Source: Aurantiacibacter marinus (GTDB taxonomy: Bacteria > Pseudomonadota > Alphaproteobacteria > Sphingomonadales > Sphingomonadaceae). From it: a DNA stretch of 64,000 bases. Under the pieces are notes generated by a model. The model searched no databases and had not been told where the DNA came from. It saw only the letters and a list, made by a program, of their open reading frames with translations. Location of the stretch: contig NZ_LDCP01000002.1 of assembly GCF_001021555.1 (NCBI RefSeq), positions 62,001-126,000 on the forward strand. Reading direction: 5' to 3'. The position numbers were made by a program, and so were the translations under genes. This document shows, in pieces, positions 1-64,000 of the stretch (positions are counted from its first letter, which is position 1; every line of letters begins with the position of its first letter).

Positions 1-1037
1 ATGAATCGGAGCCGGGTTCGTGCAAGGACCGCGAGATCATCCGCCACGATCCGCACAAATTGATCGAAGGCGCGCTGGTCGCCGGTTTCGCCATGCGAGC
101 GAGGGCCGCCTACATCTATATTCGCGGCGAATATATCCGGGAAGCCGAAACGCTTCAGGCCGCGATTGACGAGGCATATGACGCAGGCTTCATCGGCAAG
201 AATGCCAGCGGCTCCGGCTTTGACTTCGATGTGTTCATGCACCGCGGTGCGGGCGCGTATATCTGCGGCGAAGAAACCGCGATGATCGAAAGCCTCGAGG
301 GCAAGAAAGGCCAGCCACGCCTTAAGCCCCCGTTCCCGGCAGGCGCTGGCCTGTATGGCTGCCCAACCACGGTCAACAATGTCGAAAGCATCGCGGTCGT
401 CCCCACGATCCTGCGACGCGGCGCGAGCTGGTTTTCCAGCTTCGGACGTGAAGGAAACAAGGGCACCAAATTGTTCCAGATCAGCGGGCATGTGAACAAC
501 CCATGCGTCGTTGAAGAAGCGATGAGCATCACCTTCGAAGAGCTGATAGAAAAGCACTGCGGCGGTATTCGTGGCGGGTGGGATAATCTTCTCGCGGTAA
601 TTCCCGGCGGATCGTCGGTTCCGCTCGTGCCTGCCGAGCAGATCCGCCACGCGCATATGGATTTTGACGGCCTGAAGGAACTTGGCTCCGGCCTTGGTAC
701 TGCGGGTGTTATCGTGATGGACAAGTCCACCGATATCGTCCGTGCGATCAGCCGTCTCAGCTATTTCTACAAACATGAAAGCTGCGGCCAGTGCACGCCT
801 TGCCGTGAAGGCACAGGCTGGATGTGGCGCGTGATGGAGCGGCTTCGCACAGGTGAAAGCAGCTCTGAAGAAATCGACATGCTGTATCAGGTGACAAAGC
901 AGGTTGAAGGTCACACGATCTGCGCGCTGGGCGACGCCGCAGCGTGGCCGATCCAGGGTTTGCTAAAGCATTTCCGCCCTGAGTTGGAGCGGCGGATTGC
1001 AGAGCGTGATGGCGTTTTGCAGGAGGCGGCAGAATGA
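1..1037 (+). CDS. nuoF: NADH-quinone oxidoreductase subunit F (5' truncated)
   Basis: NADH-binding, FMN-carrying subunit of respiratory complex I, which passes electrons from NADH into the iron-sulphur chain on the cytoplasmic arm. The reading frame is already open at base 3 ([11 protein letters not shown], then [14 protein letters not shown]), so the gene starts upstream of the window and about 345 residues remain. Visible family features are the FMN/NADH region [20 protein letters not shown] and the [4Fe-4S] ligand motif [12 protein letters not shown], with a further cysteine in [13 protein letters not shown]. The stop overlaps the next start by four bases (ATGA), indicating translational coupling. 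Identity is certain; only the N-terminus is missing. Confidence 0.97.
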
Positions 1038-1684
1038 TCAGAATTCTTCATATCGCCATCGCGGGATTTATCGGACTCGCAGTCGCAGCTCCGGCACAGG
1101 CGCAGCAAGAGCGCAGCGAACGGATGCAGCGCCTTGCAGTTGCCGCGTGGACCGCCTGTATCGCTGACGAGTTTCCACAAGATGTGCACGATCTGCTGAT
1201 CCTTGATTATCGCACAGACCGTTATCGCAGCCTTATTCGCGAGCTTGGCGAGCGCCGGGTGAGCGAGGAATGCTTCAACGCCATGCCGCGCGCCTATCGC
1301 CGGATCGAACTGGGCGGATTGCCATTTGCGGGCGGCCTTGCGGAACAGATGATCGAAATGGAAGCGCAAGAGCCTCTCGTCAAACGGCTTTCCATGGCTG
1401 TCATCGGCGAGCCGGTGACAACGCATTCCTACACTGATCAGGTTGCCAGTTGCATGGTGCTCGGCGCACCAAATCTGGCGGCGGACCTGTTTGCTACCGC
1501 GCCTGCGTCGGACGAGGAGACGGCTGCGTTTGCCCAGCTGGAACTGGTACAGGCTATCTGCACGCAGAGCGGCAGCGCAATCGAGGCAACGCCTCTGGCC
1601 ATGCGATCGATGCTGGCCACGGCGAGCTTCCGTATTCTGGCAGCGCAGAACAGCGCTCCTGCAGAAAGTGACGACGATGCCTAA
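1034..1684 (+). CDS. Exported protein of unknown function inside the nuo operon
   Basis: A 216-residue protein with a clear N-terminal signal peptide (hydrophobic core [11 protein letters not shown], cleavage likely after AQA around residue 23), so it is predicted to be periplasmic. I recognise no domain. The mature part is mostly helical, with several scattered cysteines. It overlaps nuoF by four bases (ATGA) and nuoG by eight bases, so it is made from the same message as complex I genes yet is not one of the 14 core subunits. Codon use looks like that of its neighbours. It could be a lineage-specific accessory or assembly protein, but nothing in the sequence proves a link beyond position. 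Confidence 0.8.
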
Positions 1685-3689
1685 GGTAACCGTAGACGGA
1701 CAGGAAATCGAGGTTCCCGCAGGCGCAACCGTGCTGCAGGCGTGTGAGCTGGCGGGCAAGGAAATTCCGCGTTTCTGTTATCACGAACGGCTAAGTATCG
1801 CTGGCAACTGCCGGATGTGTCTGGTCGAAGTGAAGCCTGGACCGCCTAAGCCGCAGGCTTCCTGCGCTTTGCCAGCCACCGAAGGCCAGGAAATCCGTAC
1901 GGATTCCGAGATGGTAAAAACCGCGCGCGAAGGCGTGATGGAATTTCTGCTGATCAACCATCCACTTGATTGCCCGATTTGCGATCAGGGCGGCGAGTGT
2001 GATTTGCAGGACCAGGCGATGGCCTATGGCCGGGGCGGCAGCCGATATCACGAGAACAAACGCGCAGTGATGTCCAAGAACATGGGCCCGCTGATCAAGA
2101 CGATCATGACCCGCTGCATCCACTGCACCCGCTGCGTCCGCTTCTCCGAAGAAGTGGCCGGTGTGGACGAAATCGGCGCGCTTTACCGCGGCGAAGACAT
2201 GCAGATTACCACCTATCTTGAGCAGGCAGCCAAGCATGAGCTGTCTGCCAATGTGATCGATTTGTGCCCCGTCGGTGCGCTTACCAGTGGGCCTTACGCC
2301 TATGAATCGCGACCGTGGGAGCTGAAGAAGACGCTCGGCATCGATGTGTCGGACGCGGTTGGCTCCAACATCCGGATCGACAGCCGCGGGCGTGAAGTGC
2401 TCCGCGTGCTGCCCCGCATCAATGATGATGTGAATGAGGAGTGGATCTCGGACAAGGCGCGTTATCAGGTCGATGGCCTGACGCGCCGCCGTCTCGACAA
2501 GGTATTCCTGCGTAAGTCTGGCAAGCTCGTCGAGAGCACGTGGGACGATGCATTCAAGAAAATCGCCAAGGCCAAGCCAGGCAAGGCCATCGCTGCAATT
2601 GCGGGCGATATGGTCGATTGCGAAACAATGTTCGCGGCCAAGGCCCTGCTGAAGGCGAGTGGTTCTTCTCTGATCGAAAGCCGCCAGACCGGCATGGATT
2701 ATGACGTATCCAGCCTTGCCGGCGTCAATTTCAACAGCAGCTTTGCCGGGATCGAGGAAGCGGACGCTATCCTTATCATCGGCAGCCATGTGCGCTGGGA
2801 AGCGCCGCTGGTGAATGTCCGTATTCGCAAGGCGGTGAAGCGCGGCGCGAAGGTGTTTTTGGTCGGGCCTGAGTGGGACACGACCTATAAAGCAGAATTC
2901 CTTGGCAGTGATGTCGGTATTCTCGGCAATTTGCCTGCCCATGTTCAGGATGCGCTGAAGGGCGCTGAAAAGCCTGCCGTCATTATCGGCGGGGCAGGGC
3001 TGGTTGCGGGTGCGCACGGCGCTGCGCTGCGCATCGCGCACGATTTCGGCATGGTGAAAGATGGCTGGAACGGCTTTAACGTGCTGCACTTCTCGGCCGC
3101 CCGCATGGGCGCGCTGATGCTCGGTTTTGCGCAAAAGGGCGGCATGGCGGATATCGTCAAGGCGGGGCCAAAGGTTGTTCTGGCACTTGGCGCGGACGAG
3201 GTGGATTTCACTAAGTTCCCCGATGCGCTGAAAGTCTACATCGGCCACCACGGTGATAAGGGCGCGCACGCGGCGGATATCATCCTGCCTGCCAGTGCCT
3301 ACACCGAAAAGCCCGGCACTTATGTAAACACCGAAGGCCGCGTTCAGATGGCCGACAAGGCGATTTTCGCTCCCGGCGATGCACGTGAAGACTGGACGAT
3401 CCTGCGTGCACTGGCCGATTCGCTGGGCGTGAGCGTCGGCTTTGACAGCTATCACGAATTGCGCAGCGCGATGACGGCGGAAGTGCCTTCGTTGGGTAAT
3501 GAGGGCGAGATCGCGGATTATGGCGCTTTGCCCGCTGCTCCGGCAGGCTCGGCCCCTTCAGGCGAAATTAGCGGCTACCCGGTCAAGGACTTCTACCTCA
3601 CCAATTCAATCGCTCGTTCGAGCGCGGTCATGCAGCAGTGTTCTGATGAATTGCTCAACGGCGATATGCTGAAGGAGGCTGCGGAATGA
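1677..3689 (+). CDS. nuoG: NADH-quinone oxidoreductase subunit G
   Basis: Large iron-sulphur subunit of complex I, 670 residues. The open frame extends further upstream, but the protein proper begins at [13 protein letters not shown]. Residues 1-80 form the [2Fe-2S] ferredoxin-like domain with Cys34, Cys45, Cys48 and Cys63. These are followed by the [18 protein letters not shown] region (His/Cys-ligated [4Fe-4S]) and by [11 protein letters not shown] for the next cluster. The rest is the molybdopterin-oxidoreductase-like domain, which binds no cofactor in complex I. It overlaps the preceding unknown gene by eight bases and nuoH by four (ATGA). Confidence 0.97.
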
Positions 3690-4738
3690 CCGAATTTTTC
3701 ATCTCTCAAGGCATGAGCGCGGGCTTTGCGCTCGTCCTCGCCTCCGTGATTGGCATTCTCCTGATCGCTCTGCCGGTGATGTTTGCCGTTGCCATGGTGA
3801 TCTATGTCGACCGCAAGGTGCTTGGCGCAATCATGCTGCGGCGCGGGCCGAATGTGGTGGGTCCGTTTGGCCTGTTGCAAAGCTTTGCTGATGGGCTGAA
3901 GGTCTTCTTGCAGGAAACCATCATCCCCAGTGCGGCGAACAAGGGCATTTTCCTGCTCGCACCGATCATCACTTTCACCGTGGCACTGGTGGCGTGGGCA
4001 GTTATCCCGTTTTCCGAAACATGGGTGCTGGCGGATATCAATGTCGGCCTGCTGTACATTCTCGCGATCAGTTCGCTGTCGGTATACGGCATCACGATGG
4101 CGGGCTGGGCGAGTAACTCCAAATACCCGTTTTTCTCCGCCATGCGCGCCGCCGCGCAGATGATCTCTTACGAAGTTTCCATCGGCTTTATCCTGGTGTG
4201 CGTGGTGCTTTTTGCAGGCACGTTCAACCTGAATGACATCGTGCGCGCGCAGGAAGGCTTCGGACTTGGCGTGATTAACGCCTATGTCGTGCATCCGCTG
4301 CTGTTCCCGATGTGGGTGCTGTTCTTCATCTCCAGCCTTGCGGAAACGCAGCGCACGCCGTTCGACCTGACTGAAGCGGAAAGCGAGCTGGTGGCCGGTT
4401 ATCAGACCGAGTACAGCTCCATGGCCTTCGCGCTGTTCTGGCTGGGCGAATATGCCAACATCCTGCTGATGTGCAGCCTCAACACGCTGCTGTTCTTCGG
4501 TGGCTGGCTGCCTCCGATTGACTGGGCGCCGCTGTATTATGTGCCGGGCTTCATCTGGTTCCTGCTGAAGACCTTCGTGTTCTTCTTCATGTTCAGCTGG
4601 ATCTGGGCGACCGTGCCGCGTTACCGATATGACCAGCTGATGCGGCTTGGCTGGAAAGTGTTCCTGCCGATGAGCCTTCTGTTCGTCGTTCTTATTTCCG
4701 GGTGGCTGATGCTGACCCGTTATGGAGGTGCGGCATGA
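3686..4738 (+). CDS. nuoH: NADH-quinone oxidoreductase subunit H
   Basis: Membrane subunit of complex I (350 residues) at the junction with the peripheral arm, forming part of the quinone site. It carries the family signatures [20 protein letters not shown] and the acidic loop [20 protein letters not shown], which lines the quinone channel. Multiple hydrophobic segments run through the whole length. The start overlaps nuoG by ATGA, and the stop overlaps nuoI in the same way. Length and motifs are normal for the family. Confidence 0.97.
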
Positions 4739-5220
4739 CCGCTGCCCAACTTATAAAATCGTTCACGCTTTGGGAATTCCTCAAGGCCCACGCGCTGACG
4801 CTGAAGTATTTCTTCAAGCCGAAGGTGACGCTCAACTATCCGTTCGAAAAGAACTCGCTATCCCCACGTTTTCGCGGTGAGCACGCACTACGCCGTTACC
4901 CCAATGGCGAGGAGCGCTGCATTGCGTGCAAGCTGTGCGAGGCGGTGTGTCCCGCGCAGGCGATCACCATTGAAAGCGAACCACGTGATGATGGCAGCCG
5001 CCGCACCACGCGATATGACATCGATATGACCAAATGCATCTACTGCGGCTTCTGTCAGGAAGCTTGCCCGGTGGATGCTGTGGTCGAAGGGCCGAACTTC
5101 GAATACGCAACCGAAACGCGCGAAGAACTGCTTTACGACAAGACGAAACTGCTGGCGAACGGGGACAAGTGGGAGCGGGCGATTGCCGCAAACCTTGAAG
5201 CCGACGCGCCCTACCGCTAA
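4735..5220 (+). CDS. nuoI: NADH-quinone oxidoreductase subunit I
   Basis: Ferredoxin-like complex I subunit (161 residues) holding the two [4Fe-4S] clusters N6a and N6b. The ligands are visible as Cys62/65/68/72 in [12 protein letters not shown] and Cys101/104/107/111 in [13 protein letters not shown] chose the ATG at 4735 because it overlaps the nuoH stop (ATGA) and gives the usual length; an in-frame start 33 bases earlier would lie inside nuoH. A 30-base gap follows before nuoJ. Confidence 0.96.
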
Positions 5221-5250
5221 CCGCGCCGCAAGACTCGATAGGGGCATAAT

Positions 5251-5868
5251 TTGACCGCGTTCGCTTTCTACCTGTTTGCCATACTCGTTATCGCCTCCGC
5301 GGCGATGACGATCCTTGCGCGCAACCCGGTGCATTCTGTGCTCTGGCTGATCCTGGCGTTCTTTAACGCGGCGGGCCTCATGGTCATCATCGGGGCCGAA
5401 TTCCTCGCGATGCTGCTGGTCGTCGTTTACGTTGGTGCGGTCGCGGTATTGTTCCTGTTCGTCGTGATGATGCTCAACATTGATTTTGCAGAAATGCGCG
5501 CCGGTTTCATGAAAAACGCGCCGCTCGGTGTGGTGGTGGCGATCATCCTGCTGGCAGAGCTGGTGCTTGGTATCGGCGCATACCGCGCTGGCAAGCTGGA
5601 TCTTGGAACGCCGCTGGGTGATGCAGCTCCGATGGCAGGAGCGAGCAATACCGAAGCTCTCGGCGTGCTGATGTACGGCAAGTATCTGTTCCTGTTCGAA
5701 GTGGCGGGCATCATCCTTCTGGTCGCCATGATCGGTGCGATTGTGCTGACCCATCGCGGGCAGCGCAGCACTCGCGGCCACCAGAACATCGCGAAGCAGA
5801 ACGCGCGCCGTCCCGAAGACGCGACTATCAATGTGAAGCCGGAAATCGGCAAGGGGGTCGAGCTATGA
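5251..5868 (+). CDS. nuoJ: NADH-quinone oxidoreductase subunit J
   Basis: Hydrophobic membrane subunit of complex I, 205 residues. The N-terminal half carries the family pattern [10 protein letters not shown], then [20 protein letters not shown], corresponding to the transmembrane helix with a pi-bulge that couples redox to proton pumping. The start codon is TTG, preceded by an AGGGG Shine-Dalgarno-like stretch. The C-terminal tail (after about residue 170) is charged. The stop overlaps nuoK by four bases. Confidence 0.95.
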
Positions 5869-6185
5869 CCGGGATTTCAGGTATCGGTATCGAACATTAC
5901 CTCGTCGTCAGTTCCATCCTGTTTGTGCTCGGTGTGCTGGGCATTTTTCTCAACCGCAAGAACATCATCGTCATTCTTATGGCGATCGAACTCATCTTGC
6001 TGGCGGTGAACATCAATCTGGTCGCGTTCAGTGCCTTTCTGGGTGATTTGAGCGGACAGGTTTTTGCCATGTTCGTTTTGACCGTTGCAGCGGGTGAAGC
6101 TGCCATTGGCTTGGCGATCCTCGTCATCTATTTCCGTTCGCGCGGCACGATCGCGGTGGACGATGTAACGCAGATGAAGGGCTAG
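5865..6185 (+). CDS. nuoK: NADH-quinone oxidoreductase subunit K
   Basis: Small three-helix complex I membrane subunit of 106 residues, homologous to MrpC of cation antiporters. Characteristic pieces are [19 protein letters not shown], the [22 protein letters not shown] segment with its membrane glutamate, and [13 protein letters not shown] with a second one. It overlaps nuoJ by ATGA and ends four bases before the nuoL start. Length and motifs are typical. Confidence 0.96.
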
Positions 6186-6189
6186 GATC

Positions 6190-8187
6190 TTGCAGACCTC
6201 CATTCTGATTATCGTCTTCGCACCATTGCTCGCGGCTATCATCGCCGGCCTGGGCAACCGTATGCTCGGCAATTTTGCTTCCAAGCTGATCACAACGGGC
6301 GGGCTGTTCCTCGCCTGCGCCTTGAGCTGGCCGATCTTTATCGGGTTCCTCACCGGATCCGAAACCGCGACTGTTGTACCCGTGATGAAGTGGGTCGAAA
6401 GCGGCGCGATGAGCTTTGACTGGGCGCTACGCGTCGATACGCTCACCGCTGTAATGCTGGTGGTGGTGACCTCGGTCTCCGCGCTCGTCCATCTGTATAG
6501 CTGGGGCTATATGGAAGAAGACCCGGATCAGCCGCGCTTCTTCGCATACCTTTCGCTGTTCACTTTCGCCATGCTGATGCTGGTGACGGCCAACAACCTC
6601 GTCCAGATGTTCTTTGGCTGGGAGGGCGTGGGCCTTGCGAGTTATCTGCTGATCGGTTTCTGGTTCAAAAAGCCGAGCGCCAATGCCGCCGCGATCAAGG
6701 CTTTCGTGGTCAACCGCGTGGGCGACCTTGGCTTCATGCTCGGCATTTTCGGCACATTCCTGGTGTTCCAGACAACCAGCATTCCCGAAATTCTGGAAAT
6801 GGCTCCGGCAATGAAGGGCGCAAGCTCCATCGGCTTCATGGGCATGCGTCTGGACACGATGACGATCCTTTGCATCCTGCTGTTCATCGGCGCGATGGGT
6901 AAGTCTGCACAGCTTGGCCTGCACACGTGGCTGCCGGACGCGATGGAAGGGCCAACGCCCGTCTCCGCATTGATCCACGCTGCAACCATGGTGACCGCAG
7001 GCGTGTTCATGGTGTGCCGCCTGTCACCGATGTTCGAAGCCGCGCCCGTGGCGCTTGCCTTCGTGACGGTGATCGGTGCCGCCACGTGCTTCTTCGCCGC
7101 GACAATCGGCACGACGCAGTGGGACATCAAGCGCGTAATCGCTTACTCCACCTGCTCGCAACTGGGCTACATGTTCTTCGCCGCAGGTGTGGGCGCATAT
7201 GGCGCGGCGATGTTCCACCTGTTCACGCACGCCTTTTTCAAAGCGCTGCTGTTCCTTGGTGCAGGCAGCGTGATCCATGCGATGCATCACGAGCAGGACA
7301 TGCGGTATTACGGCGGTTTGCGGAAGCAGATCCCGTTCACCTTCTGGGCGATGATGGCGGGTACGCTCGCGATTACAGGGGTTGGCGTTTATCACCTTGG
7401 CGCAGGCTTTGCCGGTTTCTGGTCCAAGGATGCGATCCTTGAGGTCGCCTATGCTTCAGCCGGTGCGTATTCCAACATGGCGTTCTGGCTCGGCACGTTC
7501 GCTGCGCTGCTCACCAGTTTCTACAGCTGGCGCCTGATGTTCCTGACCTTCTGGGGCAAGCCGCGCTGGATTGAGAGCGAGCACATCCAGCATGCTGTAC
7601 ACAAAACGCCTGATGAGGCTGGTGAGGACACGACTGGTGGATATCATCCGCACGAAAGCCCATGGACAATGCTGGTGCCGCTTGGTGTGTTGAGCGTCGG
7701 TGCGGTTTTCGCTGGCCAAATTTTCCATGACGCGTTCCTCGATCAGGAAAGCTTCTGGAACGGCTCTATCGCTTACAACGCAGCCCTGATGCACGCGATG
7801 CATGAAGTGCCGCTTCTGGTAAAATACGCAGCGTTCATCGTGATGATCCTAGGCTTTGTCGGCGCCTGGTATGCCTACATCCGCAACACGGACGTGCCGC
7901 GCCAAACCGTAGAGCAACTCGGCCCGATCCATACCTTCGTTTATCGCAAATGGATGTTCGACGAACTGTACGACAACATATTTGTGAAGCCCGCCTTTTG
8001 GCTCGGCCGCTTCTTCTGGAAGCGCGGCGATGAAGGCACGATCAATCGGTTCGGCCCTGACGGGGCGGCGTGGGTCGTGCTGCAAGGCTCCGGCCTCGCG
8101 AAGAAATTCCAGTCCGGACTTCTTACGAGTTACGCTTTGATCATGCTTATCGGCCTTGTCGCCGCTGTCACCTGGGTGCTGTTCTAA
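6190..8187 (+). CDS. nuoL: NADH-quinone oxidoreductase subunit L
   Basis: Distal antiporter-like proton-pumping subunit of complex I, 665 residues. It shows the conserved [18 protein letters not shown] segment with the membrane Glu, the lysine-containing [20 protein letters not shown], and [12 protein letters not shown]. The C-terminal extension would form the long lateral helix lying along NuoM and NuoN. Translation starts at a TTG four bases after the nuoK stop. The stop TAA shares its last base with the nuoM ATG. Confidence 0.96.
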
Positions 8188-9728
8188 TGGGCGGCTTCCC
8201 GATCCTCTCCGCCATGCTTGCCGTGCCGCTTATCGGCGCGATTGCCTGTTTGTTCGTCGGCGCGAATTCGGCCCGCATGATCGCCTTGGTCGCCACGCTG
8301 GCAAACCTCGCGCTCGGTATTGTGCTGTGGGTGAATTACGACATCGGCGGGGCGCAATGGCAGTTCCAAGAATATCACGCGATCTTCGCAGGCTTTGCGT
8401 ATGCCTTGGGCATTGATGGTATTGCGCTGATGCTGATCATGCTCAGCGTGTTCCTGATGCCGATCTGTATTGGCGCAAGCTGGACCGCGATCACAAAGCG
8501 TGTCGGCGAATATATGGCCGCATTCCTGTTTATGGAAACGCTGATGATCGGCGTATTCGCAGCGCAGGATCTGTTCCTGTTCTACATTTTCTTCGAAGCC
8601 GGCTTGATCCCGATGTACCTGATCATCGGCGTGTGGGGCGGCGACAACCGGATTTACGCCAGCTACAAATTCTTCCTCTACACGCTGCTCGGCTCCGTCC
8701 TGATGCTGATCGCGATGCTGTGGATGGCGAATGCGGCGGGCACGACTTTCATACCATATCTGATGGAATATGACTTCGCGGCAGAAGCACAGACCTGGCT
8801 GTGGCTAGCGTTCTTCGCCAGTTTCGCTGTTAAGATGCCGATGTGGCCAGTCCACACGTGGCTGCCCGATGCGCACGTTCAGGCGCCGACTGCTGGCTCC
8901 GTAATCCTTGCGGGCGTCTTGCTGAAGCTGGGTGGTTACGGCTTTATCCGTTTCAGCCTGCCGATGTTCCCCGATGCAAGCGCGCAGTTCGTGTGGCTCG
9001 TCTGGGGCCTCTCCATGATCGCGGTGGTTGTCACCAGCCTGATTGCGCTGGTTCAACATGATATGAAGAAGCTGATCGCCTATTCCTCAGTCGCCCATAT
9101 GGGCATCGTGACGGTCGGCCTGTTCGCTTTCAACGTGCAAGGGATTGAAGGCGCGATGATGATCATGCTGGGACACGGTCTGGTGTCAGCGGCATTGTTC
9201 CTGTGTGTTGGGGTGATTTATGATCGGCTGCACACCCGGGAAATTTCCCGCTACGGCGGCCTCAGCATCAACATGCCAGCCTATGCCACCCTGTTCCTGC
9301 TGTTCACCATGGCCAGTGTCGGACTGCCGGGGACTAGCAACTTCGTCGGTGAATTTCTGGCGCTAGCGGGCATCTATCAAATCAACAGCTGGGTCGCCTT
9401 TGTCTGCACCACCGGCATCATTCTGGGCGCAGCTTACATGCTTTATCTCTATCGCCGTGTCTGTTTTGGCCAGCAGGTCAACGACGATGCGGCCGCTATG
9501 CCGGATTTATCCAAACGCGAATATCTCCTTCTGGCCCCAATCGCTGCGGCGGTATTGTGGATGGGCGTGTATCCTGAAAGTTTCCTCGCTCCTATGCGGG
9601 CAGATATCCAGTGGCTCGACGAGCGGCTTGCTGCGGCAGAGCCAGAGAGCGACGCACACCTTGTGGTTGGCGAGCCGCTTCCGGTGACTGAAACCGAGCA
9701 CGATGTCGCTGAAGGGGAGGCGCACTGA
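8187..9728 (+). CDS. nuoM: NADH-quinone oxidoreductase subunit M
   Basis: Antiporter-like proton-pumping subunit, 513 residues. Typical segments are FYIFFEAGLIPMYLIIGVWG with the key glutamate, and KMPMWPVHTWLPDAHVQAPT with the channel lysine. The frame is open upstream of 8187 inside nuoL, but the ATG at 8187 overlaps the nuoL stop by one base (TAATG) and gives [15 protein letters not shown], a normal N-terminus. The stop overlaps the nuoN start in the same one-base way. Confidence 0.96.
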   Translation: MGGFPILSAMLAVPLIGAIACLFVGANSARMIALVATLANLALGIVLWVNYDIGGAQWQFQEYHAIFAGFAYALGIDGIALMLIMLSVFLMPICIGASWTAITKRVGEYMAAFLFMETLMIGVFAAQDLFLFYIFFEAGLIPMYLIIGVWGGDNRIYASYKFFLYTLLGSVLMLIAMLWMANAAGTTFIPYLMEYDFAAEAQTWLWLAFFASFAVKMPMWPVHTWLPDAHVQAPTAGSVILAGVLLKLGGYGFIRFSLPMFPDASAQFVWLVWGLSMIAVVVTSLIALVQHDMKKLIAYSSVAHMGIVTVGLFAFNVQGIEGAMMIMLGHGLVSAALFLCVGVIYDRLHTREISRYGGLSINMPAYATLFLLFTMASVGLPGTSNFVGEFLALAGIYQINSWVAFVCTTGIILGAAYMLYLYRRVCFGQQVNDDAAAMPDLSKREYLLLAPIAAAVLWMGVYPESFLAPMRADIQWLDERLAAAEPESDAHLVVGEPLPVTETEHDVAEGEAH

Positions 9729-11191
9729 TGGACTTTGCACCTTCCTTCGCGCTGATCGCGCCTGAGCTGGTTCTCGGCATTACCGGCCTCACGCTCGTGC
9801 TGGTTGCTGCCTATGGCGGCGATAAGTTCGCGCGCCTTTCCAGCATCATCGCTGCTGTCGCCTTTGGCGGAGCCTTTGCTCTGGTCGCTCCTGCCGTTTG
9901 CGCTGGCGCTAGCGGACCGGATACGCTTGCGTTTGGCGGGCTGTTCCGCGCCGATGCCTTTGCCGGGATCGCCAAGCTGATGATCTTCGCTGCATCCGGC
10001 GCAACGTTGGTGATTGCGCCGCGATTCTTCGAGAAGATCGGGTGGATGAAGACGGAATTTCCGATCCTGATCCTGTTTGCAGCGCTTGGCATGAGCATCA
10101 TGGTTTCGGCAAATGATCTGCTGACGCTGTACATGGGCCTGGAGCTGAATTCTCTGTCTGCTTATGTGCTTGCTGCCATGCTCCGCGATGATGAGCGTTC
10201 TGCCGAAGCGGGCCTGAAATATTTCGTGCTGGGCGCGCTCGCCAGCGGTATTCTGCTGTTCGGGATGAGCCTGATCTACGGCTTTACCGGGACGACCAAT
10301 TTCGAAGGCATCGCTGTTGCGGTATCGGGCGGGCTTAACACAGGCATGCTGTTCGGTCTAATTTTCGTGCTGGCAGGGCTGGCATTCAAGATCAGCGCCG
10401 CGCCGTTCCATATGTGGACGCCCGACGTTTACGAAGGCGCGCCAACGCCGGTGACGATGTTCTTCGCCAGCGCACCAAAGGTTGCCGCAGTGGTATTGCT
10501 CACGCGCGTTTCCATGGAAGCGTTCGGAACGCAGGCCGCTGCATGGCAGCAGGTCGTGATCGCGGCTGCCTTGCTCTCAATCATCATCGGTGCATTGGGC
10601 GCGATCGGCCAGACCAATATCAAACGGTTGCTGGCGTACTCCTCCATCAACAACGTCGGCTTTATCCTGATCGGTCTTGCTGCGGCGACGGCTTCCGGCA
10701 TTAGCGCGCTGCTTGTCTATCTGGCGATCTATGTCGTGATGACAATCGGCAGTTTTGTCGCAGTGCTGCTGATGCGCGATGCAGACGGCAACCAGCTTGA
10801 AGGCATTTCGGATCTTGCCGGTCTTGCCACAACACGCCCGGCGCTTGCCTGGTCGCTGATGGCGCTGATGTTCAGCCTTGCTGGCATTCCGCCGCTGTTC
10901 GGCTTCTGGGGCAAGTTCGTGGTGTTCCAGGCTGCTGTTCAGGCGGACATGCTGGCGCTCGCTGCCATCGGTATTGCAGCCAGCGTGATTGGTGCGTTCT
11001 ATTATATCAAGATCGTCAAGGTGATGTTCTTTGATGAGGCTGCGGACACGATCAAGGGCGAGGGCGACAGACCCCATTGGGCGCTGCTTCTGATCTGCGC
11101 TGCGATCATTTCGCCTTTGGGCTACTTCCTCACACCTTGGCTCGGCAATCTGGCGGACATGGCGGCGACATCGCTGGCGCTACCTGCGTAA
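9728..11191 (+). CDS. nuoN: NADH-quinone oxidoreductase subunit N
   Basis: Third antiporter-like subunit of complex I, 487 residues and hydrophobic throughout. Family features include LYMGLELNSLSAYVLAA with its glutamate, KYFVLGALASGILLFG, and the lysine segment AFKISAAPFHMWTPDVYEGA. Its ATG overlaps the nuoM stop by one base. This is the last complex I gene here; birA follows 13 bases later on the same strand, so the transcript probably continues. Confidence 0.96.
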   Translation: MDFAPSFALIAPELVLGITGLTLVLVAAYGGDKFARLSSIIAAVAFGGAFALVAPAVCAGASGPDTLAFGGLFRADAFAGIAKLMIFAASGATLVIAPRFFEKIGWMKTEFPILILFAALGMSIMVSANDLLTLYMGLELNSLSAYVLAAMLRDDERSAEAGLKYFVLGALASGILLFGMSLIYGFTGTTNFEGIAVAVSGGLNTGMLFGLIFVLAGLAFKISAAPFHMWTPDVYEGAPTPVTMFFASAPKVAAVVLLTRVSMEAFGTQAAAWQQVVIAAALLSIIIGALGAIGQTNIKRLLAYSSINNVGFILIGLAAATASGISALLVYLAIYVVMTIGSFVAVLLMRDADGNQLEGISDLAGLATTRPALAWSLMALMFSLAGIPPLFGFWGKFVVFQAAVQADMLALAAIGIAASVIGAFYYIKIVKVMFFDEAADTIKGEGDRPHWALLLICAAIISPLGYFLTPWLGNLADMAATSLALPA

Positions 11192-11204
11192 GGCAGGCCC
11201 CCGC

Positions 11205-11945
11205 TTGATAGAAACTGTTCCCGAAACTGGCAGCACGAATGCAGATCTGCTCGCGCGTATTGCGTCGGGGTCAGGCATCGAAGAAGATTTCTGGCTGAGG
11301 GCTGAGCGGCAGACATCGGGCCGCGGGCGAATGGGCCGTAAATGGGTCAGTTCTCCGGGCAATCTTTTTTGCAGCACTGCCATAGTCATCGCGCCAGGTG
11401 ATCCTTCACCAGCCAGCTTGTCTTTTGTAGCGGGGCTGGCGCTCCACGATGTTGTCAAAGGGTGCCTGTTCGATCACACGCCCATGCTGCTGAAATGGCC
11501 GAATGACCTGCTTGTGCGGGAAGCCAAAATTGCCGGCATCCTGCTGGAGCGGCAAGGCGATCATGTGGTTGCCGGATTCGGTGTTAATGTGTCTCATGCC
11601 CCCGAGATCGCTGACCGCAAGACAACGCATATCGGCTATGAAAACGGCAAATTTGGCAATGGGCCGGATGGTGTTCTTGATTTGCTCGCGCCCGCGATGG
11701 CGCAGCGCCTGCAGGACTGGCGCAACTTGCCGTTATCCCACACGCTTGCAGAATGGCTGGTGCGCAGCCATCGCTTTGACGACCGTTTGCGTGTGGTCGA
11801 TAGCGATGGAGAGGTTCTGTGCGGCAGTTTTCGCGGTCTTACGCCAGACGGTGCCTTGCGCTTGCAGCCTATCGGCGCGGCGGAATGCGCGGTACACGCA
11901 GGCGATGTGCTGTTGGACTGGCACGATAACAATGAGGACAGATAA
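11205..11945 (+). CDS. birA: Biotin--[acetyl-CoA-carboxylase] ligase
   Basis: Transfers biotin, via biotinyl-AMP, to the biotin carboxyl carrier protein of acetyl-CoA carboxylase; 246 residues. The catalytic core is clear: [10 protein letters not shown], the adenylate-binding loop [13 protein letters not shown], and [19 protein letters not shown]. There is no N-terminal DNA-binding winged helix, so it is the monofunctional ligase and not the E. coli-type repressor. The start is TTG. The stop overlaps coaX by one base. The placement after nuoN and before coaX recurs in related bacteria. Confidence 0.93.
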
Positions 11946-12733
11946 TGCTGCTGGCGGTTGATGTCGGAAACACCAATGTGGTTTTCGCCCTTTTCGAAGG
12001 TGCCGAGATCAAGACGCGCTGGCGCATTGCGACCGATCCGCGCCGTACGGGCGATGAATACGCCACGTGGCTGATGCAGCTGCTGGCGATGGAAGGACTG
12101 GATCGCAGCTCTGTCGACCAGATAATCTATTCCTCAGTTGTCCCGCGCGCGGACCACAATCTTACGGTGCTTGCGAACAAGTATTTCAACGTGGATCCCA
12201 TGTTTGCGGGGCAGGGCGCTGCAGCATGGGATTTCGAGATCGACGTCGAGCAACCAAACACGCTTGGGGCCGACCGCGCGCTCAATTGCATAGCCGCGCA
12301 CGAATTGGTCGGCGGCGACATGATCGTGGTCGATTTCGGCACTGCGACCAAATTCGAAGCAGTCGATTTCAATGGAGCCTACAAAGGCGGGATCATCGCG
12401 CCGGGCATCAATCTTTCGCTGGATGCTTTGGTTGGCAAGACTGCAAAGCTCCCGCGCATCGCCATTCGCGCACCAGATAACGCCAGTGTAATTGGTCGAA
12501 ATACCGAAGACCAGATGTTGATAGGCGTATTCTGGGGCTATGTTGCGATGATGGAAGGCCTGATTGAACGTATGAAAGCGGAAATAGGTAGGCCTGTAAC
12601 GGTTGTAGCGACGGGCGGGCTCGCCATATTGTTTGATGAGAAAACTGACATCTTCGATCGGATAGATGCCGATCTAACAATTCGCGGCCTGCAGATCCTT
12701 GCAGACAGGGCTTCCCGCCGCGCAGGAGCATAA
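11945..12733 (+). CDS. coaX: Type III pantothenate kinase
   Basis: Phosphorylates pantothenate, the first step of coenzyme A synthesis; 262 residues, the normal size for the CoaX type. Motifs seen are the N-terminal phosphate loop [21 protein letters not shown] with the catalytic aspartate, [12 protein letters not shown], and the C-terminal VVATGGLA. It overlaps birA by one base and RNase J by one base, so the three are probably translated as a coupled set. Confidence 0.94.
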
Positions 12734-14385
12734 TGAAAAAAGATTATACCCCGCAGGACGAGCTCCTGTTTCTGGCTTTGGGCGGATCCGGCGAAATTGG
12801 CATGAATGTCAATCTGTATGGCTGTCAGGGCAAATGGCTGATGGTCGATCTGGGCATGAGCTTTGGTGCTAATGAATACCCCGGTACCGAACTGATGTTC
12901 GCCGATCCGGAATTCATCGAGGAACGGGCAGACGATCTGCTCGGTATCGTGCTGACCCATGCGCATGAAGATCATATTGGCGCGATTCCCTATTTCGCGG
13001 GCGAATTGGGCGTGCCGCTTTACGCAACGCCATTCACCGCCGATCTGATCCGCCGCAAGCTGGACGAGGCGGGGTTGACCAAGTCCATCGAACTGAACGT
13101 GATCGATGATGACCACGGTAGTTTCGATATAGGGCCATTTGGCATCACCTACTTGCCGCTCGCCCACTCGATTGCAGAAGGCAATGCCCTGCTGATCGAG
13201 ACGCCGTACGGCAATGTGTTCCACACAGGCGACTGGAAGCTGGACGAAGAACCTATCATCGGCGAACCAACCACTGAAGAAGAACTGATAGAAATCGGTG
13301 ACGACGGCGTTCTTGCGCTGGTGTGCGATTCCACCAATGTCTTCAATCCAGAACCCTCTGGCAGTGAAGGCGCGGTCTATCGCGGCTTGCTTGACGAGGC
13401 GAAGAAGCACGGCGGCAAGCGAATCCTGGTAACAACCTTCGCCTCCAACGTGGCGCGATTGCAGACTTTGGGTGAGGTGGCGAAGGAAACCGGGCGACAG
13501 CTGTGCGTTGCCGGACGTTCGCTCGACCGGATTATCGAAGTGTCCAAGGCTAATGGTTATTTGCGCGACTTCCCCGATGTCGTGCGGTTCGACGAAGCGA
13601 TGGGGGTCCCGCGCGGTGAGTTGATGATCCTGGCCACCGGCGGGCAGGGCGAGCCGCGTGCGGCGTTAAGCCGCATCGCGGATGACAATCACCCGCTCAA
13701 ACTGGTTAGAGGCGATGTCGTGCTGTTCTCAAGCCGTGTGATACCCGGCAATGATCTTGCGATCGGGCGGGTCCAGAACCAGCTGGCGGAACGTGGCATT
13801 CAGATGGTGACTGATCGCCAAAGTGAAATTCATGTCTCCGGCCACCCGGGAAGGCCTGAACTCGAAGCACTGTATGGCTGGCTGCGGCCGGATATCCTTG
13901 TGCCGGTCCATGGTGAAATTCGTCATATGCAGGAACAGACCCGCGTTGGCCGAGCTAGCGGCATCGAGCACAATGTTTTCCAGAAAAACGGCGATATTGT
14001 TCGCCTTGCCCCTGGCAAGCCTGAAAAACTTGCACAGATCCACACGGGCCGGCTTGTGCTTGACGGCGACATAATTGTGCCTGCCGATGGCGATGCCGTG
14101 ACAATGCGTCGGCGGCTTTCTCGCGATGGTATGTTGATCGTAGTGCTGGACGGCGAAGGCGGGGTGGAGATCGAAGGCGTCGGTCTGCCGCTCGATGAAG
14201 ATTATCCCAGCTTCGTGGCTGAGGCGAAGGCCGATGTTGTCGATGCGCTGTTGAAATTGCGCAAGGGCCGCAAGGATGACCCTGACGCGATAAAGGAAGC
14301 CGCGCGCCTCGCGGCGCGCAGGGCAGCCCAAAGGTGGTCTGGCAAGAAGCCGCAAACCCGTGTCATTGCCCTTGGCGAACAATAA
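12733..14385 (+). CDS. rnj: Ribonuclease J
   Basis: Metallo-beta-lactamase/beta-CASP ribonuclease of 550 residues, acting in mRNA decay and 5'-end processing. The zinc-binding motif is LTHAHEDHIGA, followed by a beta-CASP domain (region ILVTTFASNVARLQ) and the late histidine motif HVSGHPGRPE. A C-terminal region of about 100 residues completes it. The start overlaps coaX by one base. Family membership is firm; exo- versus endonuclease preference cannot be read from sequence. Confidence 0.93.
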   Translation: MKKDYTPQDELLFLALGGSGEIGMNVNLYGCQGKWLMVDLGMSFGANEYPGTELMFADPEFIEERADDLLGIVLTHAHEDHIGAIPYFAGELGVPLYATPFTADLIRRKLDEAGLTKSIELNVIDDDHGSFDIGPFGITYLPLAHSIAEGNALLIETPYGNVFHTGDWKLDEEPIIGEPTTEEELIEIGDDGVLALVCDSTNVFNPEPSGSEGAVYRGLLDEAKKHGGKRILVTTFASNVARLQTLGEVAKETGRQLCVAGRSLDRIIEVSKANGYLRDFPDVVRFDEAMGVPRGELMILATGGQGEPRAALSRIADDNHPLKLVRGDVVLFSSRVIPGNDLAIGRVQNQLAERGIQMVTDRQSEIHVSGHPGRPELEALYGWLRPDILVPVHGEIRHMQEQTRVGRASGIEHNVFQKNGDIVRLAPGKPEKLAQIHTGRLVLDGDIIVPADGDAVTMRRRLSRDGMLIVVLDGEGGVEIEGVGLPLDEDYPSFVAEAKADVVDALLKLRKGRKDDPDAIKEAARLAARRAAQRWSGKKPQTRVIALGEQ

Positions 14386-14397
14386 CGGGTACTTCGC

Positions 14398-14688
14398 GTG
14401 AAGCTGACGTCCATAATTGCAATTTATGCCCTGTTCTGGGTGATGAGCGCTTTTCTGCTGCTGCCTTTTGGCGTGCGTACGGCGGATGAGGCGGGCGAGA
14501 AGAAAGTGCCAGGCCAGGCAGATAGTGCGCCTGTAAATTTCCGTCCCGGCAAGATCGCCTTGCGCGCCACCATTCTGGCGGCTGTGCTTTGCGCTCTGTA
14601 TATCGCCAATTATTTTGAAGGTTGGATCACTGTGGATGACATCAACATATTCGGTACACCGCCAGGTTACGGCTCTCCCGAGAGCTGA
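14398..14688 (+). CDS. DUF1467 family membrane protein
   Basis: Small 96-residue protein with two hydrophobic segments (about residues 5-25 and 57-72) and a polar loop between. The N-terminal pattern IAIYALFWVMSAFLLLPFGV is that of DUF1467, found mostly in alphaproteobacteria and without known function. It starts with GTG, 12 bases after the RNase J stop, and is the last gene of the long nuo-birA-coaX-rnj series. Its stop lies six bases from the stop of the convergent coiled-coil gene. Confidence 0.85.
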   Translation: MKLTSIIAIYALFWVMSAFLLLPFGVRTADEAGEKKVPGQADSAPVNFRPGKIALRATILAAVLCALYIANYFEGWITVDDINIFGTPPGYGSPES

Positions 14689-14694
14689 ACCGCG

Positions 14695-17283
14695 TTAGTT
14701 GCGCAGCCGTTCAATCGCCTGTGCAAGCGCGACGTAAAGCTTACCGGTGTCACTTGATAACAGCGTAACGGCAAGCGCATTGCCGTCGCGGGTGGACAGA
14801 ACTTCCCGCAGCATCGCCTCGAAATCATGGATGAAGCGATTGACCGTTTCACGGAATTCGCTGTCCTCGCCGTAAACCTCTGCCACATTGCGTGAGTCAT
14901 GACGGCTGAGAAGGCGCACCGCACGGCGCGTGAAAATACCCCGGTCACCGCGCAGGTAATTGGCCCATTGCGTGTCGGAAACCTCTGTGTCGAAGGCCTT
15001 TGCGATGTCGATGGCTGACGAATTCAGCGATTCCGTGATCAGCGCCATCCGCCGGGAGAAATCACTGTCGATCTTCTCCTCAGCCCGTTCTCGCGCCGTC
15101 GTGATGCGCTGCTCAAGATTACCAGTCAATTCATTCACCAGCGCGAGCTGATCGCGCAGGTCCACAGTGGTTTCGCGCCCCCGCGCGGCTGCCTGAGAGA
15201 CAGCCTCTTCCAGTTCTTCTATCGAAGCGGTCGTGTGGTGCTGGATGGCTTCTGCGACGCGGATACGGCTGTCTTCAGCGATGCGGTTTGCGATCTCTTC
15301 AACAACTTCGCGGTGATTGTCGCGTAAGCTCTCGATTGCATGGGTGGATGACCCTGCCAGCAGATCAATCGCTTCGCGCAATTGCCCCGAAGTATGATCG
15401 GCCAGTTTCGCGCTCTCAGCGGCGACGAGCCCGATATGCGCTTCCAGCGCCTGCATATCTGCCAAAGTCGATGCGCCGCTTTGCTGCGCGGAACCAATAT
15501 GCGATGCCAGAGATTCTCCGCGCGCCTCTGCCTGGGTGACCAGATCGTGCAGACGGCTCGCCTCTTCACCAAACCTTGCCAGTCGCGCTTCAGCTTCACC
15601 AACTGCGTCTGACAATGCGCCTTGTGAATGATCTGCACCGGAGCGAATGATTTCCAGAAGACGAACACCATCGTCGGTCAGGCGGGCAATATGGGCTGTA
15701 TTTTCGTCAAGCAATTCACGGCTTTGGGTAAGGCGCGCTGCAAAAGATTCGGCTGCTGTATCAAGAGAGCCAGTGGTATCTTCCCCATCCTGCGCGAGCC
15801 TGCGGAGATCGGAGTCGATCCTATTGATACGAGCGGCAAGCTCTTCACTGCGCTCACCCAGCGAATTCAGCAGAGCAAGATAGTCGTCCTGCCGCCGCGC
15901 CAGCTTCGCATCATACGTTGTCAGCCGCGACTCCATGTCGTCCAGCGCTTCTGTCTGCATCCGAGCGGCCGATTCCCGCCGGTGCTGCAATTCGCTATCG
16001 AAAGACACAAGGCTTGCCGATATGCGCATTTCGACTTGCGCGGCTTCTTCGGACAAGGCGGCAAGGCGGCGGCGTGCGCTTTCCATCGCCTGCTCATCCG
16101 TTTGCGCAACTTCGGCAATGGCTTCTGCCATGCGCGTTTCAAGGGCGCTGACCGCTTCGCTCCAAGCACTGACCGCATGTTCGCGGCCATCAGCAAGCGC
16201 GCCGAGCAACCGCTCCCCTTCGCCGGTAAGCGTGGCGATCTGGTTGCGTAACGCGGCCAGTGCGGCATCCTCTGCCTCCCGCTGTTCTGTCTCCCGTTCT
16301 GCCAGCAGGCCCGCCATTTCGTCAGCGCGGACCCGAATGGATTCGAGCGCAGCATCCTCGGACTCGACCATGTCGGTGCGGAACGCCTCGCTTACATCGC
16401 GGAGCTTCCCGAAGCGCGCCTGTGTAACCTCCCCCAAGGCAGCGATCTGCATATCGAACGCATCGAGAGTTGCAGTGACCTTTGCGCTGATGGTTTCGAC
16501 GTGTTTCTCGCCAGCTTCGCCAAACTGGTTGAGCCGGTCAAACCCGCTCACCAACGCTTCTATCTGGCCATGAGCAACATTTCCGGCGTTGCCGATCTGG
16601 TTGCTCATATCCCGCGCTGCGTTTGAAAGCACGGGCAATTGATCGCGCAGACTTTCCATGTTGGCCAAGGCGCTAGTGCTTACCGAACCGAGGGTTTCGA
16701 CCTGCGCACCATTATCGCTGATGAGTTCCTGCAGCCGTGCTGCATTGGTAGATAGCCGCTCTGTCGCGACGCGGCCGAGAGACTCAAGGTCACGCGACTG
16801 GGAAGCAATGAAATCCCTTGCGAGACTCAGCTCTCTGTTGACGATCGTCAAACGTGTTTCAAGCTGACCTGACTCATATGCAAGCGCACGGGCCGCATCG
16901 GTAAACCGGTTGGCTTCGCGGCGGCTGTTGCGCATCGCCAGCAACCATAAACCGATCACGAGAAGAACTGGCACCGACCACGTTGAAATCCACTGAGACC
17001 ACTGCTGGGCACTAGCACCTGCAAGTATTTCCTGATGATGGACCCAGCCAAAAAAACCTGTCCAGCCAAGCACCGCAGCAATGGCCAATGCAGGAACAAT
17101 CCATGTGCCACGCGGACTGGCAGGGATTTCCTCTTCATCCCAATCAGCTCCAGCTGGTTCTTCGAATGCTATTTCCGCATTCGTCAATTCCAGAGTTATT
17201 TCGTCTTCGTTCCGGCCGAAAGTCGGCTCGATATTGATATCGTTTCCCTCTTCAGAGGGCAGGATGCTGCGTCGTCGTGTCAT
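14695..17283 (-). CDS. Membrane-anchored long coiled-coil protein of unknown function
   Basis: 862 residues. The first 58 are acidic and presumably cytoplasmic. Two transmembrane segments follow (about residues 60-80 and 102-117), and then some 740 residues of charged, Ala/Glu/Arg-rich heptad-type helix with almost no proline, continuing to near the C-terminus. The layout resembles a membrane-tethered coiled-coil scaffold (compare RmuC, MCP or tape-measure-like helices), but I see no methyl-accepting tip, no nuclease motif and no nucleotide-binding motif. Its start lies 29 bases from that of a divergent HPt-like gene. The last about 110 residues (DTEVSDTQWANYLRGDRG onward) look globular and could be the functional head. 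Confidence 0.85.
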   Translation of the reverse strand: MTRRRSILPSEEGNDINIEPTFGRNEDEITLELTNAEIAFEEPAGADWDEEEIPASPRGTWIVPALAIAAVLGWTGFFGWVHHQEILAGASAQQWSQWISTWSVPVLLVIGLWLLAMRNSRREANRFTDAARALAYESGQLETRLTIVNRELSLARDFIASQSRDLESLGRVATERLSTNAARLQELISDNGAQVETLGSVSTSALANMESLRDQLPVLSNAARDMSNQIGNAGNVAHGQIEALVSGFDRLNQFGEAGEKHVETISAKVTATLDAFDMQIAALGEVTQARFGKLRDVSEAFRTDMVESEDAALESIRVRADEMAGLLAERETEQREAEDAALAALRNQIATLTGEGERLLGALADGREHAVSAWSEAVSALETRMAEAIAEVAQTDEQAMESARRRLAALSEEAAQVEMRISASLVSFDSELQHRRESAARMQTEALDDMESRLTTYDAKLARRQDDYLALLNSLGERSEELAARINRIDSDLRRLAQDGEDTTGSLDTAAESFAARLTQSRELLDENTAHIARLTDDGVRLLEIIRSGADHSQGALSDAVGEAEARLARFGEEASRLHDLVTQAEARGESLASHIGSAQQSGASTLADMQALEAHIGLVAAESAKLADHTSGQLREAIDLLAGSSTHAIESLRDNHREVVEEIANRIAEDSRIRVAEAIQHHTTASIEELEEAVSQAAARGRETTVDLRDQLALVNELTGNLEQRITTARERAEEKIDSDFSRRMALITESLNSSAIDIAKAFDTEVSDTQWANYLRGDRGIFTRRAVRLLSRHDSRNVAEVYGEDSEFRETVNRFIHDFEAMLREVLSTRDGNALAVTLLSSDTGKLYVALAQAIERLRN

Positions 17284-17312
17284 AGCGGGACAATTAGCAC
17301 ATTGAAGGGTGC

Positions 17313-17660
17313 ATGAAACCCCGCCTTAACCGGTTCTGCCCCATGGCTTTACGAATGGCATATGCACACGGCGATTTCGAACTGACACTCACCGCTGCCG
17401 CTGGGGATGATCCAGCGCTTTTTGCGGAATTGCGCGCCTGTTTCGTGGAGAGCCTCGCGATCCAGATCGATTTGTTGAAACGCGCGCGGTGTGACGGGAA
17501 CTGGACAATGGCGGCGCAGCGCCTGCGCGGACTTGCTGCCAGCTTTCATTCCGGCGACCTCGTGGCGCTGGCTGATGAAGCCCTGGACGGCGCCCCTGGC
17601 GATCCGGCAGTGTTGCGCAAACTCGGCGCTTTTGCCGACGGATTTTCTTCACAGTCATAA
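17313..17660 (+). CDS. HPt-like protein lacking the phospho-acceptor histidine
   Basis: 115 residues of helical character. Residues 66-82 (MAAQRLRGLAASFHSGD) align by eye with the HPt core pattern A-H-x-L-K-G-x-A, with Gln69 (codon CAG) where the phosphorylated histidine should be and Arg72 in place of the conserved lysine. The spacing of flanking helices also suits an HPt four-helix bundle. If the assignment is right, the protein cannot take part in ordinary phosphotransfer and would be a binding module. Alternative starts at residues 11 and 15 would shorten only the N-terminus. It is the first gene of a plus-strand row leading to a kinase-like gene. Confidence 0.6.
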   Translation: MKPRLNRFCPMALRMAYAHGDFELTLTAAAGDDPALFAELRACFVESLAIQIDLLKRARCDGNWTMAAQRLRGLAASFHSGDLVALADEALDGAPGDPAVLRKLGAFADGFSSQS

Positions 17661-17732
17661 TCACACCGCTTGGCAGCATGGAGCGCGATCACTAGCTTGA
17701 TGGCTCAAACCCGCTGTCAGGAGCATTACCAC

Positions 17733-18893
17733 TTGCGAGCCGCATTGATCAGCCTGCCGCAGCCGGGGGAGGACGCGCAGCCCTCCCTCGCAGGCAAAAC
17801 CATCGCACAGCGGCAATTGCTGTTCGCGCGGGAGTGCGGCTGCACAATGGTAATCGCTCACGGTGGCGGCGCTTCGGAGGATGCTATTGCCATGCGCCAC
17901 GCGGCAGAAAAGGCGGGCATGCGCTATCAGGTGATTTCCAATACACACGCTTTATCCGGCGCGATTGGCAATAACGACACCTTGCTGGTGTTGCAGCCAG
18001 GCCTGTTGCCGGAAGCGAAGCAAGCTCTTGATTTGCTTCGCGCAGAGGGCGACCGGCTGCTGATAGTGTCCGCCGGACCGGGTGCCGCGGCAGGTCTGGA
18101 ACGGATCGACCTTGACCGCGCGTGGGGCGGGGCGATGACATTGCCGGGTAGCTGGCTTGAACGTCTCGGCGGGTTGCCCGAAGATGCGGCCCCGCATGCG
18201 GCATTGCTGCGAATTGCGCTGCAGCAGCGCCTGCCTGAAGCACGAATGGCCGATACTGTGCTGGATGATGGCCGCTGGATGATTGTCGACAGTGAAGAGA
18301 CTGCAAGATGGCGGGAAAAGGGGTGGTTGCGAGACCACCTTGGGGATTCGTCTTCAGGGCAGTTTTCCCGCTGGATCGCGCAGCAAACAATTGGCCGGGC
18401 AGGGTCATGGTTGGTGGAGCGCGCATGGTCACGGCCAGCTTTTTTGGGGTTTGCGGCAGTCTTGCTCGGCAGTTCGGTCGCGGCAGCCATCTACGATAGC
18501 CCGGTTGCCGCTTTTGCCCTGGCAGCGCTATCTGTGCCGGTTCTTGAAGCTTTTTTCGCCCTGTCCCGGCTGATCGCCGCACCTTTTGGCCGGACCAGAC
18601 GGTTATACTTGTTGCGCCATGCGGTCGATGCAGCGCTTCTAACTGTCAGCCTGCTTTCTATCGACAGTCTGTGGTACCGTGCCGCTTTTCCGTCTTTCGT
18701 CTTGATAATTGCTCTTGTGTTGCTGGATCGCGGCGTAGTCAGGCCGTTGATCGAACCATTGTGCGACAGAGGCCTAGTCGCCGTATCGATAGCTGCGTTG
18801 GCGGTTCTGACTTCGTCTGAAATTGCCATAATGCTGGTTGCATTCGTCGTATTGGCCGCCAGACTTTCGCCCGATGCAAAAAATAGCGGCTAA
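17733..18893 (+). CDS. Membrane protein with nucleotidyltransferase-like N-terminal domain
   Basis: 386 residues from a TTG that has AGGAG nine bases upstream; an in-frame ATG at 17670 is possible but has no comparable ribosome site. The first about 200 residues resemble the Rossmann-like NTP-transferase fold by pattern: RAALISLPQPGED, then LAGKTIAQRQLLFARECGC, then DTLLVLQPGLLP. However, the usual glycine-rich GxGxR nucleotide loop is absent, so catalysis is doubtful. After residue 240 come about five hydrophobic segments. A similar layout occurs in lipid-head-group enzymes, but I see no CDP-alcohol phosphotransferase motif. Function unknown. Confidence 0.7.
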   Translation: MRAALISLPQPGEDAQPSLAGKTIAQRQLLFARECGCTMVIAHGGGASEDAIAMRHAAEKAGMRYQVISNTHALSGAIGNNDTLLVLQPGLLPEAKQALDLLRAEGDRLLIVSAGPGAAAGLERIDLDRAWGGAMTLPGSWLERLGGLPEDAAPHAALLRIALQQRLPEARMADTVLDDGRWMIVDSEETARWREKGWLRDHLGDSSSGQFSRWIAQQTIGRAGSWLVERAWSRPAFLGFAAVLLGSSVAAAIYDSPVAAFALAALSVPVLEAFFALSRLIAAPFGRTRRLYLLRHAVDAALLTVSLLSIDSLWYRAAFPSFVLIIALVLLDRGVVRPLIEPLCDRGLVAVSIAALAVLTSSEIAIMLVAFVVLAARLSPDAKNSG

Positions 18894-18927
18894 CGCGGAA
18901 TTAACGGTAACAGGGTAAGCCGCACGC

Positions 18928-19887
18928 ATGAGCGAACATGGTCAACCCGGCGCCCCGGCGGAAACGTTAGAAGTCGTGCTACGTGCAGAAGTGGCGCATG
19001 GCGACGCTATAATCGCCACTACTGGCCCGGTCTTGCATCACTTGCTGGTGAATGATGACCAGACGCTCTTCAGCGATCTGGTGATTGCCCGGGTACGCGG
19101 CATGATGGCGGACATCGCAAGGCAATTGCTTTTCGCTGTAGCCGAAGAGAACGGCTATTCGGATAAATCCGCATTTACGGCAGAACATGCAAACGATTTG
19201 GCTGTGTCCTTGCTGGCACAAGCAGATTTGCTCTCGCATGCCCACGCCTTGACGATCGAGGCGCAGACTACAGACCGGCTTGCCCAGCGTAACGGGATTG
19301 ACCCTGTCCTTCCCTCGTTACTGCAAGAGCTTGCATCATCATCGGATGCAGAAGTTGCCGGAAGTGCCATGCGGGTTCTGGCATCGCAGGCACGCTTCAT
19401 GCAGCAACAGCGCCGCATGAGCCTGCCTCTAAACGAACTGCCCGAAGACTTGCTTGATCTCTGCCTGTCTGTTCTGCGCAGCATATTTCCCGAGAGCGAG
19501 AGCGCCTTGACCCGAACCGAAACGCACATTCGCGGCGGCTATGACCCTGCAGCGCGCCGCGTTGGTCTGATCGGACAGCTCATTACAAACATGAAGCAGG
19601 ACGCGGTCCGCACCATTGACATCGACCGCGCGGGCGTCGCAATTTTCGCCACCGGACTTGCTATGGCAACTGGTCAGTCACGCGATAAGACCATCCTGAC
19701 GCTGGGTGAAAAGCAGTGCGCGCGCCTTTCTTTAAGCCTGCTGTCGGCGGGTCTGAAGCATACCGATGTTGAGGACCAGTTTCTGTTCCTGCATCCCGAA
19801 GTCGAATTGCCTGAGGGATTTCAAGCCCTGACCAAAGATCGTGCAGCAGCCATGTTGGCAGTAGCACGCCCGGAGGAAATGCGCTGA
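18928..19887 (+). CDS. Hypothetical helical protein
   Basis: 319 residues, soluble, largely alpha-helical, with no signal peptide and no motif I can name. The middle part (about residues 90-180) is rich in Ala/Leu/Gln, and the C-terminal part ends acidic. It lies 34 bases after the membrane protein gene and five bases before the kinase-like gene, so it is probably cotranscribed and may work with it. A loose resemblance to alphaproteobacterial DUF2336 proteins is possible, but I cannot establish it. Confidence 0.75.
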   Translation: MSEHGQPGAPAETLEVVLRAEVAHGDAIIATTGPVLHHLLVNDDQTLFSDLVIARVRGMMADIARQLLFAVAEENGYSDKSAFTAEHANDLAVSLLAQADLLSHAHALTIEAQTTDRLAQRNGIDPVLPSLLQELASSSDAEVAGSAMRVLASQARFMQQQRRMSLPLNELPEDLLDLCLSVLRSIFPESESALTRTETHIRGGYDPAARRVGLIGQLITNMKQDAVRTIDIDRAGVAIFATGLAMATGQSRDKTILTLGEKQCARLSLSLLSAGLKHTDVEDQFLFLHPEVELPEGFQALTKDRAAAMLAVARPEEMR

Positions 19888-19891
19888 CCAA

Positions 19892-21256
19892 ATGGTTTCT
19901 TCCAACATCTTGACTGCAAGAGCACGCACCGATGGCGATGACCGCCTGATCGAAGCCGAGGAGCCATTGGCGAGCTTTCACTTGCGTGCCGGAGGAGAAT
20001 TGCCGGGACCGATAGTTACGCCCGCTCTCCTCGATCTTGTGCGCAAGGCCAGAGAGCGCGGCAAGCGGATATCCCGTGCAATCCGCGCCCAGGATTCGGT
20101 AGAGCAAATTTCGGCCTGGGCAGAGGTCATACCGGGCAAATCCGGCACGATCATCAATATCAGCACATGGACAGCAGAGGACATTGTCCCCAATGCTTCT
20201 GTGTCTGAGAACTACCAGCGTCTGGCGCTAGTCCGGCATCTTTCAGGCCTTACTGCGCGCCTTGGTCCGGATCAGGAACTGTTGGCTGTCGACTGGACAG
20301 CCCGTGATCTGGATGCGCTTGGTGACGCCATGATGGAAGGTGCCGGACAGCCGTGGACGGACTTTGCGGTACCCGTCGGCAACAACCACCAACAACCGAT
20401 GCACTGGCGGCTTCTGGACGGTGTGCAGGTTACAATTCCAGATTCCCCTCGTGCGTGGGCGGTGCAACTTGTGCCCCTTGGCCGAAACGAGCCGGGCAGC
20501 GATGGGTTTGAACTGTATCTTGTTCCGGACAAGCCCCTTTCCGAAACAGCGCCGGCACGATCACGCAAACCGGATCGTTCGGCCGGGATCGGACGCGATA
20601 TCGCGCCCGTGCTTCGTCAACCGGTCAGCCGCATCATTGCAAACGCCGAGACCATTCGTACGCAGCTGGCAGGGCCATTGGCTGACGAATACAGTGCATA
20701 CGCCGCTGACATTGCCTCTGCAGGAGAGCATTTGCTCGCCTTGATCGACGATTTGACGACGTTGGAAATGGTGGAAGACGAAGACTTTTCGCCAGCACCG
20801 GACAATATCGACCTGGCCGATGTCGCAAGGCGCGCAGCTGGCATTCTGGGTGTTCGTGCCAAGGACCGCGGAATAGTACTCGTTGCTCCAAAAGCCGATG
20901 AAAGCGTACCCGCGATAGGCGAATTCCGCCGCACGTTGCAGGTCCTGCTCAATCTGGTGGGCAATGCGATCCGCTATTCACCTGAAGGCGGCGAGGTCTG
21001 GATACGCGTTGAAGAGGCAAGCGGCCGCGCGCGCGTTACCGTTGCGGATCAAGGAGAGGGTCTCGGGGAAGAAGAGCAGGCGAAGGTATTTGCCAAGTTC
21101 GAACGGCTGGGCCGTAGCGGCGATGGCGGTTCCGGCCTTGGCCTGTATATCTCACGCCGCCTGGCAGAGGCGATGACTGGCAGCCTGACTGTAGAGAGTG
21201 CGAAGGGGCAGGGCGCCCGCTTCACCCTCGAATTGCCCGGTGACCCCGAGGCATAG
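19892..21256 (+). CDS. Histidine-kinase-like protein with the phospho-acceptor position changed to proline
   Basis: 454 residues without transmembrane segments. Residues about 60-215 could be a PAS-like sensor region. Residues 237-290 occupy the place of the HisKA dimerisation domain, but the H-box reads APVLRQPVS where S-H-E-L-R-T-P-L-N is expected, so Pro239 replaces the histidine. The ATP-binding domain is intact: N-box around Asn358 (LNLVGNAIRYS), Asp386 in VADQGEGLG, and the G-box GGSGLGLYI at 412-420. It therefore probably binds ATP but cannot autophosphorylate in the normal way. It starts five bases after the preceding gene. No response regulator gene is adjacent. Confidence 0.85.
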   Translation: MVSSNILTARARTDGDDRLIEAEEPLASFHLRAGGELPGPIVTPALLDLVRKARERGKRISRAIRAQDSVEQISAWAEVIPGKSGTIINISTWTAEDIVPNASVSENYQRLALVRHLSGLTARLGPDQELLAVDWTARDLDALGDAMMEGAGQPWTDFAVPVGNNHQQPMHWRLLDGVQVTIPDSPRAWAVQLVPLGRNEPGSDGFELYLVPDKPLSETAPARSRKPDRSAGIGRDIAPVLRQPVSRIIANAETIRTQLAGPLADEYSAYAADIASAGEHLLALIDDLTTLEMVEDEDFSPAPDNIDLADVARRAAGILGVRAKDRGIVLVAPKADESVPAIGEFRRTLQVLLNLVGNAIRYSPEGGEVWIRVEEASGRARVTVADQGEGLGEEEQAKVFAKFERLGRSGDGGSGLGLYISRRLAEAMTGSLTVESAKGQGARFTLELPGDPEA

Positions 21257-21274
21257 CCCCGGGGCACCTTTTTT
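21244..21274 (+). terminator. Probable terminator of the kinase-like gene cluster
   Basis: CCCCG at 21244-21248 can pair with CGGGG at 21260-21264, followed closely by a run of six T at 21269-21274. It overlaps the stop codon of the kinase-like gene and lies between it and the convergent gltA. The stem is short, so the call is moderate. Confidence 0.5.
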
Positions 21275-22559
21275 AGCGTTCGCTTACCGGTACATAATCG
21301 CGCTGCGTCGGCCCCGTATAGAGCTGGCGCGGGCGACCAATGACCTGGCCGGGATCGGAAATCATCTCATTCCACTGTGCAACCCAGCCTACGGTGCGTG
21401 CCAGCGCGAACAGCGCGGTGAACATCGTCGTCGGGAAGCCGATAGCGGACAGGATGATGCCGGAATAGAAATCGACGTTCGGGAACAGCTTCTTCTCCTG
21501 GAAATACGGATCGCTCAGTGCAATCTCTTCGAGGCGAAGGGCGGTTTCGAAGACCGGATCCTTTACTTTCAATGCGTCAAATACTTCGCGCACCGTTTTC
21601 TGCATGACCACAGCACGTGGATCATAATTCTTATACACCCTGTGGCCGAAACCCATCAGGCGGAACGGATCATTCTTGTCCTTTGCCCGCTCGATATAAT
21701 GCGGGATCCGGTCCGGCGTACCGATCTCGCGCAGCATGTTAAGTGCCGCTTCGTTCGCGCCGCCATGCGCGGGGCCCCAAAGACAGGCAATCCCGGCAGA
21801 GATACAAGCGAACGGGTTGGCGCCCGAAGAACCGGCAAGCCGCACTGTTGATGTAGAAGCGTTCTGTTCGTGATCAGCATGCAGGATGAAAATGCGGTCC
21901 ATCGCCCGTTCGACTTCAGGAATGACTTCATATTCTTCTGCAGGAACACCGAAGGTCATGCGCAGGAAGTTGCCAGTATAGCTCAAGGAATTGAGCGGCT
22001 GCATGAAGGGTTGGCCGACCGAATATTTGTACGCCCACGCAGCAATTGTCGGCATCTTGGCGATCAATCGGTGGCTACTGATTTTCCGGTGCTCAGGATC
22101 GGAAATATCGGTGCTGTCATGATAGAAAGCAGACAATGCGCCGACTACGCCGCACATAATAGCCATCGGGTGCGCATCACGGCGAAAGCCCTGATAAAAC
22201 TGCCGCATCTGATCGTGCAGCATCGTATGATAGGTAATCGTGTGAGTGAACTCGTCGAGCTCGTCCTTGGTGGGAAGCTCTCCGGTCAGCATCAAATGGC
22301 TGACCTCCATGAAGCTGGAATGTTCAGCAAGCTGGCCGATTGGATAGCCGCGGTGCAACAGCACGCCTTCCTGGCCATCAATAAAGGTCAGCGCGCTCTC
22401 GCAGCTGGCGGTCGATTTGTAGCCCGGGTCAAACGTGAACTTACCGGTATTGCCATAGAGCTTGCGGATATCGATGACATCCGGCCCGCAGCTGCCTTCC
22501 AGCGTCGGGAAACTGTAGTTTTCGCCGCCAACTGTCAGTTCTGCTTGCTTGTCCGCCAA
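21273..22559 (-). CDS. gltA: Citrate synthase
   Basis: Condenses oxaloacetate and acetyl-CoA, the entry step of the citrate cycle; 428 residues, the size of the hexameric Gram-negative type. Motifs include [20 protein letters not shown] and [15 protein letters not shown], which carry catalytic histidines. The start codon is TTG, with an AGGAG ribosome site just upstream on the minus strand. gltX lies 42 bases upstream on the same strand, so the two may be cotranscribed. Confidence 0.97.
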
Positions 22560-22601
22560 GGGGGTTCTCCTTCAAGAATTCAATTTGTATTAAACGACCC
22601 G

Positions 22602-24035
22602 TCAGGCTGCGGCCTGCGCGTCAATCCGCGCGAGACTTTCCTCTCTGCCGAGGAGGACCAGCACGTCGAAAATTCCAGGCGAGGTTGTTTGCCCTGTTAG
22701 TGCCGCACGAAGCGGCTGCGCAAGTTTGCCAAGCCCCAGCTCCAGCTCTTCCGCATATGCTTTTAGATTGGCCTCCAAAGCCTCGATTGTCCAGTCCGTT
22801 TCGCCCTTCAATCGCGCTGAAATGGTCGAAAGTGTCGCACGCGCGCCATCATCGAGAAGCCCGGCAGCCTTTTCATCCATTTCAAGCGGACGCTGCTTGA
22901 AAAGAAATGACGCGCCCTCGGTCAATTCGTTCAGATCCCGCGCGCGTGTTTTCAATACCGGCATGGCTTCGGTCAGCAATGCTACATCTGCGTCCGAACC
23001 GATCTTCTCGGCTACAAGGCCCGCAAGACGCGCATCATCGGCCGCACGTATGTAATTACCGTTCATATTCAGCAATTTCTTCATGTCGAACCGGCTTGGG
23101 CCTTTGTTCACCGCACTGATATCAAACAGTGCAATGGCTTCTTCCATCGTGAATTCTTCCTGATCTCCATGGCCCCAGCCAAGGCGCAGCAGGTAGTTGA
23201 ACAGCGCTTCGGGGAGGATACCCATTTCGCGGTAATCGCGCACACCCAGCGCCCCGTGACGTTTGGACAGCTTGGCCCCGTCATTACCGTGGATCAGGGG
23301 GACGTGGGCGTATGTCGGGCGTTCCCAGCCATCCTCAACACCTTGCATGGCATCAATTACCTGGATCTGGCGGAACGCGTTGTTGAGGTGATCGTCGCCG
23401 CGAATGATGTGGGTGCAGCCCATATCCATGTCGTCCACCACAACGGCGAGCATATATGTCGGGCTGCCATCGGCGCGAAGCAAAATGAAATCGTCAATTT
23501 CGCGGTTATCGACCTTTACGCGGCCCTGCACCGCGTCCTCTATTACAGTTTCACCACCTTCGGGCGTCTTGATGCGGATAGTGTAGGGTGTGCCTGACGC
23601 GGCTTCTGAAGGATCGCGGTCGCGCCAGCGGCCATCATATCGCATCGGCTGTTTCGCGGCCCGCTGCGCCTCGCGCATTTCGGCCAGCTCCTCAGTTGTT
23701 GCGAAGCATTTGTAAGCCTTGCCTGCATCGAGGAGTTTCTGGGCAACTTCTGCGTGACGGCCGGCGCGTTCACTTTGGAAAACAGTCTCGCCGTCAAATT
23801 CAAGGCCGAGCCAATCGAGACCATCAAGAATGACATCGATAGCTTCCTGGGTGCTGCGCTTCTTGTCGGTGTCTTCGATCCGCAACAAAGCCTTGCCGCC
23901 GAAGTGGCGGGCGTAAAGCCAACTGAACAACCCGGTTCGGGCGTTACCAATGTGCAGAAACCCCGTTGGACTTGGAGCAAAGCGGGTCACCACCGGACGC
24001 GTTGATGTGTCACCATTGCCATCCGAACTTGCCAT
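22602..24035 (-). CDS. gltX: Glutamate--tRNA ligase
   Basis: Class I aminoacyl-tRNA synthetase of 477 residues that charges tRNA-Glu (and, in bacteria with GatCAB, often tRNA-Gln). The nucleotide-binding signature appears as [18 protein letters not shown] and the KMSKS loop as KLSKRHG. The C-terminal anticodon-binding helical domain is complete. The start at MASSDGNGD lies only 29 bases from the divergent comEC start. Confidence 0.97.
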
Positions 24036-24064
24036 AAGCTGTTGTTTCCTGTCCTGTATATTTC

Positions 24065-26248
24065 ATGGCAACGCAGCAGCCGCCACTGGTCCCGATGGGG
24101 GACGACGATCATGATGTTGCGTTGCAGCGCACGCATTGGCGAAAGCGTGCCTCTTTGTCCAGCTTGGCGGAGGTTGCCGACACATTTCTGGGCAAGGCTG
24201 GATTTGATCGCGGCCCATGGATGGCAGTGGCGCTGGCGAGCGGGATCGGAGCCTGGTTTGTTCTTCCAACAGCAGCAGGCTGGGTTGCCTGCCTTGCGGT
24301 TGGCCCTTTGCTTGCACTGGCGGCGCTCGCCACTTGGAAAGGACGCGCAGATCGCACCCATCTCGTCACGGCCCTAGTGGCTGTGGGGATTCTGTTCACT
24401 TCCGGCGCAGGATTGATCTGGGCACGGTCTGCGGCGGTCGGGGCGGAAGCGTTTGAGCGGCCAACTTCGGATTTGATCGAAGGCCGTGTGCTCCAAAGGA
24501 TTGAACAACCTGCGCAGGATCGCATTCGCCTGGTCCTGGCAATACGCAACCCGGCGAATGGCGAAGCAGTACGGATCAGAGTCAATGTTCCCCTGGAAAA
24601 GGCAACAGCGGCCATGGGGGAGGGAGCGCTCGTTAGGGCGCAGGCGCGGTTGATGCCGCCCGCTGCTCCGATGCTGCCCGGAGGGTACAATTTCGCCCGC
24701 CGTGCCTGGTTTGACGGTCTGGCAGCCACCGGTAGCCTGCAAGGCGATATCGAGGTGCTGGAGCCTGCACCTCCAAACGAAGCCATGATTGCCGGCATCC
24801 AGCGCCGCCTTTCGTCCCATGTACGGGGCGAGCTCGGCGGATCGGCAGGGAGCATCGCTGCGGCATTCGCCAGCGGAGATCGCGGCGCAATCTCCGGAGC
24901 GGACGAATTGGCGATGCGCGATTCCGGACTGACACACTTGTTGTCCATCAGCGGATTGCACGTCAGCGCGGTTATCGGTGCGGCATATCTGATTGCGATT
25001 AAGCTGCTCGCCCTGTGGCCTTGGCTTACCTTGCGTGTGCGCTTGCCCGTGATGGCGGCAGCGGTCGCCGCGCTTGCCGGAATATCCTATACGTTATTGA
25101 CGGGGGCGCAGGTGCCTACTGTGCGCAGCTGTATCGGCGCGCTGCTGGTGCTGATCGCCCTGGCCCTTGGACGAGAGCCATTGTCCCTCAGAATGGTCGC
25201 CGTTGCTTCGGTTGCAGTGATGCTGGCGTGGCCGGAAAGCCTGGTTGGACCGAGCTTCCAGATGAGCTTTTGCGCTGTCATAGCCATCGTCGCCCTGCAC
25301 AATGCAGAACCAGTGAAGAGATTCTTGGCGCCGCGTGAAGAAAGCTGGCTGGCGCGGCTCGGTCGGCGAACCACCATGCTGTTGATAACCGGACTGGTGA
25401 TTGAAATTGCCCTGATGCCGATCGTGCTGTTTCACTTTCACCGCGCAGGTATTTACGGCGCACTGGCAAACGTGATCGCTATTCCGCTTGTGACGTTCAT
25501 TTCCATGCCCATGATCGCGATAGCTCTGGTGTTCGACATTGTCGGTGCAGGCGCACCTTTCTGGTGGCTGACCGGCAAGTCGCTGGATTTGCTTATCGGT
25601 ATCGCTCATTTCACGTCCTCGCAGCCCGGGGCGGTCAAACTTGTGCCCCAAATGACTTTGGCCACAGTCCTGCTTTTTTCCGCAGGGGGACTTTGGCTCG
25701 CGCTATGGAAGGGAAATGCACGGCTGCTGGGGCTTTTGCCTGCTGCTTGCGCCACGCTGCTGCTGATGGCTACTCCGATCCCCGACGTCCTCATCTCAGG
25801 TGACGGTCGGCATGTCGGCATTACAGGAGAAGATGATCGACTGCTTGTTCTGCGCGATACTAGAAGCTCTTTCACGCGCGACAATCTGCTCGAACTTGCA
25901 GGTGTTGAAGGCGAGCCTATGCCGCTCGCGGCATGGCCCGGTGCACGGTGCAGTCCCGATTTTTGTGCGATCAGATTGGATAGGGGCGGGCGCGACTGGC
26001 ACATTCTGATGAGCAGAAGCGGCGATAATGTGCCCGAAAGAGCCTTGGCTGCTGCCTGTGAAAGAGCCGACATCGTCGTTTCTGACCGCTGGCTCCCGCG
26101 CAGCTGCGAGCCTCGCTGGTTCAAGGCTGATGGAAGAATGCTGTCAGCAACCGGCGGATTGGCGATCGACCTTGAAGGACAATCTTACCGTACGGTCGCC
26201 CAAAGCGAAGGCGATCATGGTTGGTGGCGCGGACGGCGCGAAGACTGA
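24065..26248 (+). CDS. comEC: ComEC/Rec2-family competence membrane protein
   Basis: 727 residues, a polytopic membrane protein proposed to form the channel for DNA uptake across the inner membrane. After an N-terminal region with two hydrophobic stretches and a DUF4131-like soluble part, it carries the diagnostic HLLSISGLHVSAVIGAAYL segment, GAQVPTVRSCIGA, and a competence-domain transmembrane block to about residue 550. The C-terminal part (about 570-727) has the position of the metallo-beta-lactamase-like domain but shows no HxHxDH motif. It lies between gltX and lexA, as in related alphaproteobacteria. Confidence 0.9.
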   Translation: MATQQPPLVPMGDDDHDVALQRTHWRKRASLSSLAEVADTFLGKAGFDRGPWMAVALASGIGAWFVLPTAAGWVACLAVGPLLALAALATWKGRADRTHLVTALVAVGILFTSGAGLIWARSAAVGAEAFERPTSDLIEGRVLQRIEQPAQDRIRLVLAIRNPANGEAVRIRVNVPLEKATAAMGEGALVRAQARLMPPAAPMLPGGYNFARRAWFDGLAATGSLQGDIEVLEPAPPNEAMIAGIQRRLSSHVRGELGGSAGSIAAAFASGDRGAISGADELAMRDSGLTHLLSISGLHVSAVIGAAYLIAIKLLALWPWLTLRVRLPVMAAAVAALAGISYTLLTGAQVPTVRSCIGALLVLIALALGREPLSLRMVAVASVAVMLAWPESLVGPSFQMSFCAVIAIVALHNAEPVKRFLAPREESWLARLGRRTTMLLITGLVIEIALMPIVLFHFHRAGIYGALANVIAIPLVTFISMPMIAIALVFDIVGAGAPFWWLTGKSLDLLIGIAHFTSSQPGAVKLVPQMTLATVLLFSAGGLWLALWKGNARLLGLLPAACATLLLMATPIPDVLISGDGRHVGITGEDDRLLVLRDTRSSFTRDNLLELAGVEGEPMPLAAWPGARCSPDFCAIRLDRGGRDWHILMSRSGDNVPERALAAACERADIVVSDRWLPRSCEPRWFKADGRMLSATGGLAIDLEGQSYRTVAQSEGDHGWWRGRRED

Positions 26249-26277
26249 AAGCCCCTTACGCCGTCCGTACGGTCCAA

Positions 26278-26943
26278 TTAGTGGTAACGGCGCAGAAGCC
26301 CGGCGAGCTTGCCCTGAACTTCCACCTGACTGTCTGCATAGATTTGCGGGTCGTAAGAAGCATTGGCCGGATCAAGGCGGATCTTGCCGCCATCGTGGAA
26401 CAGGTACTTCAATGTTGCTTCTTCACCGTTGACGAGCGCAACAACGATGTCGCCATCGCGCGCGGTATCGGCCTTTTTGACAAGCGCGAAATCGCCATCG
26501 AAAATGCCAGCTTCAATCATCGAGTCGCCCGATACTTCGAGCGCGTAATGCTCCCCGCTTCCAAGCAAAGCTGCAGGAACCGGCAATGTCTGGCTTCCTT
26601 CAAGCGCCTCTATAGGGACACCCGCAGCAATTCTTCCATGGAGCGGAATTTCTATAACGTCATTGGCCGGTGCCGGCTGCGAAGCCGGTGGTGTCGTCGC
26701 CCTGATGACTGGATCGTTACCTGAAAGATTCTCGGGCATCTTCACCACTTCAAGCGCGCGTGCCCGGTTGGGCAGACGCCGGATGAAGCCCCGTTCTTCC
26801 AATGCTGAAATAAGCCGGTGAACACCAGATTTGCTCTTCAAATCGAGCGCTTCCTTCATCTCTTCGAAACTGGGAGAGATCCCTGTTTCTTCAAGACGGC
26901 GATTGATGAATAGCAGCAATTCGTGTTGCTTGGCTGTCAACAT
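26278..26943 (-). CDS. lexA: LexA repressor
   Basis: SOS-response transcriptional repressor and self-cleaving protease; 221 residues from the ATG at 26943 ([10 protein letters not shown]), chosen because it matches the family N-terminus; the frame remains open 16 codons further upstream. Residues 1-65 form the winged helix-turn-helix. The cleavage bond is Ala107-Gly108 in GRIAAGVP, and the catalytic pair is Ser141 ([10 protein letters not shown]) and Lys179 (EATLKYL). RecA-filament-stimulated cleavage at this bond is established for the family. An operator lies in its own promoter, implying autoregulation. Confidence 0.96.
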
Positions 26944-26974
26944 CGAAACAATCCTTCTGCAATGTTCCGTTATG

Positions 26975-26989
26975 GAACGAATACGGAAC
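26975..26989 (-). promoter_or_regulatory. LexA operator (GTTC-N7-GTTC on the minus strand)
   Basis: Read on the lexA strand, the sequence is GTTC-N7-GTTC, the alphaproteobacterial SOS box. A third half-site in opposite orientation (plus-strand GTTC at 26964-26967) sits exactly seven bases further, giving a GTTC-N7-GAAC-N7-GAAC array on the plus strand. It lies 32-46 bases before the lexA start and overlaps the predicted transcription start region. Confidence 0.85.
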
Positions 26990-27017
26990 AATTATGAAAC
27001 AGATTTGCCAAAGTCAA
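26989..27017 (-). promoter_or_regulatory. lexA promoter
   Basis: On the minus strand, TTGACT (27017-27012) is followed by TAATTG at 17 bases (26994-26989) or by CATAAT at 15 bases (26996-26991). The -35 element overlaps the moeA stop codon. The LexA operator lies directly downstream, as expected for repression. Confidence 0.6.
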
Positions 27018-28219
27018 GCTATACCGCCATTTTGGAGCGGATAGACGAGGACTGCTTCACCAGCCTTCGCTGCAGGCGTGCCTGCCTGTCGCATGATGAG
27101 GGCATTCGAAGCGGCAAGCGTGCGCAGGGCGCTGCTATCCCTTTGGGCGAGAGGGCAGACAGAACCATTCGCCATCTGCGCCCGAATGAACTCGGTGCGC
27201 GGACCGGTCTGCGCAATAGGCTCCGATAGTGGCACTGAAAGGCTTTGCGGCATCGGTTCTCTCGCGCCCGCCAAATGGCGCAGGAGCGGTAACAGGAAAA
27301 AGAAGGCCGTGACGTAGCTCGAGACAGGATTGCCCGGCAAACCTAGTACAATCTGGGTTCCTTTACGCGCGACCATGAGTGGCTTGCCAGGCTTCATGGC
27401 GATGCGCCAGAAATCAAGCGTCGCGCCCCATTCTTCAAGTGCGGGCCGGACAAGATCGTGATCGCCAACCGAGGCGCCGCCGCTTGTTACGATAATTTCG
27501 GCATTTCCGGTGCGTTCAAATGCTGCGATCAACGCGGACTTTTCATCCGCAACCGGCCCGATGCCTTGGCAATTCGCCGCGAACGGTGCGGCCAATGCGG
27601 CAATCATTGCCCGGTTGCTGGCAGGTACTTGATGGGGAGCAACATTGGTTGGATCACTCGCCAGTTCGTCGCCGCTGTCGATTACACATAATTTCGCACG
27701 TCGTCCGACCGAAAGCGTGGCGTGGCCTGAAGCGATGGCAAGGGCCAATTGCGCAGGACCAAGGGCAGATCCACTTTCAAGAAGTTTATCGCCCATTGCA
27801 AAATCAAATCCTGCACGGCGGATATATGCAGATGTCGCGGCGTCTGAACCAGCAAGGCAGAGTGTCTTACCTTCCAATGCGGAATTTTCCTGAATCAATA
27901 TCGCGCCAGCACCATGAGGCAGCAAGGCTCCGGTGGAGATGCTCACCGCTTCTCCGGCGGCTAGCGACCCTTCGAAAGGGTGTCCCGCGGCGCTCTCTCC
28001 TATGACATGCCACGGCCCGGCCAGATTAGCCCCGTGTACAGCGAACCCGTCCATCGCCGAAAGGTCGCCGGATGGCTGGCTCCGCCGTGCGATAATATCA
28101 GCGGCGAGATAGCGCCCGGCGGCCTCCTCAACCGGCACTATCTCTGAGGTCAGTGGCCTTGCAAGATCGATAAGGTGGGCTTGCGCCTCTTCCAGCGGGA
28201 TAGGGGTAGCAAGTGTCAC
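27014..28219 (-). CDS. moeA: Molybdopterin molybdenumtransferase
   Basis: Inserts molybdenum into adenylylated molybdopterin in molybdenum cofactor synthesis; 401 residues from a GTG that overlaps the moaC stop by four bases (GTGA). Typical pieces are [43 protein letters not shown] and [15 protein letters not shown]. An upstream in-frame TTG inside moaC would add eight unlikely residues. lexA follows 70 bases downstream with its own promoter. Confidence 0.94.
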
Positions 28220-28698
28220 GCCGGCACACCGTCCGCGGACCAACCTCCACTTTTGCCACCAGTTTTTTCGAGCAACCGGACATGTTCGATCACCATGCCT
28301 TTTTCCAGCGCTTTGGCCATGTCGTAGATTGTGAGCAAGGCGATGGTTGCCGCGACAAGCGCTTCCATTTCCACCCCGGTCTTGCCGGTCAATGCTGCGC
28401 GAGAGGTGACCCGTATTCCGCTATCTTCAAAGGCAAAATCAACCTGGACGGTTTCCAGAGGCAGAGGATGACAAAGCGGAATGAGCTCTCCGGTTTTTTT
28501 GGCTGCCATGATCCCCGCAATACGTGCAGCAGCAATTACATCGCCTTTGGGGCCGCTGCCATCACGGATAGCGGAGAGCGTTGCCGCATCCATCCGAATG
28601 CACCCTTCGGCGATGGCAGAGCGCACCGTTGCAGCTTTTCCCCCAACATCGACCATGCGGGCCGCACCGCTTTCATCAAGATGGGTCAGCTTTGTCAT
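28216..28698 (-). CDS. moaC: Cyclic pyranopterin monophosphate synthase
   Basis: Converts the MoaA product to cyclic pyranopterin monophosphate, the first stable molybdopterin precursor; 160 residues. The family signatures are visible: [28 protein letters not shown], and [20 protein letters not shown]. It overlaps moeA by GTGA. A strong terminator lies 48 bases upstream, so it either has its own short promoter or depends on read-through. Confidence 0.95.
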
Positions 28699-28746
28699 TG
28701 CAGTTCACCTGTCATTGAAAACACGCATCGGGGATTTTCATACGAA

Positions 28747-28785
28747 AACGCCCCGCCATGCAGCCAGTGCAGGCGGGGCGTTTTT
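28747..28785. terminator. Bidirectional-looking intrinsic terminator
   Basis: Perfect 11-base-pair stem AACGCCCCGCC (28747-28757) with GGCGGGGCGTT (28772-28782) and an inner TGCA/TGCA pairing. T-runs occur on both sides (five T on the plus strand, four on the minus strand). It lies just after the DUF3597 gene, which reads leftward, and before moaC. Confidence 0.85.
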
Positions 28786-28857
28786 GCGGAGAATTGCAGT
28801 CTGGCGAAGATCATCATCGATCTTTGCCACAGACAGCAATCGCAGAACAAGTGGTCC

Positions 28858-29229
28858 TTAGTCGCGCAGGCTGGCCGGAACATTGCCGCCAGCAGCAGCC
28901 AGCTTTTTCATTACTTCCTTGTGCAGCCAAATGTTTTCCTCGGCTTTGCCGGAATAATCGGTATCGCCAAGTTCGGTGGCGAGCTCCTTGCGATTTTCGT
29001 AGCTCGGGTCGAGATCGACCAGCTTCATCAAATCAACGATCGACGTACGCCAGTTGAGCTTGTCCGCACCTGGCTTGCTGTTCAGCTTCGCTTCTACATC
29101 GACTTCGCTGACAGCTTTCGAAGAGGCGCGGTTGAAACCGGTGGCCTTTGGCGCAGCGGTTGTCGCTGGTGCCGCTTCTGCTTTGTCTTCACCAAAAATC
29201 GCGTTCTTGATAGAGCTGAAAATTCCCAT
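28858..29229 (-). CDS. DUF3597 family protein
   Basis: 123-residue small soluble protein beginning MGIFSSIKNAIFG. An Ala/Pro/Thr-rich linker (about residues 16-35) precedes a compact C-terminal domain with VDVEAKLNSK, LNWRTSIVDLMKLVDLDPSY and YSGKAEENIWLHKEVM, the DUF3597 pattern. Its function is unknown; some family members are annotated as LysM-associated. It is set between trpC and moaC, with its own terminator downstream and an 85-base upstream gap that may hold a promoter. Confidence 0.88.
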   Translation of the reverse strand: MGIFSSIKNAIFGEDKAEAAPATTAAPKATGFNRASSKAVSEVDVEAKLNSKPGADKLNWRTSIVDLMKLVDLDPSYENRKELATELGDTDYSGKAEENIWLHKEVMKKLAAAGGNVPASLRD

Positions 29230-29314
29230 GGTGGTATTCCCCTTCCAATAATTGCAGCCAGTTATGGCCAGATATGTGTTCTACGCTTGAAGCGCTGAAA
29301 AGTTTTGTAAAAAT

Positions 29315-30106
29315 TTATTTCCCGAGCAAACTGCGTGTAGCGGACTCGACATCATCGGCGCGCATCAGGCTTTCCCCGACGAGGAAGCAGCGAACACCTG
29401 CTGCCGCAAGTCGCTGGCAGTCGTCATGCGAATTAATTCCGCTTTCTCCCACCAACAAGCTGCCTTCAGGGGCGAGCGGGGCGAGCCGCTCTGTCGTCGC
29501 AAGACTCGTCGTGAAGGTGCGCAGATCGCGGTTGTTGATCCCTATCAGGCGCGATTTGAGATGGGCCACGGCCCGCTCCAGTTCGGCCTCATCATGCACT
29601 TCGACAAGTACATCCATACCGCGCTCTATCGCTGCTGCTTCAATCTCTGCCATTGCGCCATTTTCCAGCGCAGCGACAATGATCAGAATTGCATCAGCCC
29701 CGATCATGCGGCTTTCTGCAACCTGCCACGGATCGACCATGAAGTCCTTGCGTAGCACCGGCAGATCGACAGAAGCGCGCGCGTCCATCATATAATCCTC
29801 GTGCCCTTGGAAGTACGGCGCATCGGTGAGCACAGAAAGGCACGCTGCACCGCCTTTCGCGTAATCCATCGCGTGTTGGTGAGGCCTGAAATCTGCGCGG
29901 ATAAGGCCTTTGGAGGGGCTGGCTTTCTTGATCTCCGCAATCAAGGCAAACCCGGTGGCCGCCTTTTCTTCAAGCGCGCGGCGAAATCCACGTGGGGGCG
30001 ATGATTGCTGCGCTATCCGGTCGCAATCCGCGATTGTCTTTTCCGCTTTACGCGCCGCAACTTCTTCGCGCTTGGTAGCGCAGATTTCCTGCAATTTGTC
30101 GGTCAT
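29315..30106 (-). CDS. trpC: Indole-3-glycerol-phosphate synthase
   Basis: Tryptophan pathway enzyme that closes the indole ring; 263 residues as a single-function TIM barrel with no fused TrpF. Motifs are [13 protein letters not shown] with a catalytic lysine, [23 protein letters not shown], and [12 protein letters not shown]. The ATG at 30106 overlaps the trpD stop by ATGA; a further upstream in-frame codon would lie inside trpD. Confidence 0.96.
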
Positions 30107-31098
30107 TTCGCAGTCGCGATCCAGCATTCTAGCAGCGCTTTGGCGAGCCCCTTGTCGATGGCTTCGGCAGCTTCCTCTACGCCGTCCGTCCAGCTTTCCA
30201 CCTCGCCAGCAACGATCAAGGCGCCAGCGGCATTGAACAACACTGCATCGCGGTAGGGGCCAGGGGCACCCATGAGCAGCGCTTGAAGCGCCTTGGCATT
30301 GTGAACGGCATCGTCACCGCGGATAGCTTCGACAGGCGCGTGTTGCAGGCCCGCCTCGCTGGCATCAACACGGCGCATCGTCACGTCGCGGCCTTTCACG
30401 TCAGCAATTTCATTGCCTTCATCGAGGCTGAGTTCGTCGAGCCCTTCATCGCCGGACACGATGAAGGTGCGCTGCGTGCCAAGACGCGCCATCGCATCGG
30501 CATAGATCGGCACATAGGCCGGACGCGCAATGCCAATAAGCTGGCGGCTCACCTTGGCCGGGTTGGACAGCGGCCCCATCAGATTGAAGATCGTGCGCTT
30601 TGCCAGTTTCTGCCGGATGGGCTGGATCCGCGCCATTGCAGGGTGGTGGTTCTTGGCGAACAGGAAACAAATGCCGATTTCCGCCAGCGTCTTTTCCGCC
30701 GTGCGTCCGGCTGCATCCATGTCCAGCCCAAGCGCTTCCAACGTATCTGCCGCGCCCGCCTTTGAACTTGCAGCACGGTTACCATGCTTGGCAACCGGCA
30801 CACCGCAGGCCGCGACAACAAGGCTGACCGCGGTGGAGACGTTCAGCGTATGATGACCGTCGCCGCCGGTGCCGCACACATCAATCGCATTGTCCGGGGC
30901 TTCAATAGGGATCAACCGCTTGCGCATTGCCAGTGCGGCGCCGGCGATTTCCTCGGCTCGTTCACCGCGATCGGAAAGATCGGATAAGAACCGTGCGATC
31001 TCCTCCTCCGAAGGTTTCCCGTCGAGCATATCGCCAAAGGCGCGTTCCGCATCGGCTTCAGTCAGGGCGATATCGGCAGGAGGCAATACGCCGTTCAT
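30103..31098 (-). CDS. trpD: Anthranilate phosphoribosyltransferase
   Basis: Joins anthranilate to PRPP in tryptophan synthesis; 331 residues. The glycine-rich phosphate loop [17 protein letters not shown] and the [20 protein letters not shown] region are typical and intact. It overlaps trpG and trpC by four bases each. Lengths and motifs are normal. Confidence 0.96.
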
Positions 31099-31700
31099 TC
31101 AGGCACCTTCGCGGCAATACCGCACAATTCGAGGAAATTGGCGAGCAGGGCGTGCCCATGCTCGGTCGCTATGCTTTCAGGATGGAACTGCACGCCGTGA
31201 ATGGGCAGGCTTTCGTGCCGGAAGCCCATGACGCAAGTGTCGTCCAACCCCGGCGTTTCACTGGTGGCATTTACCAGCAAACAATCCGGAATCTTATCCA
31301 CGATCAGAGAGTGATAGCGGGTGGCATTGTAGGGCGAGGGCAGGCCGGCAAACACACCGGTCCCGTCATGCTTCACCGGCGAGGTCTTGCCATGCATCAG
31401 CCCGCCGCGCGTCACACGGCCACCAAAATGCTGGCCGATTGCCTGATGACCCAGGCAGACGCCCAGCAGCGGCAGCTTTGCCCCAGCGCAGGCCGCCACC
31501 ATCTCAAGTGTTATGCCGGCTTCGTTCGGTGTGCATGGCCCGGGTGAAATCAGCACGCCTGCCGCGCCCGATGCCATCGCCCTGTCCACGCTGATCGCAT
31601 CATTGCGCACAACATCGACCTGTGCACCCATTTCCATCAGGTAATGGACGAGGTTGAAGGTGAAGCTGTCGTAATTGTCGATGACGAGGATCTTGCTCAT
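31095..31700 (-). CDS. trpG: Anthranilate/para-aminobenzoate synthase glutaminase component
   Basis: Glutamine amidotransferase of 201 residues that supplies ammonia to TrpE (and possibly PabB). The class I triad is seen as Cys in [17 protein letters not shown] and His-Glu in [13 protein letters not shown], with the oxyanion region [12 protein letters not shown]. The start overlaps the glycosidase stop by ATGA. The position between trpE and trpD supports the tryptophan role. Confidence 0.95.
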
Positions 31701-32479
31701 TCCTCAGCCTCTGCCCGATTTCTCACGACGATCAAGGGGCCAATGTCAGGGCCGGTATCGAGCCGTTCATTCGGCACGTCCCAGATTTGCGACACGCTGC
31801 CGTCAAGAAACAGGGCATTGTCTACTTTAAGGACATCGCGGTAATATCGGGCCAGTTTCCCGAAACTTATCGGCGCTTCGCTCATCACGAAATGTGCGCG
31901 GCCTGTTGCATCGACGCCTACAGCGTTGCGGATCTTGCGCGAATCCCCATCCGGATCGAACGCGGGATGAAGCTCTCCATTGATCACCAGCATGGGGCCG
32001 GACTGGGTTGCAAAATCGGGCCGGTCTTCGATCTGGTCGGCAAAGGCATCTGTTTCCAGAACCCGCCATGGCCCATTTGCCTGACCGAAAAATACGCCGT
32101 TTGGCATCAGATGAAAATTGCCCGGACCTTCGTTCTGATTGAGCACCGTTAACCGCTGCCCGTCTTCTACATAATAACCAATGGGCTGACCTTCGGCATC
32201 GAACATGCCGGCGTTCATTGCGAAAACGACAGGATGCTCGGCGTTGCGGGGTTCGCGCGAATAAGCGCGCAGGGAACGATACGGGCTATCCGTCTCTTCC
32301 GGAGACAGGTCCGTACCGATCGTGTGCCGGATGGTCTCAGCCAGGCAATAGGTAAGCGGGGTATCTTCAAACATGACGGGCTGACAGATTGACGCCAGTT
32401 CGGCAGGAACGTCACCTTCGAAATGCACGTCGCAGGCGGTCAGAAGCAAGGCGCTGCATACGATAACCGCCCCGCGCAT
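31697..32479 (-). CDS. Phosphodiester glycosidase-family lipoprotein
   Basis: 260 residues from the ATG at 32479, which overlaps the trpE stop by one base. The N-terminus is a lipoprotein signal with lipobox LTAC around residue 16, so the protein should be anchored to a membrane facing the periplasm. The body matches the phosphodiester glycosidase (DUF2233, NAGPA-like) family: [41 protein letters not shown], and [16 protein letters not shown]. Enzymes of this family cleave sugar-phosphodiesters; the substrate here is unknown. It is embedded between trpE and trpG, although an exported hydrolase has no obvious part in tryptophan synthesis. Confidence 0.85.
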
Positions 32480-33978
32480 CACTGCCCGAACTCCGGCTCC
32501 GCAGCGATGGCGACAGCCTCTTTTGCGGCAGCGATCAGCGCGCCAGCCTTGTGACGGCATTCGGCGGCTTCATAGGCAGGATCGCTATCTGCGACGATGC
32601 CTGCGCCAGCCTGCACATGCATCATTCCGTCCTTCACCACGGCCGTACGCAGGACAATGCAGCTATCTACCGAACCATCGGGCGCGAAATACCCCACGCC
32701 GCCCGCATAGGCGCCGCGCGTTTCCGGCTCCAGCTCGGCGATGATTTCACAGGCCCTGACCTTCGGTGCCCCGCTGACGGTGCCCGCCGGGAAGCCTGCA
32801 AATAGCGCATCAAGCGCGTCCTTTTCTCCCGCCAGTTCTCCCACGACATTGCTCACTATGTGCATCACATGGCTGTACCGTTCGACGGTAAAGCTGTCCG
32901 TCACAGTCACGCTGCCTTGGGCCGCGACGCGGCCGACATCATTGCGGCCCAGATCGAGCAGCATGAGATGTTCTGCGCATTCCTTGGGATCGGCCAGGAG
33001 GCTAGCTTCGTTCTCGCGGTCTTCGGCATCCGTGGTCCCGCGCGGGCGAGTTCCGGCGATGGGCCGGATTGTTACTTCGCCATCACGAACACGGACCAGA
33101 ATCTCTGGTGAGGAGCCGACCACAGCGAAACCAGGCAGGTCCAGGAAATAGAGGAACGGTGACGGGTTCACTCTTCGCAGCGCACGGTACAGCGCGAGCG
33201 GCGGGAGCGGGAAAGGGCAGGTAAAGCGTTGGGCCAGCACCACCTGAAAAATATCCCCGGCGGTTATATATTCCTTCGCACGCAGTACCATCTGTTGGTA
33301 CTCTTCCGGGTCCATCACCGGGTTCAAATCGCAATCCGGCATGTCGCCCAGACGCACAGCTTCCGGCACCTTTTCAGCAAGGCGGCGCAAGGCATCATCG
33401 ATGCGATCACTGGCCCTTTCTACCTTGGCCGCTGGATCACCTTCACTGGCCCAGAGCGGCGCAATGAGAAACAGCCCGTCTGTCAGCCGGTCGAATACCA
33501 GCACGAGCGCGGGCCGGGCAAACAACATGTCCGGCAGTGCCAGATCGCTTTGCGGAGCGCGAGGCAGCTTTTCCACAAGACCAATTGTCTCATATCCAAA
33601 ATAGCCGACGAGGCAGGCGAGAGCCGGAGGCAGTGCTTCCGGCACGTCGATCCGGCAGGCCTGAACCAATGCACGCAGTTCAACCATACTGTCGCCGGGC
33701 AGCGGTTCGAAGGCCTCCCGGTCACGGCGCCATTGCCGATTGACCTCAGCCTTGGCGCCGGTGGCGCGGAACAGGAGATCAGGATCGAGCCCCAGCAGGC
33801 TGTAGCGCCCGCGAATTTCACCGCCCTCAACCGATTCCAGCAGAAAGTCGCCGCGACCTTCCTCGATAAGTTTGAGAGCGCCACCGACAGGCGTTTCGGT
33901 ATCTGCCACGACCCTGCGCCAGACAAGCGTGTTGCGCCCGTCAGCCAGTGCATCGAGCGCCTCTTGCGCGTTATTCAC
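32479..33978 (-). CDS. trpE: Anthranilate synthase component I
   Basis: Chorismate-using subunit that forms anthranilate; 499 residues. It has the N-terminal feedback-binding region (LLESVEGGEIRGRYSLLG, with the LLES tryptophan-binding motif) and the chorismate-binding core (IAGTRPRGTTDAEDREN, AGAGIVADSDPAYEAAE). The GTG at 33978 has no good ribosome site. A GGGAGG lies some 33 bases upstream, next to an in-frame CTG at 34005, so the true start may be nine codons earlier. Confidence 0.95.
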   Translation of the reverse strand: MNNAQEALDALADGRNTLVWRRVVADTETPVGGALKLIEEGRGDFLLESVEGGEIRGRYSLLGLDPDLLFRATGAKAEVNRQWRRDREAFEPLPGDSMVELRALVQACRIDVPEALPPALACLVGYFGYETIGLVEKLPRAPQSDLALPDMLFARPALVLVFDRLTDGLFLIAPLWASEGDPAAKVERASDRIDDALRRLAEKVPEAVRLGDMPDCDLNPVMDPEEYQQMVLRAKEYITAGDIFQVVLAQRFTCPFPLPPLALYRALRRVNPSPFLYFLDLPGFAVVGSSPEILVRVRDGEVTIRPIAGTRPRGTTDAEDRENEASLLADPKECAEHLMLLDLGRNDVGRVAAQGSVTVTDSFTVERYSHVMHIVSNVVGELAGEKDALDALFAGFPAGTVSGAPKVRACEIIAELEPETRGAYAGGVGYFAPDGSVDSCIVLRTAVVKDGMMHVQAGAGIVADSDPAYEAAECRHKAGALIAAAKEAVAIAAEPEFGQ

Positions 33979-34016
33979 AGTCGCGGTGGTTGCAGCGGCG
34001 CTCAGGCCCGCCTCCC

Positions 34017-35948
34017 TTATCTGATCGCGCCGGTCAGCTGGGCGCGAACTGCGTCAATCCCGGCTTCGTTGCGTTCGATTTCTACCGATGCTTCGGCTGC
34101 AGCGACAAATTGCTCCACATATTCCTGACCCAGCGAAGCAGACAGCTGCGCCGACGTGTTCAGGAAATCAGGGCTGTCGGCATCCAGATCGGCAAGTTCG
34201 ATATCGTCCAATGCAACCACGAACCATTGGTTCGCTTCCTGCACGGCAACCCGTTTGACCGTGCCTTCTGCCATCGAGAAGAACAGGATGGTCGCGCGGG
34301 TAATCTGCCCTTGCTGCGCAAGTTCGCGGCGGTTGATGCGCAGCGCTTGTGCGGGGGGCAGATCAGCATCTTCCTGCCGCAAAGCATCAGCCAACGAAGC
34401 GCCGCCCTCTACCCGCTCCAGCACGCGCGCAGCCGCCTGTCCTGCAGCAGCCATGCCGCGATCACGGCGCCACTGGGCGACCAGTTGAGCGCGGATTTCT
34501 GCCATCGGGGCCGTGGCGCTGCGGGTGATGTTTTCCACATCGAAAATCATGAATACCTGACCGGGCACCAATTCAGAGATTTCAGGGCGATCGGGTTCCA
34601 TTTCAAAAGCGAAATCAACCACGCGGGCCAATTCCGCAGGCGCTTCACCTGTCTGGCCATAGACCTGGCCCGTTGCCAGAATCGGGGGTGTCGTTTGAAT
34701 TTCGACACCAAGTTCGGCAGCGGCCTGTTCAAGCGTGCGGCCACGCGAAAATTCAGTTTCAAGCCGCTCTGTCAGCTCATTCAAAGCTTCACGGCGACGT
34801 TCTGCAACCAGCGTTTCGCGAATTTCATCGCTGACATCGGCCAATGATCGTGCAGGAACGGGCGCGACATCACTGATCCGCAGAACGTACCAGCCAAGGG
34901 CACCCTGAACGGGGCCCACCAGAGCACCCTCGGCTCCGGCAAAACCGGCTGCCGCAACTGCTTGTGATGCGGTGGAAGCGTAATCAGGGCGCTCAACCTG
35001 GCTGACCGTCGTAGTTGCAAGACCTTTAGACTGGGCGGATGCCTCAAGCGAAATACCACCGGCAACTTCGTCGATTACCGCCTGTGCAGCGGCCTGTGTA
35101 GGAACGACCAACTGGGTGAAGGAGCGCCGCTCTGTCGCGCGGTAAAGGACAGCGTCAGCTTCATAGCGCGCGGCTATCTGCTGGGGCGTTACTGGCGGGA
35201 GGTCACTAACTGCATCTTCTGTGAACGCTGCATAACGAATGGTGCGGCGTTCGGGCCGGATGTATCGTGCGCGGTTATCGTCATAATATTCCTGGATTTG
35301 GGCATCCGTCGGATCACCCGCCGGGGCAAACGCCTCTGCCGGAAATACAGCAGCTGTTCCGCTGCGGGTGTCATTCAGCAATTGCGCATAGGTCCGCGCC
35401 ATGCTGTCGGGCAGGCGCGCGCCAAGGGTAATCGGAACGACAGTTTGCTGGGCGAGCAGACTGAGCGAGAGATCGTCACGGACGATGCTTTCTGTCAAAC
35501 TGCGCTGGCGCAAGGAAGCGCGGAAGGCGTCCATATTGAACGTACCGTCGATGCCCTGAAAGCCCGGAGTGCTTCTGATCTCGCTATCGACCAAGGCCTT
35601 GCTCGCGCGCAGGCCCATCATCTCTGCAAATTCGGCGATCGCGGCCCGGCTCAGCATTTGCGAAAGCACATCATCAAAGCCGCCCTGCGCCACGAAGCCT
35701 TCCATCGAAAGGGTCGGATTGCTTTCACGCGATTGCTGCAGGGCGTTGTTGGTGTTTTGAGTCAGGTCCGCAGTCGAAATCGTGCGGTCACCCACAACGG
35801 CCACGCGGTCTCCGCCAGCGACACCTCCGAACATGCCGGTATTGGCCACGTCGGAACTGGCAAAAGCAACGGCGATAAGGCCGAGAAAGCCCAGTGTGAC
35901 AACGATGCCGACCTTGGACTTAAAGAAATTGCGGAAAATCTGGAACAT
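34017..35948 (-). CDS. ppiD: PpiD-type periplasmic folding chaperone (SurA N-terminal/rotamase)
   Basis: 643 residues with a short cytoplasmic N-terminus, one transmembrane segment (about residues 13-31) and a large periplasmic part. The SurA-like N-domain (about 35-200) is followed by a parvulin-type PPIase region (about 265-370; RSFTQLVVPTQAAAQAV, then LGWYVLRI). It assists folding of outer-membrane and exported proteins at the exit of the Sec channel. It lies 38 bases upstream of trpE on the same strand, an arrangement known from related genomes. Whether the PPIase site is active cannot be judged. Confidence 0.88.
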   Translation of the reverse strand: MFQIFRNFFKSKVGIVVTLGFLGLIAVAFASSDVANTGMFGGVAGGDRVAVVGDRTISTADLTQNTNNALQQSRESNPTLSMEGFVAQGGFDDVLSQMLSRAAIAEFAEMMGLRASKALVDSEIRSTPGFQGIDGTFNMDAFRASLRQRSLTESIVRDDLSLSLLAQQTVVPITLGARLPDSMARTYAQLLNDTRSGTAAVFPAEAFAPAGDPTDAQIQEYYDDNRARYIRPERRTIRYAAFTEDAVSDLPPVTPQQIAARYEADAVLYRATERRSFTQLVVPTQAAAQAVIDEVAGGISLEASAQSKGLATTTVSQVERPDYASTASQAVAAAGFAGAEGALVGPVQGALGWYVLRISDVAPVPARSLADVSDEIRETLVAERRREALNELTERLETEFSRGRTLEQAAAELGVEIQTTPPILATGQVYGQTGEAPAELARVVDFAFEMEPDRPEISELVPGQVFMIFDVENITRSATAPMAEIRAQLVAQWRRDRGMAAAGQAAARVLERVEGGASLADALRQEDADLPPAQALRINRRELAQQGQITRATILFFSMAEGTVKRVAVQEANQWFVVALDDIELADLDADSPDFLNTSAQLSASLGQEYVEQFVAAAEASVEIERNEAGIDAVRAQLTGAIR

Positions 35949-36106
35949 GCGCGATCAATTCTGCCTTAGCCCAGCGGGCTGGTTGTGCGGAGCAGGGCAA
36001 CACCCGTTGTAGATGGTGCCCCTTTGCAAAGATCAAGCGCTTTATCCCGCATGCGACCCTGCCGCAACAGGGCGTGCACGGTTTCGTACATTGTGGACAA
36101 GCGGCT

Positions 36107-36135
36107 TTGACAAGATGGGCAGGTGGCACTAGCGC
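36107..36135 (+). promoter_or_regulatory. Candidate promoter for tpiA
   Basis: A perfect -35 TTGACA (36107-36112) is followed after 17 bases by TAGCGC (36130-36135), a weak -10. It lies about 70 bases before the tpiA start, inside the 255-base gap between ppiD and tpiA. The rest of that gap shows no gene. Confidence 0.4.
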
Positions 36136-36203
36136 GCAATCTACCGCACCACTTGTGTCGATATGTAAATCGAAGGCAAGTTACGGATATTACAGGATAT
36201 TTT

Positions 36204-36962
36204 ATGACCACTCGGCCCTATATTGTTGGCAATTGGAAGATGAACGGTACCCGCGCAATGCTTTCGGAAGCACGCGCAATCGACCGCGCGGCAGAGCGTC
36301 TGATCAAGGTCGAGGTCGCTATTGCGCCGCCTTACACGATGATTCACGCAACCCGTAAGGAAGCGACGCTGATCTCTATCGGTGCGCAGGATTGCCATCC
36401 TGCCGATGGCGGTGCGCATACGGGTGATGTTTCTGCGGCCATGGTCAAGGATGCCGGAGCTGGGTTCACAATCGTAGGTCATAGTGAACGCCGCGCCGAT
36501 CACGGTGAAACAAATGCCCTGGTCAAACAGAAAGCCCACGCGGTAATCGAAGCTGGCATGAATGTGATTGTCTGTGTTGGCGAGACAGAGACAGAGCGTG
36601 ACGCCGGAAAGGCGCACAGCGTTGTTTCAAAGCAGCTCAAGGGTTCCTTGCCAGAAGGCGAAGGCGTGGCCGACAAGGTCACCGTGGCATACGAACCTGT
36701 TTGGGCCATCGGCACGGGCCGCACTCCGACAGCTGAAGATATTGCCGCAATGCATGAACATATCCGTTCGGACTTGCAGACGATCTACGGCGAGGCCGGC
36801 GTGGATGTACGGATTTTGTACGGCGGTTCGGTAAAACCTGAAAACGCTGCAGAATTGTTGTCCGCAAAGGAAGTTGGCGGCGCATTGGTTGGCGGTGCCA
36901 GCCTGACGGCAGAAAGTTTTCTGGGCATCATCGTCGCTGCCACAGAGACAAACGAAGACTAG
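36204..36962 (+). CDS. tpiA: Triosephosphate isomerase
   Basis: Interconverts dihydroxyacetone phosphate and glyceraldehyde 3-phosphate; 252 residues. The start MTTRPYIVGNWKMNG is the family N-terminus and has AGGA seven bases upstream; the open frame continues 27 codons further back without similarity. Catalytic His lies in IVGHSERR, Glu in VAYEPVWAIGTG, and the phosphate-gripping loop in RILYGGSVKPENA. The tpiA-secG-pyrG order is common in alphaproteobacteria. Confidence 0.97.
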   Translation: MTTRPYIVGNWKMNGTRAMLSEARAIDRAAERLIKVEVAIAPPYTMIHATRKEATLISIGAQDCHPADGGAHTGDVSAAMVKDAGAGFTIVGHSERRADHGETNALVKQKAHAVIEAGMNVIVCVGETETERDAGKAHSVVSKQLKGSLPEGEGVADKVTVAYEPVWAIGTGRTPTAEDIAAMHEHIRSDLQTIYGEAGVDVRILYGGSVKPENAAELLSAKEVGGALVGGASLTAESFLGIIVAATETNED

Positions 36963-37065
36963 GTGGATTGCAGAGCCGCGTTGCGCGCCCTCTTGTGGGA
37001 AAGCGTGGCGGGGCCTACATGCGCCTCTCGCAACATCAATTCACCGACCGAATGACTGACCAACC

Positions 37066-37461
37066 ATGACACTTTTCAATTTCCTGTTCGTGATCCAGGC
37101 CTTTGTGGCCGCGGGGCTCGTGATTCTTGTGCTCATGCAGCGTTCTGAAGGTGGCGGCCTTGGTATTGGCGGTGGCGGCAGCCCTGGCGGCGTAATGTCT
37201 GCCCGCGGTGCGGCAGACTTTCTGACTCGCGCAACGAAATGGTTCGCCGTGGCTTTTGTGGGCCTCGCCGTTGTTCTTGCAGCAATCGCGGTTGATGCGA
37301 CCGGGCAGGGTGAACTTGACGACTCGCTCGATCGTTCGGTCAGCACAAGCGAGGCGGTGGCAGATCCGCTTGCTCCCGCAGTTGCTGGCACAATCGGGGA
37401 AACTCCCGCTGAAGATTCGGCACCTGCCGAAGACGATCCTCTTGCCGGTGTTGCCGAATAA
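37066..37461 (+). CDS. secG: Preprotein translocase subunit SecG
   Basis: Small membrane partner of SecYE; 131 residues with two transmembrane helices (about 3-22 and 55-73) joined by the family loop LMQRSEGGGLGIGGGG. The C-terminal tail is acidic and Ala/Pro-rich, as in other alphaproteobacterial SecG proteins. It lies 103 bases after tpiA. Confidence 0.93.
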   Translation: MTLFNFLFVIQAFVAAGLVILVLMQRSEGGGLGIGGGGSPGGVMSARGAADFLTRATKWFAVAFVGLAVVLAAIAVDATGQGELDDSLDRSVSTSEAVADPLAPAVAGTIGETPAEDSAPAEDDPLAGVAE

Positions 37462-37563
37462 TTTGCGTTAATCGCGGGTTCCGGCCTTAAACCGGGGAAA
37501 ATTCGCTATCTTCCGGTGAATCTCATCGCATTGTCCTTGCGCCGAATCCGGTCGTGACCTTAA

Positions 37564-39216
<1,653 letters not shown>

Positions 39217-39562
39217 TCTATAGTTACTTTCAGGGTTCGATTTACCGAAAAAATACTTGCATTTGTTAGTATTTCCCGCGAAACCATCTCGCACAGGGGC
39301 TTGGGGGTTGGCTCTTTTACACGAAGAAACGACGCGGCAGCGTCGGGCCAGCTTCGGCACCCATACGAAATTGACTGACTGCGCCTGAGAATCAAGCGTC
39401 TCTCTGCGCAATCTATTCGGTCTTGCTGGTGTGACTGGCTGTCTCTTGCGACCCGGACAGCTAATCATGCTAGCCTGTCGGCGCTTTGCGTCGAGGGGGC
39501 GAGCTTTAGCGGGCTCGCCCCCATTACGTTTAATCAAACTAAGGTTAGAAAATTTTTCGGGA
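39217..39562. other. 346-base gene-free region between pyrG and hsp20
   Basis: I find no convincing protein gene on either strand. It contains an AT-rich stretch with a 6-base inverted repeat, AATACT/AGTATT (39252-39257 and 39268-39273), and a strong GC hairpin at 39495-39522. A small RNA or the 3' ends of both convergent transcripts are possible. Confidence 0.5.
39495..39522. repeat. Strong 10-bp hairpin after pyrG and hsp20
   Basis: GGGGGCGAGC (39495-39504) pairs perfectly with GCTCGCCCCC (39513-39522) across an 8-base loop. Neither side carries a proper T-run, so it is not a textbook intrinsic terminator. It may protect 3' ends of the convergent mRNAs or end an unknown small RNA. Confidence 0.6.
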
Positions 39563-40039
39563 TCAGGCAGCGTCGGCCTGACCACCTTCCTTCTTGTCAC
39601 CTTTGACGACTTCAAGGGTGTTGCCGCCAATGGCGATCTTCTTGGGCTTCATCGCCTCTGGCACCTCACGCACCAGATCGATCACAAGCAAGCCATTCTG
39701 CAAGTCGGCGTTTTCAACCCGTACATAGTCAGCCAATTCAAACCGGCGTTCAAAACCGCGGTTGGCGATGCCCATATGCAGCATCTCTCCATCAACGGCC
39801 TCGTCGCGCTTGCGGCCTTGCACGGTCAGCAGGTTCTGCTGCGCGGTGATATCGATGTCGCCTGCACGAAAACCTGCTACGGCAATGGTAATGCGGTATG
39901 CATCGTCATCGCGGCGCTCGATGTTAAAGGGTGGGTAATTGTCGCCCGAAGATCCGCGGTTGTTATTTTCCAGCAGATCGAACAGCCGGTCGAAACCGAC
40001 GGTGGAGCGGCGATATGGTGTTAGATCAAAACGGTTCAT
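39563..40039 (-). CDS. Small heat-shock protein, Hsp20/IbpA type
   Basis: 158-residue ATP-independent holdase. The alpha-crystallin domain spans about residues 35-135 (YPPFNIERRDDDAYRITIAV, then GMLVIDL-like NGLLVIDLVREVPEAMKP), with the usual N-terminal MNRFDLTPYRRSTVGFDRLFDL. The ATG at 40039 is chosen for this conserved N-terminus and the AGGAGG site 11 bases upstream. Transcription and translation are probably heat-controlled, because an RpoH-type promoter and a ROSE-like leader precede it. Confidence 0.94.
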   Translation of the reverse strand: MNRFDLTPYRRSTVGFDRLFDLLENNNRGSSGDNYPPFNIERRDDDAYRITIAVAGFRAGDIDITAQQNLLTVQGRKRDEAVDGEMLHMGIANRGFERRFELADYVRVENADLQNGLLVIDLVREVPEAMKPKKIAIGGNTLEVVKGDKKEGGQADAA

Positions 40040-40100
40040 TTGAAACAAATCCTCCTGTGAGCAATTTGACATATTACGGACCCATAACGGGCGTCCGCAG
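40040..40100 (-). promoter_or_regulatory. ROSE-like RNA thermometer in the hsp20 leader
   Basis: In the predicted 5' leader (minus strand), UUGCU (within 40060-40067) lies three bases before AGGAGG (40056-40051). These can pair U-A, C-G, G.G, U-A, U.G, the imperfect pairing that masks the ribosome site in ROSE elements. A second hairpin (40077-40097, CGGA..CCC/GGG..TCCG) lies upstream. This fits the ROSE family, known from alphaproteobacterial small heat-shock genes. Confidence 0.55.
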
Positions 40101-40106
40101 AACCAG

Positions 40107-40134
40107 AGATAGTTGGCCTGCGGCGCGTTTCAAG
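40107..40134 (-). promoter_or_regulatory. RpoH (sigma-32)-type promoter of hsp20
   Basis: On the minus strand, CTTGAAA (40134-40128) is followed by CTATCT (40112-40107), with 18 bases between CTTG and CTATCT. This fits the alphaproteobacterial heat-shock consensus CTTG-N17/18-YTATNT and puts the transcript start near 40100. Confidence 0.65.
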
Positions 40135-40163
40135 TTTATGATGAAGCCAGATAAGGACATGAT

Positions 40164-40427
40164 GTGAGCACACCGAAAGTCGAAATCTACACCAAGGCCT
40201 TCTGCGGCTTTTGCACCAGGGCGAAGCGGCTGCTTGACGAAAAGGGCGTCGATTACACCGAATATGATATCTCCATGGGCGGCGAAAAGCGCGATGAGAT
40301 GATGGCGCGCAAACCCGACGCGATGACAGTGCCGCAAATCTTTATCGGTGAAACGGCAGTCGGCGGATCCGATGATCTCGCCGCGCTGGAGCGTGAGGGC
40401 AAACTCGACGCTCTTCTGGGCCTTTAA
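40164..40427 (+). CDS. grxC: Glutaredoxin 3
   Basis: 87-residue thioltransferase using glutathione. The active site is CGFC (KAFCGFCTRAKRLL), with the TVPQIFIGETAVGGSDDL glutathione-binding region containing the cis-proline. It starts with GTG, seven bases after AAGGA. The hsp20 gene diverges from it. The nitrilase-family gene follows 12 bases downstream. Confidence 0.93.
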   Translation: MSTPKVEIYTKAFCGFCTRAKRLLDEKGVDYTEYDISMGGEKRDEMMARKPDAMTVPQIFIGETAVGGSDDLAALEREGKLDALLGL

Positions 40428-40439
40428 GGTGCTGCAGTA

Positions 40440-41264
40440 ATGCCCAAAATTGCTGTCCTGCAGATGACATCGGGGCTGGACCCTGAGGCCAACTCCAAAA
40501 TTATCTGCGATGCTGCCGAATTGGCCGCAGGGCAGGGCGCCAAGATGCTTTTCACCCCGGAAATGGCCGGATTGCTGGACAAGGACCGAAAGCGGGCGGC
40601 GCCCAGGATTGTTCCGGAAGGCGAAAATGATCTTGCCAGATCAGTCGGTCAAGCTGCGGGCGATGCAGGCATCTGGATTGCCCTGGGGCTGCCCGTGGCA
40701 CGCGAAGATGGTCGATGGGCAAATCGCACAATCATTTATGACGACCATGGCGCAGTCGCAGCCCGATACGACAAAATCCACATGTTTGACGTGGATTTGG
40801 CTAACGGCGAAAAATGGCATGAATCAAACGCATACGTACCGGGTGATGCTGTGGTAAGCTGCGCCTATACTCCGGTGGGCAAGCTCGGCTTGACGATCTG
40901 CTATGATTTGCGTTTTCCAGCATTGTTTGAAGAGCTTGGACGGCAAAGCTGCGAGACTATCGCGATCCCCGCCGCCTTCACCGTACCTACCGGCAAGGCG
41001 CACTGGCATGTTCTCCAGCGCGCGCGCGCGATCGAATCATCAGCTTTCGTGATAGCCGCCGCCCAGGTTGGCGCGCACGAGGACGGCCGCCGGACCTACG
41101 GACATTCCCTGGTGATAGACCCATGGGGCGAAGTCCTGCTTGATATGGGCGGCGAACAGGCTGCCCTTGGCTTTTGCGACATAGATTTGTCACGCATTGC
41201 CGAGGTGCGCCGGCAACTTCCCAGTCTTGCCAACAAGCGTGATATCCCTACATCGCGGCAATAA
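40440..41264 (+). CDS. Carbon-nitrogen hydrolase (Nit-like amidase)
   Basis: 274 residues of the nitrilase superfamily. The catalytic triad is visible as Glu41 (LFTPEMAGLL), Lys112 (YDKIHMFDVDL) and Cys154 (LTICYDLRFP). The sequence pattern is closest to Nit1/Nit2-type enzymes that hydrolyse deaminated glutathione or omega-amides, which fits its place beside glutaredoxin. The exact substrate is inferred. Its stop shares bases with the DUF1178 start (TAATG). Confidence 0.88.
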   Translation: MPKIAVLQMTSGLDPEANSKIICDAAELAAGQGAKMLFTPEMAGLLDKDRKRAAPRIVPEGENDLARSVGQAAGDAGIWIALGLPVAREDGRWANRTIIYDDHGAVAARYDKIHMFDVDLANGEKWHESNAYVPGDAVVSCAYTPVGKLGLTICYDLRFPALFEELGRQSCETIAIPAAFTVPTGKAHWHVLQRARAIESSAFVIAAAQVGAHEDGRRTYGHSLVIDPWGEVLLDMGGEQAALGFCDIDLSRIAEVRRQLPSLANKRDIPTSRQ

Positions 41265-41758
41265 TGATCGTATTCGACCTTTCTTGCGCCAATGGCCATC
41301 GTTTCGAAGGCTGGTTCGGCTCTTCCGATCAATTTGCTTCACAGCAGGCGGATGGGTTGCTGATGTGCCCCGCGTGCGGCACGCCTGATGTTGCAAAGGC
41401 TCCGATGGCGCCTTCAGTCGGTCGCAAGGGCAACAGCGCCAGCTCTCACCCCGAATTGCCGCTTGCCCAGCAAGGTGCCGAAACCGGCGCATCACGTCCG
41501 GTGTCCAACGCGCCCATGCCTGCCGAAGTAGCCAAGGCGCTGGCGAAACTGGCTGATGCCCAGGCCAAGGCCCTGAAGGATAGCAAGTGGGTGGGGAGGG
41601 GCTTTGCCGAGCAATCGCGCGCGATGCATTACGGCGAGCAGGAGCACGCGCCGATCCATGGCGAAACAAGCCCGGCGGAGGCGCAAGAACTGGTGGAAGA
41701 AGGCGTGCCAGTTGCACCTCTACCATTCCCGGTAGCTCCGCCGGAAAAGCTGAATTGA
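41264..41758 (+). CDS. DUF1178 family protein
   Basis: 164 residues. The N-terminus MIVFDLSCANGHRFEGWF and a CPACG pair suggest a small zinc ribbon (Cys8 with His11 or Cys35/Cys38). The remainder is Ala-rich, with EEGVPVAPLPFP at the C-terminus, the hallmark of DUF1178. Function unknown. It is coupled to the amidase gene by a one-base overlap, and a tRNA gene follows on the same strand. Confidence 0.9.
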   Translation: MIVFDLSCANGHRFEGWFGSSDQFASQQADGLLMCPACGTPDVAKAPMAPSVGRKGNSASSHPELPLAQQGAETGASRPVSNAPMPAEVAKALAKLADAQAKALKDSKWVGRGFAEQSRAMHYGEQEHAPIHGETSPAEAQELVEEGVPVAPLPFPVAPPEKLN

Positions 41759-41796
41759 TTGCAACTATCATGCGGGTTTAATAGGAGCGCCGAGGC

Positions 41797-41873
41797 GCGC
41801 CCGTAGCTCAGTCGGATAGAGCATCGGATTCCTAATCCGGAGGCCACAGGTTCGAATCCTGTCGGGCGCACCA
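41797..41873 (+). tRNA. tRNA-Arg (anticodon CCT)
   Basis: A complete cloverleaf: acceptor GCGCCCG/CGGGCGC, D-arm AGCTCAGTCGGATAGAGC, anticodon loop TTCCTAA giving CCT (reads AGG), and the T-loop GGTTCGAATCC. The 3' CCA is encoded at 41871-41873. Confidence 0.95.
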
Positions 41874-41909
41874 AAAAGGGGACGACCTCGATGTGAGGCG
41901 TCCCCTTTT
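41874..41909. terminator. Terminator between tRNA-Arg and hppD
   Basis: AAAAGGGGACG (41874-41884) pairs with CGTCCCCTTTT (41899-41909), with an inner CCTC/GAGG pairing. The T-tract on either strand suits termination of the tRNA on the plus strand and of hppD on the minus strand. Confidence 0.85.
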
Positions 41910-41929
41910 GCGTTTCTCGATGTCTGGGA

Positions 41930-43021
41930 TCAGGCGTCGATGTTCAGAACGCCGCGGGCAACCTGGTCACGTTCGATGCTTTCGAACAGCGCTTTGAAGT
42001 TGCCTTCGCCGAATCCTTCGTCACCCTTGCGCTGGATAAATTCGAAAAACACCGGGCCAACCTGTGCCTCGGCAAAAATCTGTAACAGCAAGCGGGGTTG
42101 ACCGCCTTCTGTAGTGCCGTCCAGCAGGATGCCGCGCATTTTCAGCTCATCTACAGGCTCGCCGTGGCCGGGCAGGCGCCCGTCCAGCATTTCGTAATAG
42201 GTTTCTGGCGGAGCGGTCATGAACGGCACGCCGAAATCTTTCAGCCGGTCCCATGCCTTCACCAGATCATCGCAGATCAGCGCAATATGCTGGATACCTT
42301 CGCCATTGAATTCGCGCAGGAATTCCTCGATCTGGCCCTTGCCGCCTTCGCCTTCTTCGTTGAGCGGAATACGGATCTTGCCGTCAGGCGCGGTCAACGC
42401 CTTGGACGTCAGGCCGGTATATTCGCCCTTGATATCGAAGAACCGGATCTCGCGGAAGTTGAACAAGGTTTCGTAATAATCTGCCCAGTAGGCCATGCGG
42501 CCCGTGTAAACATTGTGCGTCAGGTGATCGATGATATTGAAACCGGCGCCAAAGGGATGTTTTTCAACACCGTCGAGATATTCAAAATCAATATCGTAGA
42601 TCGAAAGTCCTTCGCCGTTTTCATCGGGATAACGGTCGATCAGGTATACTATTGCGCCGCCAATGCCGCGGATTGCCGGAATGCGAAGTTCCATCGGGCC
42701 GGTGGTAAGCTCTACCGGCTCCGCACCGCGGGCAATCAATTCGTCGTAGGCCTTGGCCGCGTTTTTCACGCGGAATCCCATGCCGCATGCAGAGGGGCCG
42801 TGTTCCCGAGCGAAGAACCATGCGGCGCTGCGCGGCTCATAATTGGCGATGAGGTTAATTTGGCCCTGGCGCCAGAGCTGCACATCCTTTGACCGGTGCC
42901 GGGCAACCTGTTTGAAGCCCATGGCTTCGAAAACAGGTTCTATCTGGCCCTTTTCAGGAGCGCAGAATTCGACAAATTCAAAGCCATCAAGGCCAATCGG
43001 GTTTTCAAACAGGTCAGTCAT
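41930..43021 (-). CDS. hppD: 4-hydroxyphenylpyruvate dioxygenase
   Basis: Fe(II) enzyme converting 4-hydroxyphenylpyruvate to homogentisate in tyrosine breakdown; 363 residues from [13 protein letters not shown], the family N-terminus. The iron ligands are His in [13 protein letters not shown], His in [11 protein letters not shown] and Glu in [18 protein letters not shown]. No other homogentisate-pathway gene is adjacent. A longer frame upstream (20 codons) has no family similarity. Confidence 0.96.
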
Positions 43022-43154
43022 GGTTTCATATGTAACTTGTTTGAGGGAAATGGGCAAGCGGAGGATGCGACCATATCTCATGATCTATCGGAATGTCCGC
43101 AGGTTCCGGCGCAAGGCGCTTGAATCCAAAGCCAAGCTATGATTCAAGGGCACC

Positions 43155-43475
43155 ATGAACGGGACACGCAATCGGCGGGAATTGGTGCGGGAAAGAGTCG
43201 GCAACGCAATGGCGCTGCTGTTGCTGATTTTGATCGGTATGCTCGCCTTCATGGGCCCCAACGGCCTGATATCCTGGAGCGACAATGCAGCCAAGCTTGA
43301 CGGGCATAAAGAACGCATTGCCGCGCTGGAAGAAGAACGCGCCGTACTGGCGAACCGGGTTGAATTGCTCGACCCTGAAAACGCTGATCCTGATCTGGCT
43401 TCCGAATTGGCACGGCGCGATCTGAACGTTGTCCATCAGGACGAATACGTGGTGGAACTTGACCAACAGCCGTGA
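43155..43475 (+). CDS. ftsB: Septum formation initiator protein FtsB
   Basis: 106-residue division protein with one transmembrane segment (about residues 18-37) and a following coiled coil (KERIAALEEERAVLANRVELL) in the periplasm. The family pattern ends with DLASELARRDLNVVHQDEYVV. It partners with FtsL and FtsQ. Position just before pdhA is the usual alphaproteobacterial order. Confidence 0.88.
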   Translation: MNGTRNRRELVRERVGNAMALLLLILIGMLAFMGPNGLISWSDNAAKLDGHKERIAALEEERAVLANRVELLDPENADPDLASELARRDLNVVHQDEYVVELDQQP

Positions 43476-43500
43476 TTGACACTGGCTTTGGTGAAGCCGC

Positions 43501-43610
43501 CATACGAATCTAACCACCTTGGCAAAATTCGTATGCACGGCGTTGCCAGCGAAACAATTCCCTGCCTATAGGAATTGAACTTTTAGAACACTGAATGCCT
43601 ATAAAGGCAT
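43501..43610 (+). promoter_or_regulatory. Three dyads and a direct repeat upstream of pdhA
   Basis: CATACGAAT/ATTCGTATG (43501-43509 and 43527-43535), CAATTCC/GGAATTG (43555-43561 and 43571-43577) and ATGCCT/AGGCAT (43595-43600 and 43605-43610) are perfect inverted repeats. TGCCTATA is also repeated at 43563 and 43596, 33 bases apart. They fill the gap before the pdhA ribosome site and may be operators, promoter elements or RNA hairpins. TTGAAC (43575-43580) with CCTATA at 17 bases is a possible promoter. Confidence 0.5.
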
Positions 43611-43626
43611 ATCGAGGGGAAACGCA

Positions 43627-44733
43627 TTGGCCAAAGCCTCCACATCCAGTTCCGCGAAGAAGCGTGCACCGGCGGACAAGAAAGCCGTGATCGCAACAGC
43701 CGCTGATCATCCTGAATTTGCGCTGCGAAACCTTCAGGAGCTTCTGGATGCGGACAAGCGTTTCGCTGCCTCGGACGAGCAATTGCTGCATTTTTATGAG
43801 CAGATGCTGCTTATTCGCCGCTTCGAAGAAAAGGCCGGCCAGCTTTACGGTCTCGGTCTGATTGGCGGCTTCTGCCATCTGTACATCGGTCAGGAAGCCG
43901 TCGCCATCGGCCTGCAGTCTGCGCTCGACAGCGATGTCGACAGTGTGATCACCGGTTACCGCGATCATGGCCACATGCTTGCCTATGGCATCGATCCCAA
44001 TGTCATCATGGCAGAGCTCACGGGCCGTGCTGCCGGCATTTCCAAGGGGAAGGGCGGCTCGATGCATATGTTCAGCACCGAGCACAAATTCTACGGCGGC
44101 CACGGCATCGTGGGCGCGCAGGTATCGCTTGGCGGCGGTCTTGCCATGGCGCACCAATACCGCGGTGATGGAGGCCTTTGCCTTGCCTATTTCGGTGACG
44201 GTGCGGCGAACCAGGGGCAGGTTTACGAAACGATGAATATGGCTGCCTTGTGGAAGCTGCCGATGGTGTTCGTGGTCGAAAACAATCAGTACGCAATGGG
44301 TACAGCTGTAAACCGTTCCTCTGCCGAAACCGAATTCTATCGGCGCGGCACGGCTTTCCGCATTCCCGGCATGGAAGTGAACGGCATGGATGTGCTGGAA
44401 GTGCGACAGGCAGCGGAAATTGCATTCAAATATGTGCGCGAGGGTAATGGTCCGGTGCTGATGGAGTGTAACACCTATCGCTATCGCGGGCATTCCATGT
44501 CCGACCCCGCCAAGTACCGCACCCGGGAAGAGGTGCAGGATCAGCGCGAGAACCACGATCCGATCGAGCGGTTGAAGAAAGAACTGAACACAGCCGGACT
44601 GGATGATGCCAAATTGAAAGAGATCGACAAGGGTATCCGCGCGGTAGTGTCTGCCGCCGCCGATTTCTCTGAAAGCAGTCCAGAACCGCAGCCGGGCGAA
44701 CTCTACACCGACGTTCTGGTGGGGGAGTATTAA
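43627..44733 (+). CDS. pdhA: Pyruvate dehydrogenase E1 component, alpha subunit
   Basis: Thiamine-diphosphate half of the heterotetrameric E1 that decarboxylates pyruvate; 368 residues from a TTG with GAGGGG upstream. It shows the thiamine diphosphate motif beginning FGDGAANQGQVYE and closing with VVENN, the YRDHGHML segment, and YRYRGHSMSDPAKYR, the loop that is phosphorylated in mitochondrial enzymes. The first 25 residues are Ala/Lys/Ser-rich and probably flexible. pdhB follows three bases later. Confidence 0.97.
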   Translation: MAKASTSSSAKKRAPADKKAVIATAADHPEFALRNLQELLDADKRFAASDEQLLHFYEQMLLIRRFEEKAGQLYGLGLIGGFCHLYIGQEAVAIGLQSALDSDVDSVITGYRDHGHMLAYGIDPNVIMAELTGRAAGISKGKGGSMHMFSTEHKFYGGHGIVGAQVSLGGGLAMAHQYRGDGGLCLAYFGDGAANQGQVYETMNMAALWKLPMVFVVENNQYAMGTAVNRSSAETEFYRRGTAFRIPGMEVNGMDVLEVRQAAEIAFKYVREGNGPVLMECNTYRYRGHSMSDPAKYRTREEVQDQRENHDPIERLKKELNTAGLDDAKLKEIDKGIRAVVSAAADFSESSPEPQPGELYTDVLVGEY

Positions 44734-44736
44734 GCC

Positions 44737-46122
44737 ATGGCTATTGAACTGAAGATGCCTGCCCTCTCGCCCACCATGGAAGAAGGCACACTCGCCAAAT
44801 GGCTGGTCAAGGAAGGCGACACTGTTGCTGCCGGAGACGTGCTGGCGGAAATCGAAACCGATAAGGCCACGATGGAATTTGAATCTATCGATGAAGGTAC
44901 CGTCGGCAAGATCCTTATCGCCGAAGGTACCGAAGAAGTGAAAGTCGGCACCGTCATCGCCGTATTGATGGGCGAGGGTGAAGACGCATCCGATATCGCA
45001 GCGCCTGCCGCTTCGGATGAAGTGAAGGACGTTCCGGGTGAAGGCAAGGACGTTGGCCAGGATGCCAGCGAAGCTGAAGTCACCAAGCCACAGCCTGCTG
45101 CGCGCGCCGATGATCCGGCAATTCCCGCGGGCACCAACATGGTCAAGCTCACAGTGCGTGAAGCCTTGCGTGACGGTATGGCCGAAGAAATGCGCCGCGA
45201 TGACCGCGTGTTCATTATGGGCGAGGAAGTCGCCGAGTATCAGGGCGCGTACAAGGTTACGCAGGGCCTGCTCGATGAATTCGGCCCGAAGCGGGTGATC
45301 GACACGCCGATTACCGAATACGGGTTCGCCGGTATCGGTACCGGTGCCGCGATGGGCGGACTTCGGCCGATCGTGGAATTCATGACATTCAATTTCGCCA
45401 TGCAGGCGATTGACCACATCATCAATTCCGCCGCCAAGACCAACTACATGTCTGGCGGACAGATGCGTTGCCCCATCGTGTTCCGCGGTCCGAATGGCGC
45501 GGCAAGCCGCGTGGGCGCGCAGCACAGCCAGAATTACGGTCCTTGGTACGCCAGCGTTCCCGGGCTGATCGTTATTGCGCCGTATGATGCGCAGGATGCA
45601 AAGGGCCTGATGAAGGCCGCCATCCGTAGCGAAGATCCCGTGGTCTTCCTGGAAAACGAATTGATCTACGGCCAAAGCTTCGAAGTCGCCCAGCTGGACG
45701 ACCATGTCCTGCCGATTGGCAAGGCACGGATCATGCGGGAAGGCTCTGATGTAACGATCGTGACCTACTCGATCGCTGTCGGGATTTCCTTGCAGGCCGC
45801 CGATGAACTGGCGGAGCAAGGCATCGAAGCCGAAGTGATCGATTTGCGCACCCTGCGTCCGCTCGACAAGGAAGCTGTGCTTACGTCACTGGCAAAGACG
45901 AACCGCGTCGTGGTGGCAGAAGAAGGCTGGCCAACATGCTCTATCGCGTCGGAAATTGTGGCGATTTGCATGGAAGAAGGTTTCGACCATCTCGATGCGC
46001 CGGTGCTGCGCGTGTGCAATGAAGACGTGCCGCTGCCCTATGCCGCCAATCTCGAAAAGCTCGCGCTGATCGACAAGGCCCGCGTCGTGGCTGCTTGCAA
46101 GAAGGTGTGTTACGCAGACTAG
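44737..46122 (+). CDS. pdhB: Pyruvate dehydrogenase E1 component, beta subunit, with lipoyl domain
   Basis: 461 residues. Residues 1-80 form a lipoyl domain with the modified lysine Lys43 in [13 protein letters not shown], joined by an Ala/Pro/Asp/Glu-rich linker (about 80-125) to the E1-beta catalytic part ([16 protein letters not shown] onward, with [16 protein letters not shown]). The N-terminal lipoyl domain on E1-beta is known in alphaproteobacteria. No E2 or E3 gene follows, as a convergent Tad gene occupies the next position. The two stops interlock in one CTAG. Confidence 0.97.
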
Positions 46123-46826
46123 GTTGCTGGTTGCTCCAGGGCGAGGCTGGATCCTTGATAGATGTTGCACCGGGCAACATCATCGGGCGCCGACGGATCG
46201 CGTTGGTAAATCTGCGTGAGGTCGCGGTCGTCGCGTACATTGAAACTGGCAATGGCCGTGATTTCATGGGTGCCAAAGCTCAGGGCATCCCCGACTATCG
46301 GCTGGTAGTCATACGCTACTTCGACAAACATCACGGCATCGTCCTCAAAGGCGAGGACCTCTTCGCCCGCGGGGCCCATGCCGGCGAAATTACCGGCAAG
46401 TCCGTCGCCTTCTTGGCCGTAGCTGCTGTCATATTGCTTCGTGCCCATGCACCGCTGCCATTCGATGTATTGCTGGTCTGTGGTTCCGGCAACAACTTGC
46501 TGGCTGCTTAGGATCACGCGGCCATGCGAAAAGATGTCCAGCGCCGCGCTGCTTTGCAAATGAGCGCCGTAAAACAGATCATTGATGTCAGCTTCGTAAA
46601 TCTTCCGATTTTCCAGAAGTGATGTGTCGCCGATGCGTGACGCATTGTCCGCAATCTGGACGGCCAACTGCGATACCTGCATCTGGACCAGTGCACGGTT
46701 TGCCGTCTCCAGCCCCATGAGGCCCACGCCCAGCAGAAACGGCAGCGTGAGAGCGAATTCGGTCATGGCGACGCCGGAAGTTTCCCGGCACAGGCGGCGC
46801 ATGTTGGAGGCGACTTTCGTGATCAT
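46119..46826 (-). CDS. TadE-like pseudopilin family protein (cassette 1, third gene)
   Basis: 235 residues with the TadE-type N-terminus: a short basic stretch, then [21 protein letters not shown] with the Glu five residues into the hydrophobic segment. The remainder is exported, with an acidic mid-part and cysteines at about 130 and 221. The ATG at 46826 overlaps the preceding gene's stop by ATGA. Role in a Flp/Tad pilus or a related surface structure is inferred from family. The stop interlocks with that of pdhB. Confidence 0.82.
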
Positions 46827-47416
46827 GCGCAATTCCCGACAATCGGCTCGTTGTCCTGGATAGAGAAAGGCTGGTTCCGCAAGATTGTCCGCGCGGAAAC
46901 AGTTACAGTGTCCTCAAAGCCGATCAGTTCGGCCAAAGGAAACTTGCGATCATAGGTCGCATTCACTTCATACATCACGGTATCGCGCGCTCCGTTCGTG
47001 TCTTCCCGAGCACGGGTGGGGTCCCACAGACCATTGCCGTTCAAATCTTCAAACGGTTCGTTGGCGTTGCACACACCGTCCGCATTCGTGTCGGTAAATG
47101 CTTCAGCACGTCCGATATCGGAATAGTCCGAGTAGGCAGTCCGCACAAAACCGACGTCGGCAGACGGGACCACCTTTCGAACGGCACCTGCTACCTTGGT
47201 ATCCAGCGCGGCAGGATTGTTCGCGTAGCTTTCAACTGTGGAGAAGCGCGCTGCCTTTTGCACCGCACCTTCGATCATGGATTCAGCATAGATGTTGTAC
47301 GAAAAATCAAACAATCCCATCAGCGTCATCAGCAGAACTGGCGCAATAAGTGCGAATTCCACAATAGTCGCACCGGTTTCATCGCGAGCGATCGAGGAGC
47401 AGAGGGAGCGTATCAT
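46823..47416 (-). CDS. TadE-like pseudopilin family protein (cassette 1, second gene)
   Basis: 197 residues from the ATG at 47416, which overlaps the vWA-TadG stop (ATGA). The N-terminal segment GATIVEFALIAPVLLMTLMG is a textbook TadE motif. The periplasmic part includes an aspartate/asparagine-rich stretch (TDTNADGVCNANEPFEDLNG, about 105-125) that looks like a calcium-binding dockerin-type loop. It is translationally coupled to both neighbours. Confidence 0.85.
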   Translation of the reverse strand: MIRSLCSSIARDETGATIVEFALIAPVLLMTLMGLFDFSYNIYAESMIEGAVQKAARFSTVESYANNPAALDTKVAGAVRKVVPSADVGFVRTAYSDYSDIGRAEAFTDTNADGVCNANEPFEDLNGNGLWDPTRAREDTNGARDTVMYEVNATYDRKFPLAELIGFEDTVTVSARTILRNQPFSIQDNEPIVGNCA

Positions 47417-49344
47417 CGTGATATTCTCAATTCGCTCATGGAGCTGGCGATTTCCTGGAAGACGTCGCCCAGTTCGTCTGCATTGGATGCCTGAAACGTC
47501 CGGCCCGGGCCGCCACATTCTTCCATGATCGGGTTTAAGACCGTGCCGAATGCCACCACCCAAACGGTGATGTTGCGATTCTTCACCTGTTCACAGGCAA
47601 CACCAAACCGCTGTTCTACAGTTTGCGATAGCGATGTGCTGCCACCTGGCTGCCAGCGGCGCTGGTCCAGCCCGTCTATTCCGTAAACGCCATAGGCGAG
47701 ATCGTAAGGCTCCGTCTGGCCATCGGTCAGCCAGATCATGTGCCTGCCCCGCGTGCGACCAATTGTGTCTGCATTGTCGGCGGCAAATAACCCTGTGGGT
47801 GATAGAAGCCTTCCACCCCAAATCATGCCGATGTCATGATAGGTTGCGCCGTAAGGGACCAGCGTATCCAGATAGGTATCGAGTTCTGCAGAAGACAATT
47901 GCGCCAGGCGCTGCGCCGCCGGAGGGCAATCGGAAAACCACCAGGTTCCGCTGGAGACATATTCATCCGAGGTTGTTTTCGCCTGGGTCGCGAAGGTGCC
48001 GGTTCCATCGGTTTTGATCTGCCGAACGTAGATTTCCTCAGGATAGCGCGGCCGCCACTGCGTTGACGGATTGCCCGCATCGGGAATTAAATCGATATCC
48101 AGATCTAGCGCACGGCTAAAATCCACGTTGTCAAAATCGTCAATCGGATACGTATCACGCTCTTCGATGCATCCGTCCTGTTCGCTACGCCAACTGCTCA
48201 CGTCATGCGTGATCGGCTTGTAACGCCACATCGTTCGCTCGATCGAGGGGATCACCTGAACCTTCTCGTAACTCTGCACGTAGCCGGAGTCAGTGCTTGC
48301 CTCTATATTGCACGTATCGCCATTGCGAACGGTCCGATAACGCGTGCCATTGTGCGTTTTCTGGCCGTCGACAATTCTGAGAATTGCGGGAGGTTCAGCC
48401 TGTACCTCCGTTCTTTCAGACGCCTCGTCATCGACGTTCTGGGTTGACCACGAATTTGCTGGTTGGGTTCCTTCGCAGGTATACGTGCCTGGCTCGTCCG
48501 GGTTGGGTGATGGGTTGAATGTCGCCGCATAGGATGACGAAACTGCCCATTCATCGCGCGTACCCGACACATCCTGCCAATTGCGATAGTAGGTATAGCT
48601 TATCTCTTCAGACGGAACCCGGATGCCGGTGTCTTCGCGACCCTGATAGGTCCAGGCGTCCACGATCCAGTCATCTGACAGCAAGTGCCCCACATTCACA
48701 TTCGTGGCATAGGGCACGAAACCATACCGGATTTCGGTATTGGGCGCCTTGTTTGCATCGATCGTTGTGTAAAAATCGCGGATCACCTGCTTCAATGATT
48801 CCAGCCGTGAAAGCGTATCGCCAGCATTGGTATGCCGCATGGATCCGGTCGTATCGACCACCATCATGATGTCGAGATTGTTGAAGCTCTGGATAGAACC
48901 GCAAGACACCTCGACCGGCATTTCAGTGTATCCAAATACAGCCATCAAAGTCGTCGGCACGTCCACAGTTGCCACGGCGGTCAGGCTGTAATCATTCTCC
49001 AACGCCATGGTGAAGGTGCGGTTTTCGGTGCCATAGGCGCCATCGCGGAAGTTGATATTGAAGAAACGCCGGCCTGTTTCGGCCACATCCGCCGGGACAA
49101 TGCCGTCTACTGCAACGCTGCTGCCCAACCGCTTGCGAGCGGCCAGCGTACCGGCATCACACGCCTGTTGCAGGCGTGACTGCGCAAGGTAGCCGCGCCC
49201 CATATCAATTCCGCCCCCGATAAGTGCCATCAGGGGGAAGAGCGATGCTGCAATCATGGCGATTACGTTGCCTGATTTGTCCCGGCTTAATCGGGACAGA
49301 AAACGATCTTGCGGTGAAGTATTGGAAGGGGTTGGCGTTATCAT
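47413..49344 (-). CDS. TadG-like protein with von Willebrand A domain (cassette 1, first gene)
   Basis: 643 residues. The N-terminus has the TadE/G-type anchor (SGNVIAMIAASLFPLMALIG, about residues 24-43) and the typical ARAQLQ-like helix (YLAQSRLQQACDAGTLAAR). A vWA domain follows from about residue 155, with metal-ion site DTTGSM (Asp164, Thr166, Ser168), and continues to the C-terminus (HMIWLTDGQTEPYD, VWVVAFGT). Several cysteines occur in the insert (about 280-480). TadG proteins are linked to Flp pilus assembly or surface adhesion. The upstream 350-base gap probably contains its promoter. Confidence 0.85.
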   Translation of the reverse strand: MITPTPSNTSPQDRFLSRLSRDKSGNVIAMIAASLFPLMALIGGGIDMGRGYLAQSRLQQACDAGTLAARKRLGSSVAVDGIVPADVAETGRRFFNINFRDGAYGTENRTFTMALENDYSLTAVATVDVPTTLMAVFGYTEMPVEVSCGSIQSFNNLDIMMVVDTTGSMRHTNAGDTLSRLESLKQVIRDFYTTIDANKAPNTEIRYGFVPYATNVNVGHLLSDDWIVDAWTYQGREDTGIRVPSEEISYTYYRNWQDVSGTRDEWAVSSSYAATFNPSPNPDEPGTYTCEGTQPANSWSTQNVDDEASERTEVQAEPPAILRIVDGQKTHNGTRYRTVRNGDTCNIEASTDSGYVQSYEKVQVIPSIERTMWRYKPITHDVSSWRSEQDGCIEERDTYPIDDFDNVDFSRALDLDIDLIPDAGNPSTQWRPRYPEEIYVRQIKTDGTGTFATQAKTTSDEYVSSGTWWFSDCPPAAQRLAQLSSAELDTYLDTLVPYGATYHDIGMIWGGRLLSPTGLFAADNADTIGRTRGRHMIWLTDGQTEPYDLAYGVYGIDGLDQRRWQPGGSTSLSQTVEQRFGVACEQVKNRNITVWVVAFGTVLNPIMEECGGPGRTFQASNADELGDVFQEIASSMSELRISR

Positions 49345-49534
49345 AGCGCCGTCGATAGGGGCGGGGCATGATATAAGTGCAAACGGGTTTGGTTAAGAAC
49401 TTCATTCTTTTCGGCAGGGCCTGGATCAGCGTGAAACGCGCAAATCCCCCAATGCCGCAGGAGACATTGGCCGTCCGCCCCAGATCATCCCGATGTCGTG
49501 ATGGGTAGATCAACTGAGGGAACGACCAGGTATT

Positions 49535-49542
49535 ATGGTTAA
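49535..49542 (-). promoter_or_regulatory. Possible CtrA half-site (TTAACCAT)
   Basis: The minus strand reads TTAACCAT, the short CtrA-type motif; a second TTAACCAA lies at 49396-49389. Both are upstream of the vWA-TadG gene. Such 8-mers occur by chance, so this is only a candidate. Confidence 0.25.
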
Positions 49543-49646
49543 GTCTGCCCTGATCATGCAAGTCTTGGGAAACGCGAGAGAAGCGAGGGGTACCGGCCTT
49601 TATTGCGCCAGCACACTTCGACAGTGATTTTGAAAACAACACACAG

Positions 49647-49670
49647 CAAAACCCGCGGCAAGCGCGGGTT
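49647..49670 (-). terminator. Terminator of Tad cassette 2
   Basis: On the minus strand, AACCCGCG (49670-49663) pairs with CGCGGGTT (49657-49650) across a 5-base loop, followed by TTT. It lies 25 bases after the last gene of cassette 2, which reads leftward. Confidence 0.75.
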
Positions 49671-49694
49671 ACGCAGCCGGACTATGTACCGGGA

Positions 49695-50135
49695 TCATTC
49701 GTCGATCAGGAAGACCGGGCGTGCAAAATCGAGTGTGGGGCCTTCAATATCGATGAATTCCAGCACGCTGGTGATTTGGTATGTAACCGTAAGGCGCAGT
49801 TCCTTTGCACCCGCCACGCGCTGCGTGCCCGCATCGGCCACAGTCACGCCAAGGCGATCCGGATCGAGCAAGTAAGGCGCGCCTCTTGCATGGTTGCGCG
49901 TCCACGATCGGATCTGCGAATTCGAAATATCGTTGCCGGTCTGATATTGTACAACGGAGTAGCGCGCCACGTCGGCAGAAAGGCTGCGCAACGCGTTATA
50001 GCTCTGCAATCCCAGGCCGACCTGCAGCACGCCAAGCATCATGACGAGAAAAGCCGGGCCAATCAGCGCAAATTCAATCGCAGCAACGCCGGAGGCGTCT
50101 TGGCGGAGGCGGGCAAGAAGCTTTTGCATAATCAT
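49695..50135 (-). CDS. TadE-like pseudopilin family protein (cassette 2, third gene)
   Basis: 146 residues. Short cytoplasmic basic start, then the TadE motif GVAAIEFALIGPAFLVMMLG, then an exported domain of about 110 residues ending in ARPVFLIDE. It overlaps the previous gene by ATGA. It is cysteine-free, unlike the cassette 1 counterpart. Confidence 0.88.
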   Translation of the reverse strand: MIMQKLLARLRQDASGVAAIEFALIGPAFLVMMLGVLQVGLGLQSYNALRSLSADVARYSVVQYQTGNDISNSQIRSWTRNHARGAPYLLDPDRLGVTVADAGTQRVAGAKELRLTVTYQITSVLEFIDIEGPTLDFARPVFLIDE

Positions 50136-50590
50136 CCGATCTGTACCGTGCGGCTGATGTTGTAATCAAAACCCGATGTGATCCCGAACTTCGTCCAGAT
50201 CGGGGAATATGTGTCGGTCAGATCCACCTTGATGAATTTGTATTCGGTGCCGCTACCGCAGCTGTCGGCATTCGTGACATAATTTGCCGATGTGCCGCAG
50301 CGATAAACTTCGCTGATCGTCACCTGCTCGTCAGTCAGGCCCGCCGAAGTGACGAGAATATCGTGCACGGTTGTTCGTTCTGCCTCGGTTTCGGGAATGA
50401 CCGCCCGAACCACCGCGGCAGCTTCTGCCGCAGCGCTCTGCAATTCTGTCTGGCGCGCGATCATCGTGCTGACTTCAAAGCCGCCCAAGGCAAGCACCAG
50501 CAGGATCGGCGCAACAAAGGCGGTTTCGATTGCCATTGATCCATCTTCATTACGGCGGATCTGCGCGATTCGGGCGAGGCGGGACATCAT
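50132..50590 (-). CDS. TadE-like pseudopilin family protein (cassette 2, second gene)
   Basis: 152 residues from an ATGATG start at 50590 overlapping the previous stop. The N-terminal pattern GSMAIETAFVAPILLVLALGG fits TadE, with the Glu in place. Two cysteines in the exported part (CGTSANYVTNADSCGSG) are close enough for a disulphide. It is coupled to both neighbours by four-base overlaps. Confidence 0.85.
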   Translation of the reverse strand: MMSRLARIAQIRRNEDGSMAIETAFVAPILLVLALGGFEVSTMIARQTELQSAAAEAAAVVRAVIPETEAERTTVHDILVTSAGLTDEQVTISEVYRCGTSANYVTNADSCGSGTEYKFIKVDLTDTYSPIWTKFGITSGFDYNISRTVQIG

Positions 50591-52179
50591 GCGACCAACC
50601 GCACTTTCGCAGCCGTCGACACGACAGTTGTTTCTTCGGAAGAGCCCGCCGGACAGAAGGTTTCCATATTCGTCGTGCCGGTAATGGTGATATTGTTCGC
50701 CGCGATCATGAGGCACTGGCTTGTTACGCCCACCGTGCCCGCAAAGGACACCTCGCTGACAGGGAAATACAAGGTCCCGTTGAGGATTGTGCTCGCATTG
50801 CCGTTCAGCTTCGTTTGGCCACTGCCCGGAGAATCGCGGTCCTCGAATACCAGCATTCCGGCGAGACGGTTTGCCTCCTCTGCGCCTACGCCCACACCCA
50901 TAAGGTCGGATGCCTGCATGGCCGTAAGGTTGATGTCGGCGCCGCCAGCGATATCGATGTAGGCACCATCATACAGTACGAACATGACGGCAGAGCCGGT
51001 GACTTCATACTGACCTGTAATCTTCAACCCGCCGCCAACAATGTTGTAAACGCCAGGTGCAAAGGCCGTGTCGCAGCCGATATGTATGCTGCTGTATGTT
51101 CCGGGACGGACACTGCCCGCCTGCGCGCCGCCTTCGGTCTGGATGTCTGAATAGGTGGTGTAGACCGTTTCAGTCTTGCGTTCCCACTTCGTATTCTGAC
51201 CACTTCCGCCCAGCTTCGTCCACGACACAGTGCTGGATTCCACCATGCCTTCGACAGTCGTGCTAGGCACGGATTGATCATCGGCATTGACCGTCAGATC
51301 GGTGTTCTCTTTGCTGTTGTCCTGCGAGTTGCTCCAGCCGACCGCATTACGCTGGGTCGAACCCTGGAAATAGTCATACGATGTAACCGTACGCGTGCTG
51401 ACATCGGCTGTCTTGAAAGTCGGCTCCGCAGAACAGCTGTAATTGCGGGCAACCTGTGTCTCGGTTGGATTTGGCGGGTTCAGCTCTTCAAACGGGTCAT
51501 ACATGCCTTCCACGTTTTCAAGGATGATATCGTCGGTGTTGTCCTTCAACCATTGATCAACGCCGCCGGCGGAAAGAATCCACCCCGCGCTGACGGTTGG
51601 GCTTCCGTTGACCTTGATAGCCAGTTCATCGGTCGACAGGGCGGCAAGGCCGCAGCTTGCTGTCAGGATGGAGTTACCACCCAGAGTAATTGCACCTTCA
51701 TCGTCGTCATCCAGCGCGATCAGGCAACTGGTGAAGGTCGTACCTTCTTCGAAGCTCGCCTGCGCATAGGCGTAGATTACCGTATCTCCTCCAGTCAGAA
51801 AGCTGGAGAAGGGAAGGGCTTTTGATGCTGTAGCGGACACGGCAACCGAATTTAGCGACCCGCCTGCGTAATCGGCGAGTTGCACTGAAGGGTCCGCGTT
51901 GAAATCGTCGGTAGCGGAAAGGTTGGCGTTGAATTCCTGCGTTGCACGAAGCTGATACGTCATTTCCGTATCGCTTTCAGCGCGCGCCCAGGCTCCGGCT
52001 ATCGCCGCCTGATCGACCGCGAACTGCAATTCGCGTTTCCACATGTACCACTGCGTGACATCAACACCGAGACCTGCGCCGCCGATGAGAACTGGCATCC
52101 CCAATGCGACAAGAAGCGTGGCGTTCCCGCTGGAACAACCGGTCATACGAGCAATGTTTCGACGGATCCTGGTGATCAT
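50587..52179 (-). CDS. TadG-like exported protein (cassette 2, first gene)
   Basis: 530 residues. The N-terminus is a TadG-type anchor (GNATLLVALGMPVLIGGAG, about 18-36), followed by the usual helix (MWKRELQFAVDQAAIAGAWA). The rest is Ser/Thr/Gly/Asn-rich and beta-like, with repeated short strands such as AGSVRPGTYSSIHIG and NGNASTILNGTLYFP that suggest a beta-solenoid or adhesin-like fold. There is no vWA metal site, unlike the first gene of cassette 1. No gene lies in the 211 bases upstream, which probably contain the promoter. Confidence 0.8.
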   Translation of the reverse strand: MITRIRRNIARMTGCSSGNATLLVALGMPVLIGGAGLGVDVTQWYMWKRELQFAVDQAAIAGAWARAESDTEMTYQLRATQEFNANLSATDDFNADPSVQLADYAGGSLNSVAVSATASKALPFSSFLTGGDTVIYAYAQASFEEGTTFTSCLIALDDDDEGAITLGGNSILTASCGLAALSTDELAIKVNGSPTVSAGWILSAGGVDQWLKDNTDDIILENVEGMYDPFEELNPPNPTETQVARNYSCSAEPTFKTADVSTRTVTSYDYFQGSTQRNAVGWSNSQDNSKENTDLTVNADDQSVPSTTVEGMVESSTVSWTKLGGSGQNTKWERKTETVYTTYSDIQTEGGAQAGSVRPGTYSSIHIGCDTAFAPGVYNIVGGGLKITGQYEVTGSAVMFVLYDGAYIDIAGGADINLTAMQASDLMGVGVGAEEANRLAGMLVFEDRDSPGSGQTKLNGNASTILNGTLYFPVSEVSFAGTVGVTSQCLMIAANNITITGTTNMETFCPAGSSEETTVVSTAAKVRLVA

Positions 52180-52390
52180 AATGATGCCTGTCTGTTACAA
52201 GTCTTCTGATATAACCGAAGGGAAATAGCGGCCGCGTAGTAAGCATTCTCTAAAGCAGGAAGGTTAACAGGCCTTTCACCATCACACCCAAGGCGTTGCG
52301 CCATTTGTGTTGGCAGGGAAAAGTTACTCAGATCGTAATTCGGCTGGCATCAGGGCCGGAAATTACCTTGCCGCTTGACGGGAGGCAGGT

Positions 52391-53068
52391 GTGCAGGGCA
52401 CCGGCGGCGGCATGGACGAATCGCTGCTCGATACTCTGCCGCTCTCACATCGGCTTGCGCTGAGCTACGCGCCCGCCTCTGCAAAACCCGACATACTGGC
52501 ACTGCTGGCGCTGGACGCGCGACTGGCCGGAATTGTGCGCGGCGATGGTGAGGCAATTATTGCGCAGATGAAACTCGCGTGGTGGCGGGACAGGCTCGGC
52601 AGCGAACCTGAGAACTGGCCGCTTGGAGAGCCTTTGCTGGCCCGATTGCAGGATTGGTCCGGTGACGTCTCACGCCTGGTCGCATTGGTAGATGGTTGGG
52701 AAGTGCTCCTTTCCGAAGTGCTGGATCGCAGCGCAATCACAATATTTTGCCGCGGCCGGTCGATGGCATGGTCCGCGCTCGCGGATGGTCTTTTAGAAAC
52801 CGGCACAAACGCTCCGATTGAACGGGCGGCCAAAGAAGCTTCGCTTCTCGATCTCAGCCAGAACCTTTCGCAAGGCGAGGAAGCCGATCTGGCCCGTGAT
52901 CTTTGCGCCAAGGAAAACTGGGAGCATATAATGCTGCCGCGCAAACTTCGCCCACTGGCAGTGCTCCACGCACTGTCGCGGCGGGCGCTTAAGGATAACC
53001 GTCCGCATCTGCTGGACGGCGGCGGGGCAATGGCCCTCGCTATGAGGGTTGGCATCACCGGGCGGTAG
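52391..53068 (+). CDS. Squalene/phytoene synthase-like family protein
   Basis: 225 residues from a GTG with GGAGG five bases upstream; an ATG 21 bases later is possible. The helical sequence with IIAQMKLAWWRDRLGSEPENWPLGEPLLARL matches the short squalene/phytoene-synthase-like proteins (NDUFAF6 type). The aspartate-rich DxxxD motifs needed for prenyl-diphosphate catalysis are not visible, so an enzymatic role is doubtful. NDUFAF6 relatives assist complex I assembly; that role here is only an idea. Confidence 0.7.
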   Translation: MQGTGGGMDESLLDTLPLSHRLALSYAPASAKPDILALLALDARLAGIVRGDGEAIIAQMKLAWWRDRLGSEPENWPLGEPLLARLQDWSGDVSRLVALVDGWEVLLSEVLDRSAITIFCRGRSMAWSALADGLLETGTNAPIERAAKEASLLDLSQNLSQGEEADLARDLCAKENWEHIMLPRKLRPLAVLHALSRRALKDNRPHLLDGGGAMALAMRVGITGR

Positions 53069-53097
53069 CGTAGAGTGGTGAGCTAAGGAGACGCACG

Positions 53098-53568
53098 GTG
53101 AATCGGATTTTGTTGGGCGCTTTCGGTGCTTTGGTGCTCGCAGCACTAGGACTGTTCTGGATGCAGGGCAGGGCGCAGGTGGAGCAGGCCGCCCCGCCGC
53201 CAGACCCTGATACCATGGCCAGGGAAGCCGAAGACCCCAATGCTCTGCCGACCGCCGATGTCGGTGCGATGGAAGGCCCTGCACCTCCCGAGGCGAGCGA
53301 ACTTACCCGCGAACAGCGACGGTTCTTCCGTTATGACCGTAACCGCGATTTGAAGATCACCCGCAACGAAATGCTCTCCACGCGCACCAATGCCTTCCGC
53401 GATCTGGATGCCGACGGCAACAATTTGCTGACGTTCGAGGAATGGGCTGTCACCACCGCATCCCGTTTCGACGAAATGGACGGTAATGGCGATGAAGAGC
53501 TGACTGCGGCAGAATTTGCAACCAGTGCGCCAGCCCGCCGCGCGCCAAGCCCGCGCTGCAACTGCTAG
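53098..53568 (+). CDS. Exported EF-hand calcium-binding protein
   Basis: 156 residues from a GTG. An N-terminal hydrophobic segment (about 4-22) acts as signal or anchor, followed by a Pro/Ala/Glu linker. Three EF-hand loops lie at residues 80-91 (DRNRDLKITRNE), 104-115 (DADGNNLLTFEE) and 128-139 (DGNGDEELTAAE), each ending in the calcium-coordinating glutamate. It lies 29 bases after the previous gene. Its stop is two bases from the convergent trmFO. Confidence 0.88.
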   Translation: MNRILLGAFGALVLAALGLFWMQGRAQVEQAAPPPDPDTMAREAEDPNALPTADVGAMEGPAPPEASELTREQRRFFRYDRNRDLKITRNEMLSTRTNAFRDLDADGNNLLTFEEWAVTTASRFDEMDGNGDEELTAAEFATSAPARRAPSPRCNC

Positions 53569-53570
53569 GA

Positions 53571-54938
53571 TCAGGCAGGAACGGCCTGCAACCCATCCAG
53601 CCAGGTGCCGAAATCCGCCTTCGCACGGTTCGTATAGGCTTCTTTCCGTTCCTTCTTCTTCACTTCGTGCAAAGGAGGGAACAGCCCGAAATTGACATTC
53701 ATCGGTTGAAAGCTGGCAGCCTCGGCATCGCCGGTAATGTGGCTAAGCAACGCGCCCATAGCTGACGTACGGGGTGGGGGGCTCCACGCCTCGCCCGCCA
53801 ACTCCGCGGCCGCCATCATGCCCGCCATCAGCCCGACTGCACTGCTTTCGACATAACCCTCGCAGCCGGTGACTTGCCCGGCAAAACGGATATGCGGCGC
53901 CTGTTTCAGTCGCAATTGCCGGTCCAGCAGTTCAGGCGAGTTCAGGAATGTGTTGCGGTGCATTCCGCCAAGCCGGGCAAATTCCGCATTTTCCAATCCT
54001 GGAATGGTCCGGAACAGCTCAACTTGCGCGCCATATTTCATCTTCGTCTGGAAACCGACCATGTTCCACAGCGTGCCAAGTTTGTTGTCCTGCCGCAGCT
54101 GCACGACAGCATAGGGCCAGCGGCCATCCGGAAATTCCTCACAAGCGGTGCGCGGATCATCCAGGCCGACACCTTTCATCGGGCCATAGCGCAGGGTTTC
54201 CCACCCGCGCTCTGCCATCACCTCGATCGGCATGCAGCCATCGAAATACGGCGTATTGGCTTCCCATTCTTTGAATTCACCCTTCTCGGCATCCATCAGA
54301 CCCTGATGGAAGGCGAGGTATTCCTCCTTCGTCATCGGGCAATTGATGTAATCGCCGCCTTCGTTGGAGGCAGAAGTGGTCTTGTTCCAGCGGGACTGGA
54401 TCCACGCCTTGTCCATGTCGATACTGTCGCGGTAAACGATCGGCGCAATCGCGTCGAAAAAGGCGAGCCTGTCTTCGCCGGTCACTTTGATAATGCTGTC
54501 CGCCAGCGCTGCGGCGGTAAGCGGGCCCGTGGCGACAATGGTCATGCCCTCTGCGGGCAGCACCTCCACCACTTCGCGCACGATTTCGATATTCGGATGC
54601 CCTTCCAGCGCCTTTTGCACCTCTGCACTAAACAGATCGCGGTCCACGGCCATGGCGCTGCCTGCCGGAACCCGCGCCATTTCGCCTGCACGCATGATAA
54701 TAGAATCAAGCCGCCGCATTTCGTGATGCAGAAGACCCACGGCATTCTTCTCATCATCGTCAGATCGGAAGGAATTGGAACACACCAGCTCCGCCAAACC
54801 GTCGGTCTGATGGGCATCGTTTGATCCGCCGCCGCCGCGCATTTCGGACAATTTGACGCGGACCCCGCGCTGGGCCAGCTGCCAGGCGGCTTCGCTTCCG
54901 GCAAGGCCGCCGCCGATGATGTGAACCTGATGTGTCAT
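53571..54938 (-). CDS. trmFO: Methylenetetrahydrofolate--tRNA (uracil-54-C5) methyltransferase
   Basis: Folate- and FAD-dependent enzyme forming ribothymidine at position 54 of tRNA; 455 residues. The N-terminal FAD-binding glycine motif is [19 protein letters not shown], followed by [19 protein letters not shown] and [11 protein letters not shown]. The C-terminal part ([19 protein letters not shown]) carries a conserved cysteine. Confidence 0.96.
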
Positions 54939-55019
54939 GCCAGTATTTCCATAATGATGCGGCAGATAAGTGTGATTGGGCGCTGGCGCAAATGCTGTGT
55001 GACGATTAGGTCTATCGGC

Positions 55020-55706
55020 ATGTCACGCCTCGCTCTTGCTGATAAACGTCCCTACCTTGTGCTGAGCGTCATTGCCGCTCTCGCCTTCTACTATCTTAGG
55101 GCAAGCGATCTGCCTGAATTCTACCTCGTGCCGATCAAGGGCAGCGCGGTGGGTTTCCTCGCACTTTATTGCTGGTTGCGTCATTCATCGAAGTCAGCGC
55201 ATCTGCTGGCAGCTGCACTGGTCGCGGCCGCAATAGGTGACATGGCCATCGAATTCGGCCTGATTGCTGGCGGGGCGGCGTTCTTCGTGGCGCATGTGAT
55301 TACCATCACCATGCTCCTTCGCCATCGTCGCCCACCGCTGGAAAGCGGCGAAAGCCTTGTATTCATCGGGTTGTTGCTGGGCACACCCTTCGCTGCGTAT
55401 TTCCTGCCGTACGATCAAAACCTGTCATTGCCAGTCGCGTTGTATGCTCTGGCATTGGGCGGAATGGCCGCAGGCGCATGGGCAAGCGATTTTCCGCGCA
55501 TGCGTGTGGCCGCAGGCGCGATCCTGTTTGTCATTTCAGATTTGCTGATCTTCGCAGGGCTGGGGCCGTTATCAGGCAGCCCGATACCGGAATATCTGGT
55601 CTGGCCGATCTATTACCTTGGCCAGTTCCTGCTGGCGGTTGGGGTAATTACCACGCTGCGCAAACGCGATCCTGAATTGCGCGTTGTACCTGGCGGTGTG
55701 AACTAG
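55020..55706 (+). CDS. YhhN family membrane protein (lysoplasmalogenase-like)
   Basis: 228 residues from the ATG at 55020 ([14 protein letters not shown]); the longer open frame upstream would overlap trmFO and lacks similarity. About eight transmembrane segments and the YhhN pattern with conserved acidic residues ([12 protein letters not shown], then [13 protein letters not shown], then [14 protein letters not shown]). Characterised family members hydrolyse the vinyl ether of lysoplasmalogens; the bacterial substrate is not known. Confidence 0.85.
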
Positions 55707-55720
55707 GCCGCAATCTGCGG

Positions 55721-55894
55721 CTATTCTCCGCCAACCTGTGCTGCAATATCATCGATATTGCCTTCGACCAGCAGCGGCGTAGATCCCACGATCCCGACCT
55801 TGGTCTGGCCATTTTCGTCTGTCCGTAGCCACGCGATATTCTGAGCGACAACAAGGTAATTTCCGCCGCGCGACTTGAGCGATACAAACTTCAT
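55721..55894 (-). CDS. Small conserved-looking 57-residue protein
   Basis: Read on the minus strand: ATG at 55894 with GGAGA upstream, ending TAG at 55721-55723. The product begins MKFVSLKSRGGNYLVVAQ, continues NIAWLRTDENGQTKVGIVGS and ends with VEGNIDDIAAQVGGE. It looks like a single small beta-barrel-like domain, similar in layout to FlbD-type or LytTR-half proteins, but I cannot name it. The clear ribosome site and protein-like composition argue that it is real. It lies between YhhN and gyrA. Confidence 0.7.
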   Translation of the reverse strand: MKFVSLKSRGGNYLVVAQNIAWLRTDENGQTKVGIVGSTPLLVEGNIDDIAAQVGGE

Positions 55895-55970
55895 GAAAGG
55901 TCTCCAGTGGTGAGACCCGCTATGGCATCCAATACCTTAAGGAACTGGGTTCAGCTGCGCAGTTTAGCGC

Positions 55971-58814
55971 TTAATCCGCGTCCCGCTCCTCGGTCATATC
56001 GCTATCCGATTGCGGTGTAGTTTCTGGCGCAGTTTCATCACCGCCGGCGCGGCGATGCAGCATTTCCTCGACCACCAGTTCCTCCGCTTCGTTTTCCGGG
56101 CTTTCATCCTCGTCGATACGCGCGGCACCTACGATGTGTTCTCCCTTTGCAACGTCGAAAATCCGGATGCCGGACGATGTCCGGCCATAGACCGCCCATC
56201 CTTCATGGTTTTCGAAGCCACCTTCCGTCATGTGACGGAAATTGATCGGCAGGCGGATCAGCTTTGCGCGGTCTGTCACCAGCATCAACTGCATACCGTG
56301 GCGAACGGGGAAGCTGGCGACAACCGGGCCGTTGCGATCCGGATCACTGCCTGGCGTGCCGATATTGGTCAGGCCCTGACCACCGCGTCCAATCGTACGG
56401 TATTCATAGGCCGATGAGATCTTGCCATAGCCGTTGGCCGTGATCGTAAGGAGAAACTCCTCGCCATCATGCATGGCTTGTAACTGATCTGCGGGCAGAG
56501 TGGCTTCCGCATCATTGTTCTTCCATCCGGCCGCACGAAGATATGCCTCGCGCGTCTCCATATCGGCATCAAGCCGGTTGAGCACAGCCATGCTGACGAC
56601 CTTCGCGCCGTCCTTGAGCGCCATCCCGCGCACACCGATACCGGTACGGCTTTTGGTTTCACGCGCATCCGTAGCAGCGAAGCGGATGGCCTTGCCGGAA
56701 TCAGAGGCGAGGAAAATCTCCTGCTCTTCCGAAAGCAAGCGCACGCCGATAAGGCGGTCACCGCTGTCTTCGACAAAGCCCATCGCATATTTGCCTGCCG
56801 TGGGGACATTGGTGAACGCATCCATCGAATTGCGGCGCACCATGCCTTGTTCTGTCGCAAAAACGATATTGAGTGCAGCCCAGTCGGCTTCGTCCTCGGG
56901 CAGCGGCAATACATTTGTTACGCGTTCGCCGTCGCCAAGCGGCAGAAGATTGACCATCGGGCGACCCTTGGTCGTGGGGCTGCCCTCGGGCAATTTCCAC
57001 ACTTTCAGGCGGTAAACCCGGCCCGTGTTCGTGAAGAACAGCACAGGATTGTGCGTGCTGGTGACGAACATTTCGACAACGGCATCTTCGTCTTTCGTCG
57101 CCATGCTGGAACGGCCCTTGCCGCCGTGACGCTGGGCGCGAAACGCTTCAAGCGGCGTCCGCTTGATATATCCGCCATGGGTGACCGTAACGACCATTTC
57201 CTCACGCTCGATCAGGTCTTCATCATCCAGTCCGTCCCACGCAGGCGCGATTTCGGAAAGGCGCGGCGTGGCGAACTGGTCGCGCACGTCCTGCAATTCT
57301 TCGCGCATCACTTCGTAAAGCTTGATGCGGTCGCCCAGCAGAGAGAGGTAGTATTCGATCTTGTCAGCCAGTTCCTGCAACTCGCCGCCGATTTCATCGC
57401 GGCCAAGCGCGGTCAGGCGGTGAAGACGCAATTCCAGAATGGCGCGAACTTGCCGTTCGGAAAGCTGGTAAGTGCCGCCTTCCTCGGTATCACTCGGCTC
57501 GATCGCTTCGACCAGCGCGATATATTGCGCGATGTCGCCGATGGGCCATTTTTTCTCCAGCAGCTTTGCCCGCGCAATTTGCGGATTGGAGGAGCTGCGG
57601 ATCATCACCACGACTTCGTCCAGATTGGACACGGCAACCACCAGCCCGAGCAAGATATGCGCACGATCACGCGCCTTGTTCAGTTCAAACTTGGTGCGAC
57701 GGGTGATGACCTCTTCGCGGAAATTGATAAAGGCCTGGATGAAATCGCGCAGCGCCAGCGTTTCGGGCCGACCGCCGCGAATGGCGAGCATATTGGCGGG
57801 AAAGCTCGATTGGGCAGGGGTGTGCCGCCACAACTGGTTAAGCACCACTTCGGGCGTGGCATCGCGCTTCAGATCGATAACAACACGCACACCGGCGCGG
57901 CTCGATTCGTCGCGGATATCGGAAATGCCCTCGATCCGCTTCTCCTTGGCGGCATCGGCGATCTTCTCGACCAGACCGGCCTTGCCGACCTGATAGGGAA
58001 TAGCCGTCAGCACGATGCTCTCGCGGTCACCGCGGCCGACTTCAATTTCATGGCGGCTGCGCATCATTACAGAACCACGGCCCGTGGTGTATGCAGAGCG
58101 CGCGCCGGCCTTGCCCAGTATCAGCGGCGCGGTCGGGAAATCCGGACCCGGAATAATCTCGTGCAGCTGTTCGGACGTGATGCCAGGATCGTCCATATAG
58201 GCGAAACAGGCATCGATCACTTCGCCCAGATTGTGCGGCGGAATATTGGTCGCCATACCCACAGCGATGCCGCCAGCGCCATTGACCAGAAGGTTGGGAT
58301 AGCGGGCGGGAAGGACTGACGGCTCTTTCTCGGAACCATCATAATTGTCGACGAAATCGACCGTATCCTTGTCGAGGTCAGCCAGCAGCGAATCTGCGGC
58401 CTTCGCCAGACGGCTTTCGGTGTAACGCATGGCGGCAGGCGGATCGGGATCCATGCTGCCGAAGTTGCCCTGACCATCGATCAGCGGCAGGCGCAGCGAC
58501 CAGGGCTGCACCATCCGGGCGAGCGCATCGTAAATGGCGCTGTCACCATGCGGGTGATAGCTACCCATGACTTCACCGACGATTTTCGCCGATTTGCGGT
58601 AAGGCTTGTTCGAGGTGTATCCGCCAACCTGTGCGGCATACAGAATGCGGCGGTGCACCGGCTTCAAACCATCGCGCACATCAGGCAGCGCACGGCTGAC
58701 GATCACGCTCATCGCGTAATCAAGATAGCTGGTTTTCATCTCATCGACGATGTCGATGCGTCCAAAAACTTCAGGTGCCGCTGGCGGCGTGAGATTATCG
58801 GTCTCGTCGCTCAC
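55971..58814 (-). CDS. gyrA: DNA gyrase subunit A
   Basis: DNA-cleaving subunit of gyrase, 947 residues, which is longer than the E. coli protein through insertions and an acidic tail. The catalytic tyrosine is Tyr131 ([10 protein letters not shown]). The quinolone-resistance region reads [18 protein letters not shown], with Ser92 and Asp96, the susceptible-type residues. The C-terminal DNA-wrapping domain with six-blade repeats (around [14 protein letters not shown]) carries the GyrA-box-like [11 protein letters not shown]. The start is GTG without an obvious ribosome site. Confidence 0.97.
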
Positions 58815-58819
58815 AAAAT

Positions 58820-58850
58820 GGGGGTATCCGTAGCTGTTTTATTTACCCCC
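58820..58850 (-). repeat. Inverted repeat just upstream of the gyrA start
   Basis: GGGGGTA (58820-58826) and TACCCCC (58844-58850) can form a 7-bp stem in the gyrA leader, immediately before the GTG at 58814. The remaining bases to 59113 show no gene and presumably hold both divergent promoters. Confidence 0.5.
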
Positions 58851-59113
58851 AAAACCTAGGGGAACGGAGGAGGGAGTGCCAGTTTTTACTCCGATCAGAT
58901 GGGGAGAAAATCGGGCTTTTCCACACAAAGGGGCATTGCCAATGCCAAACACCGGCGGCGCGCGCGCCAGATTGTTTTACATTTACGTTAAAACGCCATT
59001 CAGCGACATTTTTGTAGGACAGATTTGCAATCTCGGGCGTTGAAACACTAAACCGCCTTCGAACGACGCGGCAGCAATGGCTGCCATAAGAAGTTTTTCA
59101 GGAGAGAATATCA

Positions 59114-60385
59114 ATGTTTGCCGCCTTCCGTTCCGCTCGCCGGAAATCCTCGAATTTTGCTTTGGCCATCGCTCTGGCGGGTGGTGCCGCATTCAGCACA
59201 GCTGCGTTCGCACCTTCTGCCTACGCGCAGGACCAGGATTATTCCCCAGCTTTCGTGGCAGCTTATCAGCCCGTAGCTGCAATGACCCAGGGTGAAACGC
59301 CTGACCATGCCGGTGCCCGAGCCCAGATCGAAACCGTTCTGGCTGCAGCAACGACTGCTGATGACCGTATGGCTGCGGGTAACCTCGCACTGATGATCGG
59401 CCAGAACACCAATGATGACGTCCTTCGTCGCCGTGGGATCGAAATCATGATCGCCAGCGGCAAGGTGCCGGCAGATCAGCTTGGGCAGTTTCATTATTAC
59501 GTCGCCAACTTTGCCTTTAACGCAGGCGATTACCCCGCTGTCCGGTCAGCCGTCACCGCAGCTTTGGCAAACGGATATGTCGACAATGACGACAATTCGT
59601 CCAACGATCCGGAATATCTCTATATGCAGAGCTATTCTTCCGAAGAGAATGCTCCGGCAGCAGTAGCCTATGTCGTAAACCTTGCGGCAGAGCGTATGGC
59701 GGCTGGCCAGAGCATACCAGAACGGTGGCTGCTTCGCGGATTGCAGGATTCTTACGATGGCAATCTGGGTTCGGAAGCGACGAGCGTTTCCGAAATGCTG
59801 CTGCGCGCTTACCCGACACAGCAGAACTGGATTAATTCCATGCAGGTCATCGCTGCTCTGAACGAGCTCGACGCGCCAGCCCGTATCGACCTTTCCCGCC
59901 TGGCACTGGCCAACAACGCGATGACCACTCGCCGCGAGTTCGTTTCGTATATTGAAGACCTTGATCCGCGCATCATGGGTTCGGAAGTGGTCCGTGTGCT
60001 TCAGGCTGGTCTGGCTGCCGGCCAGTTCGACGCAGGCGATGCCTATTACATCGAAGTCCGCGATATCGCGACGCCGCGTGCCGCAACAGACCGCCGCCAG
60101 ATTGCAACCTACATCAGAGAGGGCGAGACCGGCGATGCCCTGGATGCTTTGGCAACCGGTGATGTGCTTTATTCACTGGAAGATTACGTTCAGGCAGAAC
60201 GATTCTTCCAGCTCGCACTGGAGCGCGGAATGAACGCTAATACCGCGCATACGCGCATCGGTATCGCTCAGGCCATGCAGGGCAAGTACACAGAGGCAAA
60301 AGAGCATTTCGCTCAGGTTACGGGCCCACGAACCGCAATTGCAAAGCTGTGGTCGGTTTATGTCGATCAGATGATGGCGATGTAA
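59114..60385 (+). CDS. Exported tetratricopeptide-like repeat protein
   Basis: 423 residues. The N-terminus is a long basic start followed by a hydrophobic core (ALAIALAGGAAFSTAAF) and a likely cleavage after AYA near residue 38, so it is secreted to the periplasm. The mature part is helical and repeat-rich. The C-terminal 90 residues look like TPR units (ATGDVLYSLEDYVQAERFF, then ARIGIAQAMQGKYTEAKEHF-like). No catalytic motif is seen. A GGAGAG ribosome site precedes the ATG. A strong terminator follows. Confidence 0.8.
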   Translation: MFAAFRSARRKSSNFALAIALAGGAAFSTAAFAPSAYAQDQDYSPAFVAAYQPVAAMTQGETPDHAGARAQIETVLAAATTADDRMAAGNLALMIGQNTNDDVLRRRGIEIMIASGKVPADQLGQFHYYVANFAFNAGDYPAVRSAVTAALANGYVDNDDNSSNDPEYLYMQSYSSEENAPAAVAYVVNLAAERMAAGQSIPERWLLRGLQDSYDGNLGSEATSVSEMLLRAYPTQQNWINSMQVIAALNELDAPARIDLSRLALANNAMTTRREFVSYIEDLDPRIMGSEVVRVLQAGLAAGQFDAGDAYYIEVRDIATPRAATDRRQIATYIREGETGDALDALATGDVLYSLEDYVQAERFFQLALERGMNANTAHTRIGIAQAMQGKYTEAKEHFAQVTGPRTAIAKLWSVYVDQMMAM

Positions 60386-60420
60386 ACAACTGGACGCCGG
60401 GCACGGCAACAGACGAATTC

Positions 60421-60455
60421 CGGCGCGGAAGGCTCATCGCTTTCCGCGCCGTTTT
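60421..60455 (+). terminator. Intrinsic terminator after the TPR-like gene
   Basis: CGGCGCGGAA (60421-60430) pairs with TTCCGCGCCG (60442-60451), followed by TTTT. It is 36 bases after the stop codon. Confidence 0.85.
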
Positions 60456-60523
60456 CTTGCCTGCCGGACCGGTGTTTGTGCATATGCACCGAACGGTAAA
60501 CTTTACCCGCTAGGCCGCGCATT

Positions 60524-61414
60524 ATGCGACGCCTGATAATCGCCTTCCTTGCACTTGTGCTGATCATTGCACCAGCCAACGCGCAGCCTTCCGGCGGCGA
60601 TGCCAGCTCTCTTTCGCCAGAGACAGGCCGGATTGCGCTGACGGAAGCGGACGCGGTGATCGACCTTGGCTCGGATTATCGATTCTACGGCCCTTCGGAT
60701 GCGCACAATATACTCGTGAACATGTGGGGTAATCCGCCGTCCGAAGCTGAAGGCGTGCTCGGCATCATCATGCCCGCGAATGCCACGCCAGATCAGCGAT
60801 CATGGGGCGCAATCATCACTTGGGAACCGATAGGCTGGGTCGCGAGCGATGATGCGCGCGGCGCAGACTATGACGGTCTGCTCGCGCAAATGCAGGCCGA
60901 TACGCGGGAACTTAACGCGCAGCGCCGCGCTAATGGCTTTGCGCAAGTGCAAGTGATGGGCTGGGCGCAGGAGCCGCAGCATGACAGCGTCGCCAACACA
61001 GTTTCATGGGCGCGCGAACTGCGTTTTTTCGACGGCGGACAGCATACATTGCACTACGATCTGCGGCTGTTGGGGCGGTACGGCGTATTGAGCATGAATG
61101 CCGTTGGAGAAATGGATCAATTGGCTGAAATCCGCGCAGGGGCCATCGCCCTATCACGCCGTGCCAGTTTCAACCCCGGCGCGCGCTACACCGACTTCGA
61201 TGAGAACCGCGATATGGTCGCAGGTTATGGCGTCGCCGGACTGGTGGCAACGGGTGCCGGCGTAGCAGTCGCCAAGAACGTTGGCGTTCTGGCGCTACTG
61301 TTAAAGCTGGCGCAGCCAATCGGCATTGCATTGCTGGTGCTTGCGGCAGCACTGGTAACGCCTTTCCGCAAGCTGTTCAGGCGAAAAACGGGGCAGGCGC
61401 CCGCTACACGTTGA
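60524..61414 (+). CDS. DUF2167 family membrane protein
   Basis: 296 residues with a signal peptide (IIAFLALVLIIAPANA, cleavage near residue 21), an exported domain and a C-terminal double hydrophobic region (about 234-280). The DUF2167 pattern is seen in GIIMPANATPDQRSWGAIIT, IGWVASDDARG and LRLLGRYGVLSMNAV. Function unknown. The 3' end overlaps the convergent ychF by 11 bases. Confidence 0.88.
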   Translation: MRRLIIAFLALVLIIAPANAQPSGGDASSLSPETGRIALTEADAVIDLGSDYRFYGPSDAHNILVNMWGNPPSEAEGVLGIIMPANATPDQRSWGAIITWEPIGWVASDDARGADYDGLLAQMQADTRELNAQRRANGFAQVQVMGWAQEPQHDSVANTVSWARELRFFDGGQHTLHYDLRLLGRYGVLSMNAVGEMDQLAEIRAGAIALSRRASFNPGARYTDFDENRDMVAGYGVAGLVATGAGVAVAKNVGVLALLLKLAQPIGIALLVLAAALVTPFRKLFRRKTGQAPATR

Positions 61415-62504
61415 ACTTGAACATCAGCACGTCGCCGTCCTGGACGACATATTCCTTGCCTTCCTGACGCAGCTTTCCGGCATCCTTCGCAGCGTTCTCG
61501 CCGCCCAGGCTGACATAATCCTCGTAAGCAATCGTCTCTGCCCGAATGAAGCCCTTCTCGAAATCGGTGTGGATTTCGCCTGCCGCCTGCGGAGCGAGAG
61601 CGCCATCGGGGAAAGTCCAGGCTCGCGATTCTTTCGGACCGGCGGTGAAGAATGTCTTCAGGCCAAGCAGCTGATATCCAGCACGAATAACACGTGCGAG
61701 GCCGCTTTCCTCCAGACCCAGCTCAGTCAGGAATTCGGCGCGATCTTCTGGGGGCATTTGCACAAGTTCTGATTCGATGGCGGCAGATACGACAACCGCC
61801 TGCGCGCCTTCGGATGCGGCCTTGGCGAACACGAGTTCTGACAAGGCATTCCCTTTCGCTGCTTCGTCTTCTGCAACGTTGCAGACATACAGCACCGGCT
61901 TGGCGGTTAGCAGCTGCGCCTGTTCCAACAGGCGAGCCTCTTCATCATCCTTTGGTTCGGTAAGGCGGGCAGGCTTGCCATCGCGCAGCAAGGCCAGCGC
62001 CTGACCGAGCACACTAGCAAGCGCCTTGGCTTCCTTGTCGCCAGCGGTCGCACGCTTGGCGGCGTTATCAACACGCTTTTCGAGGCTTTCCAGATCGGAC
62101 AGCATCAGTTCGGTTTCCACCACCTCCGCATCGGCGATCGGGTCTACCTTGTTGGAAACGTGCTGGATATCGTCATCTTCAAAGCAACGCAGCACGTGCA
62201 CAATAGCATCAACCTCGCGGATATTACCGAGGAACTGGTTGCCCAATCCTTCACCCGCACTCGCGCCCTTCACAAGGCCGGCGATGTCGACAAAGCCAAG
62301 CTGTGTGGGGATGATCTTCGCGCTCTTGGCGATCGCGGCAATCTTGTCGAGCCGTTCATCCGGCACTGCGACCTGCCCGACGTTGGGCTCAATCGTGCAG
62401 AACGGATAGTTCGCAGCCTGCGCGGCCTGCGTTTCCGTAAGAGCGTTGAAGAGGGTGGACTTGCCGACATTGGGCAGGCCGACGATCCCGCAGCGGAATC
62501 CCAT
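61404..62504 (-). CDS. ychF: Redox-regulated ATPase YchF (Obg-related)
   Basis: 366 residues. P-loop GLPNVGKSTLFNALT, switch region and FVDIAGLVKGASAGEGLGNQ, and the C-terminal TGS domain ending VQDGDVLMFKFNV. Family members bind ATP rather than GTP and associate with ribosomes. It converges on DUF2167 with an 11-base overlap, and diverges from the TPR lipoprotein across a 150-base gap. Confidence 0.96.
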   Translation of the reverse strand: MGFRCGIVGLPNVGKSTLFNALTETQAAQAANYPFCTIEPNVGQVAVPDERLDKIAAIAKSAKIIPTQLGFVDIAGLVKGASAGEGLGNQFLGNIREVDAIVHVLRCFEDDDIQHVSNKVDPIADAEVVETELMLSDLESLEKRVDNAAKRATAGDKEAKALASVLGQALALLRDGKPARLTEPKDDEEARLLEQAQLLTAKPVLYVCNVAEDEAAKGNALSELVFAKAASEGAQAVVVSAAIESELVQMPPEDRAEFLTELGLEESGLARVIRAGYQLLGLKTFFTAGPKESRAWTFPDGALAPQAAGEIHTDFEKGFIRAETIAYEDYVSLGGENAAKDAGKLRQEGKEYVVQDGDVLMFKFNV

Positions 62505-62654
62505 GGATCAGTTACCTTTGGTCAATTGAACGAGCGCAAATTTGCGTTGCGCGCCCCTTAGCTGCCAGCGGACGGTTTTGCCAGTGCCCGAAAGCACCTG
62601 AGACGAAACTGCGCGTAAACGGCTTCGCAACCGGCTTGGGCTATAGCTGTACAG

Positions 62655-64000
62655 ATGAAAAACCTCGCCCGTGCCCTATTGGCGTCAGCACTCACCCTTG
62701 CCTTGACCGCTTGCGGACTTTCGCCGGAAGAGCGGATGGACCGCGCCGAAACGGCATTTGCGGAAAACCGCTTTTCGGTTGCCAGGCTCGATCTTGCCAG
62801 CGTGTTGCAGGAAAATGCCAACGATACCGGCGCGCTTGCCCTGATGGCGCGCACGCAATTGCAGCTTGGCGACGGGGAGGGCGCTGCATCCACTCTTGCG
62901 CGGTTGGAAAACCTCGGTGCCTTGCCAGAAGATCACGCCGCGCTGATGGCAGAAGCGAACTTGCTGCGCGAAAATTTTGAAGCCGCCCTGGCCCTTGGCG
63001 AGCGCCTGCAAAGCGCCGAAGGTCGCCGCATCGAAGCACTGGCCCATATCGGGCTGGCTGATCCTCGTGCAGCACAGGCGGCATTCGAAGCCGGGCTGTC
63101 CTTGCCGGGAGACAAGGCGCGGCTGCAATCGGATTATGCCTTGTTTATGCTGCAAGCCGGTGATGCCGATGCTGCGCAGCGACTTGCAACAGCTGCACTG
63201 CGTGCTTCGCCGACCGGGCTTGATCCACTGCTGGCGAGCGCGCGTATTGCCCAGGCAAGAGGGGCACTCCCAGGCGCGCTCGGGTTTTTCCAGCAGGCAG
63301 CGCGCACGTGGCCGGAAAGCCGCGGCGCGTTGCTCGGTCAGGTCGGGATCCTTGGCGATCTGGGCCGGCTGGAGGAGGCACGGCCCCTTGTTTCGGACAT
63401 GGCAAGGCGCACACCCGGCGATCCCGAAGTCCTGTATTTGCAGGCGCGACTCTTTGCCGAAGATGGCGACTGGACCGCGGTTCGGCAAACCTTGCAGCCT
63501 ATCGAAGGACGCGACGATGCGCGTCAGCAACTGTTGTATTCGCGCGCGCTTGTCGAACTTGACCTCACGGAGCAAGCACTGCCCCGTCTCGGCGCACTGC
63601 TGCGGCGCTCACCTGCCAATGCAGAAGTCCGGCGAATGCTGGCACGCGCACAGCTCGCAACCAGCGATGGCGCGGCAGCCTTTGAAACTATCCGTCCGCT
63701 GGCGATCAGCGCCCGGGGTACGTCGCAGGACGTGGCCCTGTACCGAACGGCGGCCAGACAGGCGGGCCGCGCCGATCAGGCCAGCACAGCTATGGCACAG
63801 GCATCGCCGGCTGAACGGCTCGCCACGCTCCTTGCAGAAGGGGACAGTGCCTTGCGGGAGGAAAACTGGCGCGCTGCAATCGACGCCTATGAACAGTTGC
63901 GAAGCTGGACGGGCAATTCCAACGCCATGGTCCTGAACAATCTTGCCTTCGCGCACAGCCGGGCAGGAAACACCGCTGATGCAGTGCAAATTGCAGAAAC
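62655..64000 (+). CDS. TPR-repeat lipoprotein (3' truncated by the window)
   Basis: Frame open from the ATG at 62655 to the end of the window, about 448 residues so far. Lipoprotein signal with lipobox LTAC (Cys20), so membrane-anchored and periplasm-facing. The remainder is a run of tetratricopeptide-like units (pairs of helices of about 34 residues; for example RMDRAETAFAENRFSVARLD and LLAEGDSALREENWRAAIDA). It resembles TPR lipoproteins associated with PEP-CTERM/exopolysaccharide loci (PrsT), but the neighbouring genes here do not support that. Confidence 0.75.
   Translation, partial: MKNLARALLASALTLALTACGLSPEERMDRAETAFAENRFSVARLDLASVLQENANDTGALALMARTQLQLGDGEGAASTLARLENLGALPEDHAALMAEANLLRENFEAALALGERLQSAEGRRIEALAHIGLADPRAAQAAFEAGLSLPGDKARLQSDYALFMLQAGDADAAQRLATAALRASPTGLDPLLASARIAQARGALPGALGFFQQAARTWPESRGALLGQVGILGDLGRLEEARPLVSDMARRTPGDPEVLYLQARLFAEDGDWTAVRQTLQPIEGRDDARQQLLYSRALVELDLTEQALPRLGALLRRSPANAEVRRMLARAQLATSDGAAAFETIRPLAISARGTSQDVALYRTAARQAGRADQASTAMAQASPAERLATLLAEGDSALREENWRAAIDAYEQLRSWTGNSNAMVLNNLAFAHSRAGNTADAVQIAE

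Follow-up and report, generated by a model that had tools for sequence, protein, structure and literature searches.

The window analysed here is a stretch of 64,000 nucleotides from Aurantiacibacter marinus. It contains four consecutive genes on the plus strand, flanked by a divergent gene (g0) and by a convergent gene that we take, from its sequence, to encode citrate synthase (gltA) (Table 1). The four reading frames are real, and the coordinates given in an earlier note on this region are right except for the start of gene 1. The open frame of this gene begins at 17313, from which its residues are numbered. The start of translation is probably the ATG at 17355 (Met15), because Met15 is conserved and the preceding stretch holds a conserved DNA element; the peptide 'KPRLN' upstream of Met15 is the translation of this element. 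Gene 2 was taken from the ATG at its tabulated start; in the list of open reading frames the same frame opens at TTG 17670.

Table 1. Features of the locus (positions in the window)
Feature	Position	Strand	Remarks
g0, divergent neighbour	14695..17283	-	862-aa coiled-coil-like protein
Element GAAACCCCGCCTTAAC (GAAAC-N6-TTAAC)	17315..17330	+	divergent control region; starts 40 nt upstream of the probable ATG of gene 1
Gene 1, pseudo-HPt	17355..17660 (open frame from 17313)	+	about 101 aa; acceptor His replaced by Gln69
Codon CAG of Gln69, gene 1	17517-17519	+	
Gene 2, membrane pseudo-IPCT/DIPPS	17700..18893	+	nucleotidyltransferase-fold head and helical membrane domain; catalytic motifs broken
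Gene 3, all-helical protein (model)	18928..19887	+	putative distant DUF2336/SpbR relative
Gene 4, pseudo-histidine kinase	19892..21256	+	input region, DHp without His, complete ATP-binding domain
Codon CCC of Pro239, gene 4	20606..20608	+	at the place of the phospho-accepting His
Presumed citrate synthase (gltA), convergent neighbour of gene 4	21273..22559	-	

Near its N-terminus the g0 protein shows, by eye, two hydrophobic stretches, a layout that we take to be TipN-like, and its C-terminal 200 residues form a widespread alphaproteobacterial domain. A DUF1467 gene (3.8e-32) lies at 14398-14688, between an RNase J-like gene and g0. In the fetched loci the order is RNase J-like gene, g0 (minus strand), genes 1-2-3-4, citrate synthase (minus) and glutamyl-tRNA synthetase (minus), where the RNase J-like and both enzyme labels are presumed from the sequences.

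Conservation of the gene order and of the control region

We compared 72 loci of the same family, 32 close and 40 further ones, selected for holding gene 3 or gene 4. The genes present are collinear in all of them. Gene 2 was found in 69 loci, g0 in 68, gene 3 in 55 (by the close model) and gene 1 in 44 (18/32 close loci, then 17/20 and 9/20 of the further ones). Citrate synthase adjoins gene 4 in 31 of the 32 close loci, the contig ending in the remaining one, and in 36 of the 40 further loci. In 11 of the 72 loci the gap of gene 3 is filled by a same-strand frame of 317-391 aa (L106 is ambiguous). The 14 close loci without gene 1 belong to genomes where a profile search (positive controls 6/6) did not find it elsewhere either. 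Thus the four-gene set of the earlier note stands as a conserved order and not as an obligatory set: gene 1 is absent from 14/32 close loci and gene 2 from 2/32, and five of the 72 (L103, L105, L108, L110, L132) have no room for gene 3. Since each of genes 1, 2 and 3 can be missing while gene 4 stays, one fixed complex is not required.

A scan by the C-terminus of g0 alone kept 80 loci, of which 72 have gene 4 and 71 gene 1, in Aurantiacibacter, Erythrobacter, Altererythrobacter, Qipengyuania, Novosphingobium, Citromicrobium and other genera. All counts are of loci and not of independent genomes, as the two locus sets (L173-L252 and L031-L132) overlap in species (e.g. L187/L055). A search for gene 3 in 61 genomes found it in 34, all from one genus. 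The N-terminal profile of gene 4 matched 147 of 246 genomes of the order, about 70 of them weakly and over the first part of the profile only; all matches but one (E 4e-4) fall in the same family, at least 17 genomes of which had no match. Outside the family, in a class sample of 240 genomes (three of them of the family), the gene 2 and gene 4 profiles found general relatives only. The operon is real, conserved and derived, and within the searches made here it is new as a combination.

The core of the DNA element, AAAC-N6-TTAA, occurs in 27 of 38 regions upstream of gene 1, 33-40 nt before the start, compared with a mean of 0.045 and a maximum of 1 in 200 mononucleotide shuffles, and in one of 14 loci without gene 1. 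No other site in the window matches the element perfectly; allowing one mismatch gives four matches against 1.26 expected. Its identification as a CtrA box was not supported. Another element, GGTTAAAACCCAC, was observed in the gap between g0 and gene 2 in seven of the 14 loci lacking gene 1 (L035, L040-L043, L047, L048).

Phospho-acceptor sites of genes 4 and 1

The product of gene 4 matches the Pfam domains HATPase_c (1.5e-27) and HisKA (2.6e-6). Pro239, within IAPVLRQPVSRIIANAET, aligns with the acceptor histidine, in agreement with the earlier note; relatives outside the family have SHELRTPLNAI there. The site is occupied by Pro in 31/31 close members, in 18/20 intermediate ones (the others have Ala and Ser), and in all 70 loci of the L173-L252 set. 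In the 18 readable distant members there are three Pro, three Gly, two each of Ser, Glu, Gln and Thr, and one each of His, Arg, Asn and Ala. Overall, His is observed in one of 139 readable family members, five of 144 sites being truncated or gapped and excluded. This sole His-bearing relative, L101:5879-7348 (RIDHSFKPP), is a distant member that lacks the acidic residue normally found next to the acceptor. In gene 4 this acidic residue has also been lost, with Val, Ala and others in its place. In distant genera the acceptor residue drifts, and one group has Pro throughout. This suggests that it is the absence of His that matters and not Pro itself.

The N, G1, F and G2 boxes are all present. 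Residues N354, N358, D386, G388, F400, G415 and G417 are invariant in all readable members; G390 and G413 are altered in one member each, and F403 in 8/139. Twelve relatives share 53-79% identity with the window copy of gene 4, and their ATP-binding motifs are invariant. Simple decay, which the earlier note had already found hard to square with the intact motifs and frames, is difficult to reconcile with this degree of identity and with the collinearity of 72/72 loci. The observations that would fit a decaying remnant hitch-hiking between essential genes are the conserved housekeeping flanks, the occasional loss of genes 1, 2 and 3, and the gene 4 of locus L108, which is split across two frames; we consider such a remnant very improbable.

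Eighteen frames were examined in the same genome around approximately 18-20 of the 22 other ATPase-domain hits. Fifteen of them have a recognisable acceptor box, with His in 14 and Tyr in one; three further frames have no box by the patterns used. The Tyr-bearing protein (L162, G000:C3:391700-395100, outside the window) is a second pseudo-kinase, DivL-like, with SYEFRTP at the acceptor place; its ATPase match in the family search includes one TGA.

Gene 1 contains an HPt-like motif, AAQRLRGLAASF, with Gln at the place where HPt proteins carry His. The window copy has no match in Pfam or NCBIfam. However, its relative L099 matches Pfam Hpt (PF01627) over the cut-off (1.5e-5), and three of 15 close members match it at E up to 10 (best 5.5e-5). 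In profile-profile comparison (hhalign) with His-bearing Hpt proteins, the match has E 6.6e-9 and Gln69 falls on their His, consistent with the HPt-like protein without His of the earlier note. L054 was left out of the Hpt alignment. Thus gene 1 resembles Hpt domain proteins in the A.RLKG..ASF motif region, the profile match and size, and in that His-bearing relatives adjoin the same g0 domain in other families; it differs in the replaced acceptor. His occupies the site in three of 114 readable sequences, from two genomes, one of which is counted twice (one of 115 sites, truncated or gapped, was excluded). The replacements are M, L, Q, E, W, R and others.

The earlier note named normal H-boxes in close relatives and usually unlinked genes as the observations that would speak against it. 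Instead, close relatives lack normal H-boxes, the gene order is conserved, and both phospho-sites are lost in nearly all relatives, with ATP-binding motifs and frames intact. In a published study the acceptor is missing from 722/76,471 HisKA domains (0.9%) and from 90/10,312 Hpt domains (0.9%) (PMC12632262). Compared with these rates, the absence of both histidines from nearly all relatives is more than would be expected by chance.

Relatives outside the family bear on the direction of the two losses. Seven kinases fetched from outside the family, which are among the best matches to the gene 4 profile there, all have SHELRTP. The HPt profile matched ten genomes outside the family; seven of these were fetched, and in four of the seven an HPt gene lies divergently beside a relative of g0. 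Among 40 more hand-picked genomes, 39 with a useful length on the estimated upstream side of the g0 relative, a divergent HPt was found in six. These ten pairs (L269, L270, L271, L272, L302, L303, L306-L309) come from several other alphaproteobacterial families, and we found no name for the pair. All ten HPts retain His, and all three that were scanned pass the Pfam Hpt cut-off. In the class sample, the C-terminal domain of g0 itself occurs in 90 of 240 genomes, three of them belonging to the family. The His-bearing HPts beside g0, together with their profile match to gene 1, indicate that the pairing is probably older than the family and that His was lost on the line leading to it.

The ATP-binding motifs of gene 4 are nearly invariant even in distant members. 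Some GHKL kinases phosphorylate Ser, Thr or Tyr of a partner. One possibility is that gene 4 is a trans-acting kinase of the DHp domain of another kinase, or of Ser, Thr or Tyr of a partner, so that only self-phosphorylation has been lost. We regard this as rather unlikely: gene 1, as the partner encoded nearby, lacks a His, gene 4 has also lost the acidic residue next to the acceptor, and DivL keeps all boxes and yet is described as having no kinase activity (PMC4211667).

The products of genes 2 and 3

Bifunctional IPCT-DIPPS membrane enzymes carry a nucleotidyltransferase loop with a Lys, and the motif DGxxAR..G..D..D of CDP-alcohol phosphotransferases. The predicted fold of gene 2, a head and a membrane domain, agrees with such an enzyme (PDB 4mnd). 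However, unlike the latter, nearly all members have no nucleotide-binding loop, Lys, DG or phosphotransferase Asp. In 104 sequences (70 from the L031-L132 set and 34 from the L173-L252 set) DG survives in none, the last Asp in 2/98 and 3/98, and Lys in 2/104; one nucleotidyltransferase Asp is kept in 38/104 and the motif Arg in 51/104. The catalytic motifs are intact in the comparison sequences L139 and L140. As the motifs are broken in both family domains, the suggestion of the earlier note that the system acts on a membrane enzyme is unsupported. Gene 2 might still be enzymatically active through a new site (ERID....W.G, R171), regulated by genes 1, 3 and 4. Indeed, at least 64 of 70 members share each of the residues E134, R135, D137, W142, G144 and R171, a degree of conservation unusual for a mere anchor, and the head Asp persists in over a third of the sequences. 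On the other hand, both parent domains have broken catalytic motifs and two of the 32 close loci do without the gene, so that we think this improbable.

The window copy of gene 3 has no family match in Pfam or NCBIfam, including the DUF2336 and SpbR models. Among the wider members, at E up to 1, five of 14 match DUF2336 (PF10098) and one of 14 SpbR (NF052659). The distant member L111 matches DUF2336 with 2e-8 (34.5 bits, cut-off 34.6) and SpbR with 1.5e-5 (24.3 bits, cut-off 400), and the close and distant profiles of gene 3 match each other with E 3.7e-16. Thus gene 3 would be a distant relative of DUF2336/SpbR proteins, although its window copy matches neither model. The structure model is confident (pLDDT 92.2) and all helical, and gave no useful match to solved structures.

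A candidate pseudo-phosphorelay and its possible role

From these sequences we infer a possible ATP-driven or conformational switch, as the earlier note did. We give about an even chance to the reading that genes 1-4 form a pseudo-phosphorelay, in which protein-interaction modules of two-component systems have been kept after phosphotransfer was lost. The product of gene 4 would be an ATP-loaded conformational platform docking a receiver (e.g. a DivK-like single-domain regulator) or an input ligand, by analogy with DivL; that of gene 1 would bind a receiver without accepting its phosphate; that of gene 2 would anchor the assembly in the membrane, and perhaps sense a nucleotide or lipid precursor; and that of gene 3 would be an adaptor.

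A close known parallel is DivL of Caulobacter, which like gene 4 combines a DHp domain and complete ATP-binding boxes with a non-His acceptor residue and likely acts as a binding platform. DivL is reported to keep all boxes, to bind its regulator at the docking module and to have neither kinase nor phosphatase activity (PMC4211667). However, the acceptor residue of gene 4 is Pro or drifts, instead of being Tyr, and gene 4 shares its operon with a pseudo-HPt and a pseudo-enzyme, in a genome with a separate Tyr-bearing DivL-like kinase.

Gene 4 could be a DivL analogue proper, sensing a phosphorylated DivK-like regulator and controlling a hybrid kinase such as CckA, with genes 1-3 as accessories. 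Its DHp region aligns with the PAS kinases L146-L149 and others carrying the signature GPL..Y..YA.DI..G.HLL, presumably of PdhS/DivJ/PleC type; when the 20 other ATPase stretches of the genome were searched with a regular expression for this signature, none of their 42 frames with a length of 250 aa or more carried it. There are also two candidate single-domain regulators (L333, L325) that we take to be DivK-like; NCBIfam gave general regulator matches for both, and for L325 also NF045717 below the cut-off. However, the genome already has the Tyr-bearing kinase, the regular expression is narrow, and the tree of DHp and ATPase domains, where gene 4 is monophyletic (support 0.888), does not group it with PdhS/DivJ-type outgroups. 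Since the tree adds no such grouping, the DHp signature is what points to a DivK-type partner, for the pseudo-phosphorelay as well. An analogue of DivL in this strict sense seems unlikely to us.

For the pseudo-phosphorelay, a role at the cell pole or in the cell cycle is suggested by the coiled-coil membrane neighbour, the citrate synthase and the SpbR-like resemblance of gene 3; this is the weakest link of the interpretation. According to work on Caulobacter, citrate synthase controls CtrA apart from its enzyme activity, in experiments that used tipN mutants (PMC7083601). The flanking of the operon by citrate synthase and g0 is, by this analogy, suggestive only, and g0 is like TipN in layout alone. 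A comparative study describes CckA-ChpT-CtrA as kept in Sphingomonadales and DivJ-PleC-DivK as degenerate or lost (PMC2877005). Tentatively, the module, present through much of the family and assembled from inactive forms of a kinase, a phosphotransfer protein and a lipid-head-group synthase, may reuse phosphorelay surfaces as an ATP-tuned switch or scaffold that works without phosphate, is linked to citrate synthase and to a polar coiled-coil protein, and replaces the DivJ-PleC control lost in Sphingomonadales; we hold this full scheme possible at best.

A conserved operon that pairs both His losses with a membrane pseudo-enzyme offers a natural system for the study of two-component proteins unable to pass phosphate. 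It also bears on where Sphingomonadales place the cell-cycle control that DivJ-PleC-DivK runs in Caulobacter.
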